Below, in pieces: positions 1 to 64,000 of a DNA stretch of 64,000 nt. Position 1 is the stretch's first letter. Every line of letters starts with the position of its first letter. The position numbers were made by a program, and so were the translations under genes. Source of the DNA: Actinomycetospora sp. NBRC 106378 (GTDB lineage: Bacteria; Actinomycetota; Actinomycetes; Mycobacteriales; Pseudonocardiaceae); NCBI RefSeq assembly GCF_030269685.1, contig NZ_BSTT01000005.1:186001-250000 (forward strand), given 5' to 3'. Under the pieces are notes generated by a model that did no database searches, had not been told where the DNA came from, and was given only the letters and a program-made list of their open reading frames with translations.

Positions 1-1
1 G

Positions 2-613
2 AACCCGTCGACGCTCGCCGACCAGGTCGACGACGACGTCGTCGGGCGCGAGCACCTCGACACCGCGCTCGCCCGCGGCCGCGGCGCGGTCGTCGCGCTG
101 ACCCACTCGGGCAACTGGGACGTCGTCGGCTCCTGGGCGGTGCAGCGCTACGGCGGGTTCGTGACGGTGGCCGAACGTCTGCGTCCGGAGTCGCTCTACC
201 AGCGGTTCGTCGCGTACCGCGAGTCGCTCGGGTTCGAGATCCTGCCGATGACCGGCGGGGAGGCACCGGTCCGCGGCCTGCTCCGGGCGCTGCGGGGCGG
301 CCGGATCGTCTGTCTCGTCGCCGACCGGGACCTGTCCCACCACGGGGTCGGCGTCAACTTCTTCGGGCACCGGGCGGCGATGCCCCCGGGCCCGGCGTCG
401 CTCGCCGCCGCCACCGGCGCCCCGCTGCTCCCGCTCGGCTGCTGGTTCACCGAGCGCGGCTGGGGGTTCCGCATCCACCCGCCGATCACGGTCGGCTCCC
501 GGACCGACGTCGCCACCGCGACCCAGGCGATGGCCGACGCGTTCGCCGAGGAGATCGCCGAGCACCCCCAGGACTGGCACATGCTCCAGCGCATCTGGCC
601 CGACGTCAGGTAG
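2..613 (+). CDS. patA: Phosphatidylinositol mannoside acyltransferase PatA, 3' part
   Basis: The gene is open at the left edge and ends in TAG at 611-613; about 203 residues are visible. It is the C-terminal part of a lysophospholipid-acyltransferase-superfamily protein. The catalytic HX4D box is seen as HSGNWD, followed by the acceptor-side segment with ADRD and the H-G-V motif. In actinobacteria this family acylates the mannose of phosphatidylinositol mannosides at the cytoplasmic face of the membrane. The usual partner, pimA, is in the window but about 23 kb away at 23722. The assignment rests on family recognition plus that partner; another LpxL-like acyltransferase is possible but less likely. 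Its 3' end overlaps the convergent MarR gene by 8 bp. Confidence 0.85.
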   Translation, partial: NPSTLADQVDDDVVGREHLDTALARGRGAVVALTHSGNWDVVGSWAVQRYGGFVTVAERLRPESLYQRFVAYRESLGFEILPMTGGEAPVRGLLRALRGGRIVCLVADRDLSHHGVGVNFFGHRAAMPPGPASLAAATGAPLLPLGCWFTERGWGFRIHPPITVGSRTDVATATQAMADAFAEEIAEHPQDWHMLQRIWPDVR

Positions 614-1031
614 GGGACAGCCGGGCGCGCAGCCCGGCCAGACCCGCCGTCAGGAACGCGACGTCGTCCGGGCCCAGGTGACGACGCAGTTCGTCGGCGA
701 CGACCGTCTCGGCGCGCTCGTGGGCCGCGCGGCCGGACGCGGTGGGGACGAGGACCGAGGAGCGGCGGTCCGCGGGGTGGGGTTCCCGGACGACGAGGCC
801 CCCGAGGACCAGGCGGTCGGTGAGCTTGCTGGCCGCGCCGACGGTCACGCGCAGGGCCGTCGACACGTCCTGCACGCGGCACGACGGGACGCGCACCACC
901 GCCCGCAGCGCCTCGACCCGCCCGAGCGGGAGGCCGAGGTCGGCGCGGACCCGCCGGTCGACCGCCTCCCACAGGGCGATCTGCACGCGGACGAGGTCGT
1001 CGAAGACGTCGACGACCGAGGTACCTTCCAT
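606..1031 (-). CDS. MarR-family transcriptional regulator
   Basis: A 141-residue winged-helix protein of normal MarR length. A helix-turn-helix region (VQDVSTALRVTVGAASKLTDRL) is followed by the wing with the DRRSSVLVPT signature of the family. ATG at 1031 is chosen because upstream codons run into the divergent promoter. It is transcribed away from the quinone-reductase-like gene at 1068, with two TTCCAYGGAA boxes between them, so it probably represses that gene and itself. It is convergent with patA and overlaps its stop. Confidence 0.88.
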   Translation of the reverse strand: MEGTSVVDVFDDLVRVQIALWEAVDRRVRADLGLPLGRVEALRAVVRVPSCRVQDVSTALRVTVGAASKLTDRLVLGGLVVREPHPADRRSSVLVPTASGRAAHERAETVVADELRRHLGPDDVAFLTAGLAGLRARLSPT

Positions 1032-1050
1032 GGAAGCATTTTCCACGGAA
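1026..1050. promoter_or_regulatory. Tandem TTCCAYGGAA boxes, probable MarR operator
   Basis: TTCCATGGAA (1026-1035, a perfect palindrome that includes the MarR start codon) and TTCCACGGAA (1041-1050) are direct repeats with a 15-bp period in the 36-bp gap between divergent genes. MarR dimers bind short palindromes in exactly this position. Binding is inferred. Confidence 0.6.
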
Positions 1051-1067
1051 GCCTGTTGGGGGTCGAC

Positions 1068-2054
1068 ATGAGCCTTCCCGAGACCATGCGTGCGGTCGTC
1101 CTCGACGCCCCCGGGCCGCCCGAGTCGCTCCAGGTGCGCGACGTGCCCGTCCCCGTCCCGACGTCGGGTGAGGTGCTGATCCGCGTGACCGCCTCCGGCC
1201 TCAACCGCTCCGAGCTCCACACCCGGCTCGGGCTCGCCGAGGGGGTCGTGTTCCCCCGGGTGCTCGGGATCGAGACCACGGGGGTCGTGGCCGCCTGCCC
1301 CGGCGGCGAGTTCGAGGTCGGCACCCGCGTCGTGGCGATGATGGGCGGCATGGGCCGGACGTTCGACGGCGGGTACGCCGAGTACACGAGCGTCCCCGCG
1401 CGCCAGGTCACCGCGATCCGCACCGACCTGGCCCCCGAGGTGGTCGGGGCCCTGCCCGAGATGCTGCAGACGGCGTACGGGTCCCTGACCGTCGGGCTCG
1501 ACGCCCGCGCCGGACAGACGCTGCTCGTCCGCGGCGGGACGTCGTCGGTGGGGCTCGCGGCCGCGGTGCTCGCGAAGCGGATCGGGATGACGGTGCTCGC
1601 CACGACCCGCGACCTCGACCGGGCCGACCTGCTCATCGACGCCGGCGTGGACCACCCCGTCCTCGACGACGGGACGGTGGCGGCGCGGGTGCGGGAGATC
1701 GTGCCCGAGGGGGTCGACGCCGCCCTGGAGCTCGTGGGGACGCCGACGCTGCGCGACACCCTCGAGGCGGTCCGCGTCCACGGGGTGGCGTGCGTGTCGG
1801 GGATGCTCTCGAACGTCTGGACGATCCCGGACTTCTATCCCATCGCCTACATCCCGCGGGGCGTCCGGATGACCGGGTACGGCGGCGACGCCTCGGACCT
1901 GCCGGCGGAGGTGCTGCAGGGCTTCCTGGACGACCTCGCCGCCGGTCGCGCCGCGATCCCGACCGGGCGGGTGTTCCGGCTCGAGGAGATCGCCGAGGCG
2001 CACCGCCTCATGGAGTCGGGGCACGCGGGCGGGAAGCTCGTCGTCGTGCCCTGA
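1068..2054 (+). CDS. Zinc-independent MDR-family NADPH:quinone reductase-like oxidoreductase
   Basis: A 328-residue medium-chain dehydrogenase/reductase. The N-terminal GroES-like fold has GEVLIRVTASGLNRSEL and a GIETTGVV turn. The Rossmann motif is GGTSSVGLAA around residue 165, and the C-terminus GGKLVVVP is typical of quinone oxidoreductases. The structural and catalytic zinc cysteine/histidine clusters of alcohol dehydrogenases are absent, which favours an NADPH-dependent reductase of quinones or enones. ATG 1068 follows the operator region directly. The divergent MarR regulator suggests induction by a phenolic, quinone or other electrophile. The substrate is unknown. Confidence 0.87.
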   Translation: MSLPETMRAVVLDAPGPPESLQVRDVPVPVPTSGEVLIRVTASGLNRSELHTRLGLAEGVVFPRVLGIETTGVVAACPGGEFEVGTRVVAMMGGMGRTFDGGYAEYTSVPARQVTAIRTDLAPEVVGALPEMLQTAYGSLTVGLDARAGQTLLVRGGTSSVGLAAAVLAKRIGMTVLATTRDLDRADLLIDAGVDHPVLDDGTVAARVREIVPEGVDAALELVGTPTLRDTLEAVRVHGVACVSGMLSNVWTIPDFYPIAYIPRGVRMTGYGGDASDLPAEVLQGFLDDLAAGRAAIPTGRVFRLEEIAEAHRLMESGHAGGKLVVVP

Positions 2055-2729
2055 TCACGGCGCCACCGTCACCTCCACCCGGCCGTCGTCGAACGCGACC
2101 AGCCCGGCGATCGCGGCGAGGGCGACCGTCGGCGTGCCGTAGCTCCACGCCACGTCCCCGAGCCCCTCGGCGCTCCACCAGTCGGTGGTCACGCCCTTGT
2201 AGGGGCACCGGGTGACGGTGTCGGTCGGGGTCAGCAGCGGCCACGCGACCGTGGTCGGGTCGAGGTACCAGCGCGGCGGCAGGCCGGTCTCGAACACGGC
2301 GACCGGGGCCGACGACCGGGCCAGCAGCTCGCCGGACCCCGGCAGGTGCACCGTGACGGTGCGCTCGGAGCGCAGGGCGTCGACCCGCACGTACGGGCTG
2401 CGGGGATGGCCGTGGACCGGTTCGGACTCCTCCAACCACGCGAAGGCCGCGTCGAGCGGGACGACGACGTGGTCGCAGAGCCGCTCGTCGGGCGGGGCCG
2501 GGCGGGCGGTCGCCGCGAGCCGGTCGGCGAGGTCGGCGCGGGGCACCGCGTACTGCGGGTAGTACGGGTGCTCCCACGCGTAGAACGCCCGGGTGGTGTC
2601 CAGCGCCCAGCCCCGGTCGTCCCGCGCCCGGACCCGGCGCGGGCACGGCGCGACGTGGCCGGCGGCGACCGGCGGGCCGGGGAAGTGACCGGGGGCGATG
2701 CCCTCGGCGGCGGGCCGGCCCGCGGTCAC
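2055..2729 (-). CDS. DUF427 domain-containing protein
   Basis: A 224-residue protein with the DUF427 signature: RPSPYVRVDAL-like strand, VFETGLPPRWYLDPTTV, then TRCPYKGVTTDWWS. These beta-tent-fold proteins have no settled function. GTG at 2729 is chosen because it forms a GTGA overlap with the upstream VOC gene stop, a sign of translational coupling; a longer reading to 2807 would run through the VOC gene. The N-terminal third also carries a degenerate repeat of the DUF427 fold. It is the last gene of a three-gene minus-strand operon (3489 to 2055) and abuts the stop of the quinone reductase. Confidence 0.8.
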   Translation of the reverse strand: MTAGRPAAEGIAPGHFPGPPVAAGHVAPCPRRVRARDDRGWALDTTRAFYAWEHPYYPQYAVPRADLADRLAATARPAPPDERLCDHVVVPLDAAFAWLEESEPVHGHPRSPYVRVDALRSERTVTVHLPGSGELLARSSAPVAVFETGLPPRWYLDPTTVAWPLLTPTDTVTRCPYKGVTTDWWSAEGLGDVAWSYGTPTVALAAIAGLVAFDDGRVEVTVAP

Positions 2730-3112
2730 GGGGTCACCTGCCCGGCGCCGTCGGACGGCCCGAGCACGCAGAACTCGGTGCCCTCCGGATCGGCGAGCAC
2801 CACCCACGGATGGTCCGGGGCGGGGTCGACCACCCGGGCGCCGAGGCCGGTCAGCCGGTCGATCTCGGCCTCCTGCGTCCCGTCCTGCGCCCGCAGGTCG
2901 AGGTGGACCCGGGCCTTCCCGGGGGTCGGCGCGGCGACCTGCTGCACGAGGAGGCCCGTGCCCTCGTCCACGGGCACGGCGAGGTACGTCGTGCCGTGGG
3001 CGTCGGTCGAGCGCTCACCCACCGCGACGCCGAGGGCCGCCGCCCAGAACGTGGCGACCGCGACCGGGTCGACGGCGTCGATCGTGACGGCGAGCAGGGT
3101 CGACCGGCTCAC
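2726..3112 (-). CDS. VOC-family (glyoxalase-like) protein
   Basis: A 128-residue protein with two beta-alpha-beta-beta-beta halves: ...DAVDPVAVATFWAAALG... and ...HPWVVLADPEGTEFCVL.... The DPEGTEFCVL end is characteristic of the glyoxalase-like subfamily found widely in actinobacteria. GTG at 3112 overlaps the stop of the upstream gene (GTGA), and the stop overlaps the downstream DUF427 start, so three genes are coupled. Substrate unknown; a metal-dependent dioxygenase, isomerase or resistance role are all possible in this superfamily. Confidence 0.82.
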   Translation of the reverse strand: MSRSTLLAVTIDAVDPVAVATFWAAALGVAVGERSTDAHGTTYLAVPVDEGTGLLVQQVAAPTPGKARVHLDLRAQDGTQEAEIDRLTGLGARVVDPAPDHPWVVLADPEGTEFCVLGPSDGAGQVTP

Positions 3113-3489
3113 GACGTCACCGCCGTCGTCGCGGCGGCCCGCGCCACCAGGAGCTCGCACAGCTCGTCCCACTGGCCGGGCCGCCCGACCCACCGGACGC
3201 GACCGGGCGACCCGGCGAGCAGGCGGAGCAGGGCGAGCCGGTCGGCCGCGCGGGCCGGACCGTCCAGGGCCGGGTGCGCGGAGAACGTCGTCCGCCACCG
3301 CGGGGGATCGAGGACGACGACGTGGTCCGCGTCCGGGTCGGCGAGCGCGCTCGGATCGGCGGGGTCCGCGACCCGGGCGTCGGCGAGCCCGGCCAGCAGG
3401 GTGACGGCCCGGTCGGCGGCCCGGCGCCCCCGTGCGTCGGGGCGGACGGGGACGACGAGCACGGTCGGCAGCGGCGGGGAGAGCGACAT
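3109..3489 (-). CDS. Hypothetical protein, first gene of the VOC/DUF427 operon
   Basis: A 126-residue protein with no family I recognise. It has a hydrophobic first strand (TVLVVPVRPDARG) and an alternating alpha/beta pattern with ADHVVVLDPPRW in the middle, compatible with a small Rossmann-like fold but without a clear nucleotide motif. ATG at 3489 has a purine-rich upstream stretch. It is coupled by GTGA overlap to the VOC gene and divergent from the CGNR regulator, sharing a comparatively AT-rich 65-bp promoter region. Confidence 0.6.
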   Translation of the reverse strand: MSLSPPLPTVLVVPVRPDARGRRAADRAVTLLAGLADARVADPADPSALADPDADHVVVLDPPRWRTTFSAHPALDGPARAADRLALLRLLAGSPGRVRWVGRPGQWDELCELLVARAAATTAVTS

Positions 3490-3554
3490 CGACAGCCTCC
3501 GGATAAGGGTTAAAGTATCGCTGATGCGCTTACCGTAGGAGAGGTGAGTAAGGC

Positions 3555-4106
3555 GTGCAAGTTGCTTTTGACGATTACGCGTGGTCGGCCGGCGTCGTGA
3601 CGGACCTCGTGAACAGCTCGCCGCTCGTCTGGCGGGGAGTGGATCGGATGCCCGACGTCACGGCTCTGCGCGCGTTCCTCGACGAGCACGGGCTCGCCGC
3701 GTCCCGCCCCGTGGGCGACGCCGACCTCGCCCCGGTGCACGCCCTGCGGACCCGCCTGCGCCCGCTGGTCGAGGAGGCCGACACGGAACGTCGGGTCGCC
3801 GAGGCCGGGGCGCTCACGGCGGCGCTCGGTGGTGTCACCCTGGCCGGTGGCGGCTGGGTGGGCACCGTCCCGGACGACGTCCCGGTGGCCGATCTGCTCG
3901 GGGTCGTCGCGGGGGTCGGCCTCCTCGCGGTGCAGCTGCACCTCGGCGCCGAGCGCTTCCGGCCGTGCTCCTCGGACACCTGCGAGGGCGTCTTCATCGA
4001 CACCAGCCGTCCCGGTCGGCGCCGGTACTGCATGCCCGGCCTGTGCGGGAACCGGGCGAACGTGGCGGCGCACCGCGCCCGCCGGCGGGCCGCCGGGACG
4101 CGATGA
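3555..4106 (+). CDS. CGNR zinc-finger (ABATE-domain) regulator
   Basis: A 183-residue protein with an N-terminal ABATE-type helical domain (FDDYAWSAGVVTDLVNSSP... onwards) and a C-terminal CGNR zinc finger: RFRPCSSDTCEGVFIDTS..RRRYCMPGLCGNRANVAAHRAR. Four cysteines and the family-naming CGNR tetrapeptide are present. Such proteins are presumed stress-linked transcription regulators. The GTG start at 3555 lies behind a strong AGGAGAGG ribosome-binding sequence. It is divergent from the three-gene operon at 3489 and may control it; that is inference. Confidence 0.85.
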   Translation: MQVAFDDYAWSAGVVTDLVNSSPLVWRGVDRMPDVTALRAFLDEHGLAASRPVGDADLAPVHALRTRLRPLVEEADTERRVAEAGALTAALGGVTLAGGGWVGTVPDDVPVADLLGVVAGVGLLAVQLHLGAERFRPCSSDTCEGVFIDTSRPGRRRYCMPGLCGNRANVAAHRARRRAAGTR

Positions 4107-4148
4107 CCCCCAGGGATCGTGGACAATTCAACAGCGCAATCGGTTACG

Positions 4149-4163
4149 GGTACCCGAGGTACC
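4149..4163. promoter_or_regulatory. GGTACC-CGA-GGTACC inverted repeat before the GntR gene
   Basis: Two GGTACC hexamers separated by 3 bp, 25 bp upstream of the ATG at 4188. The site forms a dyad of a size usual for GntR/HutC operators, so autoregulation is likely but unproven. Confidence 0.4.
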
Positions 4164-4187
4164 GGACACGCGTGGTAGGACGACAGG

Positions 4188-4907
4188 ATGGAATCGCGCG
4201 TCGCGCACGTCCGGGCCGAGGTGGAGCGCCTGTGCCGCACCCTCGGTCCGGGCGCACTGCTCCCCGGGGAGCGTGAACTCGCCGAGAAGTGCGCGGTGTC
4301 GCGCTCGACGGTGCGGCTCGCGCTCGCCGACCTGACCAGCCGTCGGGTGGTCGAGCGCCGGCACGGAGCCGGGACCTACGCCCGGCGGACCGCTCCCGCC
4401 CACCCCCTGGACGTGGTGTCCTTCCACGACGACATGGCGCGACGCGGTCTGCGCCCGGACACCCGCGTCCTGCGCAGCGACGAGATCCCCGCCGACGAGG
4501 AGCTGGCGGCAGGTCTCGCCGTCGAGCCGGGCGATCCCGTCGTCCGGATCGCCCGCCTGCGCCTCGCCGACGACGAGCCCATGGCGCGGGAGGTGCTGCA
4601 CGTGCCGGCGGCCGTCGCCCCGGGGCTGCGCGGGTCCGACCTCGACGGCGGGGCGTCGTGGTACGAGCTGCTGGAGCTCCGCTACGGCCGCCGCGTGGCC
4701 GAGGGCACCCAGACCGTCGAGCCCGTGCTCGCCCTCGACGACGACGCCGCCCTGCTCGAGGTGCCCTCGGGGAGCCCGGCCTGGCGCTTCGTGCGCACCT
4801 CGCGGGACGAGACCGGCGACGTCGTCGAGCGGGTGGACGCGCTGGTGCGCGCCGACCGGTACCTCGTCGAGCTGCCCATCACCCGTCCGCGCGGTCGGGG
4901 GTACTGA
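4188..4907 (+). CDS. GntR-family (HutC/UTRA) transcriptional regulator
   Basis: A 239-residue protein of usual length. The N-terminal winged helix contains LLPGERELAEKCAVSRSTVRLALADL (residues about 26-50) and the wing RRHGAGTYARR. A UTRA effector-binding domain follows, with ELLELRYGRRVAEGTQTVE and a C-terminal DRYLVELPITRPR. UTRA domains bind small metabolites such as sugars, amino acids or histidine derivatives. Its likely target is the downstream esterase at 4950 or its own promoter, where a GGTACC dyad lies. Confidence 0.9.
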   Translation: MESRVAHVRAEVERLCRTLGPGALLPGERELAEKCAVSRSTVRLALADLTSRRVVERRHGAGTYARRTAPAHPLDVVSFHDDMARRGLRPDTRVLRSDEIPADEELAAGLAVEPGDPVVRIARLRLADDEPMAREVLHVPAAVAPGLRGSDLDGGASWYELLELRYGRRVAEGTQTVEPVLALDDDAALLEVPSGSPAWRFVRTSRDETGDVVERVDALVRADRYLVELPITRPRGRGY

Positions 4908-4949
4908 ACGCCGACGGACCGGCCGGGTGCGCCCGTAGGGTTCCCGACC

Positions 4950-6164
4950 GTGACGGCCACCAGCGCACCGCCCGGCCCCCGCCACCGGGCGGGCGCCGTG
5001 CTCGCCGGGCTCGCGCTGGTGCTGCTCGGCGCCGTCGCCGTGCTCCTCCTGCTGGTCGTCCTCGGGGCCCTCGTCCCGGGGCTGGGACCGCTGTCGGGGA
5101 ACGCCACGAGCACGGTGCAGACCTACGGGCCCCCGCTCGTCGTGATCGGCGTCGTCGCCACCCTCCTCGCGTTGGTGCTCCGCCTCCGGCTGCGGCGCGC
5201 GGGCACCGTGGTGGTGGGGCTGGGGCTGGTCGGCACGGTCGTGCTCGGCGTGATCGTGGGACTCGTCGTCGCGGCGGCGGGTGCCGCGGGCGGGGCCGTC
5301 GACCTGGTGCGCGCCGTGGATCCGCACGGCGACGTCTCGTTGCCCGACGGCTACCCGCAGTACGGCGTCGGGCCCGACGGCGCGCCCCTGCGTGCGGCGG
5401 TCTACCGGCCCGGCGGTGCGGTGGGGCCCGCACCGATCCTCGTCTACGTCCACGGCGGCGGCTGGGCGGCCGGCTCCGAGCTGGACAACTCGTCGGACCT
5501 GCGGTGGTTCGCCCAGCGCGGCCGGTTGGTGATCAGCGTCGGGTACACCCTGGCGACCCCGCAGCGACCCACGTGGGACGTCGCGGCCGCCCAGGTGGCG
5601 TGCGTGCTGTCCCAGCTGCCCGCCCTCGCCCCGGGACTCGGCGGCGACCCCACGCGGATCGTGCTGGCCGGCGACTCCGCCGGGGGACAGCTGGCGGTGT
5701 CGGTCGGCTACCACGCGGCCTCGCGGACCCAGCCCTCCGCGTGCGGCGGTCGGGTGCCGGTGCCGCAGGGCGTGCTCGTGCAGTACCCCGCGGTCGACCC
5801 CGTCGGCGCCTGGCGCGACGGCCACTTCCCCGGCGAACCCGACTCGCCCGGCCGGGTGCTGCTCGAGACCTACACCGGTGGCACGCCGTCGCAGGTGCCC
5901 GACCGCTACACGGCGATCGCCGGGATCCCGGCGATCACCCCGGGCGCGCCCCCGACGCTCGCCCTGGTGCCCGCCGACGACGAGCTCGTTCCGCCGGCCG
6001 GGCCCGAGGCGTTCGTGGCGGCGGCGCGTGCGGCGGGCGTGGACGCCACGCTGGTGAGCGTGCCGTTCGCCAACCACGCCTACGACGTCGGCGGGATCGG
6101 CTCGCTGGGCAACCAGGTCCGGCGCAGTGTCGGCGAGCGGTGGCTCGCCGACCACGGCTGGTGA
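4950..6164 (+). CDS. Membrane-anchored alpha/beta hydrolase (HSL/BD-FAE-like esterase)
   Basis: 404 residues. The first about 115 form three hydrophobic helices that anchor the protein in the membrane. The hydrolase domain begins near residue 125 with the oxyanion motif YVHGGGWAAGS, the nucleophile elbow GDSAGG, an acid in PADDELV and the catalytic histidine in NHAYD. This is the hormone-sensitive-lipase arrangement, so carboxyl-ester hydrolysis is the likely reaction, with the active site probably outside the cytoplasm. The GTG at 4950 is preceded by a GTAGGGTTC leader. Substrate unknown. Confidence 0.85.
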   Translation: MTATSAPPGPRHRAGAVLAGLALVLLGAVAVLLLLVVLGALVPGLGPLSGNATSTVQTYGPPLVVIGVVATLLALVLRLRLRRAGTVVVGLGLVGTVVLGVIVGLVVAAAGAAGGAVDLVRAVDPHGDVSLPDGYPQYGVGPDGAPLRAAVYRPGGAVGPAPILVYVHGGGWAAGSELDNSSDLRWFAQRGRLVISVGYTLATPQRPTWDVAAAQVACVLSQLPALAPGLGGDPTRIVLAGDSAGGQLAVSVGYHAASRTQPSACGGRVPVPQGVLVQYPAVDPVGAWRDGHFPGEPDSPGRVLLETYTGGTPSQVPDRYTAIAGIPAITPGAPPTLALVPADDELVPPAGPEAFVAAARAAGVDATLVSVPFANHAYDVGGIGSLGNQVRRSVGERWLADHGW

Positions 6165-6409
6165 GCCGGCGGTCGGGTCGGGTGCCGCAGGGGTCCGACC
6201 GGCACGGGGGTTGACCCGCTCGGAGGCGCGGGTGTTCAGTGATCGTCGGTGTCCCACCCGAGGCGAGGAGGTGCGCGATGAGTCCCGGTCACAGTCCCGG
6301 TGCCGGACCCCGGCTCCGCTCGGCCCACCCCTCCTCGCCCGCCTCCCGCCCGGTCTGACCCCGGCGCGTGGCGCGGGCGTGCCCGCCCGCGTCCCGGAAC
6401 GAGGCCGCC

Positions 6410-6664
6410 ATGAGCATCACCATCACGATCACCGTCCCCGCGCCCACGGTCCTGACCCGTCGTCCGGACCTGACCTGGCGCACCGTCCGTCCGCTGGTCC
6501 CCGTGCTGCTCGCCGGCGCCGAGCAGCTCGTCCCGGGGCTCGGCCTCGTCGTGGCGATCGCGGGCGTGGTCGGGGTGCGCGCCGCGGTCGAGGTCCCCGA
6601 CCCGGTCGTCGAGGAGCCGCCGACGGACGACGCCGAGGAGCGGTTACTCCGGCTCGTCGCCTGA
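6410..6664 (+). CDS. Small hypothetical protein with one hydrophobic segment
   Basis: 84 residues from the ATG at 6410, with a GAACGAGG ribosome-binding sequence in front. A central stretch (VPVLLAGAEQLVPGLGLVVAIAGVVGV) could span the membrane or pack as a hydrophobic hairpin, and the C-terminus is acidic. An in-frame GTG at 6368 would add 14 residues. The 245 bp before it contain no other convincing gene. No family recognised; may not be expressed. Confidence 0.45.
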   Translation: MSITITITVPAPTVLTRRPDLTWRTVRPLVPVLLAGAEQLVPGLGLVVAIAGVVGVRAAVEVPDPVVEEPPTDDAEERLLRLVA

Positions 6665-6686
6665 CGCACGCGGTCGCGAGATGTCC

Positions 6687-6722
6687 GTCAGGCAGGTCCC
6701 GGGGCTCGCCGGGATGCCTGAC
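6687..6722. terminator. Hairpin between convergent genes
   Basis: GTCAGGCA-GG-TCCCGG pairs with CCGGGATGCCTGAC around a short loop, leaving a 2-nt bulge. It lies between convergent ends at 6664 and 6743, so it may stop transcription from both sides. There is no long T-run, as is usual in such GC-rich genomes. Confidence 0.5.
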
Positions 6723-6742
6723 GTGCCCCTCGCGGCGGCGCG

Positions 6743-7876
6743 TCAGCCTCCGTCGCCCGACGTGACCCCGGTGAGGTCGACGACGGCGAGGGTGCCCGCG
6801 TCGCGCAGGGCCTTGTGGTCGTCGCCGGCCAGGTCGGCGAGCGGTCGGTAGGTCAGGCGCAGCGGGTCGATCCCGAGTGCCCCGGCGTCGTCGGGCTCCA
6901 GCCGTTCCACCAGGGTCTTCGACACGAGCGTCTGTCCGCCCGAGGCCACGTGCTCCACCCGCGCACACTCGTTCACCTCGTCGCCGAGCGCGGTGACCTC
7001 CAGACGGCCGCCGGTGACGATCTGCCCGATGTAGAGGTCGGCGCCCCAGTGGACGCCCACGTTGACCCGGCAGTCGTCCGTGGTCAGCCCCGCGCCGTCC
7101 TCGGCGAGGGCCTCGACGATCGTGCAGACCTCCTCGGCGAGCGCCAGCCCGACCGCCAGCGCCGCGCGGGCGGCGGAGGATTCGGATCCACCCGCCGCGA
7201 GGAAGAACGCGGACGCGCCGTCCCCGGCGTGCTTGCCGACGATGCCGCCGTGGCGCGCGACGAGGTCGTCGAACACCGTGGTGAAGCGCCGGACGAGGTC
7301 GAAGTAGACCGGCGTGGGCAGGCGCCGCGCGAGCGGCCCGGAGGAGTCGATGTCGGCGAACAGCACCGCGGTCGGCCGACGACCGGGCTCGGTGAGGTCG
7401 GCCATCCGCGTGAACATCGCCTCGTCGCCCTCGCTGACCAGCGCGAGCACGCGAGCGGGCAGCAGCGGCGCGAAGACGAGGGCGGTACCGGCAGGGCGGC
7501 CGTCGGGGGCGCGCAGGCTCAGCCCGAGCATCCCCACCGGGCGGGAGCGGCCCGCGAGGTTCAGCTCGACGGGCGAGACCCACAACGGCGGCAGGTCGTT
7601 CCCGGGGTGCAGCCGCCGCGACAGGTCGGCGCGCAGGGCGTCCCGCGTGGACTCCGAGAGCATGCCCGACCAGATCGGGAGGTCGAGGCCCTCGTCGAGG
7701 TGCATGCCGAGGCCGACCTCGGTCGACGCGTCCGCCCCGGCGAGCTGCAGCAGCTGCTCGGAGACCCACTCCAGCCGCCCGTCGTCGTCGTGCACCTGGG
7801 ACGCGGTGCGACTGTCGACGAGGGCCTCGATCACGGCCTCGCGCAGCGCGCGGAGCTCTGCCTCGGGATCGGCCAC
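6743..7876 (-). CDS. PAS-like + class III adenylate/guanylate cyclase
   Basis: About 377 residues. An N-terminal PAS-like sensor (residues about 15-165) precedes a class III nucleotide cyclase domain. Metal-binding aspartates are seen in VLFADIDSSG and KHAGDGASAFF, the lysine of VGKHAGDG fits the purine-specifying position of adenylate cyclases, and the transition-state Asn and Arg are in LGDEVNECAR. GTG 7876 (VADPEAELRAL) is preferred; an in-frame ATG at 7957 would place coding sequence in the divergent promoter. cAMP is the probable product. The next operon has a TGTGA-N6-TCACA site, which makes a local cAMP-CRP link plausible. Confidence 0.85.
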   Translation of the reverse strand: MADPEAELRALREAVIEALVDSRTASQVHDDDGRLEWVSEQLLQLAGADASTEVGLGMHLDEGLDLPIWSGMLSESTRDALRADLSRRLHPGNDLPPLWVSPVELNLAGRSRPVGMLGLSLRAPDGRPAGTALVFAPLLPARVLALVSEGDEAMFTRMADLTEPGRRPTAVLFADIDSSGPLARRLPTPVYFDLVRRFTTVFDDLVARHGGIVGKHAGDGASAFFLAAGGSESSAARAALAVGLALAEEVCTIVEALAEDGAGLTTDDCRVNVGVHWGADLYIGQIVTGGRLEVTALGDEVNECARVEHVASGGQTLVSKTLVERLEPDDAGALGIDPLRLTYRPLADLAGDDHKALRDAGTLAVVDLTGVTSGDGG

Positions 7877-7970
7877 CGGACGGACGCTAGCGCTGGTCCG
7901 GATGCCCTGCCGCCGGGCCGGTGTCGAGACCGTACGAGTGGGGGTGACACAGGACACAACCTACGGCTAC

Positions 7971-7985
7971 GTTCATCGGATGAAC
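7971..7985. promoter_or_regulatory. GTTCATCGGATGAAC palindrome at the ROK gene start, probable auto-operator
   Basis: A perfect 7-bp dyad with a single central base overlaps the ATG (7980) of the ROK repressor. A 13/15 match, GTTCATCGGTTGACC, lies in the promoter of the sugar operon at 9237-9251. ROK repressors commonly bind palindromes covering promoters, so autoregulation and control of the operon are inferred. Confidence 0.6.
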
Positions 7986-9191
7986 GCGGTGCGGCCCGGC
8001 TCCCCGGCGGGTCTGCGGGAGGCGAACCGGCGTCGGGTGCTCGATGCCGTCCTCGCCGCGGGGGAGCCGACGCAGTCCGGCATCGCCGCCGCGACGGGTC
8101 TCGCTCCGGCCACGGTGTCCAACATCGTCCGCGACCTCTGCCGGGAGGGTCGGCTCACCGCCTCGACCACGGTGCGGGACGGACGCCGGGTCCGGGCGGT
8201 CCGTCGGACGCCTCCGCCGGGGGTGGTGGCGGGCATCGACTTCGGGCACCGCCACGTGCGCGTCGGCATCGCGCGGGCGGCCGACACCGGGCGGCTCGAG
8301 GGTGGCGCGGCGGACCGGCTCCTCGCCGAGCGGGCCTGCGAGCTCGCCGAGGCCCACGACGCCGGCGTCGGCCTCGACGCCGCCGCGGCGCTGCTCGAGG
8401 ACGCCCTCTCCGCCGCGGACGTGCCCCGCGCCGAGCTGCTCGCCGTCGGGATCGGCCTGCCCGCGCCCGTCGACGCGCGGACGGGAGCCGTGGGGGAGCC
8501 CGGCATCCTGCCCGGCTGGGTCGGCATCCGGCCCGCGGCGGCGGCCGCCGAACGGTTCGGTGCGCCCGTCGTCGTGGACAACGACGCGCTGCTCGGCACC
8601 CTCGCCGAGCAGGCGTGGGGCGCGCTGAGCGGCGTCGACGACGGGATCTATCTGAAGCTCTCGGACGGGGTCGGCGCGGGCCTCGTGCTGGGCGGGCGCC
8701 CGTACCGGGGCCGGGCGGGGACGGCGGGCGAGCTCGGCCACGTGGTCGTCGACGACTCCGGCGGTCCGCCCGGGGGCGCGGTGTGCCGGTGCGGCAACCG
8801 CGGCTGCCTCGAGACGTGGGCCTCGACCGCGACCGTCGTCGGCCTGCTGGAGCCGCTGCTCGGGGCCCCGCTCTCCGTCGACGAGGTGGTCGCCCGCGCG
8901 CGCGGCGGCCACGCCCCGTCGCGCCGGGTGCTGGCCGACACGGGCGCCCAGGTCGGGCGCGCACTGGGGGGCCTGTGCAGCGTCCTGACCCCCGCCCGGA
9001 TCGTCGTCGGAGGCGAGCTGGCCCAGGCGGGGGAGCTGCTGCTCGACCCGTTGCGCGCCGCGCTGGAGCGGTGGGCCCTCCCCGGGGCGGCCGACGGGGT
9101 GGAGGTCACCACGGCCCGGCTGGGGCGTCACGCGCACGTCCTCGGAGCCGTCGCGCTCGCTCTCGACCACGTCCTCGCCACGCACGGCTGA
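7980..9191 (+). CDS. ROK-family transcriptional repressor (NagC/XylR type)
   Basis: 403 residues. The N-terminal winged helix (NRRRVLDAVLAAGEPTQSGIAAATGLAPATVSNIVRDL) is joined to a ROK sugar-kinase fold. Present are the sugar-binding VDNDA and ELGHVVVDD segments and the zinc site CRCGNRGCLETW. The ATP-site motif GIDFGHRHVRVGIA is degenerate from DxGGTxxxxxl, as in regulators rather than kinases. The ATG at 7980 sits inside a palindrome, and a leaderless transcript is possible (GTGACA-N18-TACGTT upstream). It directly precedes the trehalose/maltose-type operon and probably responds to glucose or a disaccharide. Confidence 0.88.
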   Translation: MNAVRPGSPAGLREANRRRVLDAVLAAGEPTQSGIAAATGLAPATVSNIVRDLCREGRLTASTTVRDGRRVRAVRRTPPPGVVAGIDFGHRHVRVGIARAADTGRLEGGAADRLLAERACELAEAHDAGVGLDAAAALLEDALSAADVPRAELLAVGIGLPAPVDARTGAVGEPGILPGWVGIRPAAAAAERFGAPVVVDNDALLGTLAEQAWGALSGVDDGIYLKLSDGVGAGLVLGGRPYRGRAGTAGELGHVVVDDSGGPPGGAVCRCGNRGCLETWASTATVVGLLEPLLGAPLSVDEVVARARGGHAPSRRVLADTGAQVGRALGGLCSVLTPARIVVGGELAQAGELLLDPLRAALERWALPGAADGVEVTTARLGRHAHVLGAVALALDHVLATHG

Positions 9192-9236
9192 CCAGCAGGA
9201 CACCGCTGGACACGCGTGCCAAGATCGGCGCCGCGC

Positions 9237-9289
9237 GTTCATCGGTTGACCGCGTGAAGGCCCGGAACTAGCCTGTGAAGCGCGTCACA
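9237..9289 (+). promoter_or_regulatory. Sugar-operon promoter with ROK-like and CRP-like sites
   Basis: -35 TTGACC (9246-9251), a 17-bp spacer and -10 TAGCCT (9269-9274) form a good housekeeping promoter for otsB at 9351. A near copy of the ROK palindrome (9237-9251) covers the -35. A perfect CRP-type dyad TGTGA-AGCGCG-TCACA (9274-9289) covers the end of the -10 and the start-site region, a position that would normally repress. Confidence 0.65.
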
Positions 9290-9350
9290 AGTCGGCGGGT
9301 GACCGCCCGGACGGGGACCTGACGCACGCCGACGTGGAGGTCGCAACCGG

Positions 9351-10154
9351 ATGAGCGCGCGTGCGTCGAAGCTGCCCGGGCCGGCGGAGGTCCTCGCCGA
9401 ACGCGGTGAGCGACGGGTGCCCGCGGTCTTCCTGGACTACGACGGCGTGCTCACGCCCATCGTCGACCGGCCCTCGGACGCGGTCATGACCGACGAGATG
9501 CGCCGCATCGTCTCCGATCTCGCGCAGCGCGCCAGCGTCTGCGTCGTCTCCGGACGCGACCGGGCCGTCGTCATGGAACTCATGGGTCTCGACGACCTCG
9601 TCGTCGCCGGCAGCCACGGGTTCGACATCCACCACCCGCGGACCGGCCGCATCACCCACGACGCCTCGACGGGGTTCGAGGAGCTCGTCGAGGAGGTCAC
9701 GCGCGAGGTCACCGACCGCGCGGGCGGGATCGAGGGCACGCTCGTGGAGCCCAAGCACGCCTCGGTCGCCCTCCACTACCGCGGGGTGGACCCCGCCGAG
9801 CACGACCGCGTGCAGCGCCTCGTCGACGACGTGCTGGCCGCGCACCCCGATCAGCTCCGGGTGACCCCGGGCAAGTTCGTCCACGAAATCCAGCCGAAGA
9901 TCGACTGGAACAAGGGCCGCGCGGTCGAGCACCTGCTCGACGTCCTGGACCTGCGCGGCCCCGACGTCCTCCCGATCTACGTCGGCGACGACGTCACCGA
10001 CGAGGACGCCTTCCGTGCCCCGAGCATCGCCGACGGCGGGCTCGGCGTCCTCGTGATCGACCCGGCCGACGCCGAGGCCCGCGAGACCGCCGCGTCGGCG
10101 GTCCTCCCCGACGTCCGGTCGGTCGGGGCCTTCCTCGACGCGCTCGCCCGGTGA
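9351..10154 (+). CDS. otsB: Trehalose-6-phosphate phosphatase
   Basis: 267 residues of HAD superfamily with the OtsB signature: motif I FLDYDGVLTPI (nucleophile Asp29, acid/base Asp31), motif II VVSGRDR, GSHGFDI, KHASVALHYR and motif IV GDDVTDEDAF. It should release free trehalose from trehalose-6-phosphate. It is first in a five-gene operon with a GH65 phosphorylase, a beta-phosphoglucomutase-like HAD, a glucokinase and a sugar porter. In Mycobacterium OtsB1 (Rv2006, from memory) HAD, OtsB and GH65 domains are fused in one polypeptide; here they are separate genes. ATG 9351 follows GGAGGTCGC. Confidence 0.92.
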   Translation: MSARASKLPGPAEVLAERGERRVPAVFLDYDGVLTPIVDRPSDAVMTDEMRRIVSDLAQRASVCVVSGRDRAVVMELMGLDDLVVAGSHGFDIHHPRTGRITHDASTGFEELVEEVTREVTDRAGGIEGTLVEPKHASVALHYRGVDPAEHDRVQRLVDDVLAAHPDQLRVTPGKFVHEIQPKIDWNKGRAVEHLLDVLDLRGPDVLPIYVGDDVTDEDAFRAPSIADGGLGVLVIDPADAEARETAASAVLPDVRSVGAFLDALAR

Positions 10155-10203
10155 GCGCGCCGCCCACGCCACCCGCTCGAGAAGCAGCAGGAGGAGACCG
10201 ACG

Positions 10204-12717
10204 GTGACCACCGACGAGCCGACCGAGTCCGGGCACGACCCCGAGGGCTGGACCCTCACCTGGCGCGGCATCGACCCCGAGGAGGAGGGCCTGCGGGAGG
10301 CGCTGTCCTCCACCGGCAACGGCTACTTCTGCACGCGCGGTGCCGCCGAGTGGGAGGAGACCGACCCGCCGAACCACTACGCGGGCACCTACGCCCACGG
10401 CGCCTACAACCGCGAGACGACGATCCTCGGCGGCCGGCCGGTGCTCAACGAGGACCTGGTCAACCTCCCCAACTGGCTCACCCTGATGCTGCGCATCGAG
10501 GGCGAGGAGGCCATCACCCTCGACAACGTCGAGGTGCTCGACTACGAGCACTCCTACGACATCCGCACCGCCCTGGTCACCCGCACGCTGCGCTTCCGCG
10601 ACCGCAAGGGCCGCGAGACGAGCCTGCGCAGCCGCCGCTTCGTGTCGATGGCCCACAGCCACCAGGCCGCGCTGGAGTGGGTGCTGACGCCGGAGAACTG
10701 GTCCGGGCAGATCGGGATCGTCACCGCCATCGACGGCCGCGTCGACAACGACATGGTCGCCCGGTACCGCGACCTCGAGGGCCGCCACCTCGACCCGGTC
10801 ACGCCCCGGACCTTCGGCCCGGAGATCATCGCCCTCAAGGTCCGCACCCGGCAGTCGAACCTCTACATCTCCGAGGCGGCGCGCACCCGGGTCGCGCGCA
10901 GCCGCGGGCGCTCGTGGCAGGCCGTCGAGCCGAAGCGCACGTTGCACCAGATGAACGACTACATCCAGCAGGTGCTCGACCTCGAGGCCCACGAGGGCGA
11001 GTCGATCAAGGTCGAGAAGCTGGTCGCGTTCTTCACCAGCCACGACAACGCCATCACCGAGACGCTCACCGCGGCGGGCCGGCACGTCGAGCGCTACCCC
11101 GACTTCACCGAGGCGTTCGCCGAGCACGAGTCCGCCTGGACCGAGCTCTGGGACGTCTGCGCGATCGACCTGCCGTCGGAACCCCGCGTGCAGCTGCTGC
11201 TGCGCTTCCACACCGCGCACATCCTGCAGGTCTGCTCCCGCCACACCGCCCGCCACGACGCCGGGGTGCCGGCGCGCGGGCTCAACGGCGAGGCCTACCG
11301 CGGCCACGTGTTCTGGGACGAGCTCTACGTCTACCCGTTCCTCAACTTCCGCCTCCCGGAGATCACCCGCGGGCTGCTGATGTACCGCTACCGGCGCCTC
11401 GCCGAGGCGCGTGCGGCGGCCGCCGAGGCCGGCTACTCGGGCGCGATGTTCCCGTGGCAGTCGGGCTCCGACGGGACCGAGGAGACGCAGGTCGTCCACC
11501 TCAACCCGCTCTCGGGCCAGTGGGACCCCGACCACTCGCACAACCAGCGCCACGTCAACGCGGCGATCTTCTACAACGTCTGGCAGTACTACCAGGCCAC
11601 CGACGACCTGGAGTTCCTGCGCGACTACGGCGCCGAGTTGATGCTCGAGATCGCCCGGTTCTGGGCGTCGATCGCCCACAAGAACCCGCAGACCGGGCGC
11701 TACGAGATCCACGGCGTGATGGGCCCCGACGAGTTCCACGAGGGCTACCCGGGCGCCGAGACCGGCGGCCTGCGCAACAACGCCTACACCAACGTCATGG
11801 TCGCGTGGATCTGCTCGACCGCCCCGCGGGTGCTCGACCTGCTCACCGCCAGCCGCCGCCGCGCCCTGCGCAGCCGCCTCGGCATCACCGACGCCGAGAT
11901 CGCGCGCTGGGAGGAGATGACGCGGCTGATGTACGTGCCCACCCACGACGTGGGGGACGGGCACCGCGTGGTCAGCCAGTTCGAGGGCTACGAGGCCCTC
12001 GAGGAACTGGACTGGGAGGGCTACCGCGCCAAGCACACGAACATCCAGCGCATGGACCGCATCCTCAAGGCCGAGGGCGACGACCCGGACCGCTACAAGG
12101 TGGCCAAGCAGGCCGACGCGGTGATGCTGTTCTTCCTGTTCTCCGACGTCGAGCTGCGCGAGGTGCTCGACCGCCTCGGGTACGGCGAGATCGCCGACGA
12201 CCCGGACTTCGCGCGCCGTGCCATCGACTACTACGACCACCGCACCTCGCACGGCTCGACGCTCTCGCTGGTCGCGCACGCGGCCGTGCTGGCCGGCATC
12301 GACCCGACGTCGTCCTGGGAGCGGTTCCTCGTCGCGCTGGAGTCCGACGTCGGCGACGTGCAGGGCGGCACGACGAAGGAGGGCATCCACATGGGGGTCA
12401 TGTCGGGGACCCTCGACCTGCTGCAGCGCGCCTACGTCGGGTGCGACGTCCGCGACGGGGTGCTGCACTTCGCCCCGCGGGTGACCACCCGGCTCGACGG
12501 GCTGCGCTACTCGATGGTCTTCCAGGGCACGTCGCTGCACGTGTCGGTGACCGACGGCGAGCTCGTCGTCGAGGTCGCCACCGAGGGCTTCTCGCACCCG
12601 GTCAAGGTCGACCTCGGTGGCGAGGTCCGCGAGATGAAGGCCGGCGACCGCGCGGCCGTCCGGCTCGTCGACGACCCGTCGCACATCCCCGGTCCCACCG
12701 AGCTCGAGCACGTCTGA
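10204..12717 (+). CDS. Glycoside hydrolase family 65 disaccharide phosphorylase
   Basis: 837 residues, full length for GH65, with the N-terminal beta-sandwich (STGNGYFCTRGAAEWEE), the (alpha/alpha)6 barrel (FWDELYVYPFLNFRLPE, SGSDGTEETQ, HLNPLSGQWDPDHSHNQRHVNAAI) and C-terminal strands. The general acid is the glutamate of VMGPDEFHEGY (about Glu510), and the phosphate-binding region KQADAVMLFFLF is present. These enzymes cleave trehalose, maltose or kojibiose with phosphate to glucose and beta-glucose-1-phosphate. Downstream beta-PGM-like HAD and glucokinase match those products. Trehalose is the best guess because of otsB, but substrate choice cannot be read safely from sequence. GTG start. 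Confidence 0.88.
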   Translation: MTTDEPTESGHDPEGWTLTWRGIDPEEEGLREALSSTGNGYFCTRGAAEWEETDPPNHYAGTYAHGAYNRETTILGGRPVLNEDLVNLPNWLTLMLRIEGEEAITLDNVEVLDYEHSYDIRTALVTRTLRFRDRKGRETSLRSRRFVSMAHSHQAALEWVLTPENWSGQIGIVTAIDGRVDNDMVARYRDLEGRHLDPVTPRTFGPEIIALKVRTRQSNLYISEAARTRVARSRGRSWQAVEPKRTLHQMNDYIQQVLDLEAHEGESIKVEKLVAFFTSHDNAITETLTAAGRHVERYPDFTEAFAEHESAWTELWDVCAIDLPSEPRVQLLLRFHTAHILQVCSRHTARHDAGVPARGLNGEAYRGHVFWDELYVYPFLNFRLPEITRGLLMYRYRRLAEARAAAAEAGYSGAMFPWQSGSDGTEETQVVHLNPLSGQWDPDHSHNQRHVNAAIFYNVWQYYQATDDLEFLRDYGAELMLEIARFWASIAHKNPQTGRYEIHGVMGPDEFHEGYPGAETGGLRNNAYTNVMVAWICSTAPRVLDLLTASRRRALRSRLGITDAEIARWEEMTRLMYVPTHDVGDGHRVVSQFEGYEALEELDWEGYRAKHTNIQRMDRILKAEGDDPDRYKVAKQADAVMLFFLFSDVELREVLDRLGYGEIADDPDFARRAIDYYDHRTSHGSTLSLVAHAAVLAGIDPTSSWERFLVALESDVGDVQGGTTKEGIHMGVMSGTLDLLQRAYVGCDVRDGVLHFAPRVTTRLDGLRYSMVFQGTSLHVSVTDGELVVEVATEGFSHPVKVDLGGEVREMKAGDRAAVRLVDDPSHIPGPTELEHV

Positions 12718-12728
12718 GGAGACACGTA

Positions 12729-13475
12729 GTGACTGGTTATCAGGGCGGCATCTTCGACGTCGACGGCGTCCTCGTCGACTCGCCCCACGAACAGGCCTGG
12801 CGGGAGTCGCTGCAGGAGCTCATGGAGGGCCCCTGGTCGGACATCCGCGACCAGACCTCCTGGACCCCGGAGGGGTTCACCAGCGAGCTCTACCACCAGC
12901 GCATGTCCGGGAAGCCGCGCAAGGCGGGCGCCACGGCCGCCCTGGAGTACTTCGGCGTGCCCGACATCGACCGTCGCGTCACCGAGTACGGCGACCACAA
13001 GCAGGAGATGATCATCCGGCTGATCAAGGACGGGAAGTTCTCGGCCTACGACGACGCCGTGCGCTTCGTCATCGCGGTCAAGAACGCCGGCATCCCGATC
13101 GCCGCGGCCTCCTCGTCGAAGAACGCCAAGCTCTTCCTCGAGCGGATCGACCTCGCGAACTACGGCGGTTCGGGCAACCTGCACGAGGCCTTCGACGTGG
13201 ACGTGTCCGGGCGCGACTTCGCGCAGGGCAAGCCGCACCCGGAGATCTTCCTGACGGCGGCGAAGGAGCTCGGCGTCGACCCGCACGACGCCTTCGTCTG
13301 CGAGGACGCCACGAACGGCATCCAGGCGGCGAAGGCCGGCGAGTTCTCCGCGATCGGGGTCGCCCGGGCGGATGACTCCGACGCGCTCGCGGCCGAGGGG
13401 GCCGACATCGTGGTCACGGACATGGGGACCATCGACGTCGAGGCACTGACGTCCCACGAGCTGTCGACCAGGTAG
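12729..13475 (+). CDS. HAD hydrolase, beta-phosphoglucomutase family
   Basis: 248 residues. Motif I is IFDVDGVLVDSPHEQAWR, as in beta-PGM; motif II is AAASSSKNA; motif III is GKPHPEIFLTAAKELGV; and motif IV is VCEDATNGIQAAKAG. The helical cap inserts after motif I. Expected reaction: beta-D-glucose-1-phosphate to glucose-6-phosphate, feeding the GH65 product to glycolysis. The GTG at 12729 lies 11 bp after the GH65 stop with GAGGAGAC before it. The long in-frame extension back to 10350 is an antiphase reading of GH65 and is not coding. Confidence 0.88.
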   Translation: MTGYQGGIFDVDGVLVDSPHEQAWRESLQELMEGPWSDIRDQTSWTPEGFTSELYHQRMSGKPRKAGATAALEYFGVPDIDRRVTEYGDHKQEMIIRLIKDGKFSAYDDAVRFVIAVKNAGIPIAAASSSKNAKLFLERIDLANYGGSGNLHEAFDVDVSGRDFAQGKPHPEIFLTAAKELGVDPHDAFVCEDATNGIQAAKAGEFSAIGVARADDSDALAAEGADIVVTDMGTIDVEALTSHELSTR

Positions 13476-13483
13476 GTGGGGCG

Positions 13484-14491
13484 ATGACCGCAGCAGGACC
13501 CGAGGACGTTCCCGACGACGGGTTGACCGTCGGGGTCGACGTCGGCGGCACCAAGATCGCGGCCGGCGTGGTCGACGGCGCGGGCAAGCTGCTCGCGCAC
13601 ACGCGGCGCGAGACCCCCGCGCAGTCGACCGAGGGCGTGCTGTCCGGGATCGCCGACGCGGTCCGGGAGCTCACCGCCGCCCACGAGATCCACGCCGTGG
13701 GCATCGGCGCGGCGGGCTTCGTCGACGCCGCCCGGTCCACCGTGATGTTCGCGCCCAACCTCGCGTGGCGCGACGAGGACCTGCGCTCGAAGCTGTCGGA
13801 CCGGCTCGGCCTGCCCGTCGTCGTCGAGAACGACGCGAACGTCGTCGCCTGGTCGGAGTCCCGCTTCGGGGCAGGCCGCGACCACGACGACCTGGTGGCC
13901 ATCACGATCGGCACCGGCGTCGGCGGCGGCATCGTGTCGAGCGGTCGCCTGCTGCGCGGCGGGTTCGGGGTGGCGGCCGAGATCGGCCACATCACGATGG
14001 TCCCGTACGGCCGCCGCTGCGGCTGCGGGTTGCAGGGCTGCTGGGAGCAGTACGGCTCCGGGCGCGCCCTGGTCACCGAGGCACGCGAGATCGCCCGGCA
14101 CTCCCCGGCCTTCGCCGCGGGCCTGCTCGACCGTGCGGGTGGCGATCCCGACGCCATCACCGGCGAGATGGTCACCGAGCTCGCCCAGCGCGGCGACGTC
14201 GGTGCCCTGCACTGCTTCGACGAGATCGGACGCTGGATCGGGCTGGGCTGCGCCCAGCTCGCGGCCGTCCTCGACCCGTCGTTGTTCGTCATCGGCGGCG
14301 GAGTGTCCGAGGCGGGGGAGGTGCTGCGGACCCGGGTCGAGGCGACCTTCCGCGGCAACCTCACCGGCCGCGGGCACCGGCCGGTGGCGGAGGTCCGCCT
14401 GGCCGAGCTCGGCTGGGAGGCGGGCATGGTCGGCGCGGCCGACCTGGCACGGACACATCCCGACACGGCAGTCACGAGAGGCACGTCATGA
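13484..14491 (+). CDS. ROK-family glucokinase
   Basis: 335 residues. An intact phosphate loop VGVDVGGTKIAAGVVD, sugar-binding NLAWRDE, VENDANVVAWSE, AEIGHI and the zinc site CGCGLQGCWEQY mark an active ROK glucokinase rather than a regulator (no HTH). It would phosphorylate the glucose freed by GH65, with ATP or polyphosphate. It starts 8 bp after the HAD gene and its stop overlaps the transporter start (ATGA). Confidence 0.9.
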   Translation: MTAAGPEDVPDDGLTVGVDVGGTKIAAGVVDGAGKLLAHTRRETPAQSTEGVLSGIADAVRELTAAHEIHAVGIGAAGFVDAARSTVMFAPNLAWRDEDLRSKLSDRLGLPVVVENDANVVAWSESRFGAGRDHDDLVAITIGTGVGGGIVSSGRLLRGGFGVAAEIGHITMVPYGRRCGCGLQGCWEQYGSGRALVTEAREIARHSPAFAAGLLDRAGGDPDAITGEMVTELAQRGDVGALHCFDEIGRWIGLGCAQLAAVLDPSLFVIGGGVSEAGEVLRTRVEATFRGNLTGRGHRPVAEVRLAELGWEAGMVGAADLARTHPDTAVTRGTS

Positions 14492-15951
14492 CCACTGATT
14501 CGCCGGCGGGTCCGGGGGGCTCGTCGGTCTCCGGCACCGCGCCGAAGACGACGACGAAGGCCATCCTGGTCTCGATCGTCGCCGCCGTCGGCGGCTTCCT
14601 GTTCGGCTTCGACTCGAGCGTCATCAACGGCGCCGTCGACGCGCTGAACAACCAGTTCGGCCTCACGAACTCCCCGCTGCTCGCAGGCTTCACCGTCGCC
14701 TGTGCACTGCTCGGTTCGGCGGTCGGCGCGTGGTTCGCCGGGCCGGTCGCCGACCGGTACGGCCGTGTGCGCGTCATGCTCATCGCGGCGGCGCTGTTCG
14801 CGATCAGCTCGATCGGCTCCGGCCTGGCGTTCGCCGTCTGGGACCTGATCATCTGGCGCATCCTCGCCGGTGTCGGCATCGGCATCGCGTCGGTGATCGC
14901 GCCGGCCTACATCGCCGAGATCGCGCCCGCGCACATCCGCGGCCGGCTCGGCTCGCTGCAGCAGATGGCGATCGTGCTCGGCATCTTCGTCGCCCTGCTC
15001 TCCGACGCGCTGCTCGCCGGGGTCGCCGGCGGCGCGGCCAACGAGTTCTGGCTCGGCCTCGAGGCGTGGCGCTGGATGTTCATCGTCGGGATCATCCCGT
15101 CGGCCATCTACGCCGTGCTCGCCCTGCGCATCCCGGAGTCCCCGCGCTACCTGGTGGCGAAGGGGAGGCTGGAGGAGGCCGGACAGGTGCTGCACTCCGT
15201 CGAGGAGTCGCGGTCGATGGACTCCGTGCAGCGCAAGGTCACCGAGATCGCGGACTCGCTGCGCCGGGACGTGAAGCCGTCGCTGCGCGACCTCACCGGT
15301 CAGCGGTTCGGGCTCAAGCCGATCGTCTGGGTCGGCATCCTGCTGTCGGTCTTCCAGCAGTTCGTCGGCATCAACGTGATCTTCTACTACTCGACGACGC
15401 TGTGGCAGGCCGTCGGCTTCTCCGAGTCGCAGTCGTTCCTGGCCTCGGTGATCAACGGTCTGATCAACGTGCTCTCGACGATCGTCGCGATCCTCATCGT
15501 GGACCGGGTCGGCCGTCGTCCGATGCTGCTCGCGGGCTCCCTCGGGATGACGGTCACGCTGCTCGTCATGGCGATCTCGTTCTCGCAGGCCGTGCCGTCG
15601 GTGAGCGAGAGCGGTGAGTCCACCGTCGCCCTGCCGGGGGCCTGGGGCCCCATCGCGCTGGTCGCGGCGAACCTGTTCGTCGTGTCCTTCGCCATCACGT
15701 GGGGCCCGGTGGTCTGGGTGCTGCTCGGCGAGATGTTCCCGAACTACCTGCGCGCCGCCGCCCTCGCCGTCGCGGCCGCCGCGCAGTGGCTCGCGAACTT
15801 CCTCATCACCGTGACGTTCCAGTCGCTGGCCGACGTCGGACTGACGCTGGCCTACGGGCTCTACACCCTGTTCGCGCTGCTCAGCTTCGTCTTCGTCTAC
15901 AAGGCGGTGGCCGAGACGAAGGGCAAGGAGCTCGAGGAGATGGTCGCCTGA
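14488..15951 (+). CDS. MFS sugar porter
   Basis: 487 residues, 12 predicted helices. Sugar-porter signatures are clear: GGFLFGFDSSVINGA in TM1, GPVADRYGRVRVM between TM2 and TM3, PAYIAEIAPAHIRGRLGSLQQ, RIPESPRYLV before the central loop, FQQFVGINVIFYYS in TM7, DRVGRRPMLL, and a C-terminal VAETKGKELEEM. It probably imports hexose or disaccharide by proton symport. ATG at 14488 shares the ATGA overlap with glucokinase. Its last 55 bp are overlapped by the convergent sigma-recombinase fusion. Confidence 0.93.
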   Translation: MTTDSPAGPGGSSVSGTAPKTTTKAILVSIVAAVGGFLFGFDSSVINGAVDALNNQFGLTNSPLLAGFTVACALLGSAVGAWFAGPVADRYGRVRVMLIAAALFAISSIGSGLAFAVWDLIIWRILAGVGIGIASVIAPAYIAEIAPAHIRGRLGSLQQMAIVLGIFVALLSDALLAGVAGGAANEFWLGLEAWRWMFIVGIIPSAIYAVLALRIPESPRYLVAKGRLEEAGQVLHSVEESRSMDSVQRKVTEIADSLRRDVKPSLRDLTGQRFGLKPIVWVGILLSVFQQFVGINVIFYYSTTLWQAVGFSESQSFLASVINGLINVLSTIVAILIVDRVGRRPMLLAGSLGMTVTLLVMAISFSQAVPSVSESGESTVALPGAWGPIALVAANLFVVSFAITWGPVVWVLLGEMFPNYLRAAALAVAAAAQWLANFLITVTFQSLADVGLTLAYGLYTLFALLSFVFVYKAVAETKGKELEEMVA

Positions 15952-17816
15952 GCGCGCAGTGAGCGCAGGGTCGAGCCGCCGGAGGCCTGCTTGAACAGGT
16001 ACTCGGCGCGCTCGTAGGAGAGTCGGCGACGCCCGGTGAGCGGACAGAGGTCCCGCGCACCGGGCGTTCGCGTCGGTCCGGGCCGCCGGTCGGAGAGGAA
16101 GATCGGCCCGCGTGTCCGCGTCCCCACGAGGGCCCGCAGCAGTCCCGCGGTCGCGGGGGAGAAGCGGACCGGGCCGGCCCGGCGCCCGGCGAGGTCGAGG
16201 TCGTCGACGTCGAGCCCCAGCACCGCGGTGACGGTGGCACCGGAGTCGGCCAGGAGGGCCCACAGCGCCCGCTCGCGCAGGGCGCCGTCGGGAACCGTCG
16301 GGACGGGGACCGGCGGGCGGGCCGCCGGGGTGCGGCCCGGGATGGTGGCCCCGAGTCCGGGCCGACCCAGCCACGCCCCGAACGACCGGATCGCGGCCCG
16401 GTGTCGGTTCCAGGTGGCGGGGGACACCGCGTCCCACGTGGTCGTGACGACGACGCCGACGCGATCGGGGTCGAGGCCCGTGAGCGGCAGGGCGTCGCCG
16501 AGGGCGTCGACGAGACGGTGCAGGGTCTGGCCGTAGGACCGGCGCGAGGCGGGGGACAGGTCCTCGCGCGCGAGGAAGCGCTGCACGGCGGGTCCGAGGG
16601 TCGGGCCGGTGGCTGCGGCGGCCGCCAACGCGTCCGCGCGGCGCAGCAGCACCGCCCGCTCGGCGGCGTTCGCCGTGGACGCGGCCGCCCGCCGCCACTC
16701 GATGCGCGCCTCGGCGTCGCGGCCGAGCCGGCCGAGGAGGTCGGCCCGGACCGCGGGCAGCAGGTGGTAGTCCGGCAGGAGCCCCTCGTCCACGAGCGCG
16801 TCGACCTGGTCCAGGCCCGTCCGGGGCCCGTGCGCCCGCCCGTGGGCCACGGCGCGGTTCAGCCGGACGACGGGCGTGGGCAGGGTGGCCACGAGCAGGT
16901 CGTACAACGCGGCGACCTGGTCCCAGTCCGTGCCGTCCGGCCGGGCGTGCCCGACGGCGATCGCGGCCTGCAGCACGTACGGCCCCGGCGGGCCGTCCTG
17001 CACCTCGCGGGCGTGCAGCAGGGCCGTGAGGCCACGGCGGATCCCGGCGGCGTCCCACCGCGTCCGGTCCTGCTCGTCGAGCGGCACCGGCGCGCCGCTC
17101 CTGTCGGTGCGCGCGGCCGAGCGGGAGGCCTGCAGTTCCATCAGGGCCAGCAGGCCGTGCACCTCGGGCTCGTCCGGGGCGTGCCCGACGAGGAGCCGCC
17201 CGAGGCGCAGGGCCTCCTCGGTGAGGGCCGGGCGCAGGAGGTCGTCCCCGGCGGTCGCGGTGTAGCCCTCGTTGAAGACCAGGTAGACGACCTCGAGGAC
17301 GGATCCCAGGCGGTCGCCCGCCCGCGACGGCGGCTCGACGCCCAGCTCCGCGAGCCGTCGTCTCGCGTGCGCGATCCGGGCGACGACCTGCGGTTCGTGC
17401 AGCAGGAAGGCCCGGGCGATCTCGGCCGTGGAGAGCCCGGCGACCAGACGCAGGGTCATCGCGGTGCGCTCGTCGCGGGCGAGCGCGGGATGGCAGGTCA
17501 GCAGCACCAGGCGCAGGACGTCGTCCGGAGCCGCGGCGTCGGGCTCCGGGGCCGGGGACGTCCCGTCGTCGGGCAGCTCGGCGAGCCGCCCCGTGCGACG
17601 CAGGTGGTCGACGGCCCGGCGACGCGCGACCGTGGTCAGCCAGGCCGCCGGGGCGTCGGGGACCCCGGCCGTGGGCCACTGCTCGAGGGCGGCGACCAGC
17701 GCGTCCTGGGCGAGTTCCTCGGCGAGGCCGACGTCGCCGACCAGCCGGACCAGGCCCCCGACGATCGTCGCGGACTCGGCGCGCCAGACGGCGGCGGCGA
17801 CCTCCCCGGCGTCCAT
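15897..17816 (-). CDS. ECF sigma factor (ECF42/DUF6596 type) fused to a truncated tyrosine-recombinase domain
   Basis: 639 residues. Residues 1-about 402 are a complete ECF42-type sigma factor: sigma-2, sigma-4 (STAEIARAFLLHEPQVVARIAHARRRL), the DUF6596 segment with YLVFNEGYTATAG, and the helical TPR-like C-terminus. Residues about 403-622 resemble a tyrosine recombinase: SAM-like core binding (SPASRRSYGQTLHRLVDAL, WNRHRAAIRSFGAWL), then catalytic-domain segments (ALLADSGATVTAVLGLDVDDLDL, GPIFLSDRRPGP, RRRLSYERAEYLFKQ). The box I Arg is replaced (SGATVT), the HxLRH box reads TLRSLRAQ, and the Tyr region is absent, because the last about 18 codons are antisense to the MFS gene. So it cannot recombine DNA. 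TGATG coupling to the YciI gene matches known ECF42 partners. Confidence 0.82.
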   Translation of the reverse strand: MDAGEVAAAVWRAESATIVGGLVRLVGDVGLAEELAQDALVAALEQWPTAGVPDAPAAWLTTVARRRAVDHLRRTGRLAELPDDGTSPAPEPDAAAPDDVLRLVLLTCHPALARDERTAMTLRLVAGLSTAEIARAFLLHEPQVVARIAHARRRLAELGVEPPSRAGDRLGSVLEVVYLVFNEGYTATAGDDLLRPALTEEALRLGRLLVGHAPDEPEVHGLLALMELQASRSAARTDRSGAPVPLDEQDRTRWDAAGIRRGLTALLHAREVQDGPPGPYVLQAAIAVGHARPDGTDWDQVAALYDLLVATLPTPVVRLNRAVAHGRAHGPRTGLDQVDALVDEGLLPDYHLLPAVRADLLGRLGRDAEARIEWRRAAASTANAAERAVLLRRADALAAAAATGPTLGPAVQRFLAREDLSPASRRSYGQTLHRLVDALGDALPLTGLDPDRVGVVVTTTWDAVSPATWNRHRAAIRSFGAWLGRPGLGATIPGRTPAARPPVPVPTVPDGALRERALWALLADSGATVTAVLGLDVDDLDLAGRRAGPVRFSPATAGLLRALVGTRTRGPIFLSDRRPGPTRTPGARDLCPLTGRRRLSYERAEYLFKQASGGSTLRSLRAQATISSSSLPFVSATAL

Positions 17817-18139
17817 CAGGGCGTGAAGACCTGGTGGATCGTCGACTGCCCGTCGCCGACGATGGCGCGGAAGCGCCGGGCGAACTCCATCGCCTCGTCC
17901 CAGGTCGGGGCGTCGATGATCGCGAAGCCGAGGACGGCCTCCTTGGCCTCGACGAACGGGCCGTCGGTGACGGTGACCTCGTCGCCGGCCGTCTCCATCC
18001 GCCGGGCGCCGGGGGCGAGGCCGCCGGTGAGGACGAGATGGCCGGCCGTGGTCATCTCCTCGATGAACGCGCCCATCTCGGCGAAGAGGGCGTCGTCGGG
18101 GCGGCGGCTGTTCTCGCCGGTCGTCATGAGGAAGCGCAT
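17816..18139 (-). CDS. YciI-like (DGPF domain) protein
   Basis: 107 residues from the ATG at 18139, behind GGGAGA. The family core is present: RFLMTTGENS start, LTGGLAP, VTDGPFVEAKEAVLGFAIID (the DGPF motif) and a ferredoxin-like fold ending in STIHQVFTP. Genes of this family typically sit next to ECF42 sigma factors and are thought to act with them in an unknown signalling role. Stop and sigma start share TGATG. A longer reading to 18223 would enter the palindrome at 18191-18226. Confidence 0.85.
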   Translation of the reverse strand: MRFLMTTGENSRRPDDALFAEMGAFIEEMTTAGHLVLTGGLAPGARRMETAGDEVTVTDGPFVEAKEAVLGFAIIDAPTWDEAMEFARRFRAIVGDGQSTIHQVFTP

Positions 18140-18190
18140 CGGATTCTCCCGGGGGTGGTGCGGCTCGGTCGTCATGACGTCGGCTCGGTC

Positions 18191-18226
18191 GATGTGACAG
18201 GGAATGTAGCCGTTCCCTGTCACATC
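18191..18226. repeat. 36-bp perfect inverted repeat between divergent YciI and DUF998 genes
   Basis: Arms GATGTGACAGGGAA (18191-18204) and TTCCCTGTCACATC (18213-18226) are exact reverse complements around the 8-nt centre TGTAGCCG. Each arm holds TGTGACA and GGGAA. The position between divergent genes suggests an operator, possibly for a factor controlling the sigma operon; a cruciform or RNA hairpin is also possible. Confidence 0.6.
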
Positions 18227-18271
18227 GTGTCGTGCGACGTCCTGCCGACAGCCCGATCCGAGGAGGACGCC

Positions 18272-18886
18272 ATGACCGCCACGCTCACCACCCGCTCCGC
18301 CACGCCGACGACGACGGCCACCACCACCCGCCGCCTGCTGCTCGCCGGGGCGATCGCTTCCCCGCTGTGGGGCACGGTCGCCCTCGCCCAGGCCGCGCTC
18401 CGGTCGGACTTCGACTTCACCGTCGAGCCGCTCTCGGCGCTGTCGACGGGCTCACTGGGCTGGTTGCAGATCACGAACTTCGTCGTCGGCGGACTCCTCA
18501 CCGTCGCCGGCGCCCGAGGTCTCGGTCGCACGGTCTCCCGCGCCGTCGGGCGGTCGTGGGCGGTGAGCGGCCTCGGGCTCGTCGCGGCCGGCGCCCTCGT
18601 GCTCGACGCCCCCGGCAGCGGCACGCTGACCTGGCACGGGGCCGGCCACCTGCTGGCGGGCACGGTGTCGTTCGCCGCCCTCGCCGTCACCTGCGTCCTG
18701 CTCGCCGGGCACGTCCGTCGGGCGGGGCGACGCGGGGCCGCCGTGGTCTCGGTCCTGGCGGCCGTGAGCGTCGTTGCCGGCAACGCGTGGGCGATGACCG
18801 GCGGCGCGTACGGCTCGATGACGCTGGGGTTCGGCGTCCTCGCGGCGATGCTGTGGGTGTCCGGGGTGTGCGCTGCGCGCAGGTGA
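18272..18886 (+). CDS. DUF998 family membrane protein
   Basis: 204 residues with about six hydrophobic helices and the DUF998 pattern: LAGAIASPLWGTVALAQ, then DFDFTVEPLSALSTGSLGWLQITNFVVGGLL, LDAPGSGTLTWHGAGHLLAGTVSF. The function of this family is unknown. ATG at 18272 has an excellent AGGAGG. Divergent from the YciI/sigma operon across the 36-bp palindrome, so it may belong to the same regulon. Confidence 0.85.
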   Translation: MTATLTTRSATPTTTATTTRRLLLAGAIASPLWGTVALAQAALRSDFDFTVEPLSALSTGSLGWLQITNFVVGGLLTVAGARGLGRTVSRAVGRSWAVSGLGLVAAGALVLDAPGSGTLTWHGAGHLLAGTVSFAALAVTCVLLAGHVRRAGRRGAAVVSVLAAVSVVAGNAWAMTGGAYGSMTLGFGVLAAMLWVSGVCAARR

Positions 18887-18888
18887 AC

Positions 18889-18917
18889 AGAAGAAGGTCG
18901 CCATCGCGACCCTTTCT
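18889..18917. terminator. Hairpin GGTCGC-CATC-GCGACC with T-rich tail
   Basis: A 6-bp GC stem with a 4-nt loop (18896-18911), extended imperfectly by AGAA/TTCT, ends in CTTTCT. It lies between the ends of the DUF998 gene (18886) and the convergent SDR (18997). Confidence 0.6.
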
Positions 18918-18996
18918 GCTCACGAGTCGGGCGGGGCGTGGTCCACCCACGGCCCCAGCGCGCTCCCTTCCTGACGACAGGTGTGGCGGGGTCCGG

Positions 18997-19755
18997 TCAG
19001 CCGCTCATGCCGCCGTCGATGGCGAAGGTCGAGCTGGTCACCATCGCGCTCGCGTCGGAAGCGAGGTAGAGGGCGGCCTGCGCGATCTCGTCCACCGTCG
19101 TGTGGCGTCCGAGCGGGATCATGGCGTCGAAGTCGCGGGCGGCGTCGGCCTGCGACTTGCCGGTCGCGGTCATCTCGATGTCGTCCTGGAACGGCGTCGA
19201 GGTGGGCCCGGGGTGCAGCGTGTTGACGCGGATGCGCCGGCCCGCGACCTCCTTGGCGGCCGACCGCATGAGGCCCACCTGGCCGTGCTTGGCGGCGACG
19301 TAGGCCGACAGGTCCCCGAAGCCGACGAGCCCGACGACGCTCGAGGTGATGATGACGCTGCCCCCGTCGTTCATCCGGGGCAGCGTGTGCTTGAGGACGT
19401 GGAACGCCCCGCCGATGTGCACGGCGAGGGTCCGGGCGAAGACGTCCTCCGGGTAGTCCGGGATCTTCGCGACGGCGCCGGAGATGCCGGCGTTGGAGAA
19501 CACCACGTCGAGCGGGCCGAACTTCTCGACCCCGGCGGAGACCGCGGCGGCGACGGCCGCGGAGTCGGTCACGTCGGCGACGACGGCGAGCGCGTGCTCG
19601 GAGCCGATCTCCTTCTCGGCGGCCTCCAGCGCGGCCTGGTCGATCCCGACGAGGACGACCTTCGCGCCCTCGGCCACGAAGAGCTTCGCCGAGGCGAGCC
19701 CGATCCCGCTCTCGCCGCCGGTGATCAGGGCGACCTTGTCCTGGAGCTGCGTCAT
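18997..19755 (-). CDS. Short-chain dehydrogenase/reductase
   Basis: 252 residues, classical SDR. Cofactor loop TGGESGIGLASA, acidic residue after strand 2 (LVGIDQ, favouring NAD), DVTD, NAG (SNAGIS), catalytic Ser in ITSSVVG, YVAAK, and C-terminal STFAIDGGMSG. ATG 19755 (MTQLQDKVALITGG) is chosen over the in-frame start at 19797, which would add 14 residues of poor quality. Divergent from the 2-oxoacid dehydrogenase operon with a 212-bp gap that I could not resolve further. Substrate unknown. Confidence 0.88.
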   Translation of the reverse strand: MTQLQDKVALITGGESGIGLASAKLFVAEGAKVVLVGIDQAALEAAEKEIGSEHALAVVADVTDSAAVAAAVSAGVEKFGPLDVVFSNAGISGAVAKIPDYPEDVFARTLAVHIGGAFHVLKHTLPRMNDGGSVIITSSVVGLVGFGDLSAYVAAKHGQVGLMRSAAKEVAGRRIRVNTLHPGPTSTPFQDDIEMTATGKSQADAARDFDAMIPLGRHTTVDEIAQAALYLASDASAMVTSSTFAIDGGMSG

Positions 19756-19967
19756 GAGACCAGTGGTAGGGGACGGAGGAGTCGTGAGCAAGACCACACT
19801 ACCCGACCGGCCAGGGTCAGGCGGACGATCATCCGGTTCTGGGCGTCAGAGACTGGACACGAGCGCACAGCAAGCGCATGCTGGTGGACACATGGCCAGT
19901 CCGGGGGTCGGTGATCCCGACTCCTCGGACCGCGTCGACGCACCGCGACCCGGTGGAGAGACATCAG

Positions 19968-21035
19968 ATGGAGACCAGGGACACGTACGCCCTGCTCGGT
20001 ACGAACGGCCGGCTGGCCGACGATCCGGCTGCCCGGGACGTGACACCCGAGCTGTGCCGGGGCCTGTACCGCGACATGGTGCTGGCCCGGCGACTGGACT
20101 CCGAGGCCTATCACCTGCAACGCCAGGGGGAGCTCGGGCTCTGGCTGCAGTGCCTCGGTCAGGAGGCTGCCCAGGTCGGTTCGATCCGCGCGATCCGCGA
20201 CGACGACCCGGTGTTCCCCTCCTACCGCGACCACGCCGCCGCCCTCTGCCGCGGCATCGGCCCCGAGGCGCTGCTCGCGCAGTGGCGCGGGGTCCGGCAG
20301 AGCGGCTGGGATCCGGCCGAGCACCGCTTCGGGCTCTACACCCTGGTGCTCGCCGCCCAGTTGCTCCACGCCGTCGGCTACGCGATGGGCGTGCAGCGCG
20401 ACGGGACCGACGAGGTCGTCCTCGCCTACTTCGGCGACGGCTCGTCGAGCGAGGGCGAGGCGAACGAGGCCTTCAACTGGGCGGCGACGGTGAGCGCCCC
20501 GGTGGTCTTCTTCTGCCAGAACAACCAGTGGGCGATCTCGACGCCCACGAGCCGGCAGTTCGGCGCCCCGCTGCACCGGCGGGCCGCCGGGTTCGGGTTG
20601 GCCACCGAGCTCGTCGACGGCAACGACGTGCTCGCCGTGCGGGCCGCCACGGCCCGCGCCGCCGAGGCCGTGCGGCGGGGTGGCGGACCGGCCCTGATCG
20701 AGGCCACCACCTACCGGATGGCCGGGCACTCGACGTCCGACGACCCCACCCGCTACCGCACCGAGGCCGAGCTCGACCACTGGCGGGCGCGCGACCCGGT
20801 CGACCGCCTGCGCGCGCTGCTCGACCGCGAGGAGTGGGCGGACGCGGCGTTCCACGCCGACCTCGACGCCGAGGCCGACGCGCTGGGCGCCGAGACGCGC
20901 CGGGCCTGCCGGGCGATGCCCGACCCCGACCCCGCCGAGATGTTCGACCACGTCCTGCCGGGCGGCTCGCCGGCGATCGACCGGCAGCGGGACGCCTACG
21001 CCGCCTACCTCGCGACCCTCGAGGAGGACCGGTGA
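19968..21035 (+). CDS. 2-oxoacid dehydrogenase E1 alpha subunit
   Basis: 355 residues. The thiamine-diphosphate motif GDGSSSEGEANEAFNWAATVSAPVVFFCQNN is complete, with upstream PSYRDHAAAL and downstream GHSTSDDPTRYR, the phosphorylation-loop region of E1 alpha. It decarboxylates a 2-oxoacid with the beta subunit encoded by the next gene. The Lrp-type regulator beside the operon recalls Pseudomonas bkdR, so branched-chain 2-oxoacids are the favoured substrate; pyruvate is the alternative. The ATG at 19968 follows GGAGAG. GTGA overlap with E1 beta. Confidence 0.9.
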   Translation: METRDTYALLGTNGRLADDPAARDVTPELCRGLYRDMVLARRLDSEAYHLQRQGELGLWLQCLGQEAAQVGSIRAIRDDDPVFPSYRDHAAALCRGIGPEALLAQWRGVRQSGWDPAEHRFGLYTLVLAAQLLHAVGYAMGVQRDGTDEVVLAYFGDGSSSEGEANEAFNWAATVSAPVVFFCQNNQWAISTPTSRQFGAPLHRRAAGFGLATELVDGNDVLAVRAATARAAEAVRRGGGPALIEATTYRMAGHSTSDDPTRYRTEAELDHWRARDPVDRLRALLDREEWADAAFHADLDAEADALGAETRRACRAMPDPDPAEMFDHVLPGGSPAIDRQRDAYAAYLATLEEDR

Positions 21036-22000
21036 CGACGACGCTCTCCGCCGCGATCACCACGGCGCTGCACCACGCGCTCGAGACCGACCCGAAGGTC
21101 CTGGTCATGGGCCAGGACGTCGGCGGGCTCGGGGGCGTCTTCCGCGTGACCGACGGCCTGCAGAAGGACTTCGGGCCCGAGCGGGTGCTCGACACCCCCA
21201 TCGCCGAGGCCGGCATCGTCGGCACGGCGATCGGCCTCGCCCAGCGCGGCTACCGGCCGGTGTGCGAGATCCAGTTCGACGGCTTCGTCTACCCGGCGTT
21301 CAACCAGATCACCTCGCAGCTCGCGAAGATGCACGCCCGCAGCCGAGGGCGGCTCACCCTGCCCGTCGTCATCCGGATCCCGGTCTCGGGCGGTATCGGC
21401 GCGGTGGAGCACCACTCCGAGTCCAACGAGGCCTACTTCGCCCACACTGCGGGGCTCCGGGTGGTCGCGGCGGCCACCCCGCAGGATGCGCACTGGTTGC
21501 TCCGGCAGGCGATCGAGTCCGAGGACCCGGTCATCTTCTTCGAGCCGAAGTGCCGCTACTGGTCCAAGGGCGAGGTCGCCGCCGAGGCCGATCTCGCCCT
21601 CGACGCCGCCCGCACCGTCCGACCCGGGGCCGACGCGACGCTGCTGACGTGGGGCTCGATGGTCGAGACCTGCCTGGCGGCCGCCGCGGCCGCCGAGGAG
21701 GAGGGGCACGACCTCGAGGTGATCGACCTCCGGTCGCTCTCGCCCGTGGACGTCGACGCCCTCACGGGTGCCGTCGCCCGCACCGGCCGTGCGGTGGTCG
21801 TCCACGAGGCGCCGACCTTCGGCGGTCTGGGCGGCGAGGTCGCCGCCACGCTCGCCGAGCACTGCTTCGACCGGCTCGAGGCCCCGGTCCTGCGCGTCGG
21901 GGGCTTCGACGCGCCCTACCCGGCCGCCCGCCTCGAGTCCCACTACCGCCCGGACCTCGACCGCGTCCTCGACGCCGTCGACCGCGTCCTGACCTACTAG
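21032..22000 (+). CDS. 2-oxoacid dehydrogenase E1 beta subunit
   Basis: 322 residues, usual length for the transketolase-like beta subunit. Motifs: VLVMGQDVG, DTPIAEAGIVGTAIGLAQRGYRPVCEIQF, VEHHSESNEAYFAHTAGLRVV, FFEPKCRYWSKGEV and DLRSLSPVDVDAL. It forms the active heterotetramer with the alpha subunit. GTG start inside the GTGA overlap (21032). The KCRYW(SK) form of the FFEPK segment is more like branched-chain than pyruvate enzymes, in line with the Lrp neighbour, but I would not call it on this alone. Confidence 0.9.
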   Translation: MTTTLSAAITTALHHALETDPKVLVMGQDVGGLGGVFRVTDGLQKDFGPERVLDTPIAEAGIVGTAIGLAQRGYRPVCEIQFDGFVYPAFNQITSQLAKMHARSRGRLTLPVVIRIPVSGGIGAVEHHSESNEAYFAHTAGLRVVAAATPQDAHWLLRQAIESEDPVIFFEPKCRYWSKGEVAAEADLALDAARTVRPGADATLLTWGSMVETCLAAAAAAEEEGHDLEVIDLRSLSPVDVDALTGAVARTGRAVVVHEAPTFGGLGGEVAATLAEHCFDRLEAPVLRVGGFDAPYPAARLESHYRPDLDRVLDAVDRVLTY

Positions 22001-22008
22001 GGAGTCCG

Positions 22009-23241
22009 GTGAGCCGCGAGACCTTCCGCCTCCCCGACGTCGGCGAGGGCCTGACCGAGGCCGACGTCCTGCACTGGCACGTGGCCGTCGGGGACCCGGT
22101 CACGGTCAACCAGACCCTCGTGGAGGTCGAGACCGCGAAGGCCGCCGTCGAGCTGCCCTGCCCGTTCGACGGCACGGTGCACGAGCTCCTCGCCGCCGAG
22201 GGGGACACGGTGGCCGTCGGGTCCCCGCTGGTCGCGATCACCACCGGGGAGGACGAGCCCGCCGCGCCCGAGGGCTCCGGCAGCGTCCTCGTCGGCTACG
22301 GCACGAGCGCCTCCGCCACCCGGCGTCGGCGCCGGCGACCGGTGACACCCGAGCCGGCCCGACCCGGCGTCGGGAACGGGGAGCGGCAGGACGGGGGAGC
22401 GGGACCGCGCGCGACGCCGCCGGTGCGGAAGATGGCGAAGGACGCCGGCGTCGATCTGGCCGCGGTGGCCCACGACGGCGAGCGCATCTCGCGCGACGAC
22501 GTGCGCCGGCACCTCGAACGCAGCGAGCACCCCGAGCCCCCGGGCGACACCCGCGAGCGCATCGCGGGGGTGCGGAAGGCGACCGCCGCCGCCGTCACCA
22601 CCTCGGCCTTCACCGCCCCGCACGTCACCGAGTTCCTCACCGTCGACGTCACCGCGACGGTGGCGACCGTCGCCGCCCTGAAGGAACACCCCGCGTTCGC
22701 GGGGATCCGGGTGACGCCGCTGCTGCTGGTCGCGCGGGCCCTGCTCTCGGCGATCCGCCACCACCCGGAGGTCCACGCGCGGTGGGACGAGGCGAACCAG
22801 GAGATCGTCCGGCTCCGGACGGTGAACCTCGGGATCGCGGCCGCCACCGAGCGCGGGCTGATCGTGCCGAACGTTCCCGACGCCGGGTCGCTGACGCTGC
22901 CCGGGCTGGCCCGGTCGCTCGAGGACCTGACGACGACGGCCCGCGCGGGCCGGACGCCCCCCGAGCGGATGCGGGGCGGGACGGCGACGATCACCAACGT
23001 CGGGGTGTTCGGCGTGGACGCCGCGACGCCGATCCTCAACCCGGGCGAGTCGGCGATCCTGTGCGTCGGAGCGATCCGGCGCCGGCCGTGGGAGTACCGC
23101 GGGGAGGTCGCGCTGCGGGAGGTGACCACCCTGTCCCTGTCGTTCGACCACCGGCTGGTCGACGGCGAGCTGGGCTCGAAGGTCCTCGCGCGGGTCGGGG
23201 CGGTCCTGGGCGATCCGGCCGGGGAGCTACTCCTCGACTGA
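22009..23241 (+). CDS. Dihydrolipoamide acyltransferase (E2) of 2-oxoacid dehydrogenase
   Basis: 410 residues. One lipoyl domain (VETAKAAVELP, lipoyl lysine Lys44), an arginine- and proline-rich linker, a peripheral-subunit-binding domain (ATPPVRKMAKDAGVDL...RDDVRRHL) and the catalytic acyltransferase domain ending with the active-site FDHRLVDG. Starts 8 bp after E1 beta (GTG 22009, GGAGTCC). No E3 gene follows, so dihydrolipoamide dehydrogenase must come from elsewhere. Two copies of a repeated 16-bp motif fall inside this gene (22361 and 22874). The 3' end overlaps the convergent Lrp gene by 15 bp. Confidence 0.93.
   Translation: MSRETFRLPDVGEGLTEADVLHWHVAVGDPVTVNQTLVEVETAKAAVELPCPFDGTVHELLAAEGDTVAVGSPLVAITTGEDEPAAPEGSGSVLVGYGTSASATRRRRRRPVTPEPARPGVGNGERQDGGAGPRATPPVRKMAKDAGVDLAAVAHDGERISRDDVRRHLERSEHPEPPGDTRERIAGVRKATAAAVTTSAFTAPHVTEFLTVDVTATVATVAALKEHPAFAGIRVTPLLLVARALLSAIRHHPEVHARWDEANQEIVRLRTVNLGIAAATERGLIVPNVPDAGSLTLPGLARSLEDLTTTARAGRTPPERMRGGTATITNVGVFGVDAATPILNPGESAILCVGAIRRRPWEYRGEVALREVTTLSLSFDHRLVDGELGSKVLARVGAVLGDPAGELLLD
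22361..22376 (+). repeat. GACCCGGCGTCGGGAA motif copy 1
   Basis: Exact match to the dispersed 16-mer GACCCGNCGTCGGGAA, within the E2 linker-coding region. Confidence 0.7.
22874..22889 (-). repeat. GACCCGNCGTCGGGAA motif copy 2
   Basis: Exact match on the minus strand; encodes VPDAGS in the E2 catalytic domain. Confidence 0.7.
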
Positions 23242-23682
23242 GCCGGTCCGGCGGCGGGTGTCGAGGATGATCATCGTCTCGCTGTGCTGGAAGTCCGCCA
23301 CCGACCAGACGTCGGCGAGCAGCACGTCGCGCAGGTGGTTCTGGTCGCGCACCAGCAGGGTCAGCACGAGGTCCCACCGGCCGGTGACCAGCTGGATCGA
23401 CCGGACCTCGGCGATGCCCGAGAGCAGGTCGATCGTCGTCTCCACCGGCTTGCCCTGGCGCAGCTCGATCGCCACCAGCACCTCGAGGCCGTAGCCGAGG
23501 GCGGCCGGGTCGACGTCGAGGGTCCACCCGCGGATCACACCGCGCTCCTGCAGCCGTTCGAGGCGCTCGCCGACGGCGCCGGGGGACATGCCGATCGCGC
23601 GGGACAGGCTGCGCGCGGAGGCCCGTGGGTCGGCGCCGAGCAGCCGCAGCAGCTGCCGGTCGACGTCGTCCACCTGGGCCAT
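23227..23682 (-). CDS. Lrp/AsnC-family transcriptional regulator
   Basis: 151 residues: N-terminal HTH (DVDRQLLRLLGADPRASARSLSRAIGMSPGAVGERLERLQERGVIRGW) and a RAM effector domain (VLVAIELRQGKPVETTIDLLSGIAEVRSIQLVTGRWDLVLTLLVRD). It faces the dehydrogenase operon tail to tail and is divergent from pimA by 40 bp. Lrp proteins sense amino acids; next to a branched-chain-type E1/E2 operon it is probably its regulator, like BkdR. ATG at 23682 chosen because the open frame upstream runs through pimA in antisense. Confidence 0.9.
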   Translation of the reverse strand: MAQVDDVDRQLLRLLGADPRASARSLSRAIGMSPGAVGERLERLQERGVIRGWTLDVDPAALGYGLEVLVAIELRQGKPVETTIDLLSGIAEVRSIQLVTGRWDLVLTLLVRDQNHLRDVLLADVWSVADFQHSETMIILDTRRRTGSVEE

Positions 23683-23721
23683 CGGTGCACGGTACTCCCG
23701 GCTCCCGGCAGACTGTGGCCA

Positions 23722-24891
23722 ATGCGCGTCGGCATCGTGTGTCCCTACTCGCTGGACGTGGCGGGTGGCGTGCAGGCGCACGTGCTGGACCTCGCCCGGG
23801 CCCTGCGCGGGCTGGGCCACGACGTCGACGTGCTCGCCCCGGCGAGCGAGTCGACCCCGGTGCCGGAGTTCGTCACGCGGGCGGGCCGGGCGGTGGCGAT
23901 CCGCTACAACGGGTCGGTCGCGCGTCTGACCTTCGGCCCGGTGTCGATGCACCGGGTGCGGCGCTGGCTCGCCGCGGGCGACTTCGACGTGCTGCACCTG
24001 CACGAGCCGACCGCGCCGAGCCTGTCGATGCTGGCGCTCGCGGTCGCCGAGGGACCCGTCGTCGCGACCTTCCACACCTCCACCCCGCGGTCGCGCACCA
24101 TGCTCGCCTTCCAGCCCGTGCTGCGGCCGCTGCTCGAGCGGGTGACCGCGCGCGTCGCGGTGTCGCCGCTGGCCCGCCAGGTGTACGTCGAGCACCTCGG
24201 CGGCGACGCGGTGGAGATCCCGAACGGCGTCGACGTGCCGGCCCTCGCGTCGTCCGCCGCCGACCCGCTGCCGCGCCCGCCGGGTCCGCCCACCGTGGGC
24301 TTCGTCGGCCGGTTCGACGAGCCCCGCAAGGGGATGCCGATCCTGCTCGAGGCGCTGGCGCCGCTGGACGCCCGCCTGCTCGTCGTCGGGCGCGGCGACG
24401 TGGCCGAGCTGCGCCGCCGGCTGCCGGCGGCGCTCACCGACCGGGTCGAGGTCCTGGGTGCCGTCGACGACCGCACGAAGGCGCGCGCGCTCGGCGCGAT
24501 GGACGTGCTCGCGGCCCCGAACACCGGCGGCGAGAGCTTCGGCATCGTCGTCGCCGAGGGCCTCGCCGCGGGCACTCCGGTCGCCGCGAGCGACATCGAG
24601 GCGTTCCGCCGGGTCCTCACCGACCCCGACACCGGCGCGCCGGCCGGCCTGCTGCTGCCCCCGGACGACCCCGCCGCCTGGACCGCGGGCCTCGCCGGAC
24701 TGCTCGAGGACCCGTCCCGACGGCGGGTGCTCGCGGACGCCGGGCGGGCGCGGGTGCGAGCCTTCGACTGGAGCGCCGTCGCGGCGGCCGTGCTGCGGGT
24801 GTACGAGGTCGCGGTGGCGGCCGACCCGCGGCGGGTGGCGGCCCTCGCCGAGCCCGCCCTGCGCGCCGGGCGGGCCGCGCCCCGGCGGTAA
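23722..24891 (+). CDS. pimA: Phosphatidyl-myo-inositol mannosyltransferase PimA
   Basis: 389 residues, GT-B fold glycosyltransferase family 4. The start MRVGIVCPYSLDVAGGVQAHVLDLA, YNGSVARLTFGP, DVLHLHEPTAPSLSMLAL, VATFHTST, VEIPNGVDV, and the EX7E motif ESFGIVVAEGLAAGTPVAASDIEAFR all follow mycobacterial PimA closely. It transfers the first mannose from GDP-mannose to phosphatidylinositol on the inner membrane face. The downstream order NUDIX, pdxS, pdxT, yebC is the conserved mycobacterial neighbourhood, but patA, normally directly upstream, is at the left edge of the window. Confidence 0.95.
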   Translation: MRVGIVCPYSLDVAGGVQAHVLDLARALRGLGHDVDVLAPASESTPVPEFVTRAGRAVAIRYNGSVARLTFGPVSMHRVRRWLAAGDFDVLHLHEPTAPSLSMLALAVAEGPVVATFHTSTPRSRTMLAFQPVLRPLLERVTARVAVSPLARQVYVEHLGGDAVEIPNGVDVPALASSAADPLPRPPGPPTVGFVGRFDEPRKGMPILLEALAPLDARLLVVGRGDVAELRRRLPAALTDRVEVLGAVDDRTKARALGAMDVLAAPNTGGESFGIVVAEGLAAGTPVAASDIEAFRRVLTDPDTGAPAGLLLPPDDPAAWTAGLAGLLEDPSRRRVLADAGRARVRAFDWSAVAAAVLRVYEVAVAADPRRVAALAEPALRAGRAAPRR

Positions 24892-24900
24892 CCTCCCGGG

Positions 24901-25944
24901 GTGAACGTCTTCGGGCCGGGCGGGTGGGTCCTCGTCGTCGTCATCGCCGTGGTCGTCGTGCTGTTGCTGGTGACGGCGCTCGTCGCGATCGGCCGGGCGC
25001 GCCGGCTCGACCGGCTCCACGTGCGGGTGGACGCCGCCCGCCTCGGGCTCGTCGCCGCGCTCGACCGGCGGGCGGCCGTGGTCCGCGCGGTCGCCGCGAC
25101 CGCCCCGCCGTCGGCGCTCTCACCGACCGACCGTCGGGCGCTGCGCGCCGCAGCCCGCGCGGTCGAGGCCGCGGGGGAGGGGGAGTCCCGCGAGGCCGCC
25201 GAGAACGACCTGGTGGCGCGCCGGGCGCCGCTGGAGACGGCGACGCTGTCGCCGGACCTCTCGGCCGAGCTCGCCGACGCGGACGCCCGGGTGGTGGTGG
25301 CCCGCCGCATCCACAACGACGCCGTGCGCGACACCCGTGCGCTGCGCGGCCGCCGGATGGTCCGCGCACTGCGGCTCGCGGGCACCGCTCCGTACCCGGA
25401 GTACTTCGAGATCGCCGAGCCGGCCGCCGACCCCGGGCCGGCCGGGTCCGCCGACGACGCCGAGGGGCCCGCGGTGGCCCGCGACGCCGCCCGCGTCGTC
25501 GTGCTCGACCCCGACGAGCGGGTGCTGCTCTTCGAGGGCGTCGACCCCGCCCGCCCGACCGAGACCTTCTGGTTCACCCCGGGTGGCGGCGTCGAGCCGG
25601 GGGAGGAGCCGGCCGGGGCCGCGACCCGCGAGCTGCGGGAGGAGACCGGGCTGACGGCGGGTGACCTGGCCGGCCCGGTCTGGGTGCGCGACGTGATGTT
25701 CAGCCACGACGGCGTCTCCTACGCCGCCCGCGAGCTGTTCTTCCTGCTGCGCGTGGACCCGACGCCCGAGATCGACGTCTCGGGCTTCACCGAGCTGGAA
25801 CGGCGCACCGTGCGCCGGCACCGCTGGTGGACGCGCACCGAGCTCGCCGCCACCGTCGACGTCGTCTACCCCCGCCAGCTCGGGGACCTGCTCGGCGACC
25901 CGGGCTCGCTGGACCCGGTGGACGCCCCGGTTCCCATCCAGTAG
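24901..25944 (+). CDS. Membrane-anchored NUDIX hydrolase
   Basis: 347 residues. One N-terminal helix ([22 protein letters not shown]), then about 150 residues of LemA-like helical sequence ([27 protein letters not shown]), then a NUDIX domain with the box [24 protein letters not shown]. Only 9 bp after pimA, with a GTG start. It matches the mycobacterial pimA-pdxS spacer gene Rv2609c. Substrate unknown; a nucleoside-diphosphate derivative such as GDP-mannose or its products would fit the context, but that is guesswork. Confidence 0.88.
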
Positions 25945-26021
25945 CCCTCGTCACCCCGACGTCGTCGGGGGTGGCGTTTAGCATCGGGGGTGAACCCACC
26001 GTCGTCGTTGGAGGCACGCTC

Positions 26022-26924
26022 GTGACCCGCCCGACCCAGACCACCACGCCCCAGACCGGCTCCGACGGGGTGAAGCGCGGCCTGGCCGACATGCTCAAGG
26101 GCGGCGTCATCATGGACGTCGTCGACACCGAGCAGGCGAAGATCGCCGAGGACGCCGGCGCCGTCGCCGTCATGGCGCTCGAGCGCGTCCCCGCGGACAT
26201 CCGTGCCAACGGCGGCGTCGCCCGCATGTCCGACCCGGAGATGATCACCGGGATCGTCGAGGCCGTGTCCATCCCGGTCATGGCGAAGGCCCGGATCGGT
26301 CACTTCGTCGAGGCGCGGGTGCTGCAGTCGCTCGGCGTCGACTACGTCGACGAGTCCGAGGTGCTCACCCCGGCCGACGAGGCGCACCACATCGACAAGT
26401 GGGCCTTCACCGTCCCCTTCGTCTGCGGGGCGACCAACCTCGGTGAGGCGCTGCGCCGCATCGGTGAGGGCGCGGCGATGATCCGGTCGAAGGGCGAGGC
26501 CGGCACCGGCAACGTCGTCGAGGCCACGCGGCACATGCGCGCGATCCGCAGCGACATCCGCCGCCTCGCGCGGATGGACGCCCAGGAGCTGTACACGGCG
26601 GCCAAGGAGCTGCAGGCCCCGCTGCCGCTGGTCCAGGAGATCGCCGAGTCGGGCCGGCTGCCCGTCGTGCTGTTCACCGCCGGCGGCATCGCCACCCCGG
26701 CCGACGCCGCGATGATGATGCAGCTGGGCGCCGAGGGCGTGTTCGTCGGCTCCGGCATCTTCAAGTCGGGTGACCCGGCGCGGCGCGCCGAGGCCATCGT
26801 CAAGGCCACCACCTTCCACGACGACCCCGACGTGATCGCCAAGGTCTCGGCCGGCCTCGGCGAGGCGATGGTCGGTCGCACCGACCTGTCCGACGCGGAG
26901 CGGCTCGCCGTCCGGGGTTGGTAG
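26022..26924 (+). CDS. pdxS: Pyridoxal 5'-phosphate synthase lyase subunit PdxS
   Basis: 300 residues, full length. Highly conserved motifs [66 protein letters not shown] (Schiff-base lysine about Lys89), [12 protein letters not shown] (second lysine about Lys157) and the C-terminal [32 protein letters not shown]. With PdxT it makes PLP from ribose-5-phosphate, glyceraldehyde-3-phosphate and glutamine. GTG 26022 follows GGAGGC. Two small membrane genes separate it from pdxT. Confidence 0.97.
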
Positions 26925-26962
26925 GCGGTTGGCAGGCGGTGAGGTAGGCGGCTGGTAGGCGG
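26918..26962. repeat. Four tandem copies of TTGGYAGGCGG
   Basis: TTGGTAGGCGG, TTGGCAGGCGG, TGAGGTAGGCGG and CTGGTAGGCGG follow one another; the first contains the pdxS stop codon. A short imperfect tandem array just behind pdxS, possibly slippage-grown, with no sign of an origin. Confidence 0.6.
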
Positions 26963-27003
26963 CCCCACCCGGTCCACACACGCGGATGGGAGGATCGCGG
27001 GCG

Positions 27004-27588
27004 ATGACCGCGGAGACGAACCAGGGCGCCCGGCGGCGCGTCGTGCCGATGCAGCCGGTCGACGCGCCCACGGACGTGCTGCCCGTCGTGGGTGCCGCGC
27101 GCCCGACCCCGAGGCCCACCCCGACGCCGGGCCCTGCCGCACCTCGACCTCCCGCCCCCGTGCAGCCGGCGGCGCCCGAGGCCGAGTCGGAGCAGCCGGA
27201 ACAGTCCGGGAAGCCGGAGCGCCGCGCGGGCATGGGGCTGCCCGCCCTGGTCCTCGGGGTGCTCGCCGCCGGGACGGCCTGGAGCGGGTGGGCCGGGGTG
27301 GTCCTCGGCCTGTTCGCGGCCGTGGCGGGGTTCCTGGGCGCCCGGCGGGCGTGGCGGGGGCTGGCCACCGACGGTGCCTACTCGCTCGGGGGGCTCGTGC
27401 TCGGGGCGGTGGGCCTCGTGTGGGGCGCGGTCGTCGTGTCCCAGAGCTTCTTCGGCGGCGGGGCGTTCGGTGACGGGCTGACCCTGGACCAGTGCCTGTC
27501 GCAGGCCACCTCGTCGTTCGAGATGCACATGTGCAAGTCGCAGCACATCACCGAGTTCAACCAGCGCTTCCCCGACGCCGCGGAGTAG
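27004..27588 (+). CDS. Membrane protein with proline-rich N-terminus (DUF4190-like), paralogue 1
   Basis: 194 residues. About 65 proline/alanine-rich cytoplasmic residues, then two to three helices (GLPALVLGVLAAGTAWSGWAGVVLGLFAAVAGFLGARRAW; YSLGGLVLGAVGLVWGAVVVSQSFF), then a short external tail GDGLTLDQCLSQATSSFEMHMCKSQHITEFNQRFPD. It shares helices and tail with the next gene, so the two arose by duplication. The two tail cysteines, spaced alike in both, may pair. ATG 27004 follows GGGAGG. Function unknown. Confidence 0.7.
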   Translation: MTAETNQGARRRVVPMQPVDAPTDVLPVVGAARPTPRPTPTPGPAAPRPPAPVQPAAPEAESEQPEQSGKPERRAGMGLPALVLGVLAAGTAWSGWAGVVLGLFAAVAGFLGARRAWRGLATDGAYSLGGLVLGAVGLVWGAVVVSQSFFGGGAFGDGLTLDQCLSQATSSFEMHMCKSQHITEFNQRFPDAAE

Positions 27589-27619
27589 CGGTCGCGCCGC
27601 GCGTGGGAGCATCCTGCGC

Positions 27620-28042
27620 ATGACGACCTCCCGCCCCGCCGACGTCTCGCGTGACCGCGAGGGTCGCGGCCTCGCCGGCTGGGGCACCCCGGCGTTGGTC
27701 CTCGGCGTCATCGCGGTGGGCACCGCGTGGGTGCTGGGCTGGGTCGGCGTGGTCGCCGGGCTGGCGGCGGTCGTCGTGGGATTCATCGGGGCCCGCCGTG
27801 CGTTCCACGACCCGGAGCGTTCCGGCGGCGCTGCCCTCGCCGGGCTGGCCCTCGGGCTGGTCGGGCTGGTCTGGGGGCTGACGGTCGTCGTGCCCGCCCT
27901 GCTCGGGACCGGCACCTTCGGTGAGGGGCTCACCCTCGACGAGTGCATGTCCCAGGCGAACGGGCAGCAGGAACAACGGATGTGCGCGACACAGCACCTG
28001 GACGAGTACCGGGCCCGCTTCCCGGGCCGGGCCAACATGTAG
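27620..28042 (+). CDS. Membrane protein (DUF4190-like), paralogue 2
   Basis: 140 residues. Same architecture as the preceding gene without the proline-rich extension: WGTPALVLGVIAVGTAWVLGWVGVVAGLAAVVVGFIGARRAF, GLALGLVGLVWGLTVVVPALL, tail GEGLTLDECMSQANGQQEQRMCATQHLDEYRARFPG. The conserved GLTL(D)xC...MC...QH...RFP tail is the shared mark. Starts 31 bp after its paralogue and ends 12 bp before pdxT, so all four genes may be one transcript. Confidence 0.72.
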   Translation: MTTSRPADVSRDREGRGLAGWGTPALVLGVIAVGTAWVLGWVGVVAGLAAVVVGFIGARRAFHDPERSGGAALAGLALGLVGLVWGLTVVVPALLGTGTFGEGLTLDECMSQANGQQEQRMCATQHLDEYRARFPGRANM

Positions 28043-28054
28043 GAGACGGGGACG

Positions 28055-28693
28055 ATGACGGTGACGACCGGAGGGGGCGCCTCGGCGCCCGTCGGGGTCC
28101 TGGCACTGCAGGGCAACGTCGCCGAGCACCTCGACGCGCTCCGGGCCTGCGGTGCCGACGCCCGGCCGGTGCGGCGCCCGGCCGAGCTCGACGAGGTGGC
28201 GGGGCTGGTGCTGCCGGGTGGTGAATCGACGACGCTGTCGAAGCTCCTCGTGGCGTTCGACCTGCTCGAGCCGCTGCGCGCCCGGCTCGCCGCCGGGATG
28301 CCCGCGTTCGGTTCGTGCGCGGGGATGATCCTGCTGGCCCGCGAGGCGATCGACGCCCGGCCCGACCAGCACCAGCTCGGTGCCCTCGACATCGTGGTCC
28401 GGCGCAACGCCTTCGGTCGTCAGGTGCAGTCGTTCGAGTCCGACCTGGCCGTGACCGGGATCCACGGGGGTCCCGTGCGGGCCGTGTTCATCCGCGCCCC
28501 GTGGGTGGAGTCGACCGGTCGCGGGGTCGACGTGCTGGCCCGCATCCCGGGCAGCGTGAGCGGCCCGGCGTCGGGCAAGGTCGTGGCGGTGCGTCAGGGC
28601 CCGGTCATGGCCACGGCGTTCCACCCGGAGCAGACCGGCGACGCGCGGTTGCACGACCTGTTCCTGCAGCGGGTCCGCGAGTACACCGCCTGA
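28055..28693 (+). CDS. pdxT: Pyridoxal 5'-phosphate synthase glutaminase subunit PdxT
   Basis: 212 residues, class I glutamine amidotransferase fold. [16 protein letters not shown] start, [15 protein letters not shown], nucleophile in [11 protein letters not shown] (about Cys88), the insertion [12 protein letters not shown], and the catalytic His-Glu pair in [11 protein letters not shown]. It feeds ammonia from glutamine to PdxS. The first about 10 residues before GVLALQG are extra compared with most PdxT. Confidence 0.96.
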
Positions 28694-28725
28694 GTTCCGG
28701 GCCGCCACCCAGCTATTCTCGGGTC

Positions 28726-29193
28726 ATGGACTGGCGCGAGCTCGACTCCGCGACGTGCTCGATCGCGCGGACGATGGCCGTGCTCGGCGAGCCGTGGACG
28801 GTGCTCGTGTTCCGGGACGTGCTGAACGGGGTGCGACGGTTCGACGAGCTCGTCGAGCACCTGGGCATCGCCCGCAACGTGCTCACCCGGCGGCTGGGGA
28901 CCCTGGTCGAGGCGGGCTTCGTCGAGACCCGGGAGTACCGCGAGCCCGGGCACCGCGCTCGCCGGGAGTACCGGCCGACCACGGCCGGACGCGACCTGCG
29001 GCCCGTGCTCCTGGCGTTGATGGCCTTCGGTGATCGGCACTCCGCGGGGGAGGCCGGCCCGCCCGCGTTCGCGGTGCACGAGTGCGGCGCACTGGTCGCG
29101 CTGCAGGAGGTGTGCGCGGACGGGCACGTGCTCGCCCCGACCGACCGGGTCCGGGTGGTGCCCGGCCCGGGTGCGCGGCGTCGGTCGGCCTGA
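28726..29193 (+). CDS. HxlR-family winged-helix regulator
   Basis: 155 residues. CSIARTMAVLGEPWTVLVFRDVLNGVRRFDELVEHLGIARNVLTRRLGTLVEAGFVETREYREPGHRARREYRPTTAGRDL is a complete HxlR domain; the family cysteine near the N-terminus (Cys11) is present and could sense electrophiles. An extra C-terminal tail has two more cysteines (HECGALVALQEVCADG), possibly a metal or redox element. Convergent with the thioesterase gene, 2 bp apart at the ends. Confidence 0.88.
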   Translation: MDWRELDSATCSIARTMAVLGEPWTVLVFRDVLNGVRRFDELVEHLGIARNVLTRRLGTLVEAGFVETREYREPGHRARREYRPTTAGRDLRPVLLALMAFGDRHSAGEAGPPAFAVHECGALVALQEVCADGHVLAPTDRVRVVPGPGARRRSA

Positions 29194-29195
29194 GC

Positions 29196-29699
29196 TCAGC
29201 TCAGGAGCAGGCAGCTCGACGTGGCCTCGCCGAGGAGGCGGCCCGTGCCGTCGGTGATCGACGCCCGGGCCAGGACGACCCGTCGCCCGGCCGAGACCAC
29301 CGTGCCCTCGCAGCGCACCGGACCGGTGTCCGACGACATCGGCCGCAGGAACCGCACGCTCAGGTCGAGGCTCGTGTAGCCGACCCCGGCGGGCAACGTG
29401 GACTGCACCGCGCAGCCGCAGGCCGAGTCGAGCAGCGTTGCGAAGACCCCGCCGTGGACCGAGCCGATGGGGTTGTAGTGGAACTCCGCCGGCGTCAGCG
29501 TGAAGACGACCCACCCCGCCTCGACTGACTCCACCCCTGCGCCGATCGTCGCCATGATCGGCGGCGGCGGGAGCTCCCCGGACACCAGCGCCTGCAGGAA
29601 CTCCAACCCGGTGCGACCGGCGATCTGACCGGCCAGAGCGCGGGGGTCCTCCCAGGTGTAGGCGCGTTCCCGGACGACGGGCGTGGTGTCGGTGCTCAC
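29196..29699 (-). CDS. PaaI-family hotdog thioesterase
   Basis: 167 residues. The hotdog core has FHYNPIGSVHGGVFATLLDSACGCAV (the HGG...D active-site helix), YTSLDLSVRFLRPM and GTVVSAGRRVVLARASITDGTGRLLGEATSSCLLL. Probably hydrolyses an aromatic or acyl-CoA thioester. GTG 29699 follows a perfect AGGAGG. Neighbour to a regulator but not in operon with anything. Confidence 0.9.
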   Translation of the reverse strand: MSTDTTPVVRERAYTWEDPRALAGQIAGRTGLEFLQALVSGELPPPPIMATIGAGVESVEAGWVVFTLTPAEFHYNPIGSVHGGVFATLLDSACGCAVQSTLPAGVGYTSLDLSVRFLRPMSSDTGPVRCEGTVVSAGRRVVLARASITDGTGRLLGEATSSCLLLS

Positions 29700-29752
29700 C
29701 GGACCTCCTGAGTTGCAGTGGGAAACTCAGACGCTACTGCATCGGGGTGCGG

Positions 29753-31951
29753 TCAGAACGGCGGCTCGTCGTCGTGGGGGTTCGGAGGTTGGTTCTGCTG
29801 TTGGCGTCTCCTGCGGTCGAGGTCGTGGAGGGTCTGTCGTTGGGCGTCGGTGAGGTGGCCGTGTTGGTCGGTGCGTGGCTGCCAGGGCCGCGTTGGGCGG
29901 GCTGTGGTGTGGGGGTCGGTGATGCCGTGGTCGAACCGGTCTCGTGCGACCGGTCGTAGGGGTCGGTAGGGGTCGGGTTCGACGAGGTGGTGGGTGCCGG
30001 TGGGGGCGGTCCACACGAATCGGCCGGGTCTGGTCTGGCGGACGGTCCAGCCGGAGGTCGGGTCGTGTTTGCGGAGGTGATCACCCACGGAGAGGGGGCC
30101 GAGGTTGTCGGCCTGGGTGGGTCCGCCGTGGGTGTGGTCGTGGGTGTGGTCGATGGGGCAGGCGACGGCGGGGACGGTGCACATCGGGAACCGGCAGGTG
30201 CGGTCGCGGGCGTGGATCCAGCGGGTCAGCTCGGCGCCGGGGAACCGGTGGCCGGCCTCGCGGGTGCTGTGGGCGGGGTGCTCGTCGACGGGTCGTTCGC
30301 GGGCGGCAACGAGGGCTCGTCGGGTGCGGCGGGCGAGTTCGGCCCAGCTCCCGATCAGTTGCCGCTCGGGGTCGAGGGTGTCGACCTCGCTGGTGTGGGC
30401 GGTGAGTTCGACGACCTGGCGCCGGTAGCGCGGGTCCGCGGCGGGCTGCTGTGGAGCACGAACGAGCAGCACGTGTTCGAGGGCGCCGTCGGGGTCGTAG
30501 AGCAGCACCCGGAACTGGGCGCAGGTTCTCGCCCACGCCGCGCGGTAGGCGTCCCAGCCGGTCAGGGTGCCGGCACCGATACGGCCGTGGGCGCGTTGCA
30601 GCCCGAGCACGCACGCCAACGTGGTGCGCAGGGTGGCGGGTGGGAACACCAGCCCGCGTTCGGTCCACCGCGCCGCCAGGTCGGGCGGCGGCTCGGTGGT
30701 CGGCACCCGGGGGTCGGGCGTGTCCGGTGGCGGCGGGTCGGGTTCGGGGCCCCCGGGCTGCCACCCCGGCGGTGAAGCAGTGGGCAAGAGAGTGTCGAGG
30801 TCCTCCGCGGTAGCTGCGTCAGGCGCGTGGTCGCTCCACCGGCCGGCGTCGGGGCGTTCGTCCGGACCGCCGTCGTCGCTCGGGGAGGGGCCGCTCTCCG
30901 AGGGGCCACCGGCCGAGCGGGCGCCGTCCGAGGGGCCACCGTCGTCGGGGCCGCCGTGGTCGTCCGGGCCAGCGCCACAGGAGCCTCTGTCGTCGGGCCC
31001 GTCATCCGGGCCGTCGTCGTGCGGGCCGTCGTCGGGCCCGTCGTCCGGCCCGTCGTCCGGCCCGTCGTCCGGGCCGTCGTCCGGCCCGTCATCGGGGTCG
31101 GGGAGGTCGTCGAGGTCGGGCAGGTCGTCGAGATCGTCGGCCGGGCCGGCGGGGGTGGTGAGGTCGAGGACGACCTGTTCCAACACCGCGAGGTCATCAC
31201 TGCCGTGCGGGCAGCCGTGCAGCAGCCGCAGATAGACCTGGGCCTGCACCTTCGCCGGCCCCACCGAGTTCCCGGCCGCCTTCAACCGCTCCACCGCGAC
31301 CTCGGCGACCGCGGCGATCCGCTCGAACGCCGGCACCGCCATCCCCGGATCCAAATCCAGCCCGTGGATCTCCGCCGCCCCCGACGGCGCGATCCGCGTC
31401 GACACCCGCGACCGGGCGACCGCCGCGTCGCGGCGGTTCTCCGCCCCGAGCGGGTCGACGTCCTTCACCGCGGCGGCGATCCGTTGCTGCAGCTCCCACA
31501 CCCCGAGCTTCGGGGCCTGCGAGATCAGGGCGTCGACCACCACCGTGGCCTGCTCGTCGGTGACATCGCGCAGCCCGGCGACGAATACCGCGGCCTTGGC
31601 GTGTTCCACCCGGCCCTCCCGCATCGCCTCCCCGAGCCGGGGCAGCCGCTCCAACGCCCCTTGCGCGGTCTCCAACCGGGACGCGGCCATCGCCACCGAC
31701 CACCCCAGCCGGGCGGCGATCACCCGCGGGTCCGGCTCCGGCCACCGCTGCAGCGTGTCCGCGCGGGCCCGGGCCGTCTCCAGCATCCAGCACGCCCGCC
31801 GCCACTCGTCGTGCACCATCCGGGCCTGCCAGGCCACCAGCCCGGCCTCACACTCCTGCCCCACCGCATCCCGCGGGTCGGCGAACGGCACGCCGGGCAG
31901 CGGGGTGTCGAACACCCCGTCGCCCACCGCGAACCCCGCCTCCACCGCCAT
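29753..31951 (-). CDS. 13E12 repeat-family protein (DUF222 + HNH endonuclease)
   Basis: 732 residues. An N-terminal DUF222 region (ARMVHDEWRRACWMLETARARADTLQRWP... EHAKAAVFVAGLRDVTDEQA) is interrupted around residues 270-375 by an acidic low-complexity stretch of DDGP repeats. Near residues 583-625 is an HNH nuclease: ARDRTCRFPMCTVPAVACPIDHTHDH..GPTQADNLGPLSVGDHLRKHD. The family is multicopy in mycobacteria and some copies serve as phage attachment sites. Immediately upstream is a perfect LexA box, so SOS induction is expected. Normal members lack so long an acidic insert. Confidence 0.9.
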   Translation of the reverse strand: MAVEAGFAVGDGVFDTPLPGVPFADPRDAVGQECEAGLVAWQARMVHDEWRRACWMLETARARADTLQRWPEPDPRVIAARLGWSVAMAASRLETAQGALERLPRLGEAMREGRVEHAKAAVFVAGLRDVTDEQATVVVDALISQAPKLGVWELQQRIAAAVKDVDPLGAENRRDAAVARSRVSTRIAPSGAAEIHGLDLDPGMAVPAFERIAAVAEVAVERLKAAGNSVGPAKVQAQVYLRLLHGCPHGSDDLAVLEQVVLDLTTPAGPADDLDDLPDLDDLPDPDDGPDDGPDDGPDDGPDDGPDDGPHDDGPDDGPDDRGSCGAGPDDHGGPDDGGPSDGARSAGGPSESGPSPSDDGGPDERPDAGRWSDHAPDAATAEDLDTLLPTASPPGWQPGGPEPDPPPPDTPDPRVPTTEPPPDLAARWTERGLVFPPATLRTTLACVLGLQRAHGRIGAGTLTGWDAYRAAWARTCAQFRVLLYDPDGALEHVLLVRAPQQPAADPRYRRQVVELTAHTSEVDTLDPERQLIGSWAELARRTRRALVAARERPVDEHPAHSTREAGHRFPGAELTRWIHARDRTCRFPMCTVPAVACPIDHTHDHTHGGPTQADNLGPLSVGDHLRKHDPTSGWTVRQTRPGRFVWTAPTGTHHLVEPDPYRPLRPVARDRFDHGITDPHTTARPTRPWQPRTDQHGHLTDAQRQTLHDLDRRRRQQQNQPPNPHDDEPPF
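31002..31092. repeat. 12-bp tandem repeat encoding (GPDD)n
   Basis: About seven units of CCGTCGTCCGGC and close variants, read on the minus strand as GPDD repeats within the 13E12 protein. Expected to vary in copy number between strains. Confidence 0.75.
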
Positions 31952-31954
31952 GAC

Positions 31955-31970
31955 TCGAACTGTAGTTCGA
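31955..31970. promoter_or_regulatory. Perfect LexA/SOS box TCGAAC-TGTA-GTTCGA
   Basis: It matches the mycobacterial SOS consensus TCGAAC-N4-GTTCGA at all twelve positions. It lies 3 bp upstream of the 13E12 start codon (31951) and covers a likely -10 (TACAGT on the minus strand), so LexA would block a nearly leaderless transcript. Confidence 0.85.
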
Positions 31971-32256
31971 ACTCCTGACAGTCACGGCCGCAGAACGCCA
32001 GGTGGAGCCCCGAAGCAAGATCACGAGTTGATCACGATCGACCACAGGATCCGCCGAGGCGCGACCTACCCGGCTCGGGGACGACCCGTCGTCGGGAAGG
32101 GCGGACCGCCGGTAGACTGGGTGGCCGAGGTAGGAGCGCGACGGGCCCCGCAGTGGGCCCTCGCCGCCCGTGCCGGCGCCGGCACCCTCCCCCGTGGAAA
32201 GCGTGGTGGCCCGGCGCCGCACGGCCACGCGCGAGACGACGAAGGGCGGGAGAGCC
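31971..32256 (+). other. Intergenic region upstream of yebC
   Basis: About 290 bp without a gene. It contains one copy of the repeated motif GACCCGTCGTCGGGAA (32083-32098) and a possible -10 TAGACT (32113-32118) for yebC with no good -35. I see no structured RNA. Confidence 0.5.
32083..32098 (+). repeat. GACCCGNCGTCGGGAA motif copy 3
   Basis: Exact match in the intergenic region upstream of yebC. Confidence 0.7.
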
Positions 32257-33015
32257 ATGAGCGGCCACTCCAAGTGGGCGACGACGAAGCACAAGAAGGC
32301 CGCCATCGACGCCAAGCGCGGCAAGATGTTCGCGAAGCTGATCAAGAACATCGAGGTCGCGGCGCGGACCGGCGGCGGCGACCCGGGCGCCAACCCGACG
32401 CTCTACGACGCCATCCAGAAGGCGAAGAAGACGTCGGTCCCGAACGACAACATCGACCGAGCGGTCAAGCGCGGGTCGGGCGCCGAGGCCGGTGGCGCCG
32501 ACTACCAGGCGATCACCTACGAGGGCTACGCGCCGGGCGGCGTCGCGGTGCTCATCGAGTGCCTGACGGACAACAAGAACCGGGCCGCGGGCGAGGTCCG
32601 GATCGCGATGAGCCGCAACGGTGGCGCGATGGCCGACCCGGGTTCGGTCGCCTACCTGTTCAACCGCAAGGGCGTCATCATCGTCGCCAAGGAGCAGGGC
32701 GGGACCGAGCTGGCCGAGGACGACCTGCTGCTCGCGGTCCTCGAGGCCGGCGCCGAAGAGGTCAACGACCTGGGGGAGAACTTCGAGATCCTCAGCGAGG
32801 CGACCGACCTCGTGGCCGTCCGGAAGGCCCTCCAGGAGGCCGGGATCGACTACGAGTCGGCGGAGGCGTCGTTCGTCCCGTCGATGAACGTCGAGGTCGA
32901 CGCCGACGGCGCCCGCAAGGTCCTCCGGATCATCGACGCGCTCGAGGACTCCGACGACGTCCAGAACGTCTACTCCAACTTCGACGCCTCCGACGAGGTC
33001 ATGGCCGAGGTGTGA
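32257..33015 (+). CDS. YebC/PmpR-family protein (TACO1-like)
   Basis: 252 residues, full length. [37 protein letters not shown] start, [49 protein letters not shown] and FNRKGVI are family-defining. Members act in translation of proline-rich stretches and/or as DNA-binding regulators. ATG 32257 follows GGGAGAG. In mycobacteria it follows pdxT and precedes ruvC; here the HxlR, thioesterase and 13E12 genes intervene and an acetyltransferase follows by TGATG overlap. Confidence 0.96.
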
Positions 33016-33515
33016 TGGCCTCCCTTCCCGACGTCGGGTCGGTGCCGGTCCTCGTGGACCGGCTGCGGCCCGGACACGCCGGTGAGGCGCTCACCGTGCA
33101 GTACGCCGCGTTCCTCTCCGAGGGGCGGCTGTACGGCACGTTCGCCATCCCACCGCTCGTGGAGACCGTCGACCAACTCGCTGCCGACCTGGAGCGGCCG
33201 GGCACGCGCGGGTGGGCGGCCTGGATCGGTCCTCGTCTGGTCGGGAGCGTGCGGCTGCTCGGGGTCGACGGGCCGGGGCCGGTGGGGTTCGCGCGGTGCT
33301 CGGTGGCGCCGGACCTCCAGGGGCGGGGGATCGGCACCGCCCTGATCGAGGCAGCCCACGCGAGCCTCGCGCCGGGTGTCGAGTCGGCCCTGGTCACCGG
33401 CGACCGCAGTGCCGGCAACCTCGCGCTCTACGCCCGGCACGGGTACGTCGAGAGCGGACGCGAGTTCGACTCGGCCGGTGTGGCCGTCGTCCGGATGCGG
33501 CGCGTGGCGCCCTGA
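33015..33515 (+). CDS. GNAT-family N-acetyltransferase
   Basis: 166 residues. The acetyl-CoA motif A is VAPDLQGRGIGTALIEAAH, with RSAGNLALYARHGYVESG as motif B. The start overlaps the yebC stop (TGATG), implying coupling. N-terminal [12 protein letters not shown] encodes one of the repeated TTCCCGACGNCGGGTC motifs (33025-33040). Substrate unknown. Confidence 0.88.
   Translation: MASLPDVGSVPVLVDRLRPGHAGEALTVQYAAFLSEGRLYGTFAIPPLVETVDQLAADLERPGTRGWAAWIGPRLVGSVRLLGVDGPGPVGFARCSVAPDLQGRGIGTALIEAAHASLAPGVESALVTGDRSAGNLALYARHGYVESGREFDSAGVAVVRMRRVAP
33025..33040 (-). repeat. GACCCGNCGTCGGGAA motif copy 4
   Basis: Exact match at the start of the GNAT gene, encoding LPDVGS. Confidence 0.7.
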
Positions 33516-33579
33516 GGTGGACCGTCACCCCGGGCCGTCCCCGTCCGTTGCCCCTCCTGTGAGGAGCTCCCGACGCCGG

Positions 33580-34317
33580 GTGGCGCTGCCCTGGTACTGC
33601 GTCCACGAGTCCGGGGGCGCGGCGGCCTCGACGATGGTCGCGGCGGGCCTGGTCGCGGCGGCCGCCCTCCTCGCCGCGCTGGGGCTGGTCGTCGCCGGCG
33701 CGTGGGCCGTCGCGGTGATCGCGTTCGGGGTGGGGCTCGTCGCCGGCGTCAACTCCTGGGCGGCCGGGCGCACCCTGCAGTGGTTCGACCGGGGACGACC
33801 GGCGGCGTCCAGGGCGGCGGAGGTCCCGACGGCGGGCCCGCCCGCTCCCGCGACGCCTCCCGTCCGGCCGGTGCCGGCGCCGCCGCGCCCGGTGGCGCCG
33901 ATGCCGGTGCGTCCGCCGCACGGCGGCCCGGCCGCGGCCGTGACCGTTCCGGCGGCCCCACGTCCGCTCCACCCGGTGTCCGGGACGGGTCCCGGTGTGA
34001 ACGCGCCGCCGTCGGCGCCCGCGCGGGCGACCACCCCGGCCCCCGGTCCACGTCCCGCCGGGCCCTCACCCGCTCCTCCGACCCCCGCCGCCCCTGCGCC
34101 CGGACGGCCGCCGTCCGTCCCGCTGTCGGGCGGCCCCGCTGCGGCTGCTGCCGGCGCGGCCGCCGAGGTGCACCCCGAGCAGGCCCCGACCGAACAGACG
34201 CCGTCCGAGGACGGCGCCGAGCGCCCCACGGTCCGTGAGGCGGCGCGGGCGGCACGGGTCCGCACGCGGACGACCGGTGGCGCGCGGCGACGCGTCGCGG
34301 GGTCGCGCCCGACCTGA
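33580..34317 (+). CDS. Hypothetical two-helix membrane protein with proline-rich tail
   Basis: 245 residues from GTG 33580, or 227 from ATG 33634. Two adjacent helices (STMVAAGLVAAAALLAALGLVVAGAWAVAVIAFGVGLVAGV) are followed by about 160 residues dominated by Pro and Ala with a basic, Arg-rich end. The opposite strand is also open over this stretch (33525-34337) but gives no membrane or domain pattern, so the plus reading is preferred. No family recognised. Confidence 0.5.
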   Translation: MALPWYCVHESGGAAASTMVAAGLVAAAALLAALGLVVAGAWAVAVIAFGVGLVAGVNSWAAGRTLQWFDRGRPAASRAAEVPTAGPPAPATPPVRPVPAPPRPVAPMPVRPPHGGPAAAVTVPAAPRPLHPVSGTGPGVNAPPSAPARATTPAPGPRPAGPSPAPPTPAAPAPGRPPSVPLSGGPAAAAAGAAAEVHPEQAPTEQTPSEDGAERPTVREAARAARVRTRTTGGARRRVAGSRPT

Positions 34318-34355
34318 CGGGCGGGGGCGCAGCCCACACCCGTTCCCCGGGGAGC

Positions 34356-35069
34356 TCAGTCGCCCGGCGTCGGCGCGGGTTCGGAGGCGGGCGGGACGAC
34401 CTGACGTCCGCCGAGCTCGGGGACGTGCTTGTAGAGCGTGGAGCGACTGACCCCCAGGAGCCGCGCGATCGAGGCGACGGAGTTCTCCGGGCGGGCCAGC
34501 ATCGACCGCGCCTGGGACACCTGGTCCGGCGACAGGGCCGGCGGACGACCGAGGCGCTGACCGCGGGCGCGGGCGGCGGCCAGACCGTCCCGGGTGCCCT
34601 CGACCAGCAACTCCCGCAGGAACTCCGCGAGGGCCGCGAACACGTGGAACACGAGGCGGCCACCCGGGGTGGTGGTGTCGAGGCCCTCGTGCAGCGACCG
34701 GAACCCGACCCCGCGCGTCCGCAGCTCGCCCACGAGTCCGACGAGGTGGGGTAGCGACCGGGTGAGGCGGTCGAGTCGCACCACGACGAGGACGTCGCCG
34801 GGTTCGAGCGAGCCCATGCACGCGTCGAACTCCGGCCGGGCGGCGCCGCCCTTGCCCGACGAGGCGTCGACGAACATCCGGGTGCACCCGGCGGCCAGCA
34901 GGGCGGCGCGCTGCTCCTCGGGATCCCCCGCGTCGCTGGGCATGCTGGTCGACCCACGGCCGTACCCCACGACCTCCCCGGAGGTGTCCTCCGGCTCGGC
35001 CGCGAGCAGGTCGCCATGAGCAGGTTCCACGGGGCGGAATGCTACGGATAACGGACGGACACCGCTCAT
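34356..35069 (-). CDS. Serine recombinase (resolvase/invertase family)
   Basis: 237 residues. The resolvase catalytic domain starts about residue 34 with GYGRGSTS (nucleophile Ser40), then CTRMFVDASSGKGGAARPEFDACMGSLEPGDVLVVVRLDRLTRSLPHLVGLVGEL and FHVFAALAEFLRELLVEGTRDGLAAARARGQRLGRPPAL. A C-terminal Hin-like HTH (NSVASIARLLGVSRSTLYKHVPEL) ends it. The 33-residue N-terminal extension is unusual, and the expected Gln after the STS motif is missing (MPSDAGDPEEQ). The neighbouring 490-bp region without a gene may hold its target site. Confidence 0.88.
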   Translation of the reverse strand: MSGVRPLSVAFRPVEPAHGDLLAAEPEDTSGEVVGYGRGSTSMPSDAGDPEEQRAALLAAGCTRMFVDASSGKGGAARPEFDACMGSLEPGDVLVVVRLDRLTRSLPHLVGLVGELRTRGVGFRSLHEGLDTTTPGGRLVFHVFAALAEFLRELLVEGTRDGLAAARARGQRLGRPPALSPDQVSQARSMLARPENSVASIARLLGVSRSTLYKHVPELGGRQVVPPASEPAPTPGD

Positions 35070-35560
35070 TCCGGGGCAACCTGCGATTTCACAACGGGTT
35101 TCTCGTCGCCCGTTCGGCGGGAATGCGGGTCGGGATCGGGGCAGAAGGTGCGCCCGATGCGCCTGATCCTCTCACTGGATGAGTGATCACCATTCCGTTG
35201 AGACCTGGACGATTTCAGCGGGATTTCGCCCGATCGGGCGCAGCCGGTCGTCAACGGGTTCACGGGCCGCGTCAGGGCCCTGCGACGCTCGGGGGTGAGG
35301 TGCCCGTCCTTGCAGGTGAAGGACTTACTCGCGGGCACCGGAGCAAGGGCCGGCCGGGCGCACCGTGGCGGCGGGCGCCCGGCCGGACGTGCGGACGCCG
35401 TCGAGGTGATCCGGCGCCCGACGATGGAACGGTTACCGGTCGCGCGCGTGACGCCGAGGACGCGCATTCCGCGTAATCGTGTGCGGCGGCGGCGTCGCGG
35501 CCTGTCGAAAATCCGGCGAGCGCACGCGCTGCTCGTCGGACGAAACGGCGGCGGTGATCG
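35070..35560. other. 491-bp region without a convincing gene beside the recombinase
   Basis: Less GC-rich than the surroundings, with stretches such as GCGATTTCACAACG and TGTCGAAAATCCGG. It contains the 14-bp palindrome CGCCCGATCGGGCG (35227-35240). Open frames here (35066-35467 minus, 35183-35476 plus) have odd compositions and no domain. Could be a recombination site, a decayed gene or imported DNA. Confidence 0.45.
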
Positions 35561-36139
35561 TCAGGGTCGGGCCTGCAGGTCTTTCTGCATGATCACGGTG
35601 TCGACCCACTGGCCCTGCTTGTAGCCGACCGCCGGCATCCGGCCGACCACCTCGAAACCGAGCCGGCGGTGCAGGACGATCGAGGGGGTGTCGTGCCGCG
35701 CGTCGGGCAGTGTCGCGATCACGGCGACCACCTGCCGGACGTCGGTGTGCGCGAGGCCGTCCACGAGCGCGGAGAGCAGGCGCCCGCCCAGCCCGCGCCC
35801 GGTGGCCTCGGGAGCGATGTAGACCGAGTCCTCGACGGTGTAGCGGTAGGCGGCGTGCGGCCGGAACTGGGAGCAGGCGGCGAACCCGGCCACGGACAGC
35901 CCCGGGGCCGACGTGCCCGGTCCGCCGGCCGGGAGGTCCGCGACCACGAACGGCAGCTTCTGTTCCCGGGCGGCGGCGATCCGTTCGCGCCACACGTCGG
36001 CGGACGGCGGGTCCTCCACGAACGTCGCGATGGAGGCGAGCACGTAGCCCCCGAAGACGTCGGCGATCCGCGGGGCGTCGTCCTCCTCGGCCGGACGCAC
36101 GACGATCTCCGGGTGGGTCTGCGGCGCGGCTCCCGTCAT
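35561..36139 (-). CDS. GNAT acetyltransferase, phosphinothricin-acetyltransferase-like
   Basis: 192 residues. EIVVRPAEEDDAPRIADVFGGYVLASIATFVEDPPSADVWRERIAAAREQKLPFVVAD, YRYTVEDSVYIAPEATGRGLGGRLLSALVD and LHRRLGFEVVGRMPAVGYKQGQWVDTVIMQKDL follow the Pat/Bar and methionine-sulfoximine acetyltransferase pattern. Probably N-acetylates a small amine-bearing compound. Start at ATG 36139 or 36148 (MRAM). Confidence 0.87.
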   Translation of the reverse strand: MTGAAPQTHPEIVVRPAEEDDAPRIADVFGGYVLASIATFVEDPPSADVWRERIAAAREQKLPFVVADLPAGGPGTSAPGLSVAGFAACSQFRPHAAYRYTVEDSVYIAPEATGRGLGGRLLSALVDGLAHTDVRQVVAVIATLPDARHDTPSIVLHRRLGFEVVGRMPAVGYKQGQWVDTVIMQKDLQARP

Positions 36140-36197
36140 GGCCCGCATCCTCCTCCGCGGGCCCGCGCCCGCGCCACGAGCGGGACGCGCCGCGCCG

Positions 36198-36437
36198 TCA
36201 CTCGACCCGGACCAGCTGGTACTCCCACTCCTCGGCCTCGTTGCGCGCCGTCCGCTCGTAGATGGCGTGGCCCTGACCGCCGACCATGCGCGACATCGTC
36301 TCCCGCAGGCCGCGCTCGGTGGTGGGGAGCGGGATGCGTTGCACCAACGGCGGCTCCGCGGGCCCGTCGTCGGGCAGTGAGACCGCTCCGGTGCCCTGCA
36401 GCGGTCCGTTGACGTAACGGACGGCGACTTCCCTCAT
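36198..36437 (-). CDS. Small hypothetical protein
   Basis: 79 residues from ATG 36437, which has an excellent AGGAGGGG upstream; the open frame extends to 36494 without a ribosome site. Sequence REVAVRYVNGPLQGTGAVSLPDDGPAEPPLVQRIPL... ends in EEWEYQLVRVE. No family or membrane segment; a beta-rich small domain is likely. Divergent from the membrane protein at 36559. Confidence 0.62.
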   Translation of the reverse strand: MREVAVRYVNGPLQGTGAVSLPDDGPAEPPLVQRIPLPTTERGLRETMSRMVGGQGHAIYERTARNEAEEWEYQLVRVE

Positions 36438-36558
36438 GCACCCCTCCTGATGATCGCTCGTGCGCACCATACGGGCGCGCTCCGCGCACGTCACCAGGAC
36501 GGACGACTACCCGAACAGAGCAGCGCGGTCGGTCGAGGCATCACCTACCGTGCTGAGG

Positions 36559-36873
36559 ATGCGCACGGCGGTCCTGCTGCTCACGGGTTTCGCGCTGCTC
36601 GCCGTCGGGGTCGCGACGATCGCCCTGGGGCACCTGCTGCCCGGCCTCGTCCTCGTCGTGGTCGCCCTGGCGGCCAAGGCCGCCGGCTTCCTCCTCGGGG
36701 ACTCGACGGCCCAGGCACCCGGCCGTGGCCCGCAGACCCTCGCCGGCCGTTCGGTCGAACGGCCACGGGCCGGGATCCCCGTCGGGCGGGCCAACCTGCG
36801 CCGCGGGGTGGTGTCCCCGCTGCGGCCGCCACGCGCGGTGCCGCCGACGTCGCGGCACGAACGCGCGTCGTGA
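36559..36873 (+). CDS. Small membrane protein
   Basis: 104 residues from ATG 36559. Two hydrophobic helices at the N-terminus (TAVLLLTGFALLAVGVATIALGHLLPGLVLVVVALAAKAAGFLLG), then a basic cytoplasmic tail. No family recognised. Confidence 0.58.
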   Translation: MRTAVLLLTGFALLAVGVATIALGHLLPGLVLVVVALAAKAAGFLLGDSTAQAPGRGPQTLAGRSVERPRAGIPVGRANLRRGVVSPLRPPRAVPPTSRHERAS

Positions 36874-36904
36874 GGGACCGGACCGACGTGCCAGGCTGCC
36901 GCGG

Positions 36905-37237
36905 GTGACCGCCTGGGAGTACGCGACCCTCGAGATCTCGGCCGTGCAGCTCGCGAAGGCCGACCTGGACCCGTCGTCGTCGAGCCACGAGACGGCGGAG
37001 TGGCAGGCCTACGCGATCGGCCCGAAGGACGAGCTGATCTTCGAGGAGTACCGGCCCTACAGCGTCCCGTGGGCCCGACTGTTCGCCGAGCACCTCAACC
37101 GGCTCGGCCGCGACGGCTGGGAGCTCGTGCAGTTCGGCGGCCCCCAGCACGCGCTCTACCCGACCGGGTACGTGCACTCCTCGGGCACGTACACGACGGT
37201 CGTGGAGAGCCGGTTCGTCCTGCGCCGCCCGGCCTGA
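36905..37237 (+). CDS. DUF4177-like small protein
   Basis: 110 residues, GTG start. WEYATLEISAVQL at the beginning and FAEHLNRLGRDGWELVQFGG in the middle match the DUF4177 pattern (WEY...LNxLGxxGWELV), followed by a beta strand ESRFVLRRP. Function unknown. A strong hairpin follows at 37242. Confidence 0.65.
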   Translation: MTAWEYATLEISAVQLAKADLDPSSSSHETAEWQAYAIGPKDELIFEEYRPYSVPWARLFAEHLNRLGRDGWELVQFGGPQHALYPTGYVHSSGTYTTVVESRFVLRRPA

Positions 37238-37241
37238 TCCT

Positions 37242-37272
37242 CGACGACGGGTCCAGCACCGACCCGTCGTCG
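37242..37272. terminator. 12-bp-stem hairpin, bidirectional terminator candidate
   Basis: CGACGACGGGTC (37242-37253), 7-nt loop, GACCCGTCGTCG (37261-37272): perfect stem between convergent ends at 37237 and 37281. The right arm is also the start of a repeated 16-bp motif. Confidence 0.7.
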
Positions 37273-37276
37273 GGAA
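37261..37276 (+). repeat. GACCCGNCGTCGGGAA motif copy 5
   Basis: Exact match forming the right arm of the hairpin at 37242-37272. Confidence 0.7.
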
Positions 37277-37280
37277 CGGG

Positions 37281-38702
37281 CTAACCGCGTGCCGTCGCGC
37301 CGGTGGCCTCGAGCTCGCGGGCCTCCTCCGGGGTGGAGACGCTCGGGTTCGAGCCCGGGAGGGGCCGCCCCGCCGGGTCGCGGAGGGCGATGACGGCGAC
37401 GAGACCCGCGAGCCCACCGAAGATCAGGTAGACGGCGGGCCAGTAGGCCCACCCCGTGCCGATCACCAGGGCGGACATGATCAACGACGTGGTGCCCGCG
37501 AACGCGGAGACGAAGATGTTGAAGGTGATGGACAGGCCGCCGTAGCGGATCTCGGTCGGGAACAGCGCCGGCAGCGTCGAGGGCGACGTCGCGCTGAAGA
37601 GGATCAGCATCAGGGCCATGACGGCGAGGCTGACGCCCACCAGGGCGACCGACCCGAGCGTGACCAGGTAGATCATCGGGAAGGCCAGCACGATCGTCCC
37701 GATCGCCGCGGTGAGCATGAGGGGCTTGCGACCGATGCGGTCGGACAGCCGGCCCAGGGCCGGGATGATGAACACGACGACCCACAGGATGATGATCTGC
37801 GTGATCTGGGACGTCGTGGAGTCGATGGCCTGACCGCCGGTGCGGGTGACGTCCTCCTCGAGGAACGTCGGCATGTAGCTGGTCAGCATGTAGTTCGGGA
37901 TGTTCCAGGCCATGACGATGCCGCCGGCGATGAACATGACCGGCCAGTACTTCGTGAACAGCGTCTTGATGCCGGCGCCCGCCTGCGTGCCCTCCCGCTC
38001 CTCGGACTCCGAGAGCAGCGTCTGGAAGGCGGGCGTCTCCTCGAGCTTCACCCGCAGGTACACGCCGGTGATGCCGAGGGGGAGTGCGATGAAGAACGGG
38101 ATACGCCAGGCCCACGTGGACGCGAACTCGGGCGAGGAGACCAGCGGGATGACCGTGGCGACCGTGGCGCCGAGCGCGTAGCCGATGAAGGTGCCGCACT
38201 CGAGGAAACTGCCGAAGAACCCGCGCCGTCGGTCCGGCGAGTACTCGGCGATGAAGGTCATCGCGCCCGCGTACTCGCCGCCGGTGGAGAAGCCCTGCAC
38301 GACGCGACAGAGCACCAGCAGGATCGGGGCCCAGATACCGATCGCCGAGTAGGGCGGGATGAAGCCGAGCAGGAAGGTCCCGACCGCCATCATGATGACG
38401 GTGATGGAGAGGACCTTCGTGCGACCGATCCGGTCGCCGAGCGGCCCGAAGAACAGTCCGCCCAGCGGCCTGACCAGGAACGACACCGCGAAGCCCGCGA
38501 AGACGCCGATCTGGGCGAGGGGTCCCGGTGGGAAGAAGTTCGACTCGATCGTCGTCGCCAGGTACGCGTAGACGCCGAAGTCGAACCACTCGGTGATGTT
38601 GCCGACCGCCGCCGCGCCGACGGCACGTTTCATCGTCGCGTCGTCGGTGACCGTGATGTTGGCCGGCGTCCCGCCGGACCCTGCCTCCGCCGTATCCGTC
38701 AC
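37281..38702 (-). CDS. MHS-family MFS transporter (metabolite:H+ symporter)
   Basis: 473 residues, 12 helices. Family signatures: GNITEWFDFGVYAYLAT in TM1, RPLGGLFFGPLGDRIGRTKVL, CRVVQGFSTGGEYAGAMTFIAEYSPDRRRGFFGSFLE, RIPFFIALPLGITGVYLRVKLEETPAF, and LSDRIGRKPLM in the second half. Related to the ProP, citrate and shikimate symporters, so a carboxylate or betaine is the likely substrate. GTG 38702 (VTDTAEAG) follows GGGGAGGA; an ATG at 38741 lacks a ribosome site. An operator-like palindrome lies upstream at 38742. Confidence 0.9.
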   Translation of the reverse strand: MTDTAEAGSGGTPANITVTDDATMKRAVGAAAVGNITEWFDFGVYAYLATTIESNFFPPGPLAQIGVFAGFAVSFLVRPLGGLFFGPLGDRIGRTKVLSITVIMMAVGTFLLGFIPPYSAIGIWAPILLVLCRVVQGFSTGGEYAGAMTFIAEYSPDRRRGFFGSFLECGTFIGYALGATVATVIPLVSSPEFASTWAWRIPFFIALPLGITGVYLRVKLEETPAFQTLLSESEEREGTQAGAGIKTLFTKYWPVMFIAGGIVMAWNIPNYMLTSYMPTFLEEDVTRTGGQAIDSTTSQITQIIILWVVVFIIPALGRLSDRIGRKPLMLTAAIGTIVLAFPMIYLVTLGSVALVGVSLAVMALMLILFSATSPSTLPALFPTEIRYGGLSITFNIFVSAFAGTTSLIMSALVIGTGWAYWPAVYLIFGGLAGLVAVIALRDPAGRPLPGSNPSVSTPEEARELEATGATARG

Positions 38703-39020
38703 GTCGTGTCCTCCCCGCCTTGCGAACGCGTGCCGCGCCACTGGTTCGAACCATTAACCATGCGGTGCGCCGAAGAAACTCGCCCGACGATGTTCGGGCA
38801 AATGTCCGAATTGCCTGCTTTGCTCGCGAAACTGCTTGGGGCAGGGTGACACGGCACACGAAGATCCACCGGTCGGAACATGGAACACGCCCCGAGATCG
38901 ATGCGTCATACGGGGTGGATGCAGCCAGCATCCGACGCTCGCAAGCGCCGTCCCTCCGGTCGGGTCATCCGGACCCGGTCACCGGACGCGGCGCGTGCAC
39001 GTGGTGAGGAGGAGCCACCC
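38703..39020. other. AT-richer intergenic region with TGGTTCGAACCA palindrome
   Basis: 318 bp upstream of the divergent transporter and small membrane gene. It holds the 12-bp palindrome TGGTTCGAACCA (38742-38753) followed by TTAACCAT, giving repeated AACCA half-sites 40 bp before the transporter start: a probable operator. The stretch 38760-38860 is clearly less GC-rich than average. No gene seen. Confidence 0.5.
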
Positions 39021-39146
39021 GTGGCTGCTGTTTTCGTGTCGATGGTCGTCGTTGCCGGTGCAGGATTCGGAGTGGCCTCGAGCCTCGCCGCCTACGCGCA
39101 CCGCAACTGGCGCCGCACCTCGGCGACCGAGCTCGTCGAGGCCTGA
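39021..39146 (+). CDS. 41-residue single-pass membrane peptide
   Basis: GTG 39021 is preceded by GAGGAGGAG at ideal distance. The peptide begins MAAVFVSMVVVAGAGFG, has one hydrophobic helix and ends in a basic/acidic cytoplasmic tail (HRNWRRTSATELVEA). A strong terminator hairpin follows 12 bp later, supporting a real transcription unit. No family recognised. Confidence 0.6.
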   Translation: MAAVFVSMVVVAGAGFGVASSLAAYAHRNWRRTSATELVEA

Positions 39147-39158
39147 CCTCCCGACTCC

Positions 39159-39194
39159 ACGACGGCGGGTCCCCGGTCGGGGGCCCGCCGTCGT
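39159..39194. terminator. 16-bp-stem hairpin, bidirectional terminator
   Basis: ACGACGGCGGGTCCCC (39159-39174) pairs with GGGGGCCCGCCGTCGT (39179-39194) around GGTC with one T-G wobble, between convergent ends at 39146 and 39200. Confidence 0.8.
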
Positions 39195-39199
39195 CGTGT

Positions 39200-39850
39200 T
39201 CAGACCGGCCAGGTCTCCTCGCGCCGGGCCGCGTCCCAGAACATCCACTCGTAGCGCGAGGTCGTGCGGTAGTGGTCGAGCACGCGGGCACGCTCCGCGG
39301 GCGCGAGGTCGTCGGCCACCCGGTCCATGACGCCCACCGCCGCGTCGACCACGGCCTGGAACTCGTCGCCGCCATACATCGCGATCCAGCGCGCGTAGAG
39401 CGGGTCGGGGGACGACTCGACGAGCAGTGCCGCGCCCACCCGCGCGTAGATCCAGTAGCACGGCAGCACCGCGCCGAGCCCCTCCGCGAACGACCCGCCG
39501 TGCACCGTGGCCAGCAGGTAGCTGGTGTAGGCGAGCGTGGTGGGCCCGGGCGGCGTGGCGCGATCGGTGTGCAGGGCGTCGGAGAGCTCCGCGTGCATCT
39601 CCTGCTCCGCGGCGATCGCGCCCGCCGCGTGCTGGGCGAAGAGCGTGGTGTCGTCCTCGGTCGGTGCCCGCGCCGCGAGCACGGCGAGGGCCCGGGCGTA
39701 ACCGCGCAGATAGTGGCTGTCCTGCGTGACGAAGTAGCCGAACGCGGAGTGCGGCAGCGTCCCGTCGGTGAGGCCGGTGAGGAACGGGTGGGCGCGGACG
39801 GCGTCGTAGACGTCGGCCGCGGAGTCCCAGAGCTCGTCGCTGAAGGTCAC
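39200..39850 (-). CDS. tenA: TenA-family aminopyrimidine aminohydrolase (thiaminase II)
   Basis: 216 residues. HPFLTGLTDGTLPHSAFGYFVTQDSHYLRGYARAL, AAEQEMH, and the active-site VLPCYWIYARVG (Cys131) with a late YEWMFWD are TenA hallmarks; Asp44 and Cys131 match catalytic positions. It salvages the pyrimidine moiety from degraded thiamine. Only 26 bp separate it from divergent cobD, too little for a TPP riboswitch; none is visible. Confidence 0.93.
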   Translation of the reverse strand: MTFSDELWDSAADVYDAVRAHPFLTGLTDGTLPHSAFGYFVTQDSHYLRGYARALAVLAARAPTEDDTTLFAQHAAGAIAAEQEMHAELSDALHTDRATPPGPTTLAYTSYLLATVHGGSFAEGLGAVLPCYWIYARVGAALLVESSPDPLYARWIAMYGGDEFQAVVDAAVGVMDRVADDLAPAERARVLDHYRTTSRYEWMFWDAARREETWPV

Positions 39851-39876
39851 GCCACCGACCCTGCCATGATCGACCG

Positions 39877-40815
39877 ATGTCCTCGCGAGCGCTCGGTCTG
39901 CTGCTGGGAGTCGCCGCGGACGCTGTACTCGGTGACCCGCGACGCGGCCATCCGGTCGCCGTCTTCGGGTCGGCGGCCGCCCGGCTCGAGCGGGCCTGGT
40001 GGGCGGACTCGCGACCCCGCGGCGCGGCCTACTGCGCGGTGCTCGTCGGCGGGGTCGTGGCCGGTGGGGCGCTCGCGGAGCGGGCGGTCGCGCGCTCGTG
40101 GTCGGGGCGGGTGCTGGTCACGGGCGTCGCCACCTGGGCCGTGCTCGGTGGCCGGTCGCTCGCGGCCGAGGGATCGGCGCTGGCCGCGGAACTCGCCGCC
40201 GACGACCTCGCCGCCGCCCGCCGCCGGCTGCCCTCCCTCTGTGGGCGGGACCCGTCGTCGCTCGACGCCGACGGCCTCGCCCGCGCGGCGCTGGAGTCGG
40301 TCGCGGAGAACACCTCGGACGCCGTCGTCGCGCCGCTGGTCTGGGGCGCGGTCGCGGGTGTGCCGGGGCTGCTCGGGTACCGGGCTGCGAACACCCTGGA
40401 CGCCATGGTCGGCCACCTCTCGGAGCGCCACCGTCACTTCGGGTGGGCGAGCGCCCGCCTCGACGACGTCCTCAACGGGGTCCCGGCCCGGCTCGCCGCG
40501 TTCCTGACGGCGGGTGCTGCCCCGGTGGTCGGAGGCCGCCCCACCCGGGCGGTCGCGGCCTGGCGGGCCGACGCCGCCCGCCATCCCAGCCCCAACGCCG
40601 GGCCGGTCGAGGCCGCCTTCGCGGGCGCGCTGGGGCGGCGGCTCGGCGGGCGGACCGTCTACCCCTACGGCGTGCAGGAGCGGCCGACGCTCGGCTCGGG
40701 CCCGCCGCCGCGCGTCGCCGACCTGGCCCGCGCGGTCCGGCTCTCCCGGGTGGTCGTCGCGGCGTCCGCGCTCGTGACGGCGGGCGCGGCGGTGGCACTC
40801 GCGAGGGTCACGTGA
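39877..40815 (+). CDS. cobD: Adenosylcobinamide-phosphate synthase CobD/CbiB
   Basis: 312 residues. LLLGVAADAVLGDPRRGHPVAVFG at the N-terminus, then multiple helices, ALESVAENTSDAVVAPLVWGAVAGVPGLLGYRAANTLDAMVGH and HPSPNAGPVEAAFAGALGRRLGG are diagnostic. It attaches aminopropanol phosphate to adenosylcobyric acid in the membrane. In M. tuberculosis cobD sits in the same neighbourhood (Rv2236c next to SURF1-like Rv2235 and ptpA Rv2234), which is retained here. No cobalamin riboswitch visible. Confidence 0.95.
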   Translation: MSSRALGLLLGVAADAVLGDPRRGHPVAVFGSAAARLERAWWADSRPRGAAYCAVLVGGVVAGGALAERAVARSWSGRVLVTGVATWAVLGGRSLAAEGSALAAELAADDLAAARRRLPSLCGRDPSSLDADGLARAALESVAENTSDAVVAPLVWGAVAGVPGLLGYRAANTLDAMVGHLSERHRHFGWASARLDDVLNGVPARLAAFLTAGAAPVVGGRPTRAVAAWRADAARHPSPNAGPVEAAFAGALGRRLGGRTVYPYGVQERPTLGSGPPPRVADLARAVRLSRVVVAASALVTAGAAVALARVT

Positions 40816-40876
40816 GACAGGTCCGGGCTCGCCGGGTCGTCCCTGGTGTGACCGTCGCGGAGGGGAGGGTGCGGCC

Positions 40877-41686
40877 TCAGCGGCCGTACCGGTCCGCGAG
40901 GACCTCCGCGGTGGTGCGGGGGGTGGGCTCCGCAGCCGGGCCCGACCCGGCGTCGGGAAGGCTCTCCTGCTCCTGACGTGTGCGGTACTCGAGGCGCACG
41001 AAGTAGAACCAGCCGCCGATCGCCATGACCCCGAAGATCAACCACTGCCAGGCATAGGAGTACGAGGAGTTCGGGTCGGGCGGGGGGAGCGGGACCGCGG
41101 TCAGGCTGCCGGGCTGGTCGGGGAGCAGCTGCAGGTAGCCGGGGCTGAGCGGTGCGCCGACCACGGGACCGATCTGCGCGGCGTCGATCGCGTAGAACTG
41201 CCGGTACCCGGCCTGGTCGATCGGGGCGCGGTCGGTGGGCGACTCGTCCGGGCGCTGGTAGGCGACGAGCGTGACCACACCCCCGGGGGCCGGTGCGATC
41301 GGCGGGAGCACGACGCCGTCGGGGCGGACGTAGCCGCGGTCGACGAGGAGGGTGTCGCCGTCCGTCGTCCGGAACGGCGTGAGGACCTCGCTCGCCGCGC
41401 TCCCGTCGACCGAGCGGAGCCGGGCCAGGACGTCGGTGCCCCGGTAGGAGCCGGTGACGACCACCTGCCGCCAGGCCGCGTCGGCGTCGGGCTCCGCGCC
41501 CCGCGGCACGAGCTCGCCGCGCGGCACCGGAGCGGTGGACACGGCCCGGACGAGCGCGGCGTTCGCCCCGTCGCGCTCGGTGCTGCGGTGGAACTGCCAG
41601 GGCGCGAGCAGGTAGTAGCAGCCGAACGCGAACCCGGCGACCGCCAACGTCAGGGCGATCCAGCCGGGACGGAGCAGGAAGCGCAC
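40877..41686 (-). CDS. SURF1-family cytochrome oxidase assembly protein
   Basis: 269 residues. N-terminal helix (PGWIALTLAVAGFAFGCYYLLAPWQFHR), periplasmic SURF1 domain with DGDTLLVDRGYVRPDG, and a C-terminal helix YAWQWLIFGVMAIGGWFYFVRLEYR: the two-helix SURF1 architecture. It aids haem a insertion into the aa3 oxidase. GTG 41686 (VRFLLRPG) follows GAGGGGG. The tail LPDAGSGP encodes one of the repeated 16-bp motifs (40944-40959). Confidence 0.93.
   Translation of the reverse strand: MRFLLRPGWIALTLAVAGFAFGCYYLLAPWQFHRSTERDGANAALVRAVSTAPVPRGELVPRGAEPDADAAWRQVVVTGSYRGTDVLARLRSVDGSAASEVLTPFRTTDGDTLLVDRGYVRPDGVVLPPIAPAPGGVVTLVAYQRPDESPTDRAPIDQAGYRQFYAIDAAQIGPVVGAPLSPGYLQLLPDQPGSLTAVPLPPPDPNSSYSYAWQWLIFGVMAIGGWFYFVRLEYRTRQEQESLPDAGSGPAAEPTPRTTAEVLADRYGR
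40944..40959 (+). repeat. GACCCGNCGTCGGGAA motif copy 6
   Basis: Exact match near the 3' end of the SURF1 gene, which reads it as LPDAGS. Confidence 0.7.
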
Positions 41687-41709
41687 CCCCTCAGTATGCC
41701 GCCGTCGTG

Positions 41710-42501
41710 TCAGGTCACCGCTCGGAGCGCCGCGTCGCCGTACCCGCCGCCGAACAGCGTCGCGTGCACGAGCAGCGGGAAGAGCTGGTGCAGCCCGACC
41801 CGGTCGCGCCAGCCGTCGGCCAGCGGTGCGGCCTCGTCGTACGCGGCGAGCACCGTCTCCAGGTGCGGGCAGCCGAAGAGGGCGAGCATGGCGAGGTCGG
41901 TCTCCCGGTGCCCGCCGTGCGCGGCCGGGTCGATCACCCAGGCCCGGTCGTCCGACCACAGCACGTTCCCGCTCCAGAGGTCGCCGTGCAGCCGGGCGGG
42001 CGGCTCCTCGGGGCCCGGTCGCAGCGCCGCACCCTCGATGCGCGACGCCGCCGAGGCCGACAGCGCGCCCCGGTCGACGGCCGTCCGCAGGTAGGGCTGC
42101 ACCCGGTCGGCGAGGTACCAGTCGAGCCAGGGTCCGTCGTGCGGGACGTTCCGCATCGGGGCCTCCCCGATCCACGCCCCGGTCGGTCCGCCCGGGGGCG
42201 GCGCGCCGAACGCCGGCGCCCCTGCCGCGTGCAGGGCCGCCAGGGACCGGCCGAAGGCCTCCGCGGCCGGCCGCGACGCCGAGCCGCGGGGCACCGTCGT
42301 CGTCACCAGCACGGTCCCGTCCGCGTCGAGCACCTCCGGCACCGCGACCGCCCCGGGCTCGGCCAGCCAGCGCAGACCCGCCGCCTCGGCCGCCACGTCA
42401 CCTCGCTTCACGACGACGTCCCGCCCGTCGTCGAGCGTGCAGAGCTCGACCGACCCGAGGGAACGGGTCGAGACGACGGCCTGCCCGAGCAGACGGGTCA
42501 C
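41710..42501 (-). CDS. Fructosamine kinase-family protein
   Basis: 263 residues. Kinase-like fold with VVVKRGD (Lys of subdomain II), ARLHGDLWSGNVLW (catalytic HGDLW..N) and VIDPAAHGGHRETDLAMLALFG (metal-binding DP). Bacterial members phosphorylate ketosamines formed by protein glycation. GTG at 42501 overlaps the phosphatase stop (GTGA), so kinase and phosphatase are co-translated; they may jointly process glycated or phosphorylated products. Confidence 0.88.
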   Translation of the reverse strand: MTRLLGQAVVSTRSLGSVELCTLDDGRDVVVKRGDVAAEAAGLRWLAEPGAVAVPEVLDADGTVLVTTTVPRGSASRPAAEAFGRSLAALHAAGAPAFGAPPPGGPTGAWIGEAPMRNVPHDGPWLDWYLADRVQPYLRTAVDRGALSASAASRIEGAALRPGPEEPPARLHGDLWSGNVLWSDDRAWVIDPAAHGGHRETDLAMLALFGCPHLETVLAAYDEAAPLADGWRDRVGLHQLFPLLVHATLFGGGYGDAALRAVT

Positions 42502-42959
42502 ACCCGCTCCTTCGCCCACGCCACCACCCCGGGCGCCGCCGCCTCGATCATCGCCAGCACCTCGTCGAAGCCCTCGTCGCCGCCGTAGTAGGGGTCGGGC
42601 ACCTCGGCGCCGTCGGGCGCGGCGGGGTCGAACGAGCGGAGCAGCCGGACCCGTCCCGGGTCGGCCCCGGCGCGGCGCAGGTCGCGGGCGTGGTCGGCGG
42701 TGGCGGCGAGCAGCAGGTCGGCCCCGACGACGTCGTCGTCGACCTGACGCGCCACGTGGTCGGTGCCGTACCCGTGCGCCGACAGCGTCGCCGCCGCCCG
42801 CCGGTCCATCGGTTCGCCGACGTGCCACGGGCCGATGCCGACGCTGGAGAGCTCGACCTGTCCGCCCACGCCGGCGTCGTCGAACGCCGCGCGCAGCACC
42901 TGCTCGGCCATGGGGGAGCGGCAGATGTTGCCGGTGCAGACCGTGACGACTCGGATCAC
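42498..42959 (-). CDS. Low-molecular-weight protein tyrosine phosphatase (PtpA-like)
   Basis: 153 residues. P-loop VCTGNICRSPMAE (Cys8, Arg14) and the acid loop VPDPYYGGDEGFDEV identify an active LMW-PTP. The locus corresponds to mycobacterial ptpA (Rv2234), adjacent to SURF1 and cobD, so orthology is likely, though the ptkA tyrosine kinase gene of that cluster is not present here; a fructosamine-kinase-like gene takes the adjacent place. Confidence 0.92.
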   Translation of the reverse strand: MIRVVTVCTGNICRSPMAEQVLRAAFDDAGVGGQVELSSVGIGPWHVGEPMDRRAAATLSAHGYGTDHVARQVDDDVVGADLLLAATADHARDLRRAGADPGRVRLLRSFDPAAPDGAEVPDPYYGGDEGFDEVLAMIEAAAPGVVAWAKERV

Positions 42960-42977
42960 GGCGCCCAGTGTCCCGCC

Positions 42978-43348
42978 TCAGGCCTGGTCGTGGACGGTCA
43001 CGGCGTAACCGTCGGGATCGGCGAACGTGAACTGGCGGCCGAAGGGGCCGTCGCTCGGCGCGGCGAGGACCGTCACCCCCGCGGCGGCGAGGTGATCGTG
43101 CAGGCCCTGCGCGTCGTCGGCGTGCAGCCACAGCGCCACGCCGTGGCCGGGCCGCGGCACGACGGCGTCGAGGTCGACGCCGGGGAGCGGCTCGCGGACC
43201 GCGAACGCGATCGGGCGGGTGGCGAACACGACCGCGCCGGGCGGTGCGACGGGGCGCGGGTCAGACCGAGCGTGTCCGCGTAGAAGGCGGCGGCGCGCTC
43301 GAGACCACGGACCTGCAGGGCGATGAAGCTGGGACCGGTGACGGCCAT
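42978..43348 (-). pseudogene. Frameshifted VOC-family gene
   Basis: The N-terminal half (MAVTGPSFIALQVRGLERAAAFYADTLGLTR) is read in one frame from ATG 43348, with GAGGAG upstream. The C-terminal half (APPGAVVFATRPIAFAVREPLPGVDLDAV...FTFADPDGYAVTVHDQ) is read in another. The break lies near 43250-43265. Joining them as GLTR-DPRPVAPPG needs 7 more bases, exactly one more GACCCGC unit, so a repeat contraction would explain it. Sequencing error cannot be excluded. Divergent from a MarR regulator. Confidence 0.75.
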
Positions 43349-43362
43349 GTCGACTCCTCGAT

Positions 43363-43414
43363 GTCAGCCTGATTGACACTCACGGAGGTGTGTCAGGATT
43401 TTGACATGAGTCAA
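43363..43414. promoter_or_regulatory. Cluster of TGTCA/TGACA dyads in the MarR/VOC divergent promoter
   Basis: TGTCA-N6-TGACA (43363-43378), TGACAC-N10-GTGTCA (43374-43395) and the perfect dyad TTGAC-ATGA-GTCAA (43401-43414), the last overlapping the MarR ATG. They look like a multi-site MarR operator; binding is inferred. Confidence 0.5.
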
Positions 43415-43837
43415 GTCGGCGATCTCGGGATGTCGGTGGGCTACGTGCTCAAGCAGGCCGCCGCCGCGCTGCGCGGGGCGATGGACGACGCCCTGCGTCC
43501 CCTGGACCTGACGGTCTCCCAGTACTCGTGCCTCGAGGTGCTGGGGCAGCGCTCCGGGCTGTCGAACTCCGAGCTCGCCCGCGCCACGTTCGTGACCCGT
43601 CAGGCCATGAACCAGGTCCTGCGCGGTCTGCAGGAGCGGGGTCTGCTCACCCGCCCCGCCGAGGCCTCCCACGGCCGGTCCCGGCCGACGGAGCTCACCG
43701 ACGAGGGACGGCGCGCCCTGGCGGCGGCGAGCCGGGCGGTGGCGGCGGTGGAGCAGCGGATGCTCGCCGGGTTCGACGACGACGGGCGACGGCGGCTGCT
43801 CGGCGACCTCCTGACGTGTCGGGACGCGGTCTCCTGA
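43406..43837 (+). CDS. MarR-family transcriptional regulator
   Basis: 143 residues. LTVSQYSCLEVLGQRSGLSNSELARATFVTRQAMNQVLRGLQERGLLTRPAEASHGRSRPTELTDEGRRAL is a full MarR winged helix. ATG 43406 is preferred over a TTG at 43373, which would place the operator inside the gene. Divergent from the VOC-family gene; the pair resembles a small resistance or catabolism module whose enzyme is now broken. Confidence 0.88.
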   Translation: MSQVGDLGMSVGYVLKQAAAALRGAMDDALRPLDLTVSQYSCLEVLGQRSGLSNSELARATFVTRQAMNQVLRGLQERGLLTRPAEASHGRSRPTELTDEGRRALAAASRAVAAVEQRMLAGFDDDGRRRLLGDLLTCRDAVS

Positions 43838-43873
43838 TCCCGATCACCACCGCGGGCTCCGCCGTGGACCACA

Positions 43874-44710
43874 ATGGCGCCCGCCATGCCATCACTGCTC
43901 CGTGACGCCGTCGCCGCCCTCGAGGCCGCCTACCCGCCCGCGCTCGCCCAGGACTGGGACGCGGTCGGCCTGGTCTGCGGGGACCCCGACGAACCGGTCA
44001 CGCGGGTCCACGTCGCGGTCGACCCGACGGCCGCGGTCGTCGAGGACGCGATCGCCGACGGCGCCGACCTGCTCGTCACCCACCACCCGTTGCTGCTGCG
44101 CGGGGTCCACGGTGTCCCGGCCGACCAGCCCAAGGGTGCGGTGGTCCACCGCCTCGTCCGGGCCGGGGTCGGGCTGTTCGCCGCCCACACGAACGCCGAC
44201 GCCGCCGAGCCCGGCGTGTCCGACGCGCTCGCCGACGCCCTCGGGGTCGTCGTCGAGGCGCCGCTCGACGTGTCGTCGAAGATCGGGCGCATCGGCCGGC
44301 TGCCCGCGCCGGAGTCGTTCGAGGCCTTCGTCGGGCGGGTCGCGGCAGGCCTCCCGACGACGGCCTGGGGCGTCCGGGGCGCCGGGGACCCGGCCCGCAC
44401 GATCGAGCGGGTCGCCGTCTCCGGCGGCGCGGGCGACTCGATGCTGCACCTCGCGCGGGCCGCCGGGGTCGACGCCTACGTCACCGCCGACCTGCGCCAC
44501 CACCCCGCCGACGAGCACCTGCAGCTCCCCGGGGCGCCCGCGCTGGTGGACGTCGCGCACTGGGCGTCGGAGCACCCGTGGTGCGCGCAGGCCGCCGACG
44601 TGCTGCGCCGGGCGCTGCCCGACCTCGCGGTGACGGTCTCGACACGGCGCACCGACCCCTGGACCCTCGGCGGACACCCCGCCGCACCTCCTATCGGCGT
44701 GCTCAAATGA
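43874..44710 (+). CDS. Nif3-like dinuclear metal-centre protein
   Basis: 278 residues. [32 protein letters not shown] (metal-binding HHP), [60 protein letters not shown] and [12 protein letters not shown] are family motifs. The ring-shaped enzyme is annotated as GTP cyclohydrolase I type 2 homologue but its role is unsettled. First gene of a four-gene unit with the zinc-ribbon protein, a phosphatase and a methyltransferase, as in mycobacterial Rv2230c-Rv2228c. Start may be the second ATG, 43886. Confidence 0.93.
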
Positions 44711-44732
44711 CCTGTCGTGAGAAGGAGGGCCC

Positions 44733-45461
44733 GTGAAGGCCGATCCCAGCGCCCAGCGCCGCCTGCTCGACCTCGCGGCGGTCGACGCGGAGCTCTCCCG
44801 CGCCGACCACCGGCGCCGCACGCTGCCCGAGCAGGCCGCCGTCGAGGAGGCCGAGCGCACGCTGCGCGCGGCGCAGGACGCCGTCGTCGTCGCGCAGACC
44901 GCGCTCTCCGACCTCGACCGGGACGTCGCGAAGCTCGATCGCGAGGTCGAGCAGGTCCGCACCCGCGAGACCCGCGACCAGCAGCTGCTCGCGAACGGCT
45001 CGGTGTCGGCGAAGCAGGCGAGCGACCTGCAGCACGAGCTCGCGTCCCTGGAGCGGCGCCGCGCGGTGCTCGAGGAGGAGCAGCTCGAGGTGATGGAGCG
45101 CCAGGAGGCGGCGGGGGTGAACCTCAAGCACGAGACCGAGGCGCACGACACCGCACGGACCGTGCTCGCGGACGCCGTCGAGCGGCGCGACGGCGTGCTC
45201 GGCGACATCGACGTCATCGAGGTCCGCCGCGGCGAGGAGCGCACGAACCTGGTGAAGGAACTCCCCGAGGACCTCGTCGCCCTGTACGACAAGCTCCGGG
45301 CCCGCGGCGGGGCGGGTGCGGGGGAGCTGGTCGGCAACCGCTGCGGCGCCTGTCGGCTGGAGATGGACCGCGCCGAGCTGCGCGAGATCCAGGGCTCGGC
45401 GTCCGACGACGTCGTGCGCTGCGAGAACTGCGGGGCGATCGTCGTGCGGACCGGGAAGTGA
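44733..45461 (+). CDS. Coiled-coil C4-type zinc-ribbon protein (CT398/Rv2229c-like)
   Basis: 242 residues. Long heptad coiled coil (residues about 30-165; LDRDVAKLDREVEQVRTRE, LQHELASLERRRAVLEEEQLEVMERQE) and a C-terminal ribbon with CGAC and CENC (NRCGACRLEMDRAEL...VRCENCGAIVV). Bacterial members are thought to be adaptors for secretion or RNA processing; the role in actinobacteria is unknown. GTG start; the stop overlaps the next start (GTGA). Confidence 0.92.
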   Translation: MKADPSAQRRLLDLAAVDAELSRADHRRRTLPEQAAVEEAERTLRAAQDAVVVAQTALSDLDRDVAKLDREVEQVRTRETRDQQLLANGSVSAKQASDLQHELASLERRRAVLEEEQLEVMERQEAAGVNLKHETEAHDTARTVLADAVERRDGVLGDIDVIEVRRGEERTNLVKELPEDLVALYDKLRARGGAGAGELVGNRCGACRLEMDRAELREIQGSASDDVVRCENCGAIVVRTGK

Positions 45462-46138
45462 GCGGAGCGACGGGGACGAGCAGCGCGAACCCGGCCGGGG
45501 CGTGGACCGGGCGTGGGGCGGCGGTCCCGACCCGGGTCGTGCTGCTCCGCCACGGCCAGTCGCCGCTGTCGGTCGAGCGCCGCTACTCCGGGCGCGGCAA
45601 CCCCGAGCTGACCGAGCTCGGGCGCTCGCAGGCCGCCGCGGCCGCGAAGGCGGTCGCCGAGCGCTATCCGGAGGCGGCCGCGGTGATCAGCTCGCCGCTG
45701 GCGAGGGCCTTCACGACGGCGGGTGCGGTCGGCACCGCGCTCGGCCTGCCGGTGGAGGTCGACGACGGGTTCATCGAGACCGACTTCGGCACGTGGGAGG
45801 GCCTGACCTTCCGCGAGGCGGCCGCGCAGGACCCCGACGTGCACGCGGCGTGGCTCTCCGACCCGACGCTCGCGCCGCCGCAGGGGGAGTCGTTCGCCGA
45901 CGTCGAGCGGCGGGTGGTCGCCGCGCTGGACGGGCTGCTCGCGCGGTTCGCCGGCTCGACGGTGGTGCTGGTCAGCCACGTGACGCCGATCAAGACGGTG
46001 CTCCAGCACGCGCTCCAGGCCGGCCCGTCGATGCTGTTCCGGCTGCACCTGGACCTCGCGTGCCTGTCGGTCGTCGACTTCTGGTCCGACGGCGGGGCGA
46101 GCGTGCGGCTGGTGAACGAGACGTCGTACCTGCCGTGA
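45458..46138 (+). CDS. Histidine phosphatase (RNase HI domain absent)
   Basis: 226 residues. RVVLLRHGQSPLSVERRYSGRGNPELTELGRSQ (RHG), SSPLARAFTTA, ETDFGTWEGLTF and LVSHVTPIKTVLQHAL complete the phosphoglycerate-mutase-like active site. In mycobacteria the orthologous locus Rv2228c is a fused RNase HI-phosphatase; here only about 28 linker-like residues precede the phosphatase domain. GTGA overlaps couple it to both neighbours, so the short start is well supported. An alpha-ribazole phosphatase role (CobC) is possible given cobD nearby. Confidence 0.9.
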   Translation: MSGATGTSSANPAGAWTGRGAAVPTRVVLLRHGQSPLSVERRYSGRGNPELTELGRSQAAAAAKAVAERYPEAAAVISSPLARAFTTAGAVGTALGLPVEVDDGFIETDFGTWEGLTFREAAAQDPDVHAAWLSDPTLAPPQGESFADVERRVVAALDGLLARFAGSTVVLVSHVTPIKTVLQHALQAGPSMLFRLHLDLACLSVVDFWSDGGASVRLVNETSYLP

Positions 46139-46917
46139 CCGATCCCGCGGTGCCGGCCGGCGTCGACGTGGAGCGGGCCAACGTCGCCCGCATGTACGAC
46201 TACTGGCTCGGTGGCGCGCAGAACTTCGCGGTCGACCGCGAGCACGCCGACCGGATCGAGGCGTCCAACCGGACCGCACGGCACGCAGCGCGGTCGAACC
46301 GGTCGTTCCTGCGCCACGTCGTGCGGTGGTGCACGGCGCAGGGGATCGACCAGTTCCTGGACCTGGGCTCCGGGGTGCCGACCGTCGGGAACGTCCACGA
46401 GATCGCCCCGGCGGCCCGGGTGGCCTACGTCGACCACGAGTCCGTCGCGGTGGCGCACTCGCGGGCGATCCTGGCCGACGTCGACCGGGCGTCGATCACG
46501 CAGGCCGACCTCGCCGACGCCGACGCGGTGCTCGGCGCGCCCGGGGTGGCCGACCTGCTCGACTTCTCCCGGCCGGTCGCCGTCCTCGCGATCGCCGTCC
46601 TGCACTACGTGCCGGGTGACCTGGTGGCGTTGCTCGCCCCGTACCGCGAGCGCCTCGTGCCCGGCGGGGCGCTGGCGATCAGCCACGTCAGCGACGAGCA
46701 GGACGACCCCGACCTCGCCGCCCGGGTCCGGGCCGCCGCCGCGGTGTTCGCCGGGAGCGCGAACCCGGTGACGCTGCGTTCGAAGCCCGAGCTCCTGGCG
46801 CCGTTCGAGGGGCTCGTGATCGCCGAGCCCGGGCTGGTCGACGTGGTCGACTGGCCGGCGGCGCGACCCGACGTCGAGAAGGTCGGCATGTACGGGGTGT
46901 GCGCGGCGCTCGCCTAG
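46135..46917 (+). CDS. SAM-dependent methyltransferase (PF04672/SCO2525-type family)
   Basis: 260 residues. VERANVARMYDYWLGGAQNFAVDREHADRI is the hallmark N-terminus of the actinobacterial family, and QFLDLGSGVPTVGNVHEIAP is the SAM-binding motif, with AYVDHESVAVAHSRAIL (acidic ribose contact). The family is abundant in high-GC actinobacteria; substrates are unknown. GTG in a GTGA overlap. Its stop TAG overlaps the convergent transporter stop in CTAG. Confidence 0.9.
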   Translation: MTDPAVPAGVDVERANVARMYDYWLGGAQNFAVDREHADRIEASNRTARHAARSNRSFLRHVVRWCTAQGIDQFLDLGSGVPTVGNVHEIAPAARVAYVDHESVAVAHSRAILADVDRASITQADLADADAVLGAPGVADLLDFSRPVAVLAIAVLHYVPGDLVALLAPYRERLVPGGALAISHVSDEQDDPDLAARVRAAAAVFAGSANPVTLRSKPELLAPFEGLVIAEPGLVDVVDWPAARPDVEKVGMYGVCAALA

Positions 46918-48182
46918 AGGCCCACGGTGACCCCGGCCCAGAGGGCGCACACGCCGAGCGCCAGGCCCGCGGGCGTCGTCACCAGCCCGGCGACGGTGAA
47001 GCGGCCCAGCGACGGCTCCACGCCCTCGGCGAGCATCACGCGCCGCCAGAGCAGGGTGGCGAGCGACCCGACGTAGGTCAGGTTCGGTCCGACGCCCACC
47101 CCGATGAGCATCGCCAGCACGACGACGGGTGCGGGCGTCGGTCCCAGCGCGGCCAGCAGCAGGAGCGTCGCGGGCAGGTTGTTGACGACGTTGGCCAGCA
47201 CGGCGGCGATCGCGGCGACGGCGAGCAGCCCGCCCAGCCCCGTGCCCAGCCCGCCGACGAGGTCCCCGAGCAGGCCGGACAGGCCCTGCCGCCCGACCGC
47301 CGCGACGACGATCCCGAGCGCCAGCACGAACAGGCAGAACAGGGGGGAGGCGGCGCCGACGAGCTTCCGGGCGGTCGTACGCCGCGTCATCAGCGACCGG
47401 GCCCCGAGCACGATCGCGCCGACGACCGCGACCCACACCGGTTCCACTCCGAGCGGCGACGCCACCCCGAACCCGACGAGGGTCAGGGCGAGCACGACGA
47501 GGGCGAAGGTCGGGAGACGGAGCGCAGCGGAGCTCGACCCCGGGGTCGGGACCGGGACGCACGACCCGCCGTCGTCGTCGGGACCCGGCGTCTCGGTACG
47601 CAGGTCGCGGCGGAAGACCCAGCGCAGGCCGACGTACTCGACGAGCAGGACGGCGAGCCAGGGGACTGCCATGAGCGCGGCGAAGCGCAGGAAGGACAGG
47701 TCGGTGGCGCCGACCGCGAGCAGGTTGGTCAGGTTCGACACCGGCAGCAGGAGCGACGCCGAGTTCGCCAGGTGCGCGCAGGCGTAGGCGGCCGGGGCGG
47801 CCGCCACGCGGAGGCGCTTCGCGGCCCGCACGACGACGGGCGTGAGCAGCACGACGGTGGCGTCGAGGGAGAGGACGGCGGTGGTGACGGCGGCGATGAC
47901 GAAGACGCGCCCGAACAGGCCCTCGCGGCGCAGCAGTGAGCCTGCCCAGGTGAAGACCCCCTCCGCGTCGGCGAGGTGGGAGAGGACGAGGACGGCGGCG
48001 AGGAAGCCGACGGTGGGGCCGAGTCGTGCCATCTCGTCGAGGGCGTCGGACCAGCTGAGCAGCCCGATCCCGACGACGAGCACGGCCGCCGGCACGGCCG
48101 CCGTCGCCTCGGGCAGGCCGCGGGGACGGGCGACCGCGACGACGAGGACCGCGACCAGCAGGGCGATCGCGAGGGCCGTCAT
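46914..48182 (-). CDS. ArsB/NhaD-type permease (SLC13-like)
   Basis: 422 residues, about 11 helices. LDATVVLLTPVVVRAAKRL, CAHLANSASLLLPVSNLTNLLAV and LANVVNNLPATLLLLAALG...MLIGVGVGPNLTYVGSLATLLW are the paired motifs of ArsB/CitM-superfamily permeases. Substrate could be arsenite, an organic anion or Na+/H+; no ars regulator is near. The start overlaps the upstream TauE gene (ATGA), so the two exporters are co-expressed. A copy of a 30-bp repeat lies at 47511-47540. Confidence 0.87.
   Translation of the reverse strand: MTALAIALLVAVLVVAVARPRGLPEATAAVPAAVLVVGIGLLSWSDALDEMARLGPTVGFLAAVLVLSHLADAEGVFTWAGSLLRREGLFGRVFVIAAVTTAVLSLDATVVLLTPVVVRAAKRLRVAAAPAAYACAHLANSASLLLPVSNLTNLLAVGATDLSFLRFAALMAVPWLAVLLVEYVGLRWVFRRDLRTETPGPDDDGGSCVPVPTPGSSSAALRLPTFALVVLALTLVGFGVASPLGVEPVWVAVVGAIVLGARSLMTRRTTARKLVGAASPLFCLFVLALGIVVAAVGRQGLSGLLGDLVGGLGTGLGGLLAVAAIAAVLANVVNNLPATLLLLAALGPTPAPVVVLAMLIGVGVGPNLTYVGSLATLLWRRVMLAEGVEPSLGRFTVAGLVTTPAGLALGVCALWAGVTVGL
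47511..47540. repeat. 30-bp dispersed repeat, copy A (inverted)
   Basis: The reverse complement matches the copies at 63184-63213 and 63219-63248 at 29 of 30 positions by eye. It falls in the loop GSSSAALRLP of the permease. Confidence 0.7.
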
Positions 48183-48979
48183 CCCTTCACGAAGAGGTAG
48201 ATCGCGACGGCGACGCCGAGGACCACGACCGACCAGCGCAGCACCGCGTCGGGCATCCGCTTCGCCACGAGGATGCCCAGGTACCCGCCGACGAGCGTGC
48301 TCGGCGCGAGCAGGAGCACCGCGACCCAGTTCACCGGCGCGAACAGCGCGAAGATCACGACCGTCGCCGACGCCGTGACCAGCGACAGCAGCACCTTGAG
48401 GGCGTTGAGGCGCTGCAGGGAGTCGTTGACCAGCAGCGACAGCACCGCGATGAGGATGACCCCCAGTGCCCCGCCGAAGTACCCGCCGTAGACGCAGGCG
48501 AGGAACACGACGGGGAGCAGGACCGGGTAGCGCTGCTCGGCGACCTCGTGCTCGGCGGTGCCCTGCCGGTCCCGACGACGGCGGGCCGCGGCCGCGCTGG
48601 CCCGCTTGAGCTGCGGCTGGAAGCCGAGCGTGAGGCTCGCGAGCAGGACGAGCACCGGGACGATCGCGTCGAACACCGATGCGGGGAGCACGAGCAGCAG
48701 CGTGCAACCGACCGCGGAGCCGAGGACGGCGACGACCGAGGTGAGGACGGCCCGACGGCGCTGCCCGACCAGGTCGTCGCGCGCGCTGATCGTCGAGCCG
48801 GCGTAGCCCGGCCACTGCGCGACCGAGTTCGTGACGTTCGCCTGCAGCGGCGGCAGCCCGACGCCCAGCAGGATCGGGAAGACGATCAGTGACCCGCCGC
48901 CCGCGATGGCGTTGACCGCGCCGGCGACGAGGCCGAGCACGACGAGCAGGACGATCTGCAGCACGGACGGGTCGGTCAT
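48179..48979 (-). CDS. TauE/SafE-family sulfite exporter
   Basis: 266 residues, eight or so helices. LGLVAGAVNAIAGGGSLIVFPILLGVGLPPLQANVTNSVAQWPGYAGSTISAR at the start and CVYGGYFGGALGVILIAVLSLL in the second half are the duplicated TauE motifs. Probably exports a sulfur anion. ATG 48979 (MTDPSVLQ). The middle loop is highly basic (KRASAAAARRRRDRQ). Operon head of the two-gene exporter unit. Confidence 0.9.
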   Translation of the reverse strand: MTDPSVLQIVLLVVLGLVAGAVNAIAGGGSLIVFPILLGVGLPPLQANVTNSVAQWPGYAGSTISARDDLVGQRRRAVLTSVVAVLGSAVGCTLLLVLPASVFDAIVPVLVLLASLTLGFQPQLKRASAAAARRRRDRQGTAEHEVAEQRYPVLLPVVFLACVYGGYFGGALGVILIAVLSLLVNDSLQRLNALKVLLSLVTASATVVIFALFAPVNWVAVLLLAPSTLVGGYLGILVAKRMPDAVLRWSVVVLGVAVAIYLFVKG

Positions 48980-49306
48980 GGGCGTCGATCTCCGCCTCGC
49001 TGCGTCTCCGGCACGGGCGGGGACGGTAGCGGGGCCGCGCGGCCGGGGCGCAGCGAGCCGTGGTGCCCGTCCGGTTCGGGCGGTTCTGCGTGGGCTGCGG
49101 GTGTCAGCGGTGGCACACGGCTGACGTCGGAGGTGCGCAGGGCGCCACGCTCGTGCCGGGGTCGCCGGCACGCCCCTCGTCGCCCTGTCGCGGCTTCCTG
49201 CGCCGCGGCCGGTGGCTGGTCGGTGTGATTCACAACGACGAGGGAGCCGGGCCACGACGAGAGACCGCGACAGGGCAGGCCCCAGCCCGGTGGCTAGACT
49301 CTCGTG
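48980..49306. other. Intergenic region between tauE-like gene and rnpB
   Basis: 327 bp without a gene. 48984-49008 is a degenerate copy of the 30-bp repeat (GATCTCCGCCTCGCTGCG core). TAGACT (49295-49300) is a good -10 for rnpB with start near 49307; I see no clear -35. Confidence 0.5.
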
Positions 49307-49718
49307 CGGCGGACGAGCCGGCCGGGCGGCCGCGTCGGGGACCCACGAGGTGCCCGTCGAGGAAAGTCCGGACTCCACAGGGCAGGGTGGTTGCCAACAG
49401 CAACCCGGGGTGACCCGCGGGACAGTGCCACAGAGAACAGACCGCCGTCGGCGCGAGCCGGCGGTGAGGGTGAAACGGTGGTGTAAGAGACCACCAGCGT
49501 CCTGGGTGACCAGGACGGCTCGGTAAACCCCACCCGGAGCAAGGTCAAGAAGACGGACCCCGGTCCGTCGCGCAGGTCGTCCGAGGGCTGCCCGCCCGAG
49601 ACCTGCGGGTAGACCGCTGGAGCCCGTCGGCGACGACGGGCCGAGATGGATGGTCGCCACCCACGGACCCGCGAGGGGCCGTGGGCACAGGATCCGGCTT
49701 ACAGGCCGACTCGTCCGC
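49307..49718 (+). ncRNA. rnpB: RNase P RNA (class A)
   Basis: P1 is closed by CGGACGAG (49310-49317) and CTCGTCCG (49710-49717). The universal elements are present in order: GAGGAAAGTCCGGACTCCAC near 49359 (CR-I), AGGGTGAAACGGTGG and GTAAGAGACCACC, GTAAACCCCACC, AGATGGATGGTCGCC, and ACAGGATCCGGCTTACAG at the 3' end. Length about 410 nt is normal. It removes 5' leaders from pre-tRNA. Confidence 0.96.
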
Positions 49719-49813
49719 CGCCACAGCGTCCGCACCGGCACCCGGTGACCTGTCGAGAATGCGCTCGCGGCTCCGTCCCCGGGTCGTACCGACGACCTCC
49801 GGAGGACGGACCC

Positions 49814-50266
49814 ATGACCCACGTACGACGCTTCGACCACGTCGGCCTCACCGTGAGCGACCTGGCCGCGGCCACCGCCTTCTTCGTCGCCCTCGGGCTC
49901 GAGGTCGAGGGCACGGGCACGGTGGAGGGCGAGTTCGTGGAGACCGTCTGCGCGATCCCGGGCGCGCGGTGCGAGATCGCGATGCTGCGTCCGCCCGACG
50001 GCGGGTGTCGGCTCGAGCTCTCGAGCTTCGTCACGCCCGACCACGTCCCCGGGTCGCCCGCCGCGATGGCGAACGAGCTCGGCCTGCGCAACGTGTCCTT
50101 CGAGGTCGGCGATCTCGACGCTGCCGTCGCGGCGCTGGCCGCTGACGGGTACGGGCTCGTCGGAGGTGTCGGCGAGTACGAGGGCAGCGTGCGGATGGCG
50201 TACGTGCGCGGCCCCGACGGGATCGTGGTGTCCCTGTTCGAGCAGCTGGTCGGTCCTGGATCGTGA
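49814..50266 (+). CDS. VOC-family protein
   Basis: 150 residues. RFDHVGLTVSDLAAATAFFVALGLEVEG, GARCEIAMLRPPDGGCRLELSSF, LRNVSFEVGDLDAAVAALAADGYGL and VRGPDGIVVSLFEQL match glyoxalase I-like metalloenzymes, with His, Glu and His/Glu ligand positions occupied. ATG 49814 follows GGAGGACGG. Substrate unknown. Confidence 0.88.
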   Translation: MTHVRRFDHVGLTVSDLAAATAFFVALGLEVEGTGTVEGEFVETVCAIPGARCEIAMLRPPDGGCRLELSSFVTPDHVPGSPAAMANELGLRNVSFEVGDLDAAVAALAADGYGLVGGVGEYEGSVRMAYVRGPDGIVVSLFEQLVGPGS

Positions 50267-50281
50267 CGCTACGGTCCTGAA

Positions 50282-50812
50282 ATGCGACCGCTGCGCTACT
50301 CGATCAACGTCATGCTCGACGGCTGCGTCGACCATCGCGCGGCCGTCCCGAACGAGGAGCTGCACGAGCACGCGGCGGCCACGATCGCCCGGGCCGACGC
50401 CCTGATCTTCGGGCGCACGACCTATCAGCTGATGGAGTACTGGCGCGACCCGGCGGTCGCGTCGGAGCCGTTCGCGAAGGTCATCAACGAGGCCCGCACG
50501 TACGTCGTGTCGGGCACGCTCGGCCACGTCGACCGGAACGCACGGATCGTCCGGCCCGACGAGCTGGAGGCCACCGTCCGCCGCCTGAAGGCGGAGCCCG
50601 GCGAGGGGCTCTACTGCGGTGGCGTGCAGCTCCCGCTGGCGCTCGCGAACCTGGGGCTGATCGACGAGTACGAGTTCGTGGTCCATCCGCGGCTGGCCGG
50701 GCACGGCCCGACGTTGTTCGCGGGACTGACCGCACCCCTCGACCTGGAGCTGGTCGGCCGTCGGGCCTTCCACGGCGGGGTGGTGGCGTCGACCTACGTG
50801 CCCCGGACGTGA
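50282..50812 (+). CDS. Dihydrofolate reductase-family protein (RibD C-terminal-like)
   Basis: 176 residues. LRYSINVMLDGCVDH, ALIFGRTTYQLMEYW, ARTYVVSGTLGH, GLYCGGVQLPLALANLGLIDEYEFVVHPRLAGHGPTLF are typical of the short RibD_C/YwjB-like reductases. NADPH-binding fold; physiological substrate unknown. 15 bp after the VOC gene, so likely one transcript. Confidence 0.9.
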   Translation: MRPLRYSINVMLDGCVDHRAAVPNEELHEHAAATIARADALIFGRTTYQLMEYWRDPAVASEPFAKVINEARTYVVSGTLGHVDRNARIVRPDELEATVRRLKAEPGEGLYCGGVQLPLALANLGLIDEYEFVVHPRLAGHGPTLFAGLTAPLDLELVGRRAFHGGVVASTYVPRT

Positions 50813-50875
50813 CCGTCACACATCCGGGCGCCCGCGGGTCGACGTCGTGAACGCACCACCGACCAGGAGGACCCC

Positions 50876-51211
50876 ATGAGCAACCAGGGCATCCGCACCG
50901 TGCTGCACCCCGTGAGCGACCTGGAGAAGGCGAAGCCGCTGTACTCCGCCCTGCTGGGGGCCGAGCCCACCGCCGACTCGCCGTACTACGTCGGCTTCGA
51001 CGTCGCGGGCCAGCACATCGGGCTCGTCCCGAACAGCGGGATGGCCGGCCCCGTCGCCTACTGGCACGTCGACGACATCGAGGCGACCCTGGCCGCGGCC
51101 ACGGTGGCGGGGGCCGAGGTCACCCAGCCGCCGAGGAACGTCGGCGGGACCCGGTTGACGGCCACGGTCACCGACGCGGACGGCAACGTGCTCGGCCTGC
51201 TGCAGGACTAG
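50876..51211 (+). CDS. VOC-family protein
   Basis: 111 residues. TVLHPVSDLEKAKPLYSALLGAEPTADSPYYVGFDVAGQHIGLVP and VAYWHVDDIEATLAAATVAGAEVTQPPRNVGGTRLTATVTDADGNVLGLLQD form a complete small VOC fold. ATG follows AGGAGGACCCC. Convergent with the DUF1264 gene, overlapping by 4 bp. Confidence 0.88.
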   Translation: MSNQGIRTVLHPVSDLEKAKPLYSALLGAEPTADSPYYVGFDVAGQHIGLVPNSGMAGPVAYWHVDDIEATLAAATVAGAEVTQPPRNVGGTRLTATVTDADGNVLGLLQD

Positions 51212-51945
51212 CCGGAGCGGAAGGGCAGCTCCTCGAGCCGCGTCTGCACCGTGCGGCCCGACTCCCACGCGTTCGCCCCCGGCTCGACGTCGGGGGTGGG
51301 GATGCCGGAACGCTTCTGCCGGCGCTCCGACGCCGACACCCCGAGGCGGCGGTCCCGGTCGCGGATCGCCGCCTCGTCGGCCTGGCCCGCCCCGGTGAAC
51401 GCCATCATCAGCTGGGGGATGCCGTACGGGAAGTCGTCGCGGTCGTACTGCCAGGTGTGGAAGGTCTTGCCGTAGGTGGTGATCAGGTCGGAGAAGTAGG
51501 CCCGCTCCGCGATCTCCGGGATGCCCGGCGCGACGAGGACGCCGGAGGACACCTCGTGGTGGTGGCTGTGCCACAGCCGCTTCTCGTCCTCGGGCAGGGC
51601 CCGGAACCGCTCCGCGCTGACGATGTACTCGATGCCGATGAGGCGGGCGTCGGCGGCGTTGCGGTCGAAGATCACGCACTGGTGCAGGTCGTGCTGCAGG
51701 TGGATGCAGAAGTGGCTGGCCTCGACCTGGCGTCCCAGGTCGTCGGCGTAGAAGTGGAAGCCGTTGAGGTAGGTGCTCATCGCGTCCACCGGATACTTCT
51801 GCTGCAGCACGCCCGAGGCCGCGTCCAACACCCGGTGCTTCCACGGGTGTCCCGCGCCGACGGTGGCGCTCCCGGCCACCTTCCGCCCCAGTGCCACGCC
51901 CGCCGCAGCGGCCGCTCCGAGCCCGAACCATCCCGCGCGCGACAT
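51208..51945 (-). CDS. DUF1264 / oil body-associated protein-like (OBAP)
   Basis: 245 residues from ATG 51945, with an N-terminal hydrophobic helix (GWFGLGAAAAAGVAL). The family core is clear: TYLNGFHFYADDLGRQVEASHFCIHLQHDLHQCVIFDRNAADARLIGIEYIVSAERFRALPEDEKRLWHSHHHEVSSGVLVAPGIPE, with its many histidines, then TYGKTFHTWQYDRDDFPYGIPQLMMAF. Plant OBAPs stabilise oil bodies; the bacterial function is unknown. An upstream in-frame start at 52035 is possible. Lipid-droplet association would be an interesting guess only. Confidence 0.87.
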   Translation of the reverse strand: MSRAGWFGLGAAAAAGVALGRKVAGSATVGAGHPWKHRVLDAASGVLQQKYPVDAMSTYLNGFHFYADDLGRQVEASHFCIHLQHDLHQCVIFDRNAADARLIGIEYIVSAERFRALPEDEKRLWHSHHHEVSSGVLVAPGIPEIAERAYFSDLITTYGKTFHTWQYDRDDFPYGIPQLMMAFTGAGQADEAAIRDRDRRLGVSASERRQKRSGIPTPDVEPGANAWESGRTVQTRLEELPFRSG

Positions 51946-52095
51946 GCCGCGAGGTGCCCGACGTCCGAGCACGGCGAAACGGCGTGGGCGGACGCCGGAG
52001 CCGCCCCGGGCACCCGGCCCAGACCGCTCGGGCACCCGTCGTCCTACCGTCGGGTACCGGTGCGGACCGGTCGCGAAGGTGGTGGCGTCGGGTGC

Positions 52096-52266
52096 ATGGC
52101 AGCCGACGACACCGTCAGGAACCGCTCCCAGCAGGTCAAGGGCAAGGTCAAGGAACAGGCCGGGAAGGCGACCGGGAACACGAAGCTCGAGCGCAGCGGC
52201 CAGGCCGACATGGCGAAGGGCGAGGTCAAGCAGCGCGGCTCGAAGATCAAGGACGCCTTCTCGTAG
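52096..52266 (+). CDS. CsbD-family stress protein
   Basis: 56 residues. RSQQVKGKVKEQAGKATGNTKLERSGQADMAKGEVKQRGSKIKDAF is the hydrophilic CsbD repeat pattern (KGKxKExxGKxTG). These abundant small proteins are induced by general stress. Start ATG 52096; the upstream part of the open frame is antisense to the DUF1264 gene. Confidence 0.88.
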   Translation: MAADDTVRNRSQQVKGKVKEQAGKATGNTKLERSGQADMAKGEVKQRGSKIKDAFS

Positions 52267-52287
52267 GGGGTGGCCTCCGGGACGACG

Positions 52288-53256
52288 TCACCTCTCGATC
52301 AGCGTCATCTGCGACTCGGAGTGGTGGCCCCCGGCGGCGGGGGTGGCCGCGTCGAGGCGGGCGAGCTGCTCGGACGACAGCTCCACCGCGTCCGCGGCGA
52401 CGTTCTCCTCCAGGCGCGACACGCGCTTCGTCCCGGGGATCGGCGCGATGTCGGTCCCCTTCGACAGCACCCACGCGAGCGCGGCCTGGGCGGGGGTGCA
52501 CCCGGCGTCGTCGGCGACCGCGCGGACCTCGTCGGCCGCAGCCAGGTTCGCGCGGAAGTTCTCCTCGGCGAACCGGGGGTTGGTGCGGCGCATGTCCCCC
52601 TCGTCGAAGTCGGCGACCGACCGGATCGTGCCGGTGAGGAACCCCCGTCCCAGCGGCGAGTAGGGGACCAGGCCGATCCCGAGCTCGCGCAGCACCGGCA
52701 GCACCTCGTCCTGCTCGCGGGTCCACAGCGAGTACTCCGACTGCAGCGCCGTGATCGGGTGCGTGGCGTGGGCGCGGCGGATCGTGTCGATCCACGCCTC
52801 GGACAGCCCGAGGTACCGGACCTTGCCGGCCTCGACCAGCTCGGCGGCCGCGCCGATCGTCTCCTCGATCGGTGTCCGCGGGTCGACCCGGTGCTGGTAG
52901 AGCAGGTCGATGTGGTCGACCCCGAGGCGTCGCAGCGAGCCCTCGACGGCCTGGCGCACGCTCTCCGGCGAGGAGTCCGCGCCCTCGCGCCCGGTGTGGG
53001 AGATCAGCCCGTACTTCGTCGCGACGACGGCCCGGTCCCGACGCCCGACGAGCGCCCGCCCGACCAGCTCCTCGTTGACATAGGGACCGTAGACCTCGGC
53101 GGTGTCGATCAGCGTGACGCCGAGGTCGAGGGCGCGGTGGATGGTGCTGATCGACCCGGCGTCGTCCTGTCCCGCGCCCGAGTAGCCGTGCGACATCCCC
53201 ATGGCGCCCAGGCCGATCCGGCCCACCTCGAGCTCACCCAGCTTCGCGGTCTGCAT
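52288..53256 (-). CDS. Aldo/keto reductase
   Basis: 322 residues. Catalytic tetrad: Asp and Tyr in [10 protein letters not shown], Lys in VVATKYGL, His in LLYQHRVD. Other family motifs: [48 protein letters not shown], and the NADPH loop [21 protein letters not shown]-dependent carbonyl reduction. ATG 53256 is preferred ([17 protein letters not shown]); the 11 extra upstream residues look non-coding. Divergent from the Hsp20 gene. Confidence 0.92.
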
Positions 53257-53305
53257 GACCCAGGGATGCCCCGCGCCGCCCGTGGGCAATACCTGCGAAG
53301 ACGGC

Positions 53306-53346
53306 TTGACGGAGTCTGCAGGTCTATCTATAACTATCTATGTCAG
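53306..53346 (+). promoter_or_regulatory. Hsp20 promoter with CTATCTAT repeats
   Basis: TTGACG (53306-53311), 17-bp spacer, TATAAC (53329-53334): a near-consensus sigma-70 promoter rare in this window. CTATCTAT occurs on both sides of the AA in the -10 region (direct repeat), a possible binding site for the adjacent MerR regulator. Not a canonical HAIR element. Confidence 0.6.
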
Positions 53347-53390
53347 TCAGCTGGAGATGGCAGTGCGGCTCAGAAAGGGGATGACCGATC

Positions 53391-53846
53391 GTGCTGCTGA
53401 ACTACGACCCCGTCGACGCCTTCCGTTCCCTCGACCGCCTCACCGGGTGGCGCGGCCAGCCCGGCACCGGCATGCCGATGGACCTCTACCGCGCCGGTGA
53501 CCACGTCGTCGCCGCGTTCGACGTCCCGGGGGTCGATCCCGGGTCGATCGAGATCACCGTGGAAGGGCAGACGGTCACGGTGAAGGCCGAGCGCACGGCG
53601 CCGGCCGACTCCGGCGAGTGGCTGGTCGCCGAACGTCCGCGCGGGCGCTACAGCCGACAGCTCAGCCTGGGACGCGACCTCGACGTCGACCGGCTCCACG
53701 CCTCCTACGTCGACGGGGTCCTCTCGTTGACGATCCCGGTGGCCGAGCGGGCGAAGCCGCGCCAGATCGCCGTCGAGCACGCAGGGGCCCCGCGCTCCAT
53801 CGACGCCGAGCACGGCGCGGAGTCCGAACCGGCGGCCTCCACCTGA
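53391..53846 (+). CDS. Hsp20/alpha-crystallin small heat-shock protein
   Basis: 151 residues. MPMDLYRAGDHVVAAFDVPGVDPGSIEITVEGQTVTVKAERTA (beta2-beta5), RGRYSRQLSLGRDLDVDRLHASYVDGVLSLTIPVAERAKPRQIAV with the (I/V)-P-V C-terminal anchor. Prevents aggregation of unfolding proteins. GTG start at 53391 with GAAAGGGGATGACC upstream. The MerR gene follows and probably regulates it. Confidence 0.93.
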   Translation: MLLNYDPVDAFRSLDRLTGWRGQPGTGMPMDLYRAGDHVVAAFDVPGVDPGSIEITVEGQTVTVKAERTAPADSGEWLVAERPRGRYSRQLSLGRDLDVDRLHASYVDGVLSLTIPVAERAKPRQIAVEHAGAPRSIDAEHGAESEPAAST

Positions 53847-54021
53847 TGCCCCCGATCCGTGCCACGACCAGGGAGGTGGTGCCCTCGCCCCGTGAACCGA
53901 TGATCATCACCGAACCTCCATGACCCTGTCCGGGACCGGGCGGGGCGGGTGCACGACGACCCGCCCCGTCCGGCGTGTCCGCACGCGGGCGGGAGCGCTC
54001 CCGGCGGGGGAGGATCACCGC

Positions 54022-54387
54022 GTGGCGCTCGACCGGCTCGACGACCCCGACCACCCCACCTACGGCATGGGGCAGGCCGCGGAGCTGCTCGGCGTCCCCG
54101 CGGCGTTCCTGCGCAGTCTCGACGCCTCCGGCCTGATCAGCCCCGCCCGCTCCGAGGGCGGACACCGGCGGTACTCCCGACGCCAGCTGGACCGGGTCGC
54201 CGCACTGCGCGGACTGGCCGACGCGGGGCACACGCTCGCCAGCGCCGCCGAGATCCTCGACCTGCGGAACAGTCTCGACGAGGCCCGCGACGAGCGGGAC
54301 GAGGCCCGCCGGGAGCGGGACGCCGCCGTCCAGGAGCGCGACGACGCCCGCGAGGAGCGCGACGAGGCCCGCCGGACGCAGACCTGA
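54022..54387 (+). CDS. MerR-family (HspR-like) regulator with charged coiled-coil tail
   Basis: 121 residues from GTG 54022 (GGGGGAGG upstream). The HTH and wing are YGMGQAAELLGVPAAFLRSLDASGLISPARSEGGHRRYSRRQLDRVAALRGLADAGHTLASAAEIL, HspR-like. The last about 35 residues are repeats of DEARxERD heptads, an unusually regular charged helix in place of an effector domain. Behind Hsp20, an HspR-type repressor role is likely. An ATG at 53920 would add 34 low-complexity residues. Confidence 0.85.
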   Translation: MALDRLDDPDHPTYGMGQAAELLGVPAAFLRSLDASGLISPARSEGGHRRYSRRQLDRVAALRGLADAGHTLASAAEILDLRNSLDEARDERDEARRERDAAVQERDDAREERDEARRTQT

Positions 54388-54395
54388 CCGTCCGC

Positions 54396-55256
54396 TCAGG
54401 CCCGCCCGCCCACCAGCCATGCGTGCAGCGCCCGGGCGGCCGGCGACAGGGCCGTGCGCCGCAGCACCCCGAACGGAGGGTGCGCGGTCCGCGGCACCAG
54501 GTCGTGCACCGCGACGGGCGCCCCGGGCCGCTCGACCGCCGACGCGGCCAGCAGTGCGACCCCGAGCCCGGCGGCGACCAGCTCGCGCACGCCGTCGGGG
54601 GTGGACGCCTCGAACCGCACCGGCAGGTCGACGCCGAGCCGCCCGGCGAGCCCCTCGAGCACGGCGCGCAGCCCGCTGCCCACCGGCAGGCACACGAACG
54701 GCTCGTCGGCGAACGTCGCGAGGTCCCCACCGGCGCGACCCGACGGGGTCACGAGCACGAGCCGGTCCTCGGCGAGGGCCGTCGCGTGGATTCCCGACGG
54801 CAGGTCGGGATGGACGGGTCCGAGCACGAGGTCGACGGCGCCGGCGGACAGGTCGTCGGTCAGCGCGTCCACGAGCCCGGTCCGCAGGGAGAGCGTCACT
54901 CCGGGGTGACGACGGGCGAACCCGGCGAGCGTCGCGGGCAGGTCGTAGCCCCCGAGCACGCCCGTCGTCCCGACCGCGACCGACCCCCGGACCACGTCGG
55001 CGACCTGCGCGGCCTCGTCGCGCGCGGCCGCCAGCTCGGCGAGCACCCGCCGAGCCCGGACCAGGAACAGCTCGCCCGCCTCGGTGAGCGCGACCCGACG
55101 GGTGGTCCGGGCCAGCAGCGCGACCCCCAGCTCCGACTCCAGCCGCCGCACCTGGGCCGAGATCGCCGGCTGTGCGACGTGGAGGTCGTCCGCCGCCCGC
55201 GTGAACCCGCCGCACCGCACGACGGCCTCGAAGTAGGCGAGTTGTCGCAGCTCCAC
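54396..55256 (-). CDS. LysR-family transcriptional regulator
   Basis: 286 residues. ELRQLAYFEAVVRCGGFTRAADDLHVAQPAISAQVRRLESELGVALLARTTRRVALTEAGELFL is the LysR HTH; the co-inducer domain has GTTGVLGGYDLPATLAGFARRHPGV and LVAAGLGVALL. GTG 55256 (VELRQLAYF). Divergent from the substrate-binding-like gene at 55329 across 72 bp, the classical position for its target. Confidence 0.92.
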   Translation of the reverse strand: MELRQLAYFEAVVRCGGFTRAADDLHVAQPAISAQVRRLESELGVALLARTTRRVALTEAGELFLVRARRVLAELAAARDEAAQVADVVRGSVAVGTTGVLGGYDLPATLAGFARRHPGVTLSLRTGLVDALTDDLSAGAVDLVLGPVHPDLPSGIHATALAEDRLVLVTPSGRAGGDLATFADEPFVCLPVGSGLRAVLEGLAGRLGVDLPVRFEASTPDGVRELVAAGLGVALLAASAVERPGAPVAVHDLVPRTAHPPFGVLRRTALSPAARALHAWLVGGRA

Positions 55257-55328
55257 GCGATTCAGCGTCGAGCGCGATGAATCGGAGCGCAACACGGTCT
55301 TGGACGTCTCGGTGTCCGGCGGCGCATC

Positions 55329-56321
55329 GTGGGGGACATGATCACCGTCGGCTCCATGCGCTACGACACCACGGCCGCCCTGTTCGAGGGCACGGCGTCC
55401 TTCCCGGGCCACGGGATCGAGATGCGGACGGGCACGGTCGTCCCCGAGGTGTTCGCCCGTATGCTGCGCGACCGCGAGTTCGACGTCGCCGAGCTCGGTC
55501 TCGGCTTCCTGCTCCGGGTCCTCGAGGAGGAGCCGGGTGCCTTCGTCGCCCTCCCCGCCTTCCCGAACCGGGTCTTCCGCCACTCCTGCGTCTACGTCCA
55601 CGCCGACGCGGGGATCACCGGCCCCGCCGACCTGGTCGGCCGGACCATCGGCGAGTTCGGGATGTACTCGCAGGACTCCGGGGTGTGGGCCAAGGGCATC
55701 CTCGCCGACGAGTACGGGTTCGATCCCGCGAGGAACCGGTGGGTGATCGGCGGCCTCGACACCCCGATGGCGCCCTTCGACTTCGTCCCGCAGCGTCACC
55801 CGCAGGGCGTCGAGATCGTCGCGGAGCCCGACCGGGCACTCTCGGACCTGCTCGCCACCGGCGAGATCGACGCGCTGTTCAGCGCCAACGTCCCCGCCAC
55901 GTACGGCGGGCCGGGTGTCCGCCGGCTCTTCGAGGACTACGTGCCGCTGGAGCAGGACTGGTACCGCCGGACCGGGCTCTTCCCGATGATGCACGCCGTG
56001 GTGGTCCGGGCCGAGGCCGCGGCGGCGGACCCCGGCCTCGTCCGGGCCGCCTACCAGGGCTTCCTCGCGGCGAAGGACGCCGCGCGCGACCACTACCTCG
56101 GCGCGGGCCGCAAGCTCTACCAGGTGCACACGATGCTGCCCTGGATGAGCCGCCTCGTGGAGGACGACCTCGCGCTGCTCGGCGAGGACTGGTGGCCCTA
56201 CGGCATCGCCGCGAACCGGGCGGAGCTCGACACCTTCCTGCGCTACCAGCACGAGCAGGGCCTGTCCGCGCACCGGTTCACGGTGGAGGAGGTCTTCGCG
56301 CCGGAGCTCCTCGACACCTGA
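55329..56321 (+). CDS. NMT1/phthalate-decarboxylase-like substrate-binding-fold protein
   Basis: 330 residues (or 327 from ATG 55338). Periplasmic-binding-protein type II fold without signal peptide: EVFARMLRDREFDVAELGLGFLLRVL, VALPAFPNRVFRHSCVYVHADAGITGPADLVGRTIGEFGMYSQDSGVWAKGIL, LATGEIDALFSANVP. This matches proteins annotated as 4,5-dihydroxyphthalate decarboxylase or ABC-type aromatic binding proteins. No permease is adjacent, so an enzyme role is more likely. Divergent LysR regulator probably controls it. Confidence 0.8.
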   Translation: MGDMITVGSMRYDTTAALFEGTASFPGHGIEMRTGTVVPEVFARMLRDREFDVAELGLGFLLRVLEEEPGAFVALPAFPNRVFRHSCVYVHADAGITGPADLVGRTIGEFGMYSQDSGVWAKGILADEYGFDPARNRWVIGGLDTPMAPFDFVPQRHPQGVEIVAEPDRALSDLLATGEIDALFSANVPATYGGPGVRRLFEDYVPLEQDWYRRTGLFPMMHAVVVRAEAAAADPGLVRAAYQGFLAAKDAARDHYLGAGRKLYQVHTMLPWMSRLVEDDLALLGEDWWPYGIAANRAELDTFLRYQHEQGLSAHRFTVEEVFAPELLDT

Positions 56322-56409
56322 CCGGGGTCCCGACCCAGGGTTCCCACACCGGACGAACGTGCCTAGGGTCGACGGTCGGCAGGGCCCGTTCCCCTCCCGG
56401 AGGCGCCGG

Positions 56410-57048
56410 ATGTCCGAGACCGTCCCGTTCCATCAGACCGTCCGCCGCTCCACCCTCGCCGTGCACGAGCGCGCGAACCACTCGCCGTTCATGGGCGCGC
56501 TGTTCGACGGGCGCCTGCAGGTGGCCGACTACGCGCGGCTCGTCGAGCAGTACTGGTTCGTCTACCAGGCCCTCGAGGCCACGGCGGACCGCCTCGCCAC
56601 CGATCCGGTGGCCGGACCGTTCGTCACCGAGGAGCTGCGCCGGGTCCCGCGGCTCGCCGAGGACGTCCGCTTCTACGGCCTCGACGAGCTCACCGCCCTG
56701 CCCGCGACCGAGCGCTACGTCGACGCGATCGAGGCGACGGCCGACTGGCCCGGCGGGTTCGTCGCACACCACTACACGCGCTACCTCGGCGACATCGCCG
56801 GCGGCCAGGCGATCCGGGGGCTGCTGCCGCGGGTGTACGGGGTCACCGGCGGCGGCACGGCCTTCTACGACTTCTCGGAGCTCGGCTCCACGCCCCGCTT
56901 CCGCGACCGCTACCGCGCGCTGCTCGACGACGCTCCCTGGGACGACGTCGAGCGGGCGCGGGTGGTGGCCGAGGTGGAGCACGCCTTCGAGCTCAACATC
57001 GCGATGCTCACCGAGCTGTGGGGGACGACGGAGCAGCCCGCCGCCTGA
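56410..57048 (+). CDS. Haem oxygenase (biliverdin-producing)
   Basis: 212 residues. Proximal histidine in LAVHERANHSPFMGALF (His19), YWFVYQALEATADRL, AHHYTRYLGDIAGGQAIRGLLPRVYG with the flexible distal-helix glycines, and EHAFELNIAMLTEL are diagnostic of HmuO/HO-1. Opens haem to biliverdin, CO and iron. ATG 56410 follows GGAGGCGCC. No haem importer is adjacent. The 3' end overlaps the convergent hydrolase by 41 bp. Confidence 0.93.
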   Translation: MSETVPFHQTVRRSTLAVHERANHSPFMGALFDGRLQVADYARLVEQYWFVYQALEATADRLATDPVAGPFVTEELRRVPRLAEDVRFYGLDELTALPATERYVDAIEATADWPGGFVAHHYTRYLGDIAGGQAIRGLLPRVYGVTGGGTAFYDFSELGSTPRFRDRYRALLDDAPWDDVERARVVAEVEHAFELNIAMLTELWGTTEQPAA

Positions 57049-57883
57049 GCAGCGCGCTGATCTCGTCCGGCGCGGTCTCGGCCATGAAGTGCCCGGCGTC
57101 GAGCGTGCGGTGCGTCAGGTCGGCGGCCCACGGCTTCCAGAGGTCGGCGGCGTCGAAGCCCAGCACGGCGCCCCAGTCCTGCTGCACGACCGTCACCGGC
57201 ATCGTCAGCTGCTCCCCGGCGGCGCGGGAGGCCCGGTCGAGCGCGAGGTCGACGCCGGCCGACGCGCGGTAGTCCGCGACGATCGACCCGACCGCCTCCC
57301 GCGAGGCGCGCAGGTACTCGGCCCGGACGTCGTCGGGAAAGCTCCCGCCCCAGGCGTCGAGGAAGAAGCCGAAGAACGCGTCCGGGGCGCCGGCGATCAT
57401 CGCCTCGGGGAGCCCGGGCGGCTGCGCCATGAGGTAGAGGTGGAAGGCGACGGCCGCGTCGACGCCGTGCAGGACGTCCCACGTCTCGGGCACGGGCAGG
57501 ACGTCCAGAATGGTGAGGTGGCTGATCGCGTCGGGGTGGTCGAGGCCCGCGCGGATCGCGACGAGCGCACCCCGGTCGTGACCGGCGAGCGCGAACCGCT
57601 CCACGCCGAGGTGCCGGGCGACCGCGACGACGTCGGCGGCCATCGTGCGCTTGGCGTAGGTCTCCCCGGTGTCGGCCGGCTTGTCGGACGCGCCGTAGCC
57701 GCGCAGGTCGAGCGCGATCACGCGGTGGTCGGCGGCGAGGTCGGCGACGACGTGACGCCACATCAGGTGGGTCTGCGGGAAGCCGTGCAGCAGGACGACG
57801 GCAGGGGCGTCGGCCGGGCCGTCGACGGCGACGTGGAGCTCGACGCCGTCGACGCCCGGGACGCGGTGTGCGGTGGAGGTCAT
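57008..57883 (-). CDS. Alpha/beta hydrolase (haloacetate dehalogenase/epoxide hydrolase-like)
   Basis: 291 residues. Oxyanion HGFPQTHLMWR, DLRGYGASDKP, nucleophile elbow LAGHDRGALVAIRAGLDHP (Asp nucleophile, so dehalogenase/epoxide hydrolase rather than esterase) and catalytic His in LDAGHFMAETAPDEI. ATG 57883; the divergent SARP gene starts only 23 bp away, so their promoters must overlap. Confidence 0.9.
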   Translation of the reverse strand: MTSTAHRVPGVDGVELHVAVDGPADAPAVVLLHGFPQTHLMWRHVVADLAADHRVIALDLRGYGASDKPADTGETYAKRTMAADVVAVARHLGVERFALAGHDRGALVAIRAGLDHPDAISHLTILDVLPVPETWDVLHGVDAAVAFHLYLMAQPPGLPEAMIAGAPDAFFGFFLDAWGGSFPDDVRAEYLRASREAVGSIVADYRASAGVDLALDRASRAAGEQLTMPVTVVQQDWGAVLGFDAADLWKPWAADLTHRTLDAGHFMAETAPDEISALLRRRAAPSSPTAR

Positions 57884-57906
57884 GCCGACGAGCCTGGGCC
57901 GGGCCG

Positions 57907-59785
57907 ATGAGCATCCGATCAGTACGCGTGCTCGGTCCGGTCGACGCGGTCGGTCCCGACGGGGCCGTGGTCGCCCTGGGCGGACCGCGCCACCGCGCGG
58001 TCCTCGCCCGGCTCGCCGTCGCCCGCGGGCGCACCGTGCCGGTGGGGACACTGGTCGACGACCTGTGGCCGGACGGCTCGTTGCCGGCGCGCCCGGTCGG
58101 CGCCGTCCGGACGTTCGTCGCGGCGCTGCGGGCCGCGCTCGAGCCCGACCGGCCGCCCCGCACCCCGCCGACCTCGATCGTCACCCGCGGACCCGGCTAC
58201 GCGCTCGCCGCCCCGGTCGACGTGGTGCGCTTCGAGGCGCTCCGGGACGACGACCCCGCGGCCGCCCTCGCCCTGTGGCGCGGCCCGGCGTACGCGGACC
58301 TCGCCGGCGTGGGGTGGGCGGAGGGGGAGCGGGCCCGCCTCGGCGCGCTGCGCCTCGACACGGTCGAGCGGCTCGCCCGCGACCGGCTCGACGCGGGCCG
58401 CCCGGAGGAGGCGGTCGCCGACCTCGACGCGCACACCACCGGGCACCCGTGGCGCGAGGAGGGCTGGCGGCTGCTCGCGCTCGCCCTGTACCGCGCCCGC
58501 CGGGAGGGCGACGCGCTCGCCGCGCTGCGCCGGGCCCGCACCCGGCTCGCCGACGAGCTCGGCCTCGACCCGGGCGCGGCGCTCGTCCGGCTGGAGACCG
58601 ACGTGCTGCAGCGGTCACCGGCGCTGGACCTGCCCGCCTCCGACCTGTGGTCCACCGTCACGGGCCTCGGCCCGCGGGCGGCGCTGACGTCAACGACCCC
58701 GCTGCTGCGCACCCTCGCCGTCCACGGTGGTGGGCCGGTCACCGCCCTGCGCCGGCACGCGGCCGCGGTGGCCGAGGCGCAGCGGCTCGGCGACCCCGAC
58801 CTCACCGCGCGGCTGCTCGGCGGCTACGACGTGCCGAGCGTCTGGAGCCGCTCGGACGACCCGGCGTCGTCGGCGGTGCTGGTCCGTGCCGCGCAGTGGT
58901 GCCTGGCTGCCTCGCCCGGCCCGGCGACCCGGGCCCGCCTGCTCGCCACGATCGCGCTCGAGACCCGCGGGCTGCCGGGAGGGCGCGGCCCGACCGCGGC
59001 GCGCGAGGCGGAGACACTGGCGCGGGAGCTCGGCGACCCGACGGTGCTGCGGCATGCGCTGGCCGGGCGGGTGGTGCAGGCGTTCCACCGGCCGGGCAGC
59101 GCGCCGGAGCGGGTCGCCCTCGGCCGGGAGATCCTCGACCTGGCGGTCCGCGGCGAGGACCCGACGTCGGAGATCCTCGGCCACCCTCGTCCTGCTCCAG
59201 GCCCGCTGCGGCCTGGGGGAAACGACGGCGGCGGACGAGCACGCGCAGGTGCTCGCACGGCTGGGTGAGCGCCACGGGAGCCCCGGGGTCGGCGTGCTGC
59301 TCGACGGGTTCGCGGCCCTGCGGGAGGGGAGCGCGGACGGCCACCGCGCGACCGCCGCCCGGCTGCAGGAGGCGGGCATGCCCGGCGTCGGGAACGGTCT
59401 GGCGGCGCTGGCCCTCGCCGGTCTGCGGCTGCGGCAGGGCGAGCCGCCGGGGAAGCTCCCCGACGCCGGGCCCTACGCGCCGTGGGTGCGCGCGTGGGCC
59501 TCGTCCGCATGGAAGCAAGGCCCTGTCGGCGTGCTCCCCGTGCCCTGCAGCCAGTGCCAGGAGAACCGGCACCGTCGGCTGGACCTGCCCGACCCGCCGC
59601 CCGGGCACGTCGCGGACGCGCTCTGGGTGCTGGCGGGACGGGCCGGACTGGCCGTGGGCGACACCGACCTGGTGGCGCGGGCGGTCGAGGCGCTGACCCC
59701 GGCCGCCGGTGAGGTGGCGGGCGCGAACTCCGGGCTGCTGTCGTTCGGCCCGGTCGCCGACCACCTCGCGGTCCTCGCAGCCTGA
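57907..59785 (+). pseudogene. SARP/BTAD-family regulator, frameshifted
   Basis: Starts at ATG 57907. The winged-helix (RSVRVLGPVDAVGPDGAVVALGGPRHRAVLARLAVARGRTVPVGTLVDDLWPDG) and BTAD (VDVVRFEALRDD...GLDPGAALVRLETDVLQRSP) domains are intact, then helical TPR-like repeats. At about 59180 the frame shifts: EDPTSEILGH continues as LVLLQARCGLGETTAADEHAQVLARLG only in the next frame, open to 59785. One extra C in CCACCCTC explains it. The first frame ends at 59268 with a nonsense tail. Either a recent pseudogene, a truncated regulator that still works, or a sequencing error. Confidence 0.8.
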
Positions 59786-59842
59786 CGAGACGTCATCCAT
59801 CGGCCTGGACCGACCACCTCGAGCCCCATGCAAGACGTCTCG
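59786..59842. repeat. CGAGACGTC/GACGTCTCG inverted repeat, 39-nt spacer
   Basis: Nine-bp perfect arms (59786-59794 and 59834-59842) between convergent genes ending at 59785 and 59854; may terminate both, though the loop is long. Confidence 0.4.
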
Positions 59843-59853
59843 AGCCGGCGTCG

Positions 59854-60630
59854 TCAGGAAGGACGGGCCATCGCCGCGTGCTTCTCGGCCTTCTGGACCT
59901 CGCTGAGCTTGCGGTTGTCCTCGACCTGCTGCCGGGTGGCGTCGTCGCCGCCGATGACGTGGTCGTCGCCGCGCATCAGCGCCTCGTAGCCCTGGCGGGC
60001 GACCTCGGCCTGGTCGTTCTTCCACGAGTCGTCGCCGAAGACGGTGTCGTCCATCCCGGCCGAGTGGTGGAACTCGCTGTTCGTCGCGCCGGGCAGCAGC
60101 GCGGTGACGCTGATCCCGGACTCACGCAGCTCCTCGCGCAGCGACTCGGCGAAGGAGAAGCCGAACGCCTTGCTCGGCCCGTACACCGTCTCGTAGGGCG
60201 TCGGCTGCAGCGCGGAGATCGACGAGGTGAGCAGGATGCGGCCGCGGTTCTCGGCGAGCATCGCGTGCACCACGCGCTTGGCCAGGTGCACCGTCCCGGT
60301 CACGTTGATCGCGAGGAGCTCGAGCTCGGCGTCCAGGTCGGTGTCGGCGAACGCGCCGCCGATCCCGATCCCGACGTTGAGGCACGCGACCTCGACCGCG
60401 CGCTCCAGGCCGGCGACGAACGACCAGAACTCCTCGACGCCCTCGTACGTGCCCAGGTCGACCTGGACCCCCCACGCCTCGCCGCCGTGCCCGCGCAGCG
60501 CGGCCGCCGACTCGTGCACGCGGTCGGCGCGCCCGGAGATCACCACGTCGTGGCCGTGCTGCGCGAGCTGCTGGGCGAGTTCGAAGCCGATGCCGGACGA
60601 ACCGCCGGTGACGAAGGCGAGGGGACGCAT
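59854..60630 (-). CDS. Short-chain dehydrogenase/reductase
   Basis: 258 residues. FVTGGSSGIGFELAQQLAQ, NVGIG, SSISALQ, YGPSKAFGFSFAESLREEL (Tyr-Lys) and a long C-terminal tail (GDDSWKNDQAEVARQGYEALMRGDDHVIGG...VQKAEKHAAMARPS) typical of the DltE/YqjQ-like group. Two SDRs are arranged in the same direction (61403 to 59854), 42 bp apart, probably one unit. Confidence 0.9.
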   Translation of the reverse strand: MRPLAFVTGGSSGIGFELAQQLAQHGHDVVISGRADRVHESAAALRGHGGEAWGVQVDLGTYEGVEEFWSFVAGLERAVEVACLNVGIGIGGAFADTDLDAELELLAINVTGTVHLAKRVVHAMLAENRGRILLTSSISALQPTPYETVYGPSKAFGFSFAESLREELRESGISVTALLPGATNSEFHHSAGMDDTVFGDDSWKNDQAEVARQGYEALMRGDDHVIGGDDATRQQVEDNRKLSEVQKAEKHAAMARPS

Positions 60631-60640
60631 GGGCGGGGCG

Positions 60641-60656
60641 TTCCCGACGGCGGGTC
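60641..60656 (-). repeat. GACCCGNCGTCGGGAA motif copy 7
   Basis: Exact match in the 41-bp gap between the two SDR genes, 10 bp upstream of the downstream SDR start. Confidence 0.7.
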
Positions 60657-60671
60657 GGGTCACTCCTGCCG

Positions 60672-61403
60672 TCAGCCGAGGCTCGTGGAGGTGATCCCGC
60701 CGTCGACGGCGATCTCCGCGCCGTGCAGGTAACCCGCGGCGTCGGAGAGCACCCACGTCACGGCGTCCGCGATCTCGTGGGGGCGGCCGGGCCGACCGGC
60801 GGGCGTCCGGGCGGTCATCGCGGCGACCACCGCGTCGTCGGCGTCGTTGATCGGCGTCCGCGTGGCGCCCGGCGACACGGCGTTGACCCGCACCCCGCGG
60901 GGCCCGAACTCGGCGGCCCAGCTGCGCGCGAGCTGGAGCTCGGTGGCCTTCGTGGCGGAGTACAGCCCGACGAACGGGTGCCCGACGTGCGCCATCCACG
61001 AGCCGATCACCACGATCGCGCCCTCGCCGCGCTCCGCCATCGCCGGGGCGAGCGCGGCGGTGAGCACGTGCGGGGCGCGGACGTTGACCGCGAGGGTGGC
61101 CTCGAGGTCGGCGTCGGACAGCGACGGGGTGTCGACCGGCGGGCAGAGCGCGGCGTTGTGGACCAGCACGTCGACGTGCCCGTCGAGGGCGTCGGTCGCG
61201 GCGGCGGCGAAGGCGCGGAGTTCGTCGGGCGAGCCGGTGAGGTCGGAGGGCAGGAAGGTCGTGCCCAACTCGGCGGCGAGGGCGTCGCCGCGGGTCTTGT
61301 CGCGGCCGGTGACGAGGACCCGGAGGCCGGCGGCGCTCAGGGCGCGGGCGGTGGCGGCACCGATCCCGCTGGTGGAACCGGTGACCAGGGCGTGGCGTGT
61401 CAT
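60672..61403 (-). CDS. Short-chain dehydrogenase/reductase
   Basis: 243 residues. LVTGSTSGIGAATARALSAAG, DLTG, NAA (VHNAAL), IGSWMAHVG, YSATKATELQLARSWAAEFGPRGVRVNAVSPGATRTPI and GYLHGAEIAVDGGITS complete a classical SDR; TGRDKTR after strand 2 favours NADP. Divergent from the MLTR-type regulator at 61491, which probably controls it, in the arrangement common for this regulator family. Confidence 0.92.
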   Translation of the reverse strand: MTRHALVTGSTSGIGAATARALSAAGLRVLVTGRDKTRGDALAAELGTTFLPSDLTGSPDELRAFAAAATDALDGHVDVLVHNAALCPPVDTPSLSDADLEATLAVNVRAPHVLTAALAPAMAERGEGAIVVIGSWMAHVGHPFVGLYSATKATELQLARSWAAEFGPRGVRVNAVSPGATRTPINDADDAVVAAMTARTPAGRPGRPHEIADAVTWVLSDAAGYLHGAEIAVDGGITSTSLG

Positions 61404-61490
61404 GGCATCGAGACCACACCCGCCGTCGGGACGGAGCCAGGGCACGTGATGACCATGTCCGGCGGGGGAGGGCTCCGTAGGGTCGGTGCC

Positions 61491-62327
61491 GTGCCCTCCG
61501 AGCTCGGTGCCTTCCTGCGGTCGCGCCGCGACCGGCTCACCCCCGCCCAGGCCGGGATCACGCCGTTCCCCGGCCCGCGCCGCGTCCCCGGGCTGCGCAA
61601 GGAGGAGCTCGCCGTCCTGGTCGGACTGAGCGCCGACCACTACAGCCGCCTCGAGCAGGGCCGGCAGCGCACCCTGACCGACGACGTCGTCGAGGCCCTC
61701 GCCCGGGCGCTGCGCCTGGACGACGTCGAGCGGGCGCACCTGCGTGACCTGGCCGCGCCGACCCGCCGTCGGGACCCCGGCTGGGAGGCGCCGCAGCGTC
61801 CCGATCCCGGGCTGCTGCGCCTGATGACCACCCTCGGGCACGTACCGACCCTGCTGCTCGGACGGCGGGGCGAGGTCCTCGCGGCCGGGCCGCTGCTGGC
61901 CCCGGTCATCGGCGCGGACCTGGCGCCGGGGGACTCCTTCGTGCGGTGGCTCTTCCTCGACGCCGGGGCCCGCGCGCGGATCGTGAACTGGGCGGACTTC
62001 GCAGCGGCGGCGGTGGGGGCGCTGCGCTACGAGGTCGGGCGGCACCCGCGCGACCGGCGGCTGCTGGCCCTCGTCGACGAGCTGCGGGCCGCCGACCCGG
62101 ACGTCGCCCGGTGGTGGGACGACCGCGGGGTGGCCGACCGGACCTCGGTGGCCAAGCTGATCGACCACCCGACGGCGGGGCGGCTCGAGTTCGGGATCGA
62201 GGCGGTGTCGGTGCCGCACGACCTCGAGCAGCGCCTCGTCGTCTACACCGTGGAGCCGGACTCGCCGACGGAACGGGCGTTGTGGCTGCGCCTGGTGAGC
62301 ACTAATCCGTCCCTGAGCACGGATTAG
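61491..62327 (+). CDS. XRE-type HTH regulator with MmyB-like ligand-binding domain
   Basis: 278 residues from GTG 61491 (an in-frame ATG lies at 61455). LGAFLRSRRDRLTPAQAGITPFPGPRRVPGLRKEELAVLVGLSADHYSRLEQGRQRTLTDDVVEALARAL is the HTH; the rest is a PAS-like MLTR ligand-binding domain with PGDSFVRWLFLDAGARARIVNWADFAAAAVGALRYEVGRHP and HPTAGRLEFGIEAVSVP. Such regulators usually repress a divergent SDR. The last ten codons are encoded by the palindrome at 62294-62335. Confidence 0.92.
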   Translation: MPSELGAFLRSRRDRLTPAQAGITPFPGPRRVPGLRKEELAVLVGLSADHYSRLEQGRQRTLTDDVVEALARALRLDDVERAHLRDLAAPTRRRDPGWEAPQRPDPGLLRLMTTLGHVPTLLLGRRGEVLAAGPLLAPVIGADLAPGDSFVRWLFLDAGARARIVNWADFAAAAVGALRYEVGRHPRDRRLLALVDELRAADPDVARWWDDRGVADRTSVAKLIDHPTAGRLEFGIEAVSVPHDLEQRLVVYTVEPDSPTERALWLRLVSTNPSLSTD

Positions 62328-62335
62328 TGCTCACC
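62294..62335. terminator. 17-bp-arm perfect palindrome ending two convergent genes
   Basis: GGTGAGCACTAATCCGT (62294-62310) and its exact reverse complement (62319-62335) flank CCCTGAGC. The XRE-type gene stops at 62327 and the patatin gene at 62302; both stop codons (TAG) lie in the arms, and both proteins end in VSTNP..TD. Most likely a bidirectional terminator embedded in overlapping 3' ends. Confidence 0.8.
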
Positions 62336-63282
62336 TGGGCGTAGCCCACCTCCAGCGCCTCACCCAGCAGACCGAGGTCGGTCGACGTGCGCGAGACCGC
62401 CGGTGCGTCCCCGGGCGGGCGGAACTGCCGGACCCGGTCACCGAGCCCGTCGAGGACCGCCTCGGTGCGCGCCGCCTCCGCCACGCGGTCCCGCCACGGT
62501 CCGACGACCCCCGGGGCGTGCCGACGCAGCCACCGCCGCACGATGGCGTCCACGACGCTCGGCGGCTCGGCCGGGACGTGCTCGGCGGCGTGGGTCCGCA
62601 GGACGACCAGGTGCGTGATCCCCGCCGCCAGCGCGGTGTGGGCCGCCACGGGTTCGGAGAGGCCGCCGTCGACGAAGCGTCGGCCGCGGAGAGTCTCGGG
62701 CAGCCCGGCCAGGACCGGGAGCGTGGAGCTCGCGCGGAGGGCCCGCGGGACGTCCTCGGGGCCGGTGAGCAGCGGACGCAGATCGGTGGAGACCCCGGTG
62801 GTCGCGTCGGTGGCCATCGGGTGGAAGGGGCCGGCGAGCACCCGGTCGAACGGCATCGGGAACTCGTGGACGTAGACCTGCTCGACCAGGTGCGCGAGGT
62901 CGACGACGGGGCCGCCGCGCAGCATGCGCGTCGGGCTGATCGTCCCGCGCATCACCGACCGGTCCACCCACGGTGCCATCGCCGCGCGCGCCATCCCGGC
63001 CGTGAACCACGCCGCGTTCAGCGAGCCCGCCGACACCCCGTACACGGCGTCGAAGCACCCGCCGAACCCCTGGTCCTCCAGCGCCGCGGCCATGCCCGCC
63101 GAGTACGTCGCGCGGCTCCCGCCGCCCTCGACGACCAACGCGACCTGCGCCCCGTCGTCAGGGAATCCTTCCCGACGCTTCCCGGGTCGAGCTCCGCTGC
63201 GCTGCGTCTCCCGTTCCTCGGGTCGAGCTCCGCTGCGCTGCGTCTCCCGGCGACGGGTCAGCACGGTCAGCGGGTCGGCCAT
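62302..63282 (-). CDS. Patatin-like phospholipase
   Basis: 326 residues. Oxyanion VVEGGGSRATYSAG, nucleophile GVSAGSLNAAWF, and the Asp of the dyad in FVDGGLSEPVAAH. Hydrolyses phospholipids or acyl esters. The first about 40 residues contain a duplicated ETQRSGARP segment produced by two copies of a 30-bp repeat, so the natural start may lie later, near ALVVEGGG. The 3' end overlaps the XRE-type gene by 26 bp within a palindrome. Overlaps the PrmC-like gene start-to-stop by 16 bp. Confidence 0.9.
   Translation of the reverse strand: MADPLTVLTRRRETQRSGARPEERETQRSGARPGKRREGFPDDGAQVALVVEGGGSRATYSAGMAAALEDQGFGGCFDAVYGVSAGSLNAAWFTAGMARAAMAPWVDRSVMRGTISPTRMLRGGPVVDLAHLVEQVYVHEFPMPFDRVLAGPFHPMATDATTGVSTDLRPLLTGPEDVPRALRASSTLPVLAGLPETLRGRRFVDGGLSEPVAAHTALAAGITHLVVLRTHAAEHVPAEPPSVVDAIVRRWLRRHAPGVVGPWRDRVAEAARTEAVLDGLGDRVRQFRPPGDAPAVSRTSTDLGLLGEALEVGYAQVSTNPCSGTD
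63184..63248. repeat. 30-bp dispersed repeat, copies B and C (35-bp period)
   Basis: Identical 30-mers at 63184-63213 and 63219-63248, sharing the core GAGCTCCGCTGCGCTGCG, separated by 5 bp. A third, inverted copy lies at 47511-47540. They are translated as the N-terminal duplication of the patatin protein. Confidence 0.75.
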
Positions 63283-64000
63283 CGGCCCTCCACGGTGGTC
63301 GCGTCGTCGTCGGTGTGCACGGTGGCCGCCAGCCCGGCGGCGCGCACGGCGGCGGCGAGGTCCGGCCCCTGGTGAGTGGCGCACTCCACGAGGAGCGCGC
63401 CGGTCGGGGCGAGCCAGCCGGGGGCGAGGGCGGCGATCCGACGGGCGAGGGCGAGACCGTCGGGGCCACCGTCCAGCGTGGGCCGCGGCTCGTGCTCCCG
63501 GGCCTCGGGGGGCATGCGGGCGATCTCGTCGGTCGGGACGTACGGCGGGGAGGCGAGCAGGACGTCGACGCGACCGCGCAACGACGTCGGGAGAGGGGCG
63601 TCGAGGTCGCCCTCGTACACCGCGCCCGGGACGTTGCGGCGGGCGCACGCGACGGCCGCCGGGTCGAGGTCGACGGCGTGGAGCTCGACGGGTGGCAGGA
63701 AAGCGTCGTTGCTGTCACCGGGCGACAGCAACGACGCTTTCCTGTCACGGGGGAGGGGGCCGGCGGCGACGGCCGCCCCGAGCGCCCCCGACCCGCAGCA
63801 CAGGTCCACGACGACGGCGCCCGGCCGCACCCGCGCCGCGGCCAGGTCGACCAGCAGCTCGCTGCGGTGCCGCGGCACGAACACCCCCGGCGCCACGACG
63901 ACCCGCAGCCCGCGGAACGCCGCCCAGCCCAGGACGTGCTCGAGCGGCTCCCCGGCGACGCGGCGGGCGATCTGTTCGTCGTCCGCGTCGGCGAGGAGTT
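63267..64000 (-). CDS. PrmC-like protein N5-glutamine methyltransferase, 3' part
   Basis: The frame is open to the window edge, so the N-terminus is missing; about 244 residues seen. EPLEHVLGWAAFRGLRV, PGVFVPRHRSELLVDLAAARV, SAM motif VVVDLCCGSGALGAAVA, HAVDLDPAAVACARRN, and catalytic SPPYVPTDEIARMPPEAREHEPRPTLDGGPDGLALARRIAALAPGWL. The usual NPPY is SPPY here, as in the related TIGR03704-type subgroup. Between strands 1 and 2 there is an extra segment DRKASLLSPGDSNDAF encoded by a perfect palindrome. Target probably a translation factor glutamine, unproven. Confidence 0.88.
   Translation of the reverse strand, partial: LLADADDEQIARRVAGEPLEHVLGWAAFRGLRVVVAPGVFVPRHRSELLVDLAAARVRPGAVVVDLCCGSGALGAAVAAGPLPRDRKASLLSPGDSNDAFLPPVELHAVDLDPAAVACARRNVPGAVYEGDLDAPLPTSLRGRVDVLLASPPYVPTDEIARMPPEAREHEPRPTLDGGPDGLALARRIAALAPGWLAPTGALLVECATHQGPDLAAAVRAAGLAATVHTDDDATTVEGRWPTR
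63696..63744. repeat. 21-bp-arm perfect palindrome inside the methyltransferase gene
   Basis: Arms 63696-63716 and 63724-63744 are exact reverse complements around ACCGGGC. The arm contains GCGTCGTTGCTGTC. It is read in frame and adds about 16 residues to the protein, so it looks like an inserted REP- or MITE-like element. Confidence 0.8.

Follow-up and report, generated by a model that had tools for sequence, protein, structure and literature searches.

A 64,000-nucleotide stretch of the Actinomycetospora sp. NBRC 106378 genome (the window) encodes, at 15897–17816 on the minus strand, a 639-aa protein in which an ECF42 sigma factor continues in frame into a C-terminal module derived from a tyrosine recombinase. 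The fusion is real and conserved, its module is catalytically dead, and a DNA element common to the fused loci co-occurs with it. Sequence comparison suggests that the captured module, not sigma4, may find the protein's own promoter. We think it probable that a conserved ECF42 sub-clade captured the DNA reader of a recombinase, and that the half-site of this reader replaced the -35 element in the main clade.

Architecture and conservation of the fused locus

Delineated by its ORF, Pfam matches and a predicted model, the protein starts with a sigma2 plus sigma4 core (residues 1–165, 17322–17816, minus strand; Pfam Sigma70_r2 at 19–77 and Sigma70_r4_2 at 104–155, and alignment to solved ECF sigmas), followed by the DUF6596/TPR-type ECF42 extension (residues 166–400, 16617–17321, minus strand; DUF6596 at 169–269, E 6.7e-37), which is mostly helical in the model. 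The recombinase-derived module (residues ~403–622, 15951–16610, minus strand) comprises a core-binding domain and a remnant of the catalytic domain up to box II. The initial annotation set the end of the module at about residue 622, where the recombinase homology does stop, but the protein itself runs to 639 aa: a short low-confidence tail (residues 623–639 and the stop, 15897–15950, minus strand; pLDDT below 50 for residues 625–639 in the model) lies antisense to the 3' end of an MFS gene. The MFS ORF ends at 15951, and the last 18 codons of the fused gene, stop included, overlap its end. On the other side, a YCII-domain (DGPF-type) gene (17816–18142, minus strand; Pfam YCII, E 5.3e-12) overlaps the start codon of the sigma gene (TGATG), and a divergent DUF998 gene (18272–18886, plus strand; Pfam DUF998, E 2.2e-22) is the predicted co-target.

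A YCII/DGPF gene in the operon is associated with the ECF42 group. Our ECF42 assignment is by domain content (sigma2 and sigma4 with DUF6596/TPR), the YCII neighbour in the operon and tree position, the fused proteins branching among unfused DUF6596 sigma factors, which have a YCII gene nearby at 24 of the 28 loci checked. Two sigma trees were built, one of 42 fused and 28 unfused sequences, in which the fused L059 is placed outside the fused group, and one of 38 and 19, in which the long-branch unfused L244 falls among the fused sequences. Sigma comparisons leave out the broken ORFs L088, L106 and L111 together with L057; analysis A3 further omits L126, L139, L151 and L154, and analysis A4 omits all of these and L125.

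The search for other proteins with both parts, proposed at the outset, found sigma and module together at 80 of 80 loci among the matches listed in a named-genome scan, with an uninterrupted ORF at 77. Fused loci are spread over many actinomycete genera and also across families, and fused matches occur in 45 of the 297 genomes of the family. Eleven relatives align full-length to the window protein (60–88% identity) as continuous ORFs, with no stop codon or frameshift near residue 402. Besides the fused sigma, the genes that recur at the locus are YCII and DUF998: 89 of 92 loci have a YCII homologue upstream of the fused gene, and 63 of 83 have a divergent DUF998 homologue. The recombinase-derived module is under purifying selection (dN/dS 0.24–0.42, against 0.14–0.41 for sigma2-4 in the same 10 pairs).

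A recombinase fold without catalysis

Profile searches confirmed the recombinase similarity: Phage_int_SAM_1 matches residues 417–485 of the fused protein (E 9.9e-6; E 2.3e-6 with the C-terminal part alone) and is found in all 73 aligned modules, and the C-terminal part also matches PHROG 'integrase' (E 6e-4). NCBIfam matches to XerC, XerD and a recombinase subfamily (E 0.002–0.021) are far below their cut-offs, and the C-terminal part, searched against PDB sequences, gave weak unrelated matches only. The predicted model is confident (pLDDT 88.5 for the module and 90.2 for the full length), and the best structural matches of the module in the PDB are XerA, Tn1549 Int, XerD and lambda Int. The core-binding domain and the catalytic-domain fold of a tyrosine recombinase are thus both present, the latter truncated.

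Active tyrosine recombinases carry the catalytic set R-K-H-R-H/W-Y, which the modules lack. The box I Arg is missing from 71 of 73, the hairpin Lys column is a gap in 66, the box II His is retained in only 7, and all 73 have an empty box III column and lack a Tyr in the Tyr column. The ORF ends 1–22 residues (median 5; 102 proteins measured) past box II, so that neither box III nor the catalytic Tyr is encoded; one tail count missed L052, which has RHSY for RLSY and ends in TLRQLRP. The alignment bears out the replaced box I Arg and the lost Tyr region that had been read from the window alone, shows the HxLRH region to be lost as well, and, with the Pfam and PHROG matches, supports the overall description as an ECF42-type sigma factor fused to a dead, truncated tyrosine recombinase. 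The truncation had been put down to the MFS gene, but this is not its cause, because in relatives with different neighbouring genes the recombinase fold breaks off at the same place. Across the 73 modules the segments WNRH and TGRxRLSYERAE do not vary at their named positions, and they are presumed to be the DNA-binding part.

The nearest relatives of the module found among standalone proteins are orphan actinobacterial Xer-like recombinases (L062, L067, L077 and others), which share with it RLSYxRAExLF-type and TLHQLRHSA segments. Unlike the module, they retain the box I Arg (25/25), mostly the box II His (21/25) and in many cases the Tyr (16/25), and none of the 17 tested is fused to a sigma factor. 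In a tree of 26 of the 73 fused and 22 of the 25 standalone modules, a single fused clade was not rejected (AU test, p 0.643).

A recombinase-type site upstream of the operon

Upstream of the YCII-sigma operon lies a 13-8-13 inverted repeat, ATGTGACAGGGAA-TGTAGCCG-TTCCCTGTCACAT (18192–18225, unstranded), whose arms extend to 15 bp in the window (18190–18227). Tyrosine-recombinase-type sites consist of inverted 11–13 bp arms flanking a 6–8 bp centre, and the window repeat has this layout. The repeat, ATGTGACAGGGAA-N8-TTCCCTGTCACAT, is usually common to the operon and the divergent DUF998 gene, and on each side a predicted -10-like element follows 9 nt after its arm: CGACG for the YCII-sigma promoter (18178–18182, minus strand) and CGACGT for the divergent one (18235–18240, plus strand). 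The inner edge of the arm is 17 nt before CGAC.

The repeat tracks the fusion. An inverted-repeat score of at least 10 was reached at 60 of 84 fused loci, 58 of them with the 13-8-13 repeat (those of L143 and L149 are unrelated), and at 1 of 24 unfused loci, with an unrelated repeat. The core palindrome GACAGGGAAN{7,10}TTCCCTGTC is present in 29 of 45 fused genomes and in none of the family's other 252 (a reversed-pattern control gave 0), with 29 of its 30 sites in the 297 genomes within 3.5 kb of a module match. An arm matching at least 11/13 positions was found at 84 of 94 fused versus 1 of 59 unfused loci; of the ten fused loci without one, eight had cut flanks and showed the arm in other searches, and no arm was found at L104 (no YCII found) and L106 (broken ORF). 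At the 27 loci of standalone recombinases the best arm match is 11/13, in L062 and L063. Both arms matched at least 10/13 at 63 of 84 loci when spacers of 6–11 were considered (spacer 8 in 49, 9 in 11 and 10 in 3); arm spacing varies, with ~4 nt between arms in L119, ~12 in L114 and ~16 in L156.

A half-site promoter search, counted in genomes rather than loci, gave matches in 40 of 42 fused versus 4 of 38 unfused genomes. The sole match in G132 lies off the operon, and G002, G006, G156, G210 and G249 each have an additional match elsewhere. One apparent further site (G249, L283) leads to a 23-codon ORF, with no clear target. DUF998 is absent from 8 of 12 loci without the left arm versus 12 of 71 with it. 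In L112, L127 and L131 (and partly L121) only the divergent-facing arm is left, with the YCII start directly beside it, an arrangement not accounted for by the promoter model. The second site in G198 (L282) belongs to a separate locus with YCII, DUF998 and a partial sigma match only, and no module.

Gained variability at the -35-reading positions of sigma4

The ECF42 -35 motif is of the TGTCGA type, and unfused paralogues carry TGTCGA-N16-18-CGWC at 24 of 68 loci. The arm of the main fused clade occupies the place of this canonical -35, and its 13 bp are nearly invariant; instead of a TGTCGA-type -35, the main clade, like the window, shows RTTCCC-N17-CGAC within the arm. Since the arm overlaps the -35, the module and sigma4 cannot both occupy it in the usual way.

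Across 386 aligned sigma columns, position 150 ranks first and position 143 second in gained variability, and of the 105 columns near-invariant in unfused proteins only these two have turned variable in fused ones. In the alignment to solved ECF sigmas they match R176 and T169 of the sigmaE type, respectively, both described as contacting the -35 (PMC6713349); in the window protein position 143 is Gln and 150 is His by helix comparison. Arg150 is kept in five of five basal fused members, four of which have a (T/G)GTCGA-N17-CGA(C/T) promoter with the arm 28–30 nt upstream, and therefore the arm follows the module and not the sigma4 helix. Main-clade proteins retain Arg150 in 5 of 97 cases, three of these among the 65 arm-only loci. 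Promoter typing of 82 loci gave 62 arm-only without Arg150, three arm-only with it, four canonical-only with it, eight that matched both loose rules (one with Arg150) and five that matched neither (one with Arg150). A Fisher value for this basal/derived contrast overstates independence, because the tree shows essentially a single transition. In L059 the sigma4 helix is of the ancestral type, but the arm is near the -35, and there is no TGTCGA and no clear CGAC.

Proposed mechanism and alternatives

We propose that an ECF42 sub-clade acquired its module from the DNA-binding part of an orphan, Xer-like tyrosine recombinase of actinobacteria, and that the module shed its catalytic residues and everything past box II but may have been retained as a DNA reader. 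Its target would be the 13-bp half-site TTCCCTGTCACAT, mostly present as two palindromic copies before the YCII-sigma operon and the divergent DUF998 gene. Basal members would have the half-site upstream, in addition to a normal ECF42 promoter, (T/G)GTCGA-N17-CGA(C/T), that sigma4 reads, and in the main clade, including the window, the half-site would have taken the place of the -35; sigma2 would still read the -10 (CGACG) and the base-reading residues of sigma4 would no longer be needed. On balance we lean towards an outsourcing of -35 recognition to the recombinase module, in which sigma2 reads and melts the -10, a lox/dif-like 13-bp arm serves as the -35, two sigmas pair on the divergent core site and living intermediates record the steps: possibly first a module with an upstream arm and an intact sigma4, then an arm at the -35 with a relaxed sigma4. 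We infer that the arm is bound by the module and that this switches transcription on rather than off, that the palindrome may hold a pair of modules, and that a signal may be sensed through the TPR part or YCII. Of the initial suggestions, a new DNA-binding module that steers the sigma factor is thus the one favoured, on account of conservation, selection and the co-occurring DNA element.

Bacterial RNA polymerase normally depends on sigma2 and sigma4 to select its promoters. If the proposal is correct, evolution would here have produced a sigma factor that selects promoters through a DNA-binding module taken over from a recombinase, and intermediates would still be alive; the change of -35 reader would become directly testable, and sigma factors with long promoters of high specificity could be designed on a natural model. 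The predicted minimal regulon of this ECF42 branch is its own operon plus DUF998.

Of the alternatives, the least weak is autorepression, in which the palindrome-bound module would repress or gate the operon that encodes it while sigma4 keeps a weak -35 contact. MrpR of the SPbeta prophage is described as a DNA-binding repressor with a tyrosine-recombinase fold that has lost recombinase function (PMC10516654), a loss shared by the module, whose own binding is predicted; SroF of phi3T, another such repressor, is a weak structural match in its DNA-bound form (9rd5, rank 20, E 0.21). The 13-8-13 site overlaps the predicted promoter, and at some loci the arm adjoins the YCII start. However, the relaxed sigma4 reading residues and the association of the left arm with DUF998 would be left unexplained, and we consider this reading unlikely. 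MrpR and SroF are free-standing phage repressors, whereas the module is part of a sigma factor, and MrpR as described retains the whole catalytic-domain fold and the Tyr (Y304), whereas the fold of the module stops at box II.

Alternatively, sigma4 itself could recognise a new -35 (TTCCC...) in the arm, the module serving, for example, contact with RNA polymerase or a partner protein. The distance of the inner arm edge from CGAC, which is that of a -35, would fit, as would the changed sigma4 helix of the arm-using clade. But positions 143 and 150 vary freely against a nearly fixed arm, and sigma4 is therefore a poor fit as the arm reader; the four basal Arg150 members combine (T/G)GTCGA with an upstream arm, and the invariant part of the module is its presumed DNA-binding segments, making this reading quite improbable. 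Co-occurrence alone cannot name the binder, so a third, unlinked regulator could bind the arms while the fusion hitch-hikes, but this is very improbable, given that among the 297 family genomes searched perfect core palindromes occur in fused genomes only, all but one of the 30 at the fused operon, and that YCII, the fused sigma and DUF998 are the genes that recur there. A recombination scar or functionless read-through, as the antisense overlap with the MFS gene in the window might suggest, is rejected as next to impossible in view of the conserved architecture and the same truncation point across genera and families, the confident predicted fold and the module dN/dS given above.

Relation to known sigma factors

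Described ECF42 members include Sven_0747, Sven_4377 and Sven_7131 of Streptomyces venezuelae and ECF-10 of Pseudomonas putida (PMC8999054). The fused protein resembles them in sigma2, sigma4, the TPR-type extension and a nearby YCII gene, and differs from ECF42 as described in its extra 220-residue recombinase-derived module and, in the main clade, in having the arm in place of TGTCGA and mostly lacking Arg150. In their treatment of ECF42, review accounts describe the TPR extension only (PMC8999054, PMC8103513). Our literature searches recognised no description of a sigma-recombinase fusion, which does not establish its absence from print. ECF41 and ECF56, like the fused protein, join a sigma factor to a C-terminal domain, in their case of SnoaL type, which may affect promoter binding (PMC7730460). 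According to the same account, SnoaL_2 does not bind DNA directly, whereas the module derives from a DNA-binding enzyme.

Domain organisation and loss of catalysis

The 639-residue ORF on the minus strand (15897-17816) contains, according to Pfam, Sigma70_r2, Sigma70_r4_2, DUF6596 and Phage_int_SAM_1, the last at residues 417-485 (E 9.9e-6). The initial annotation described it as an ECF42 sigma factor fused to a dead, truncated tyrosine recombinase, and the fusion is borne out by these domains in a single ORF and by structural matches of recombinase type. Searched alone, the C-terminal part again matched Phage_int_SAM_1 (E 2.3e-6). The AlphaFold model of the full-length protein has a mean pLDDT of 90.2 and pTM of 0.79, with confidence below 50 past residue 624, and the C-terminal module modelled by itself reaches pLDDT 88.5. 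In structural comparison it matches tyrosine recombinases best (XerA, Tn1549 integrase, XerD and lambda integrase). The TM-scores of 0.3-0.5 are modest, for which a shift of the two sub-domains and the truncated catalytic domain probably account; the core-binding part by itself scores 0.66 against 3nrw, normalised by target.

Alignment of 73 fused modules with 25 standalone relatives confirmed that the recombinase part has lost its active site: the box I arginine is missing in 71 (L082 and L136 retain it), the hairpin lysine column is gapped in 66, the box II histidine is kept in seven, and box III and the tyrosine are both absent from all 73. The fused ORF ends 1-22 residues (median 5) past box II in the 102 proteins measured, and relics of this box persist (TLHQLRHARPR in L119, TLHQLSHSRR in L129, TLHQLGRSAL in L147). 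The alignments thus present the module as catalytically dead, with a single truncation point. By contrast, no variation is seen across the 73 modules in the core-binding WNRH or in most of TGRxRLSYERAE. Four standalone recombinase relatives of family f13 (L064, L065, L186 and L187; 248-253 residues) also end just past box II, a second case in which this fold is truncated near that position, here without sigma fusion.

Distribution and origin

A whole-protein search of 61 genomes gave 12 matches spanning both parts, the window's included (identity 61-100%), one of them in a genome from another family. With the module profile, own genome counted, fused matches were found in 45 of 297 family, 16 of 397 order and 2 of 396 phylum genomes, fused status being assigned from score and ORF length and confirmed where loci were retrieved; one of the 16 order genomes (G494) carries a short ORF that matches sigma weakly. 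Among the best 80 of 158 confirmed relatives in the named-genome scan, all 80 carry both sigma factor and module, and the ORF is uninterrupted in 77 (broken in L088, L106 and L111). Genera with the fused gene include Actinomycetospora, Streptomyces, Kitasatospora, Saccharopolyspora, Amycolatopsis, Nocardiopsis, Nonomuraea, Streptosporangium, Actinoplanes and Embleya. The module is also found in six plasmid records, from large Streptomyces and Embleya plasmids, at four of which its gene is annotated as a plain sigma factor. The suggestion that the fusion is a scar of recombination fails against this spread over many genera, the intact ORFs and a module dN/dS of 0.24-0.42 (versus 0.14-0.41 for sigma2-4 in the same ten Actinomycetospora pairs): the fusion is a family, not a scar. 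The window genome (contigs C1, C2, C3 and C5) has seven matches to the fused protein; among the four listed, the module is covered by the window's own match alone.

In the module tree 26 fused modules cluster together to the exclusion of 22 standalone ones (support 92), and in the sigma tree one clade holds 41 of 42 fused proteins, with L059 outside. A single group of all 42 was not rejected by the AU test and had the higher likelihood (p-AU 0.643). A second sigma tree places L059, L115, L142, L135 and L148 in a basal fused clade, with modest support for L059; here the unfused L244, on a very long branch, intrudes among the fused proteins. On these trees the fusion is of one main origin.

A DNA element accompanying the fusion

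The YCII gene, which directly precedes the sigma gene, has an inverted repeat about 50 nt ahead of it, ATGTGACAGGGAA-N8-TTCCCTGTCACAT (18192-18225), with 13-bp arms. Of 84 fused loci, 60 have an inverted repeat scoring at least 10 ahead of YCII, and in 58 it is the arm repeat; one of 24 unfused ECF42 operons has a repeat with such a score, unrelated to it. Both arms match at 10/13 or better in 63 of the 84 loci, with spacers, scanned from 6 to 11, of 8 (49 loci), 9 (11) or 10 (3); in L119, L114 and L156 the arms are separated by about 4, 12 and 16 nt, and other fused loci have a single arm. The perfect core pattern was found in 29 of the 297 family genomes, which are 29 of the 45 fused ones, and in none of the 252 non-fused genomes searched; its reversed control gave no matches in the 297. 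Of these sites, one each in 28 genomes and two in G198, 29 of 30 have the module within 3.5 kb. G198 has a second arm-pair locus (L282, C1:10704000-10708000) with YCII and DUF998 and a short sigma match, lacking the module.

Typically CGACG comes 8-10 nt after each arm and points the same way as that arm, which gives the palindrome the look of two promoters set back to back. The divergent DUF998 gene is present in 63 of 83 fused loci, and its homologue is missing from 8 of 12 loci without the left arm versus 12 of 71 with it. This link, together with the single-arm loci, points to one arm as the probable working unit; the common 8-9 bp arm spacing suggests, without proving, pairing on the palindrome. 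L112, L127, L131 and partly L121 keep the divergent-facing (left) arm alone, with the YCII start right beside it.

Recognition of the -35 region

TGTCGA-N16-18-CGWC occurs in 24 of 68 unfused ECF42 loci. In the main fused clade, which includes the window's protein, TTCCC together with the base preceding the arm, 17 nt before CGAC, would occupy the -35 place of TGTCGA, and the outer arm TGTCACAT would extend into the promoter spacer. The arm would thus cover the -35, so that the predicted module site overlaps the usual sigma4 position.

When 97 main-clade proteins were compared with 68 unfused ones over 386 sigma columns (residues 5-395), the largest gain in variability was at position 150 (5.0 SD above the mean), followed by 143 (4.2 SD). 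Position 150 is arginine in all 68 unfused proteins, and of 105 columns near-invariant there only these two turned variable, although the fused clade is on average more conserved. In an alignment with solved ECF sigmas, their counterparts are sigmaE-type R176 and T169, which contact G-35 and G-34 (PMC6713349); the residue matching R173 remains fixed. A freely varying sigma4 reader does not fit a nearly invariant arm, while the module is invariant at the places where a recombinase would be expected to hold DNA.

All five proteins of the basal clade retain Arg150, and in four (L115, L142, L135 and L148) two upstream arms in direct orientation accompany a (T/G)GTCGA-N17-CGA(C/T) promoter, the nearer arm 28-30 nt before it and the farther one degenerate in L115 and L142. 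Since these four combine Arg150 and (T/G)GTCGA with an upstream arm, the arm follows the module and not the sigma4 helix. Arg150 is found in 4/4 canonical-only versus 3/65 arm-only loci, a contrast with few independent events behind it. We propose that in the main clade -35 reading was handed from sigma4 to the recombinase-derived module. L059 has Arg150 and the arm, with TGTCGA absent and the -10 not clear. In L135 and L148 the tandem arms before the canonical ECF42 promoter begin 27 and 17 nt from each other.
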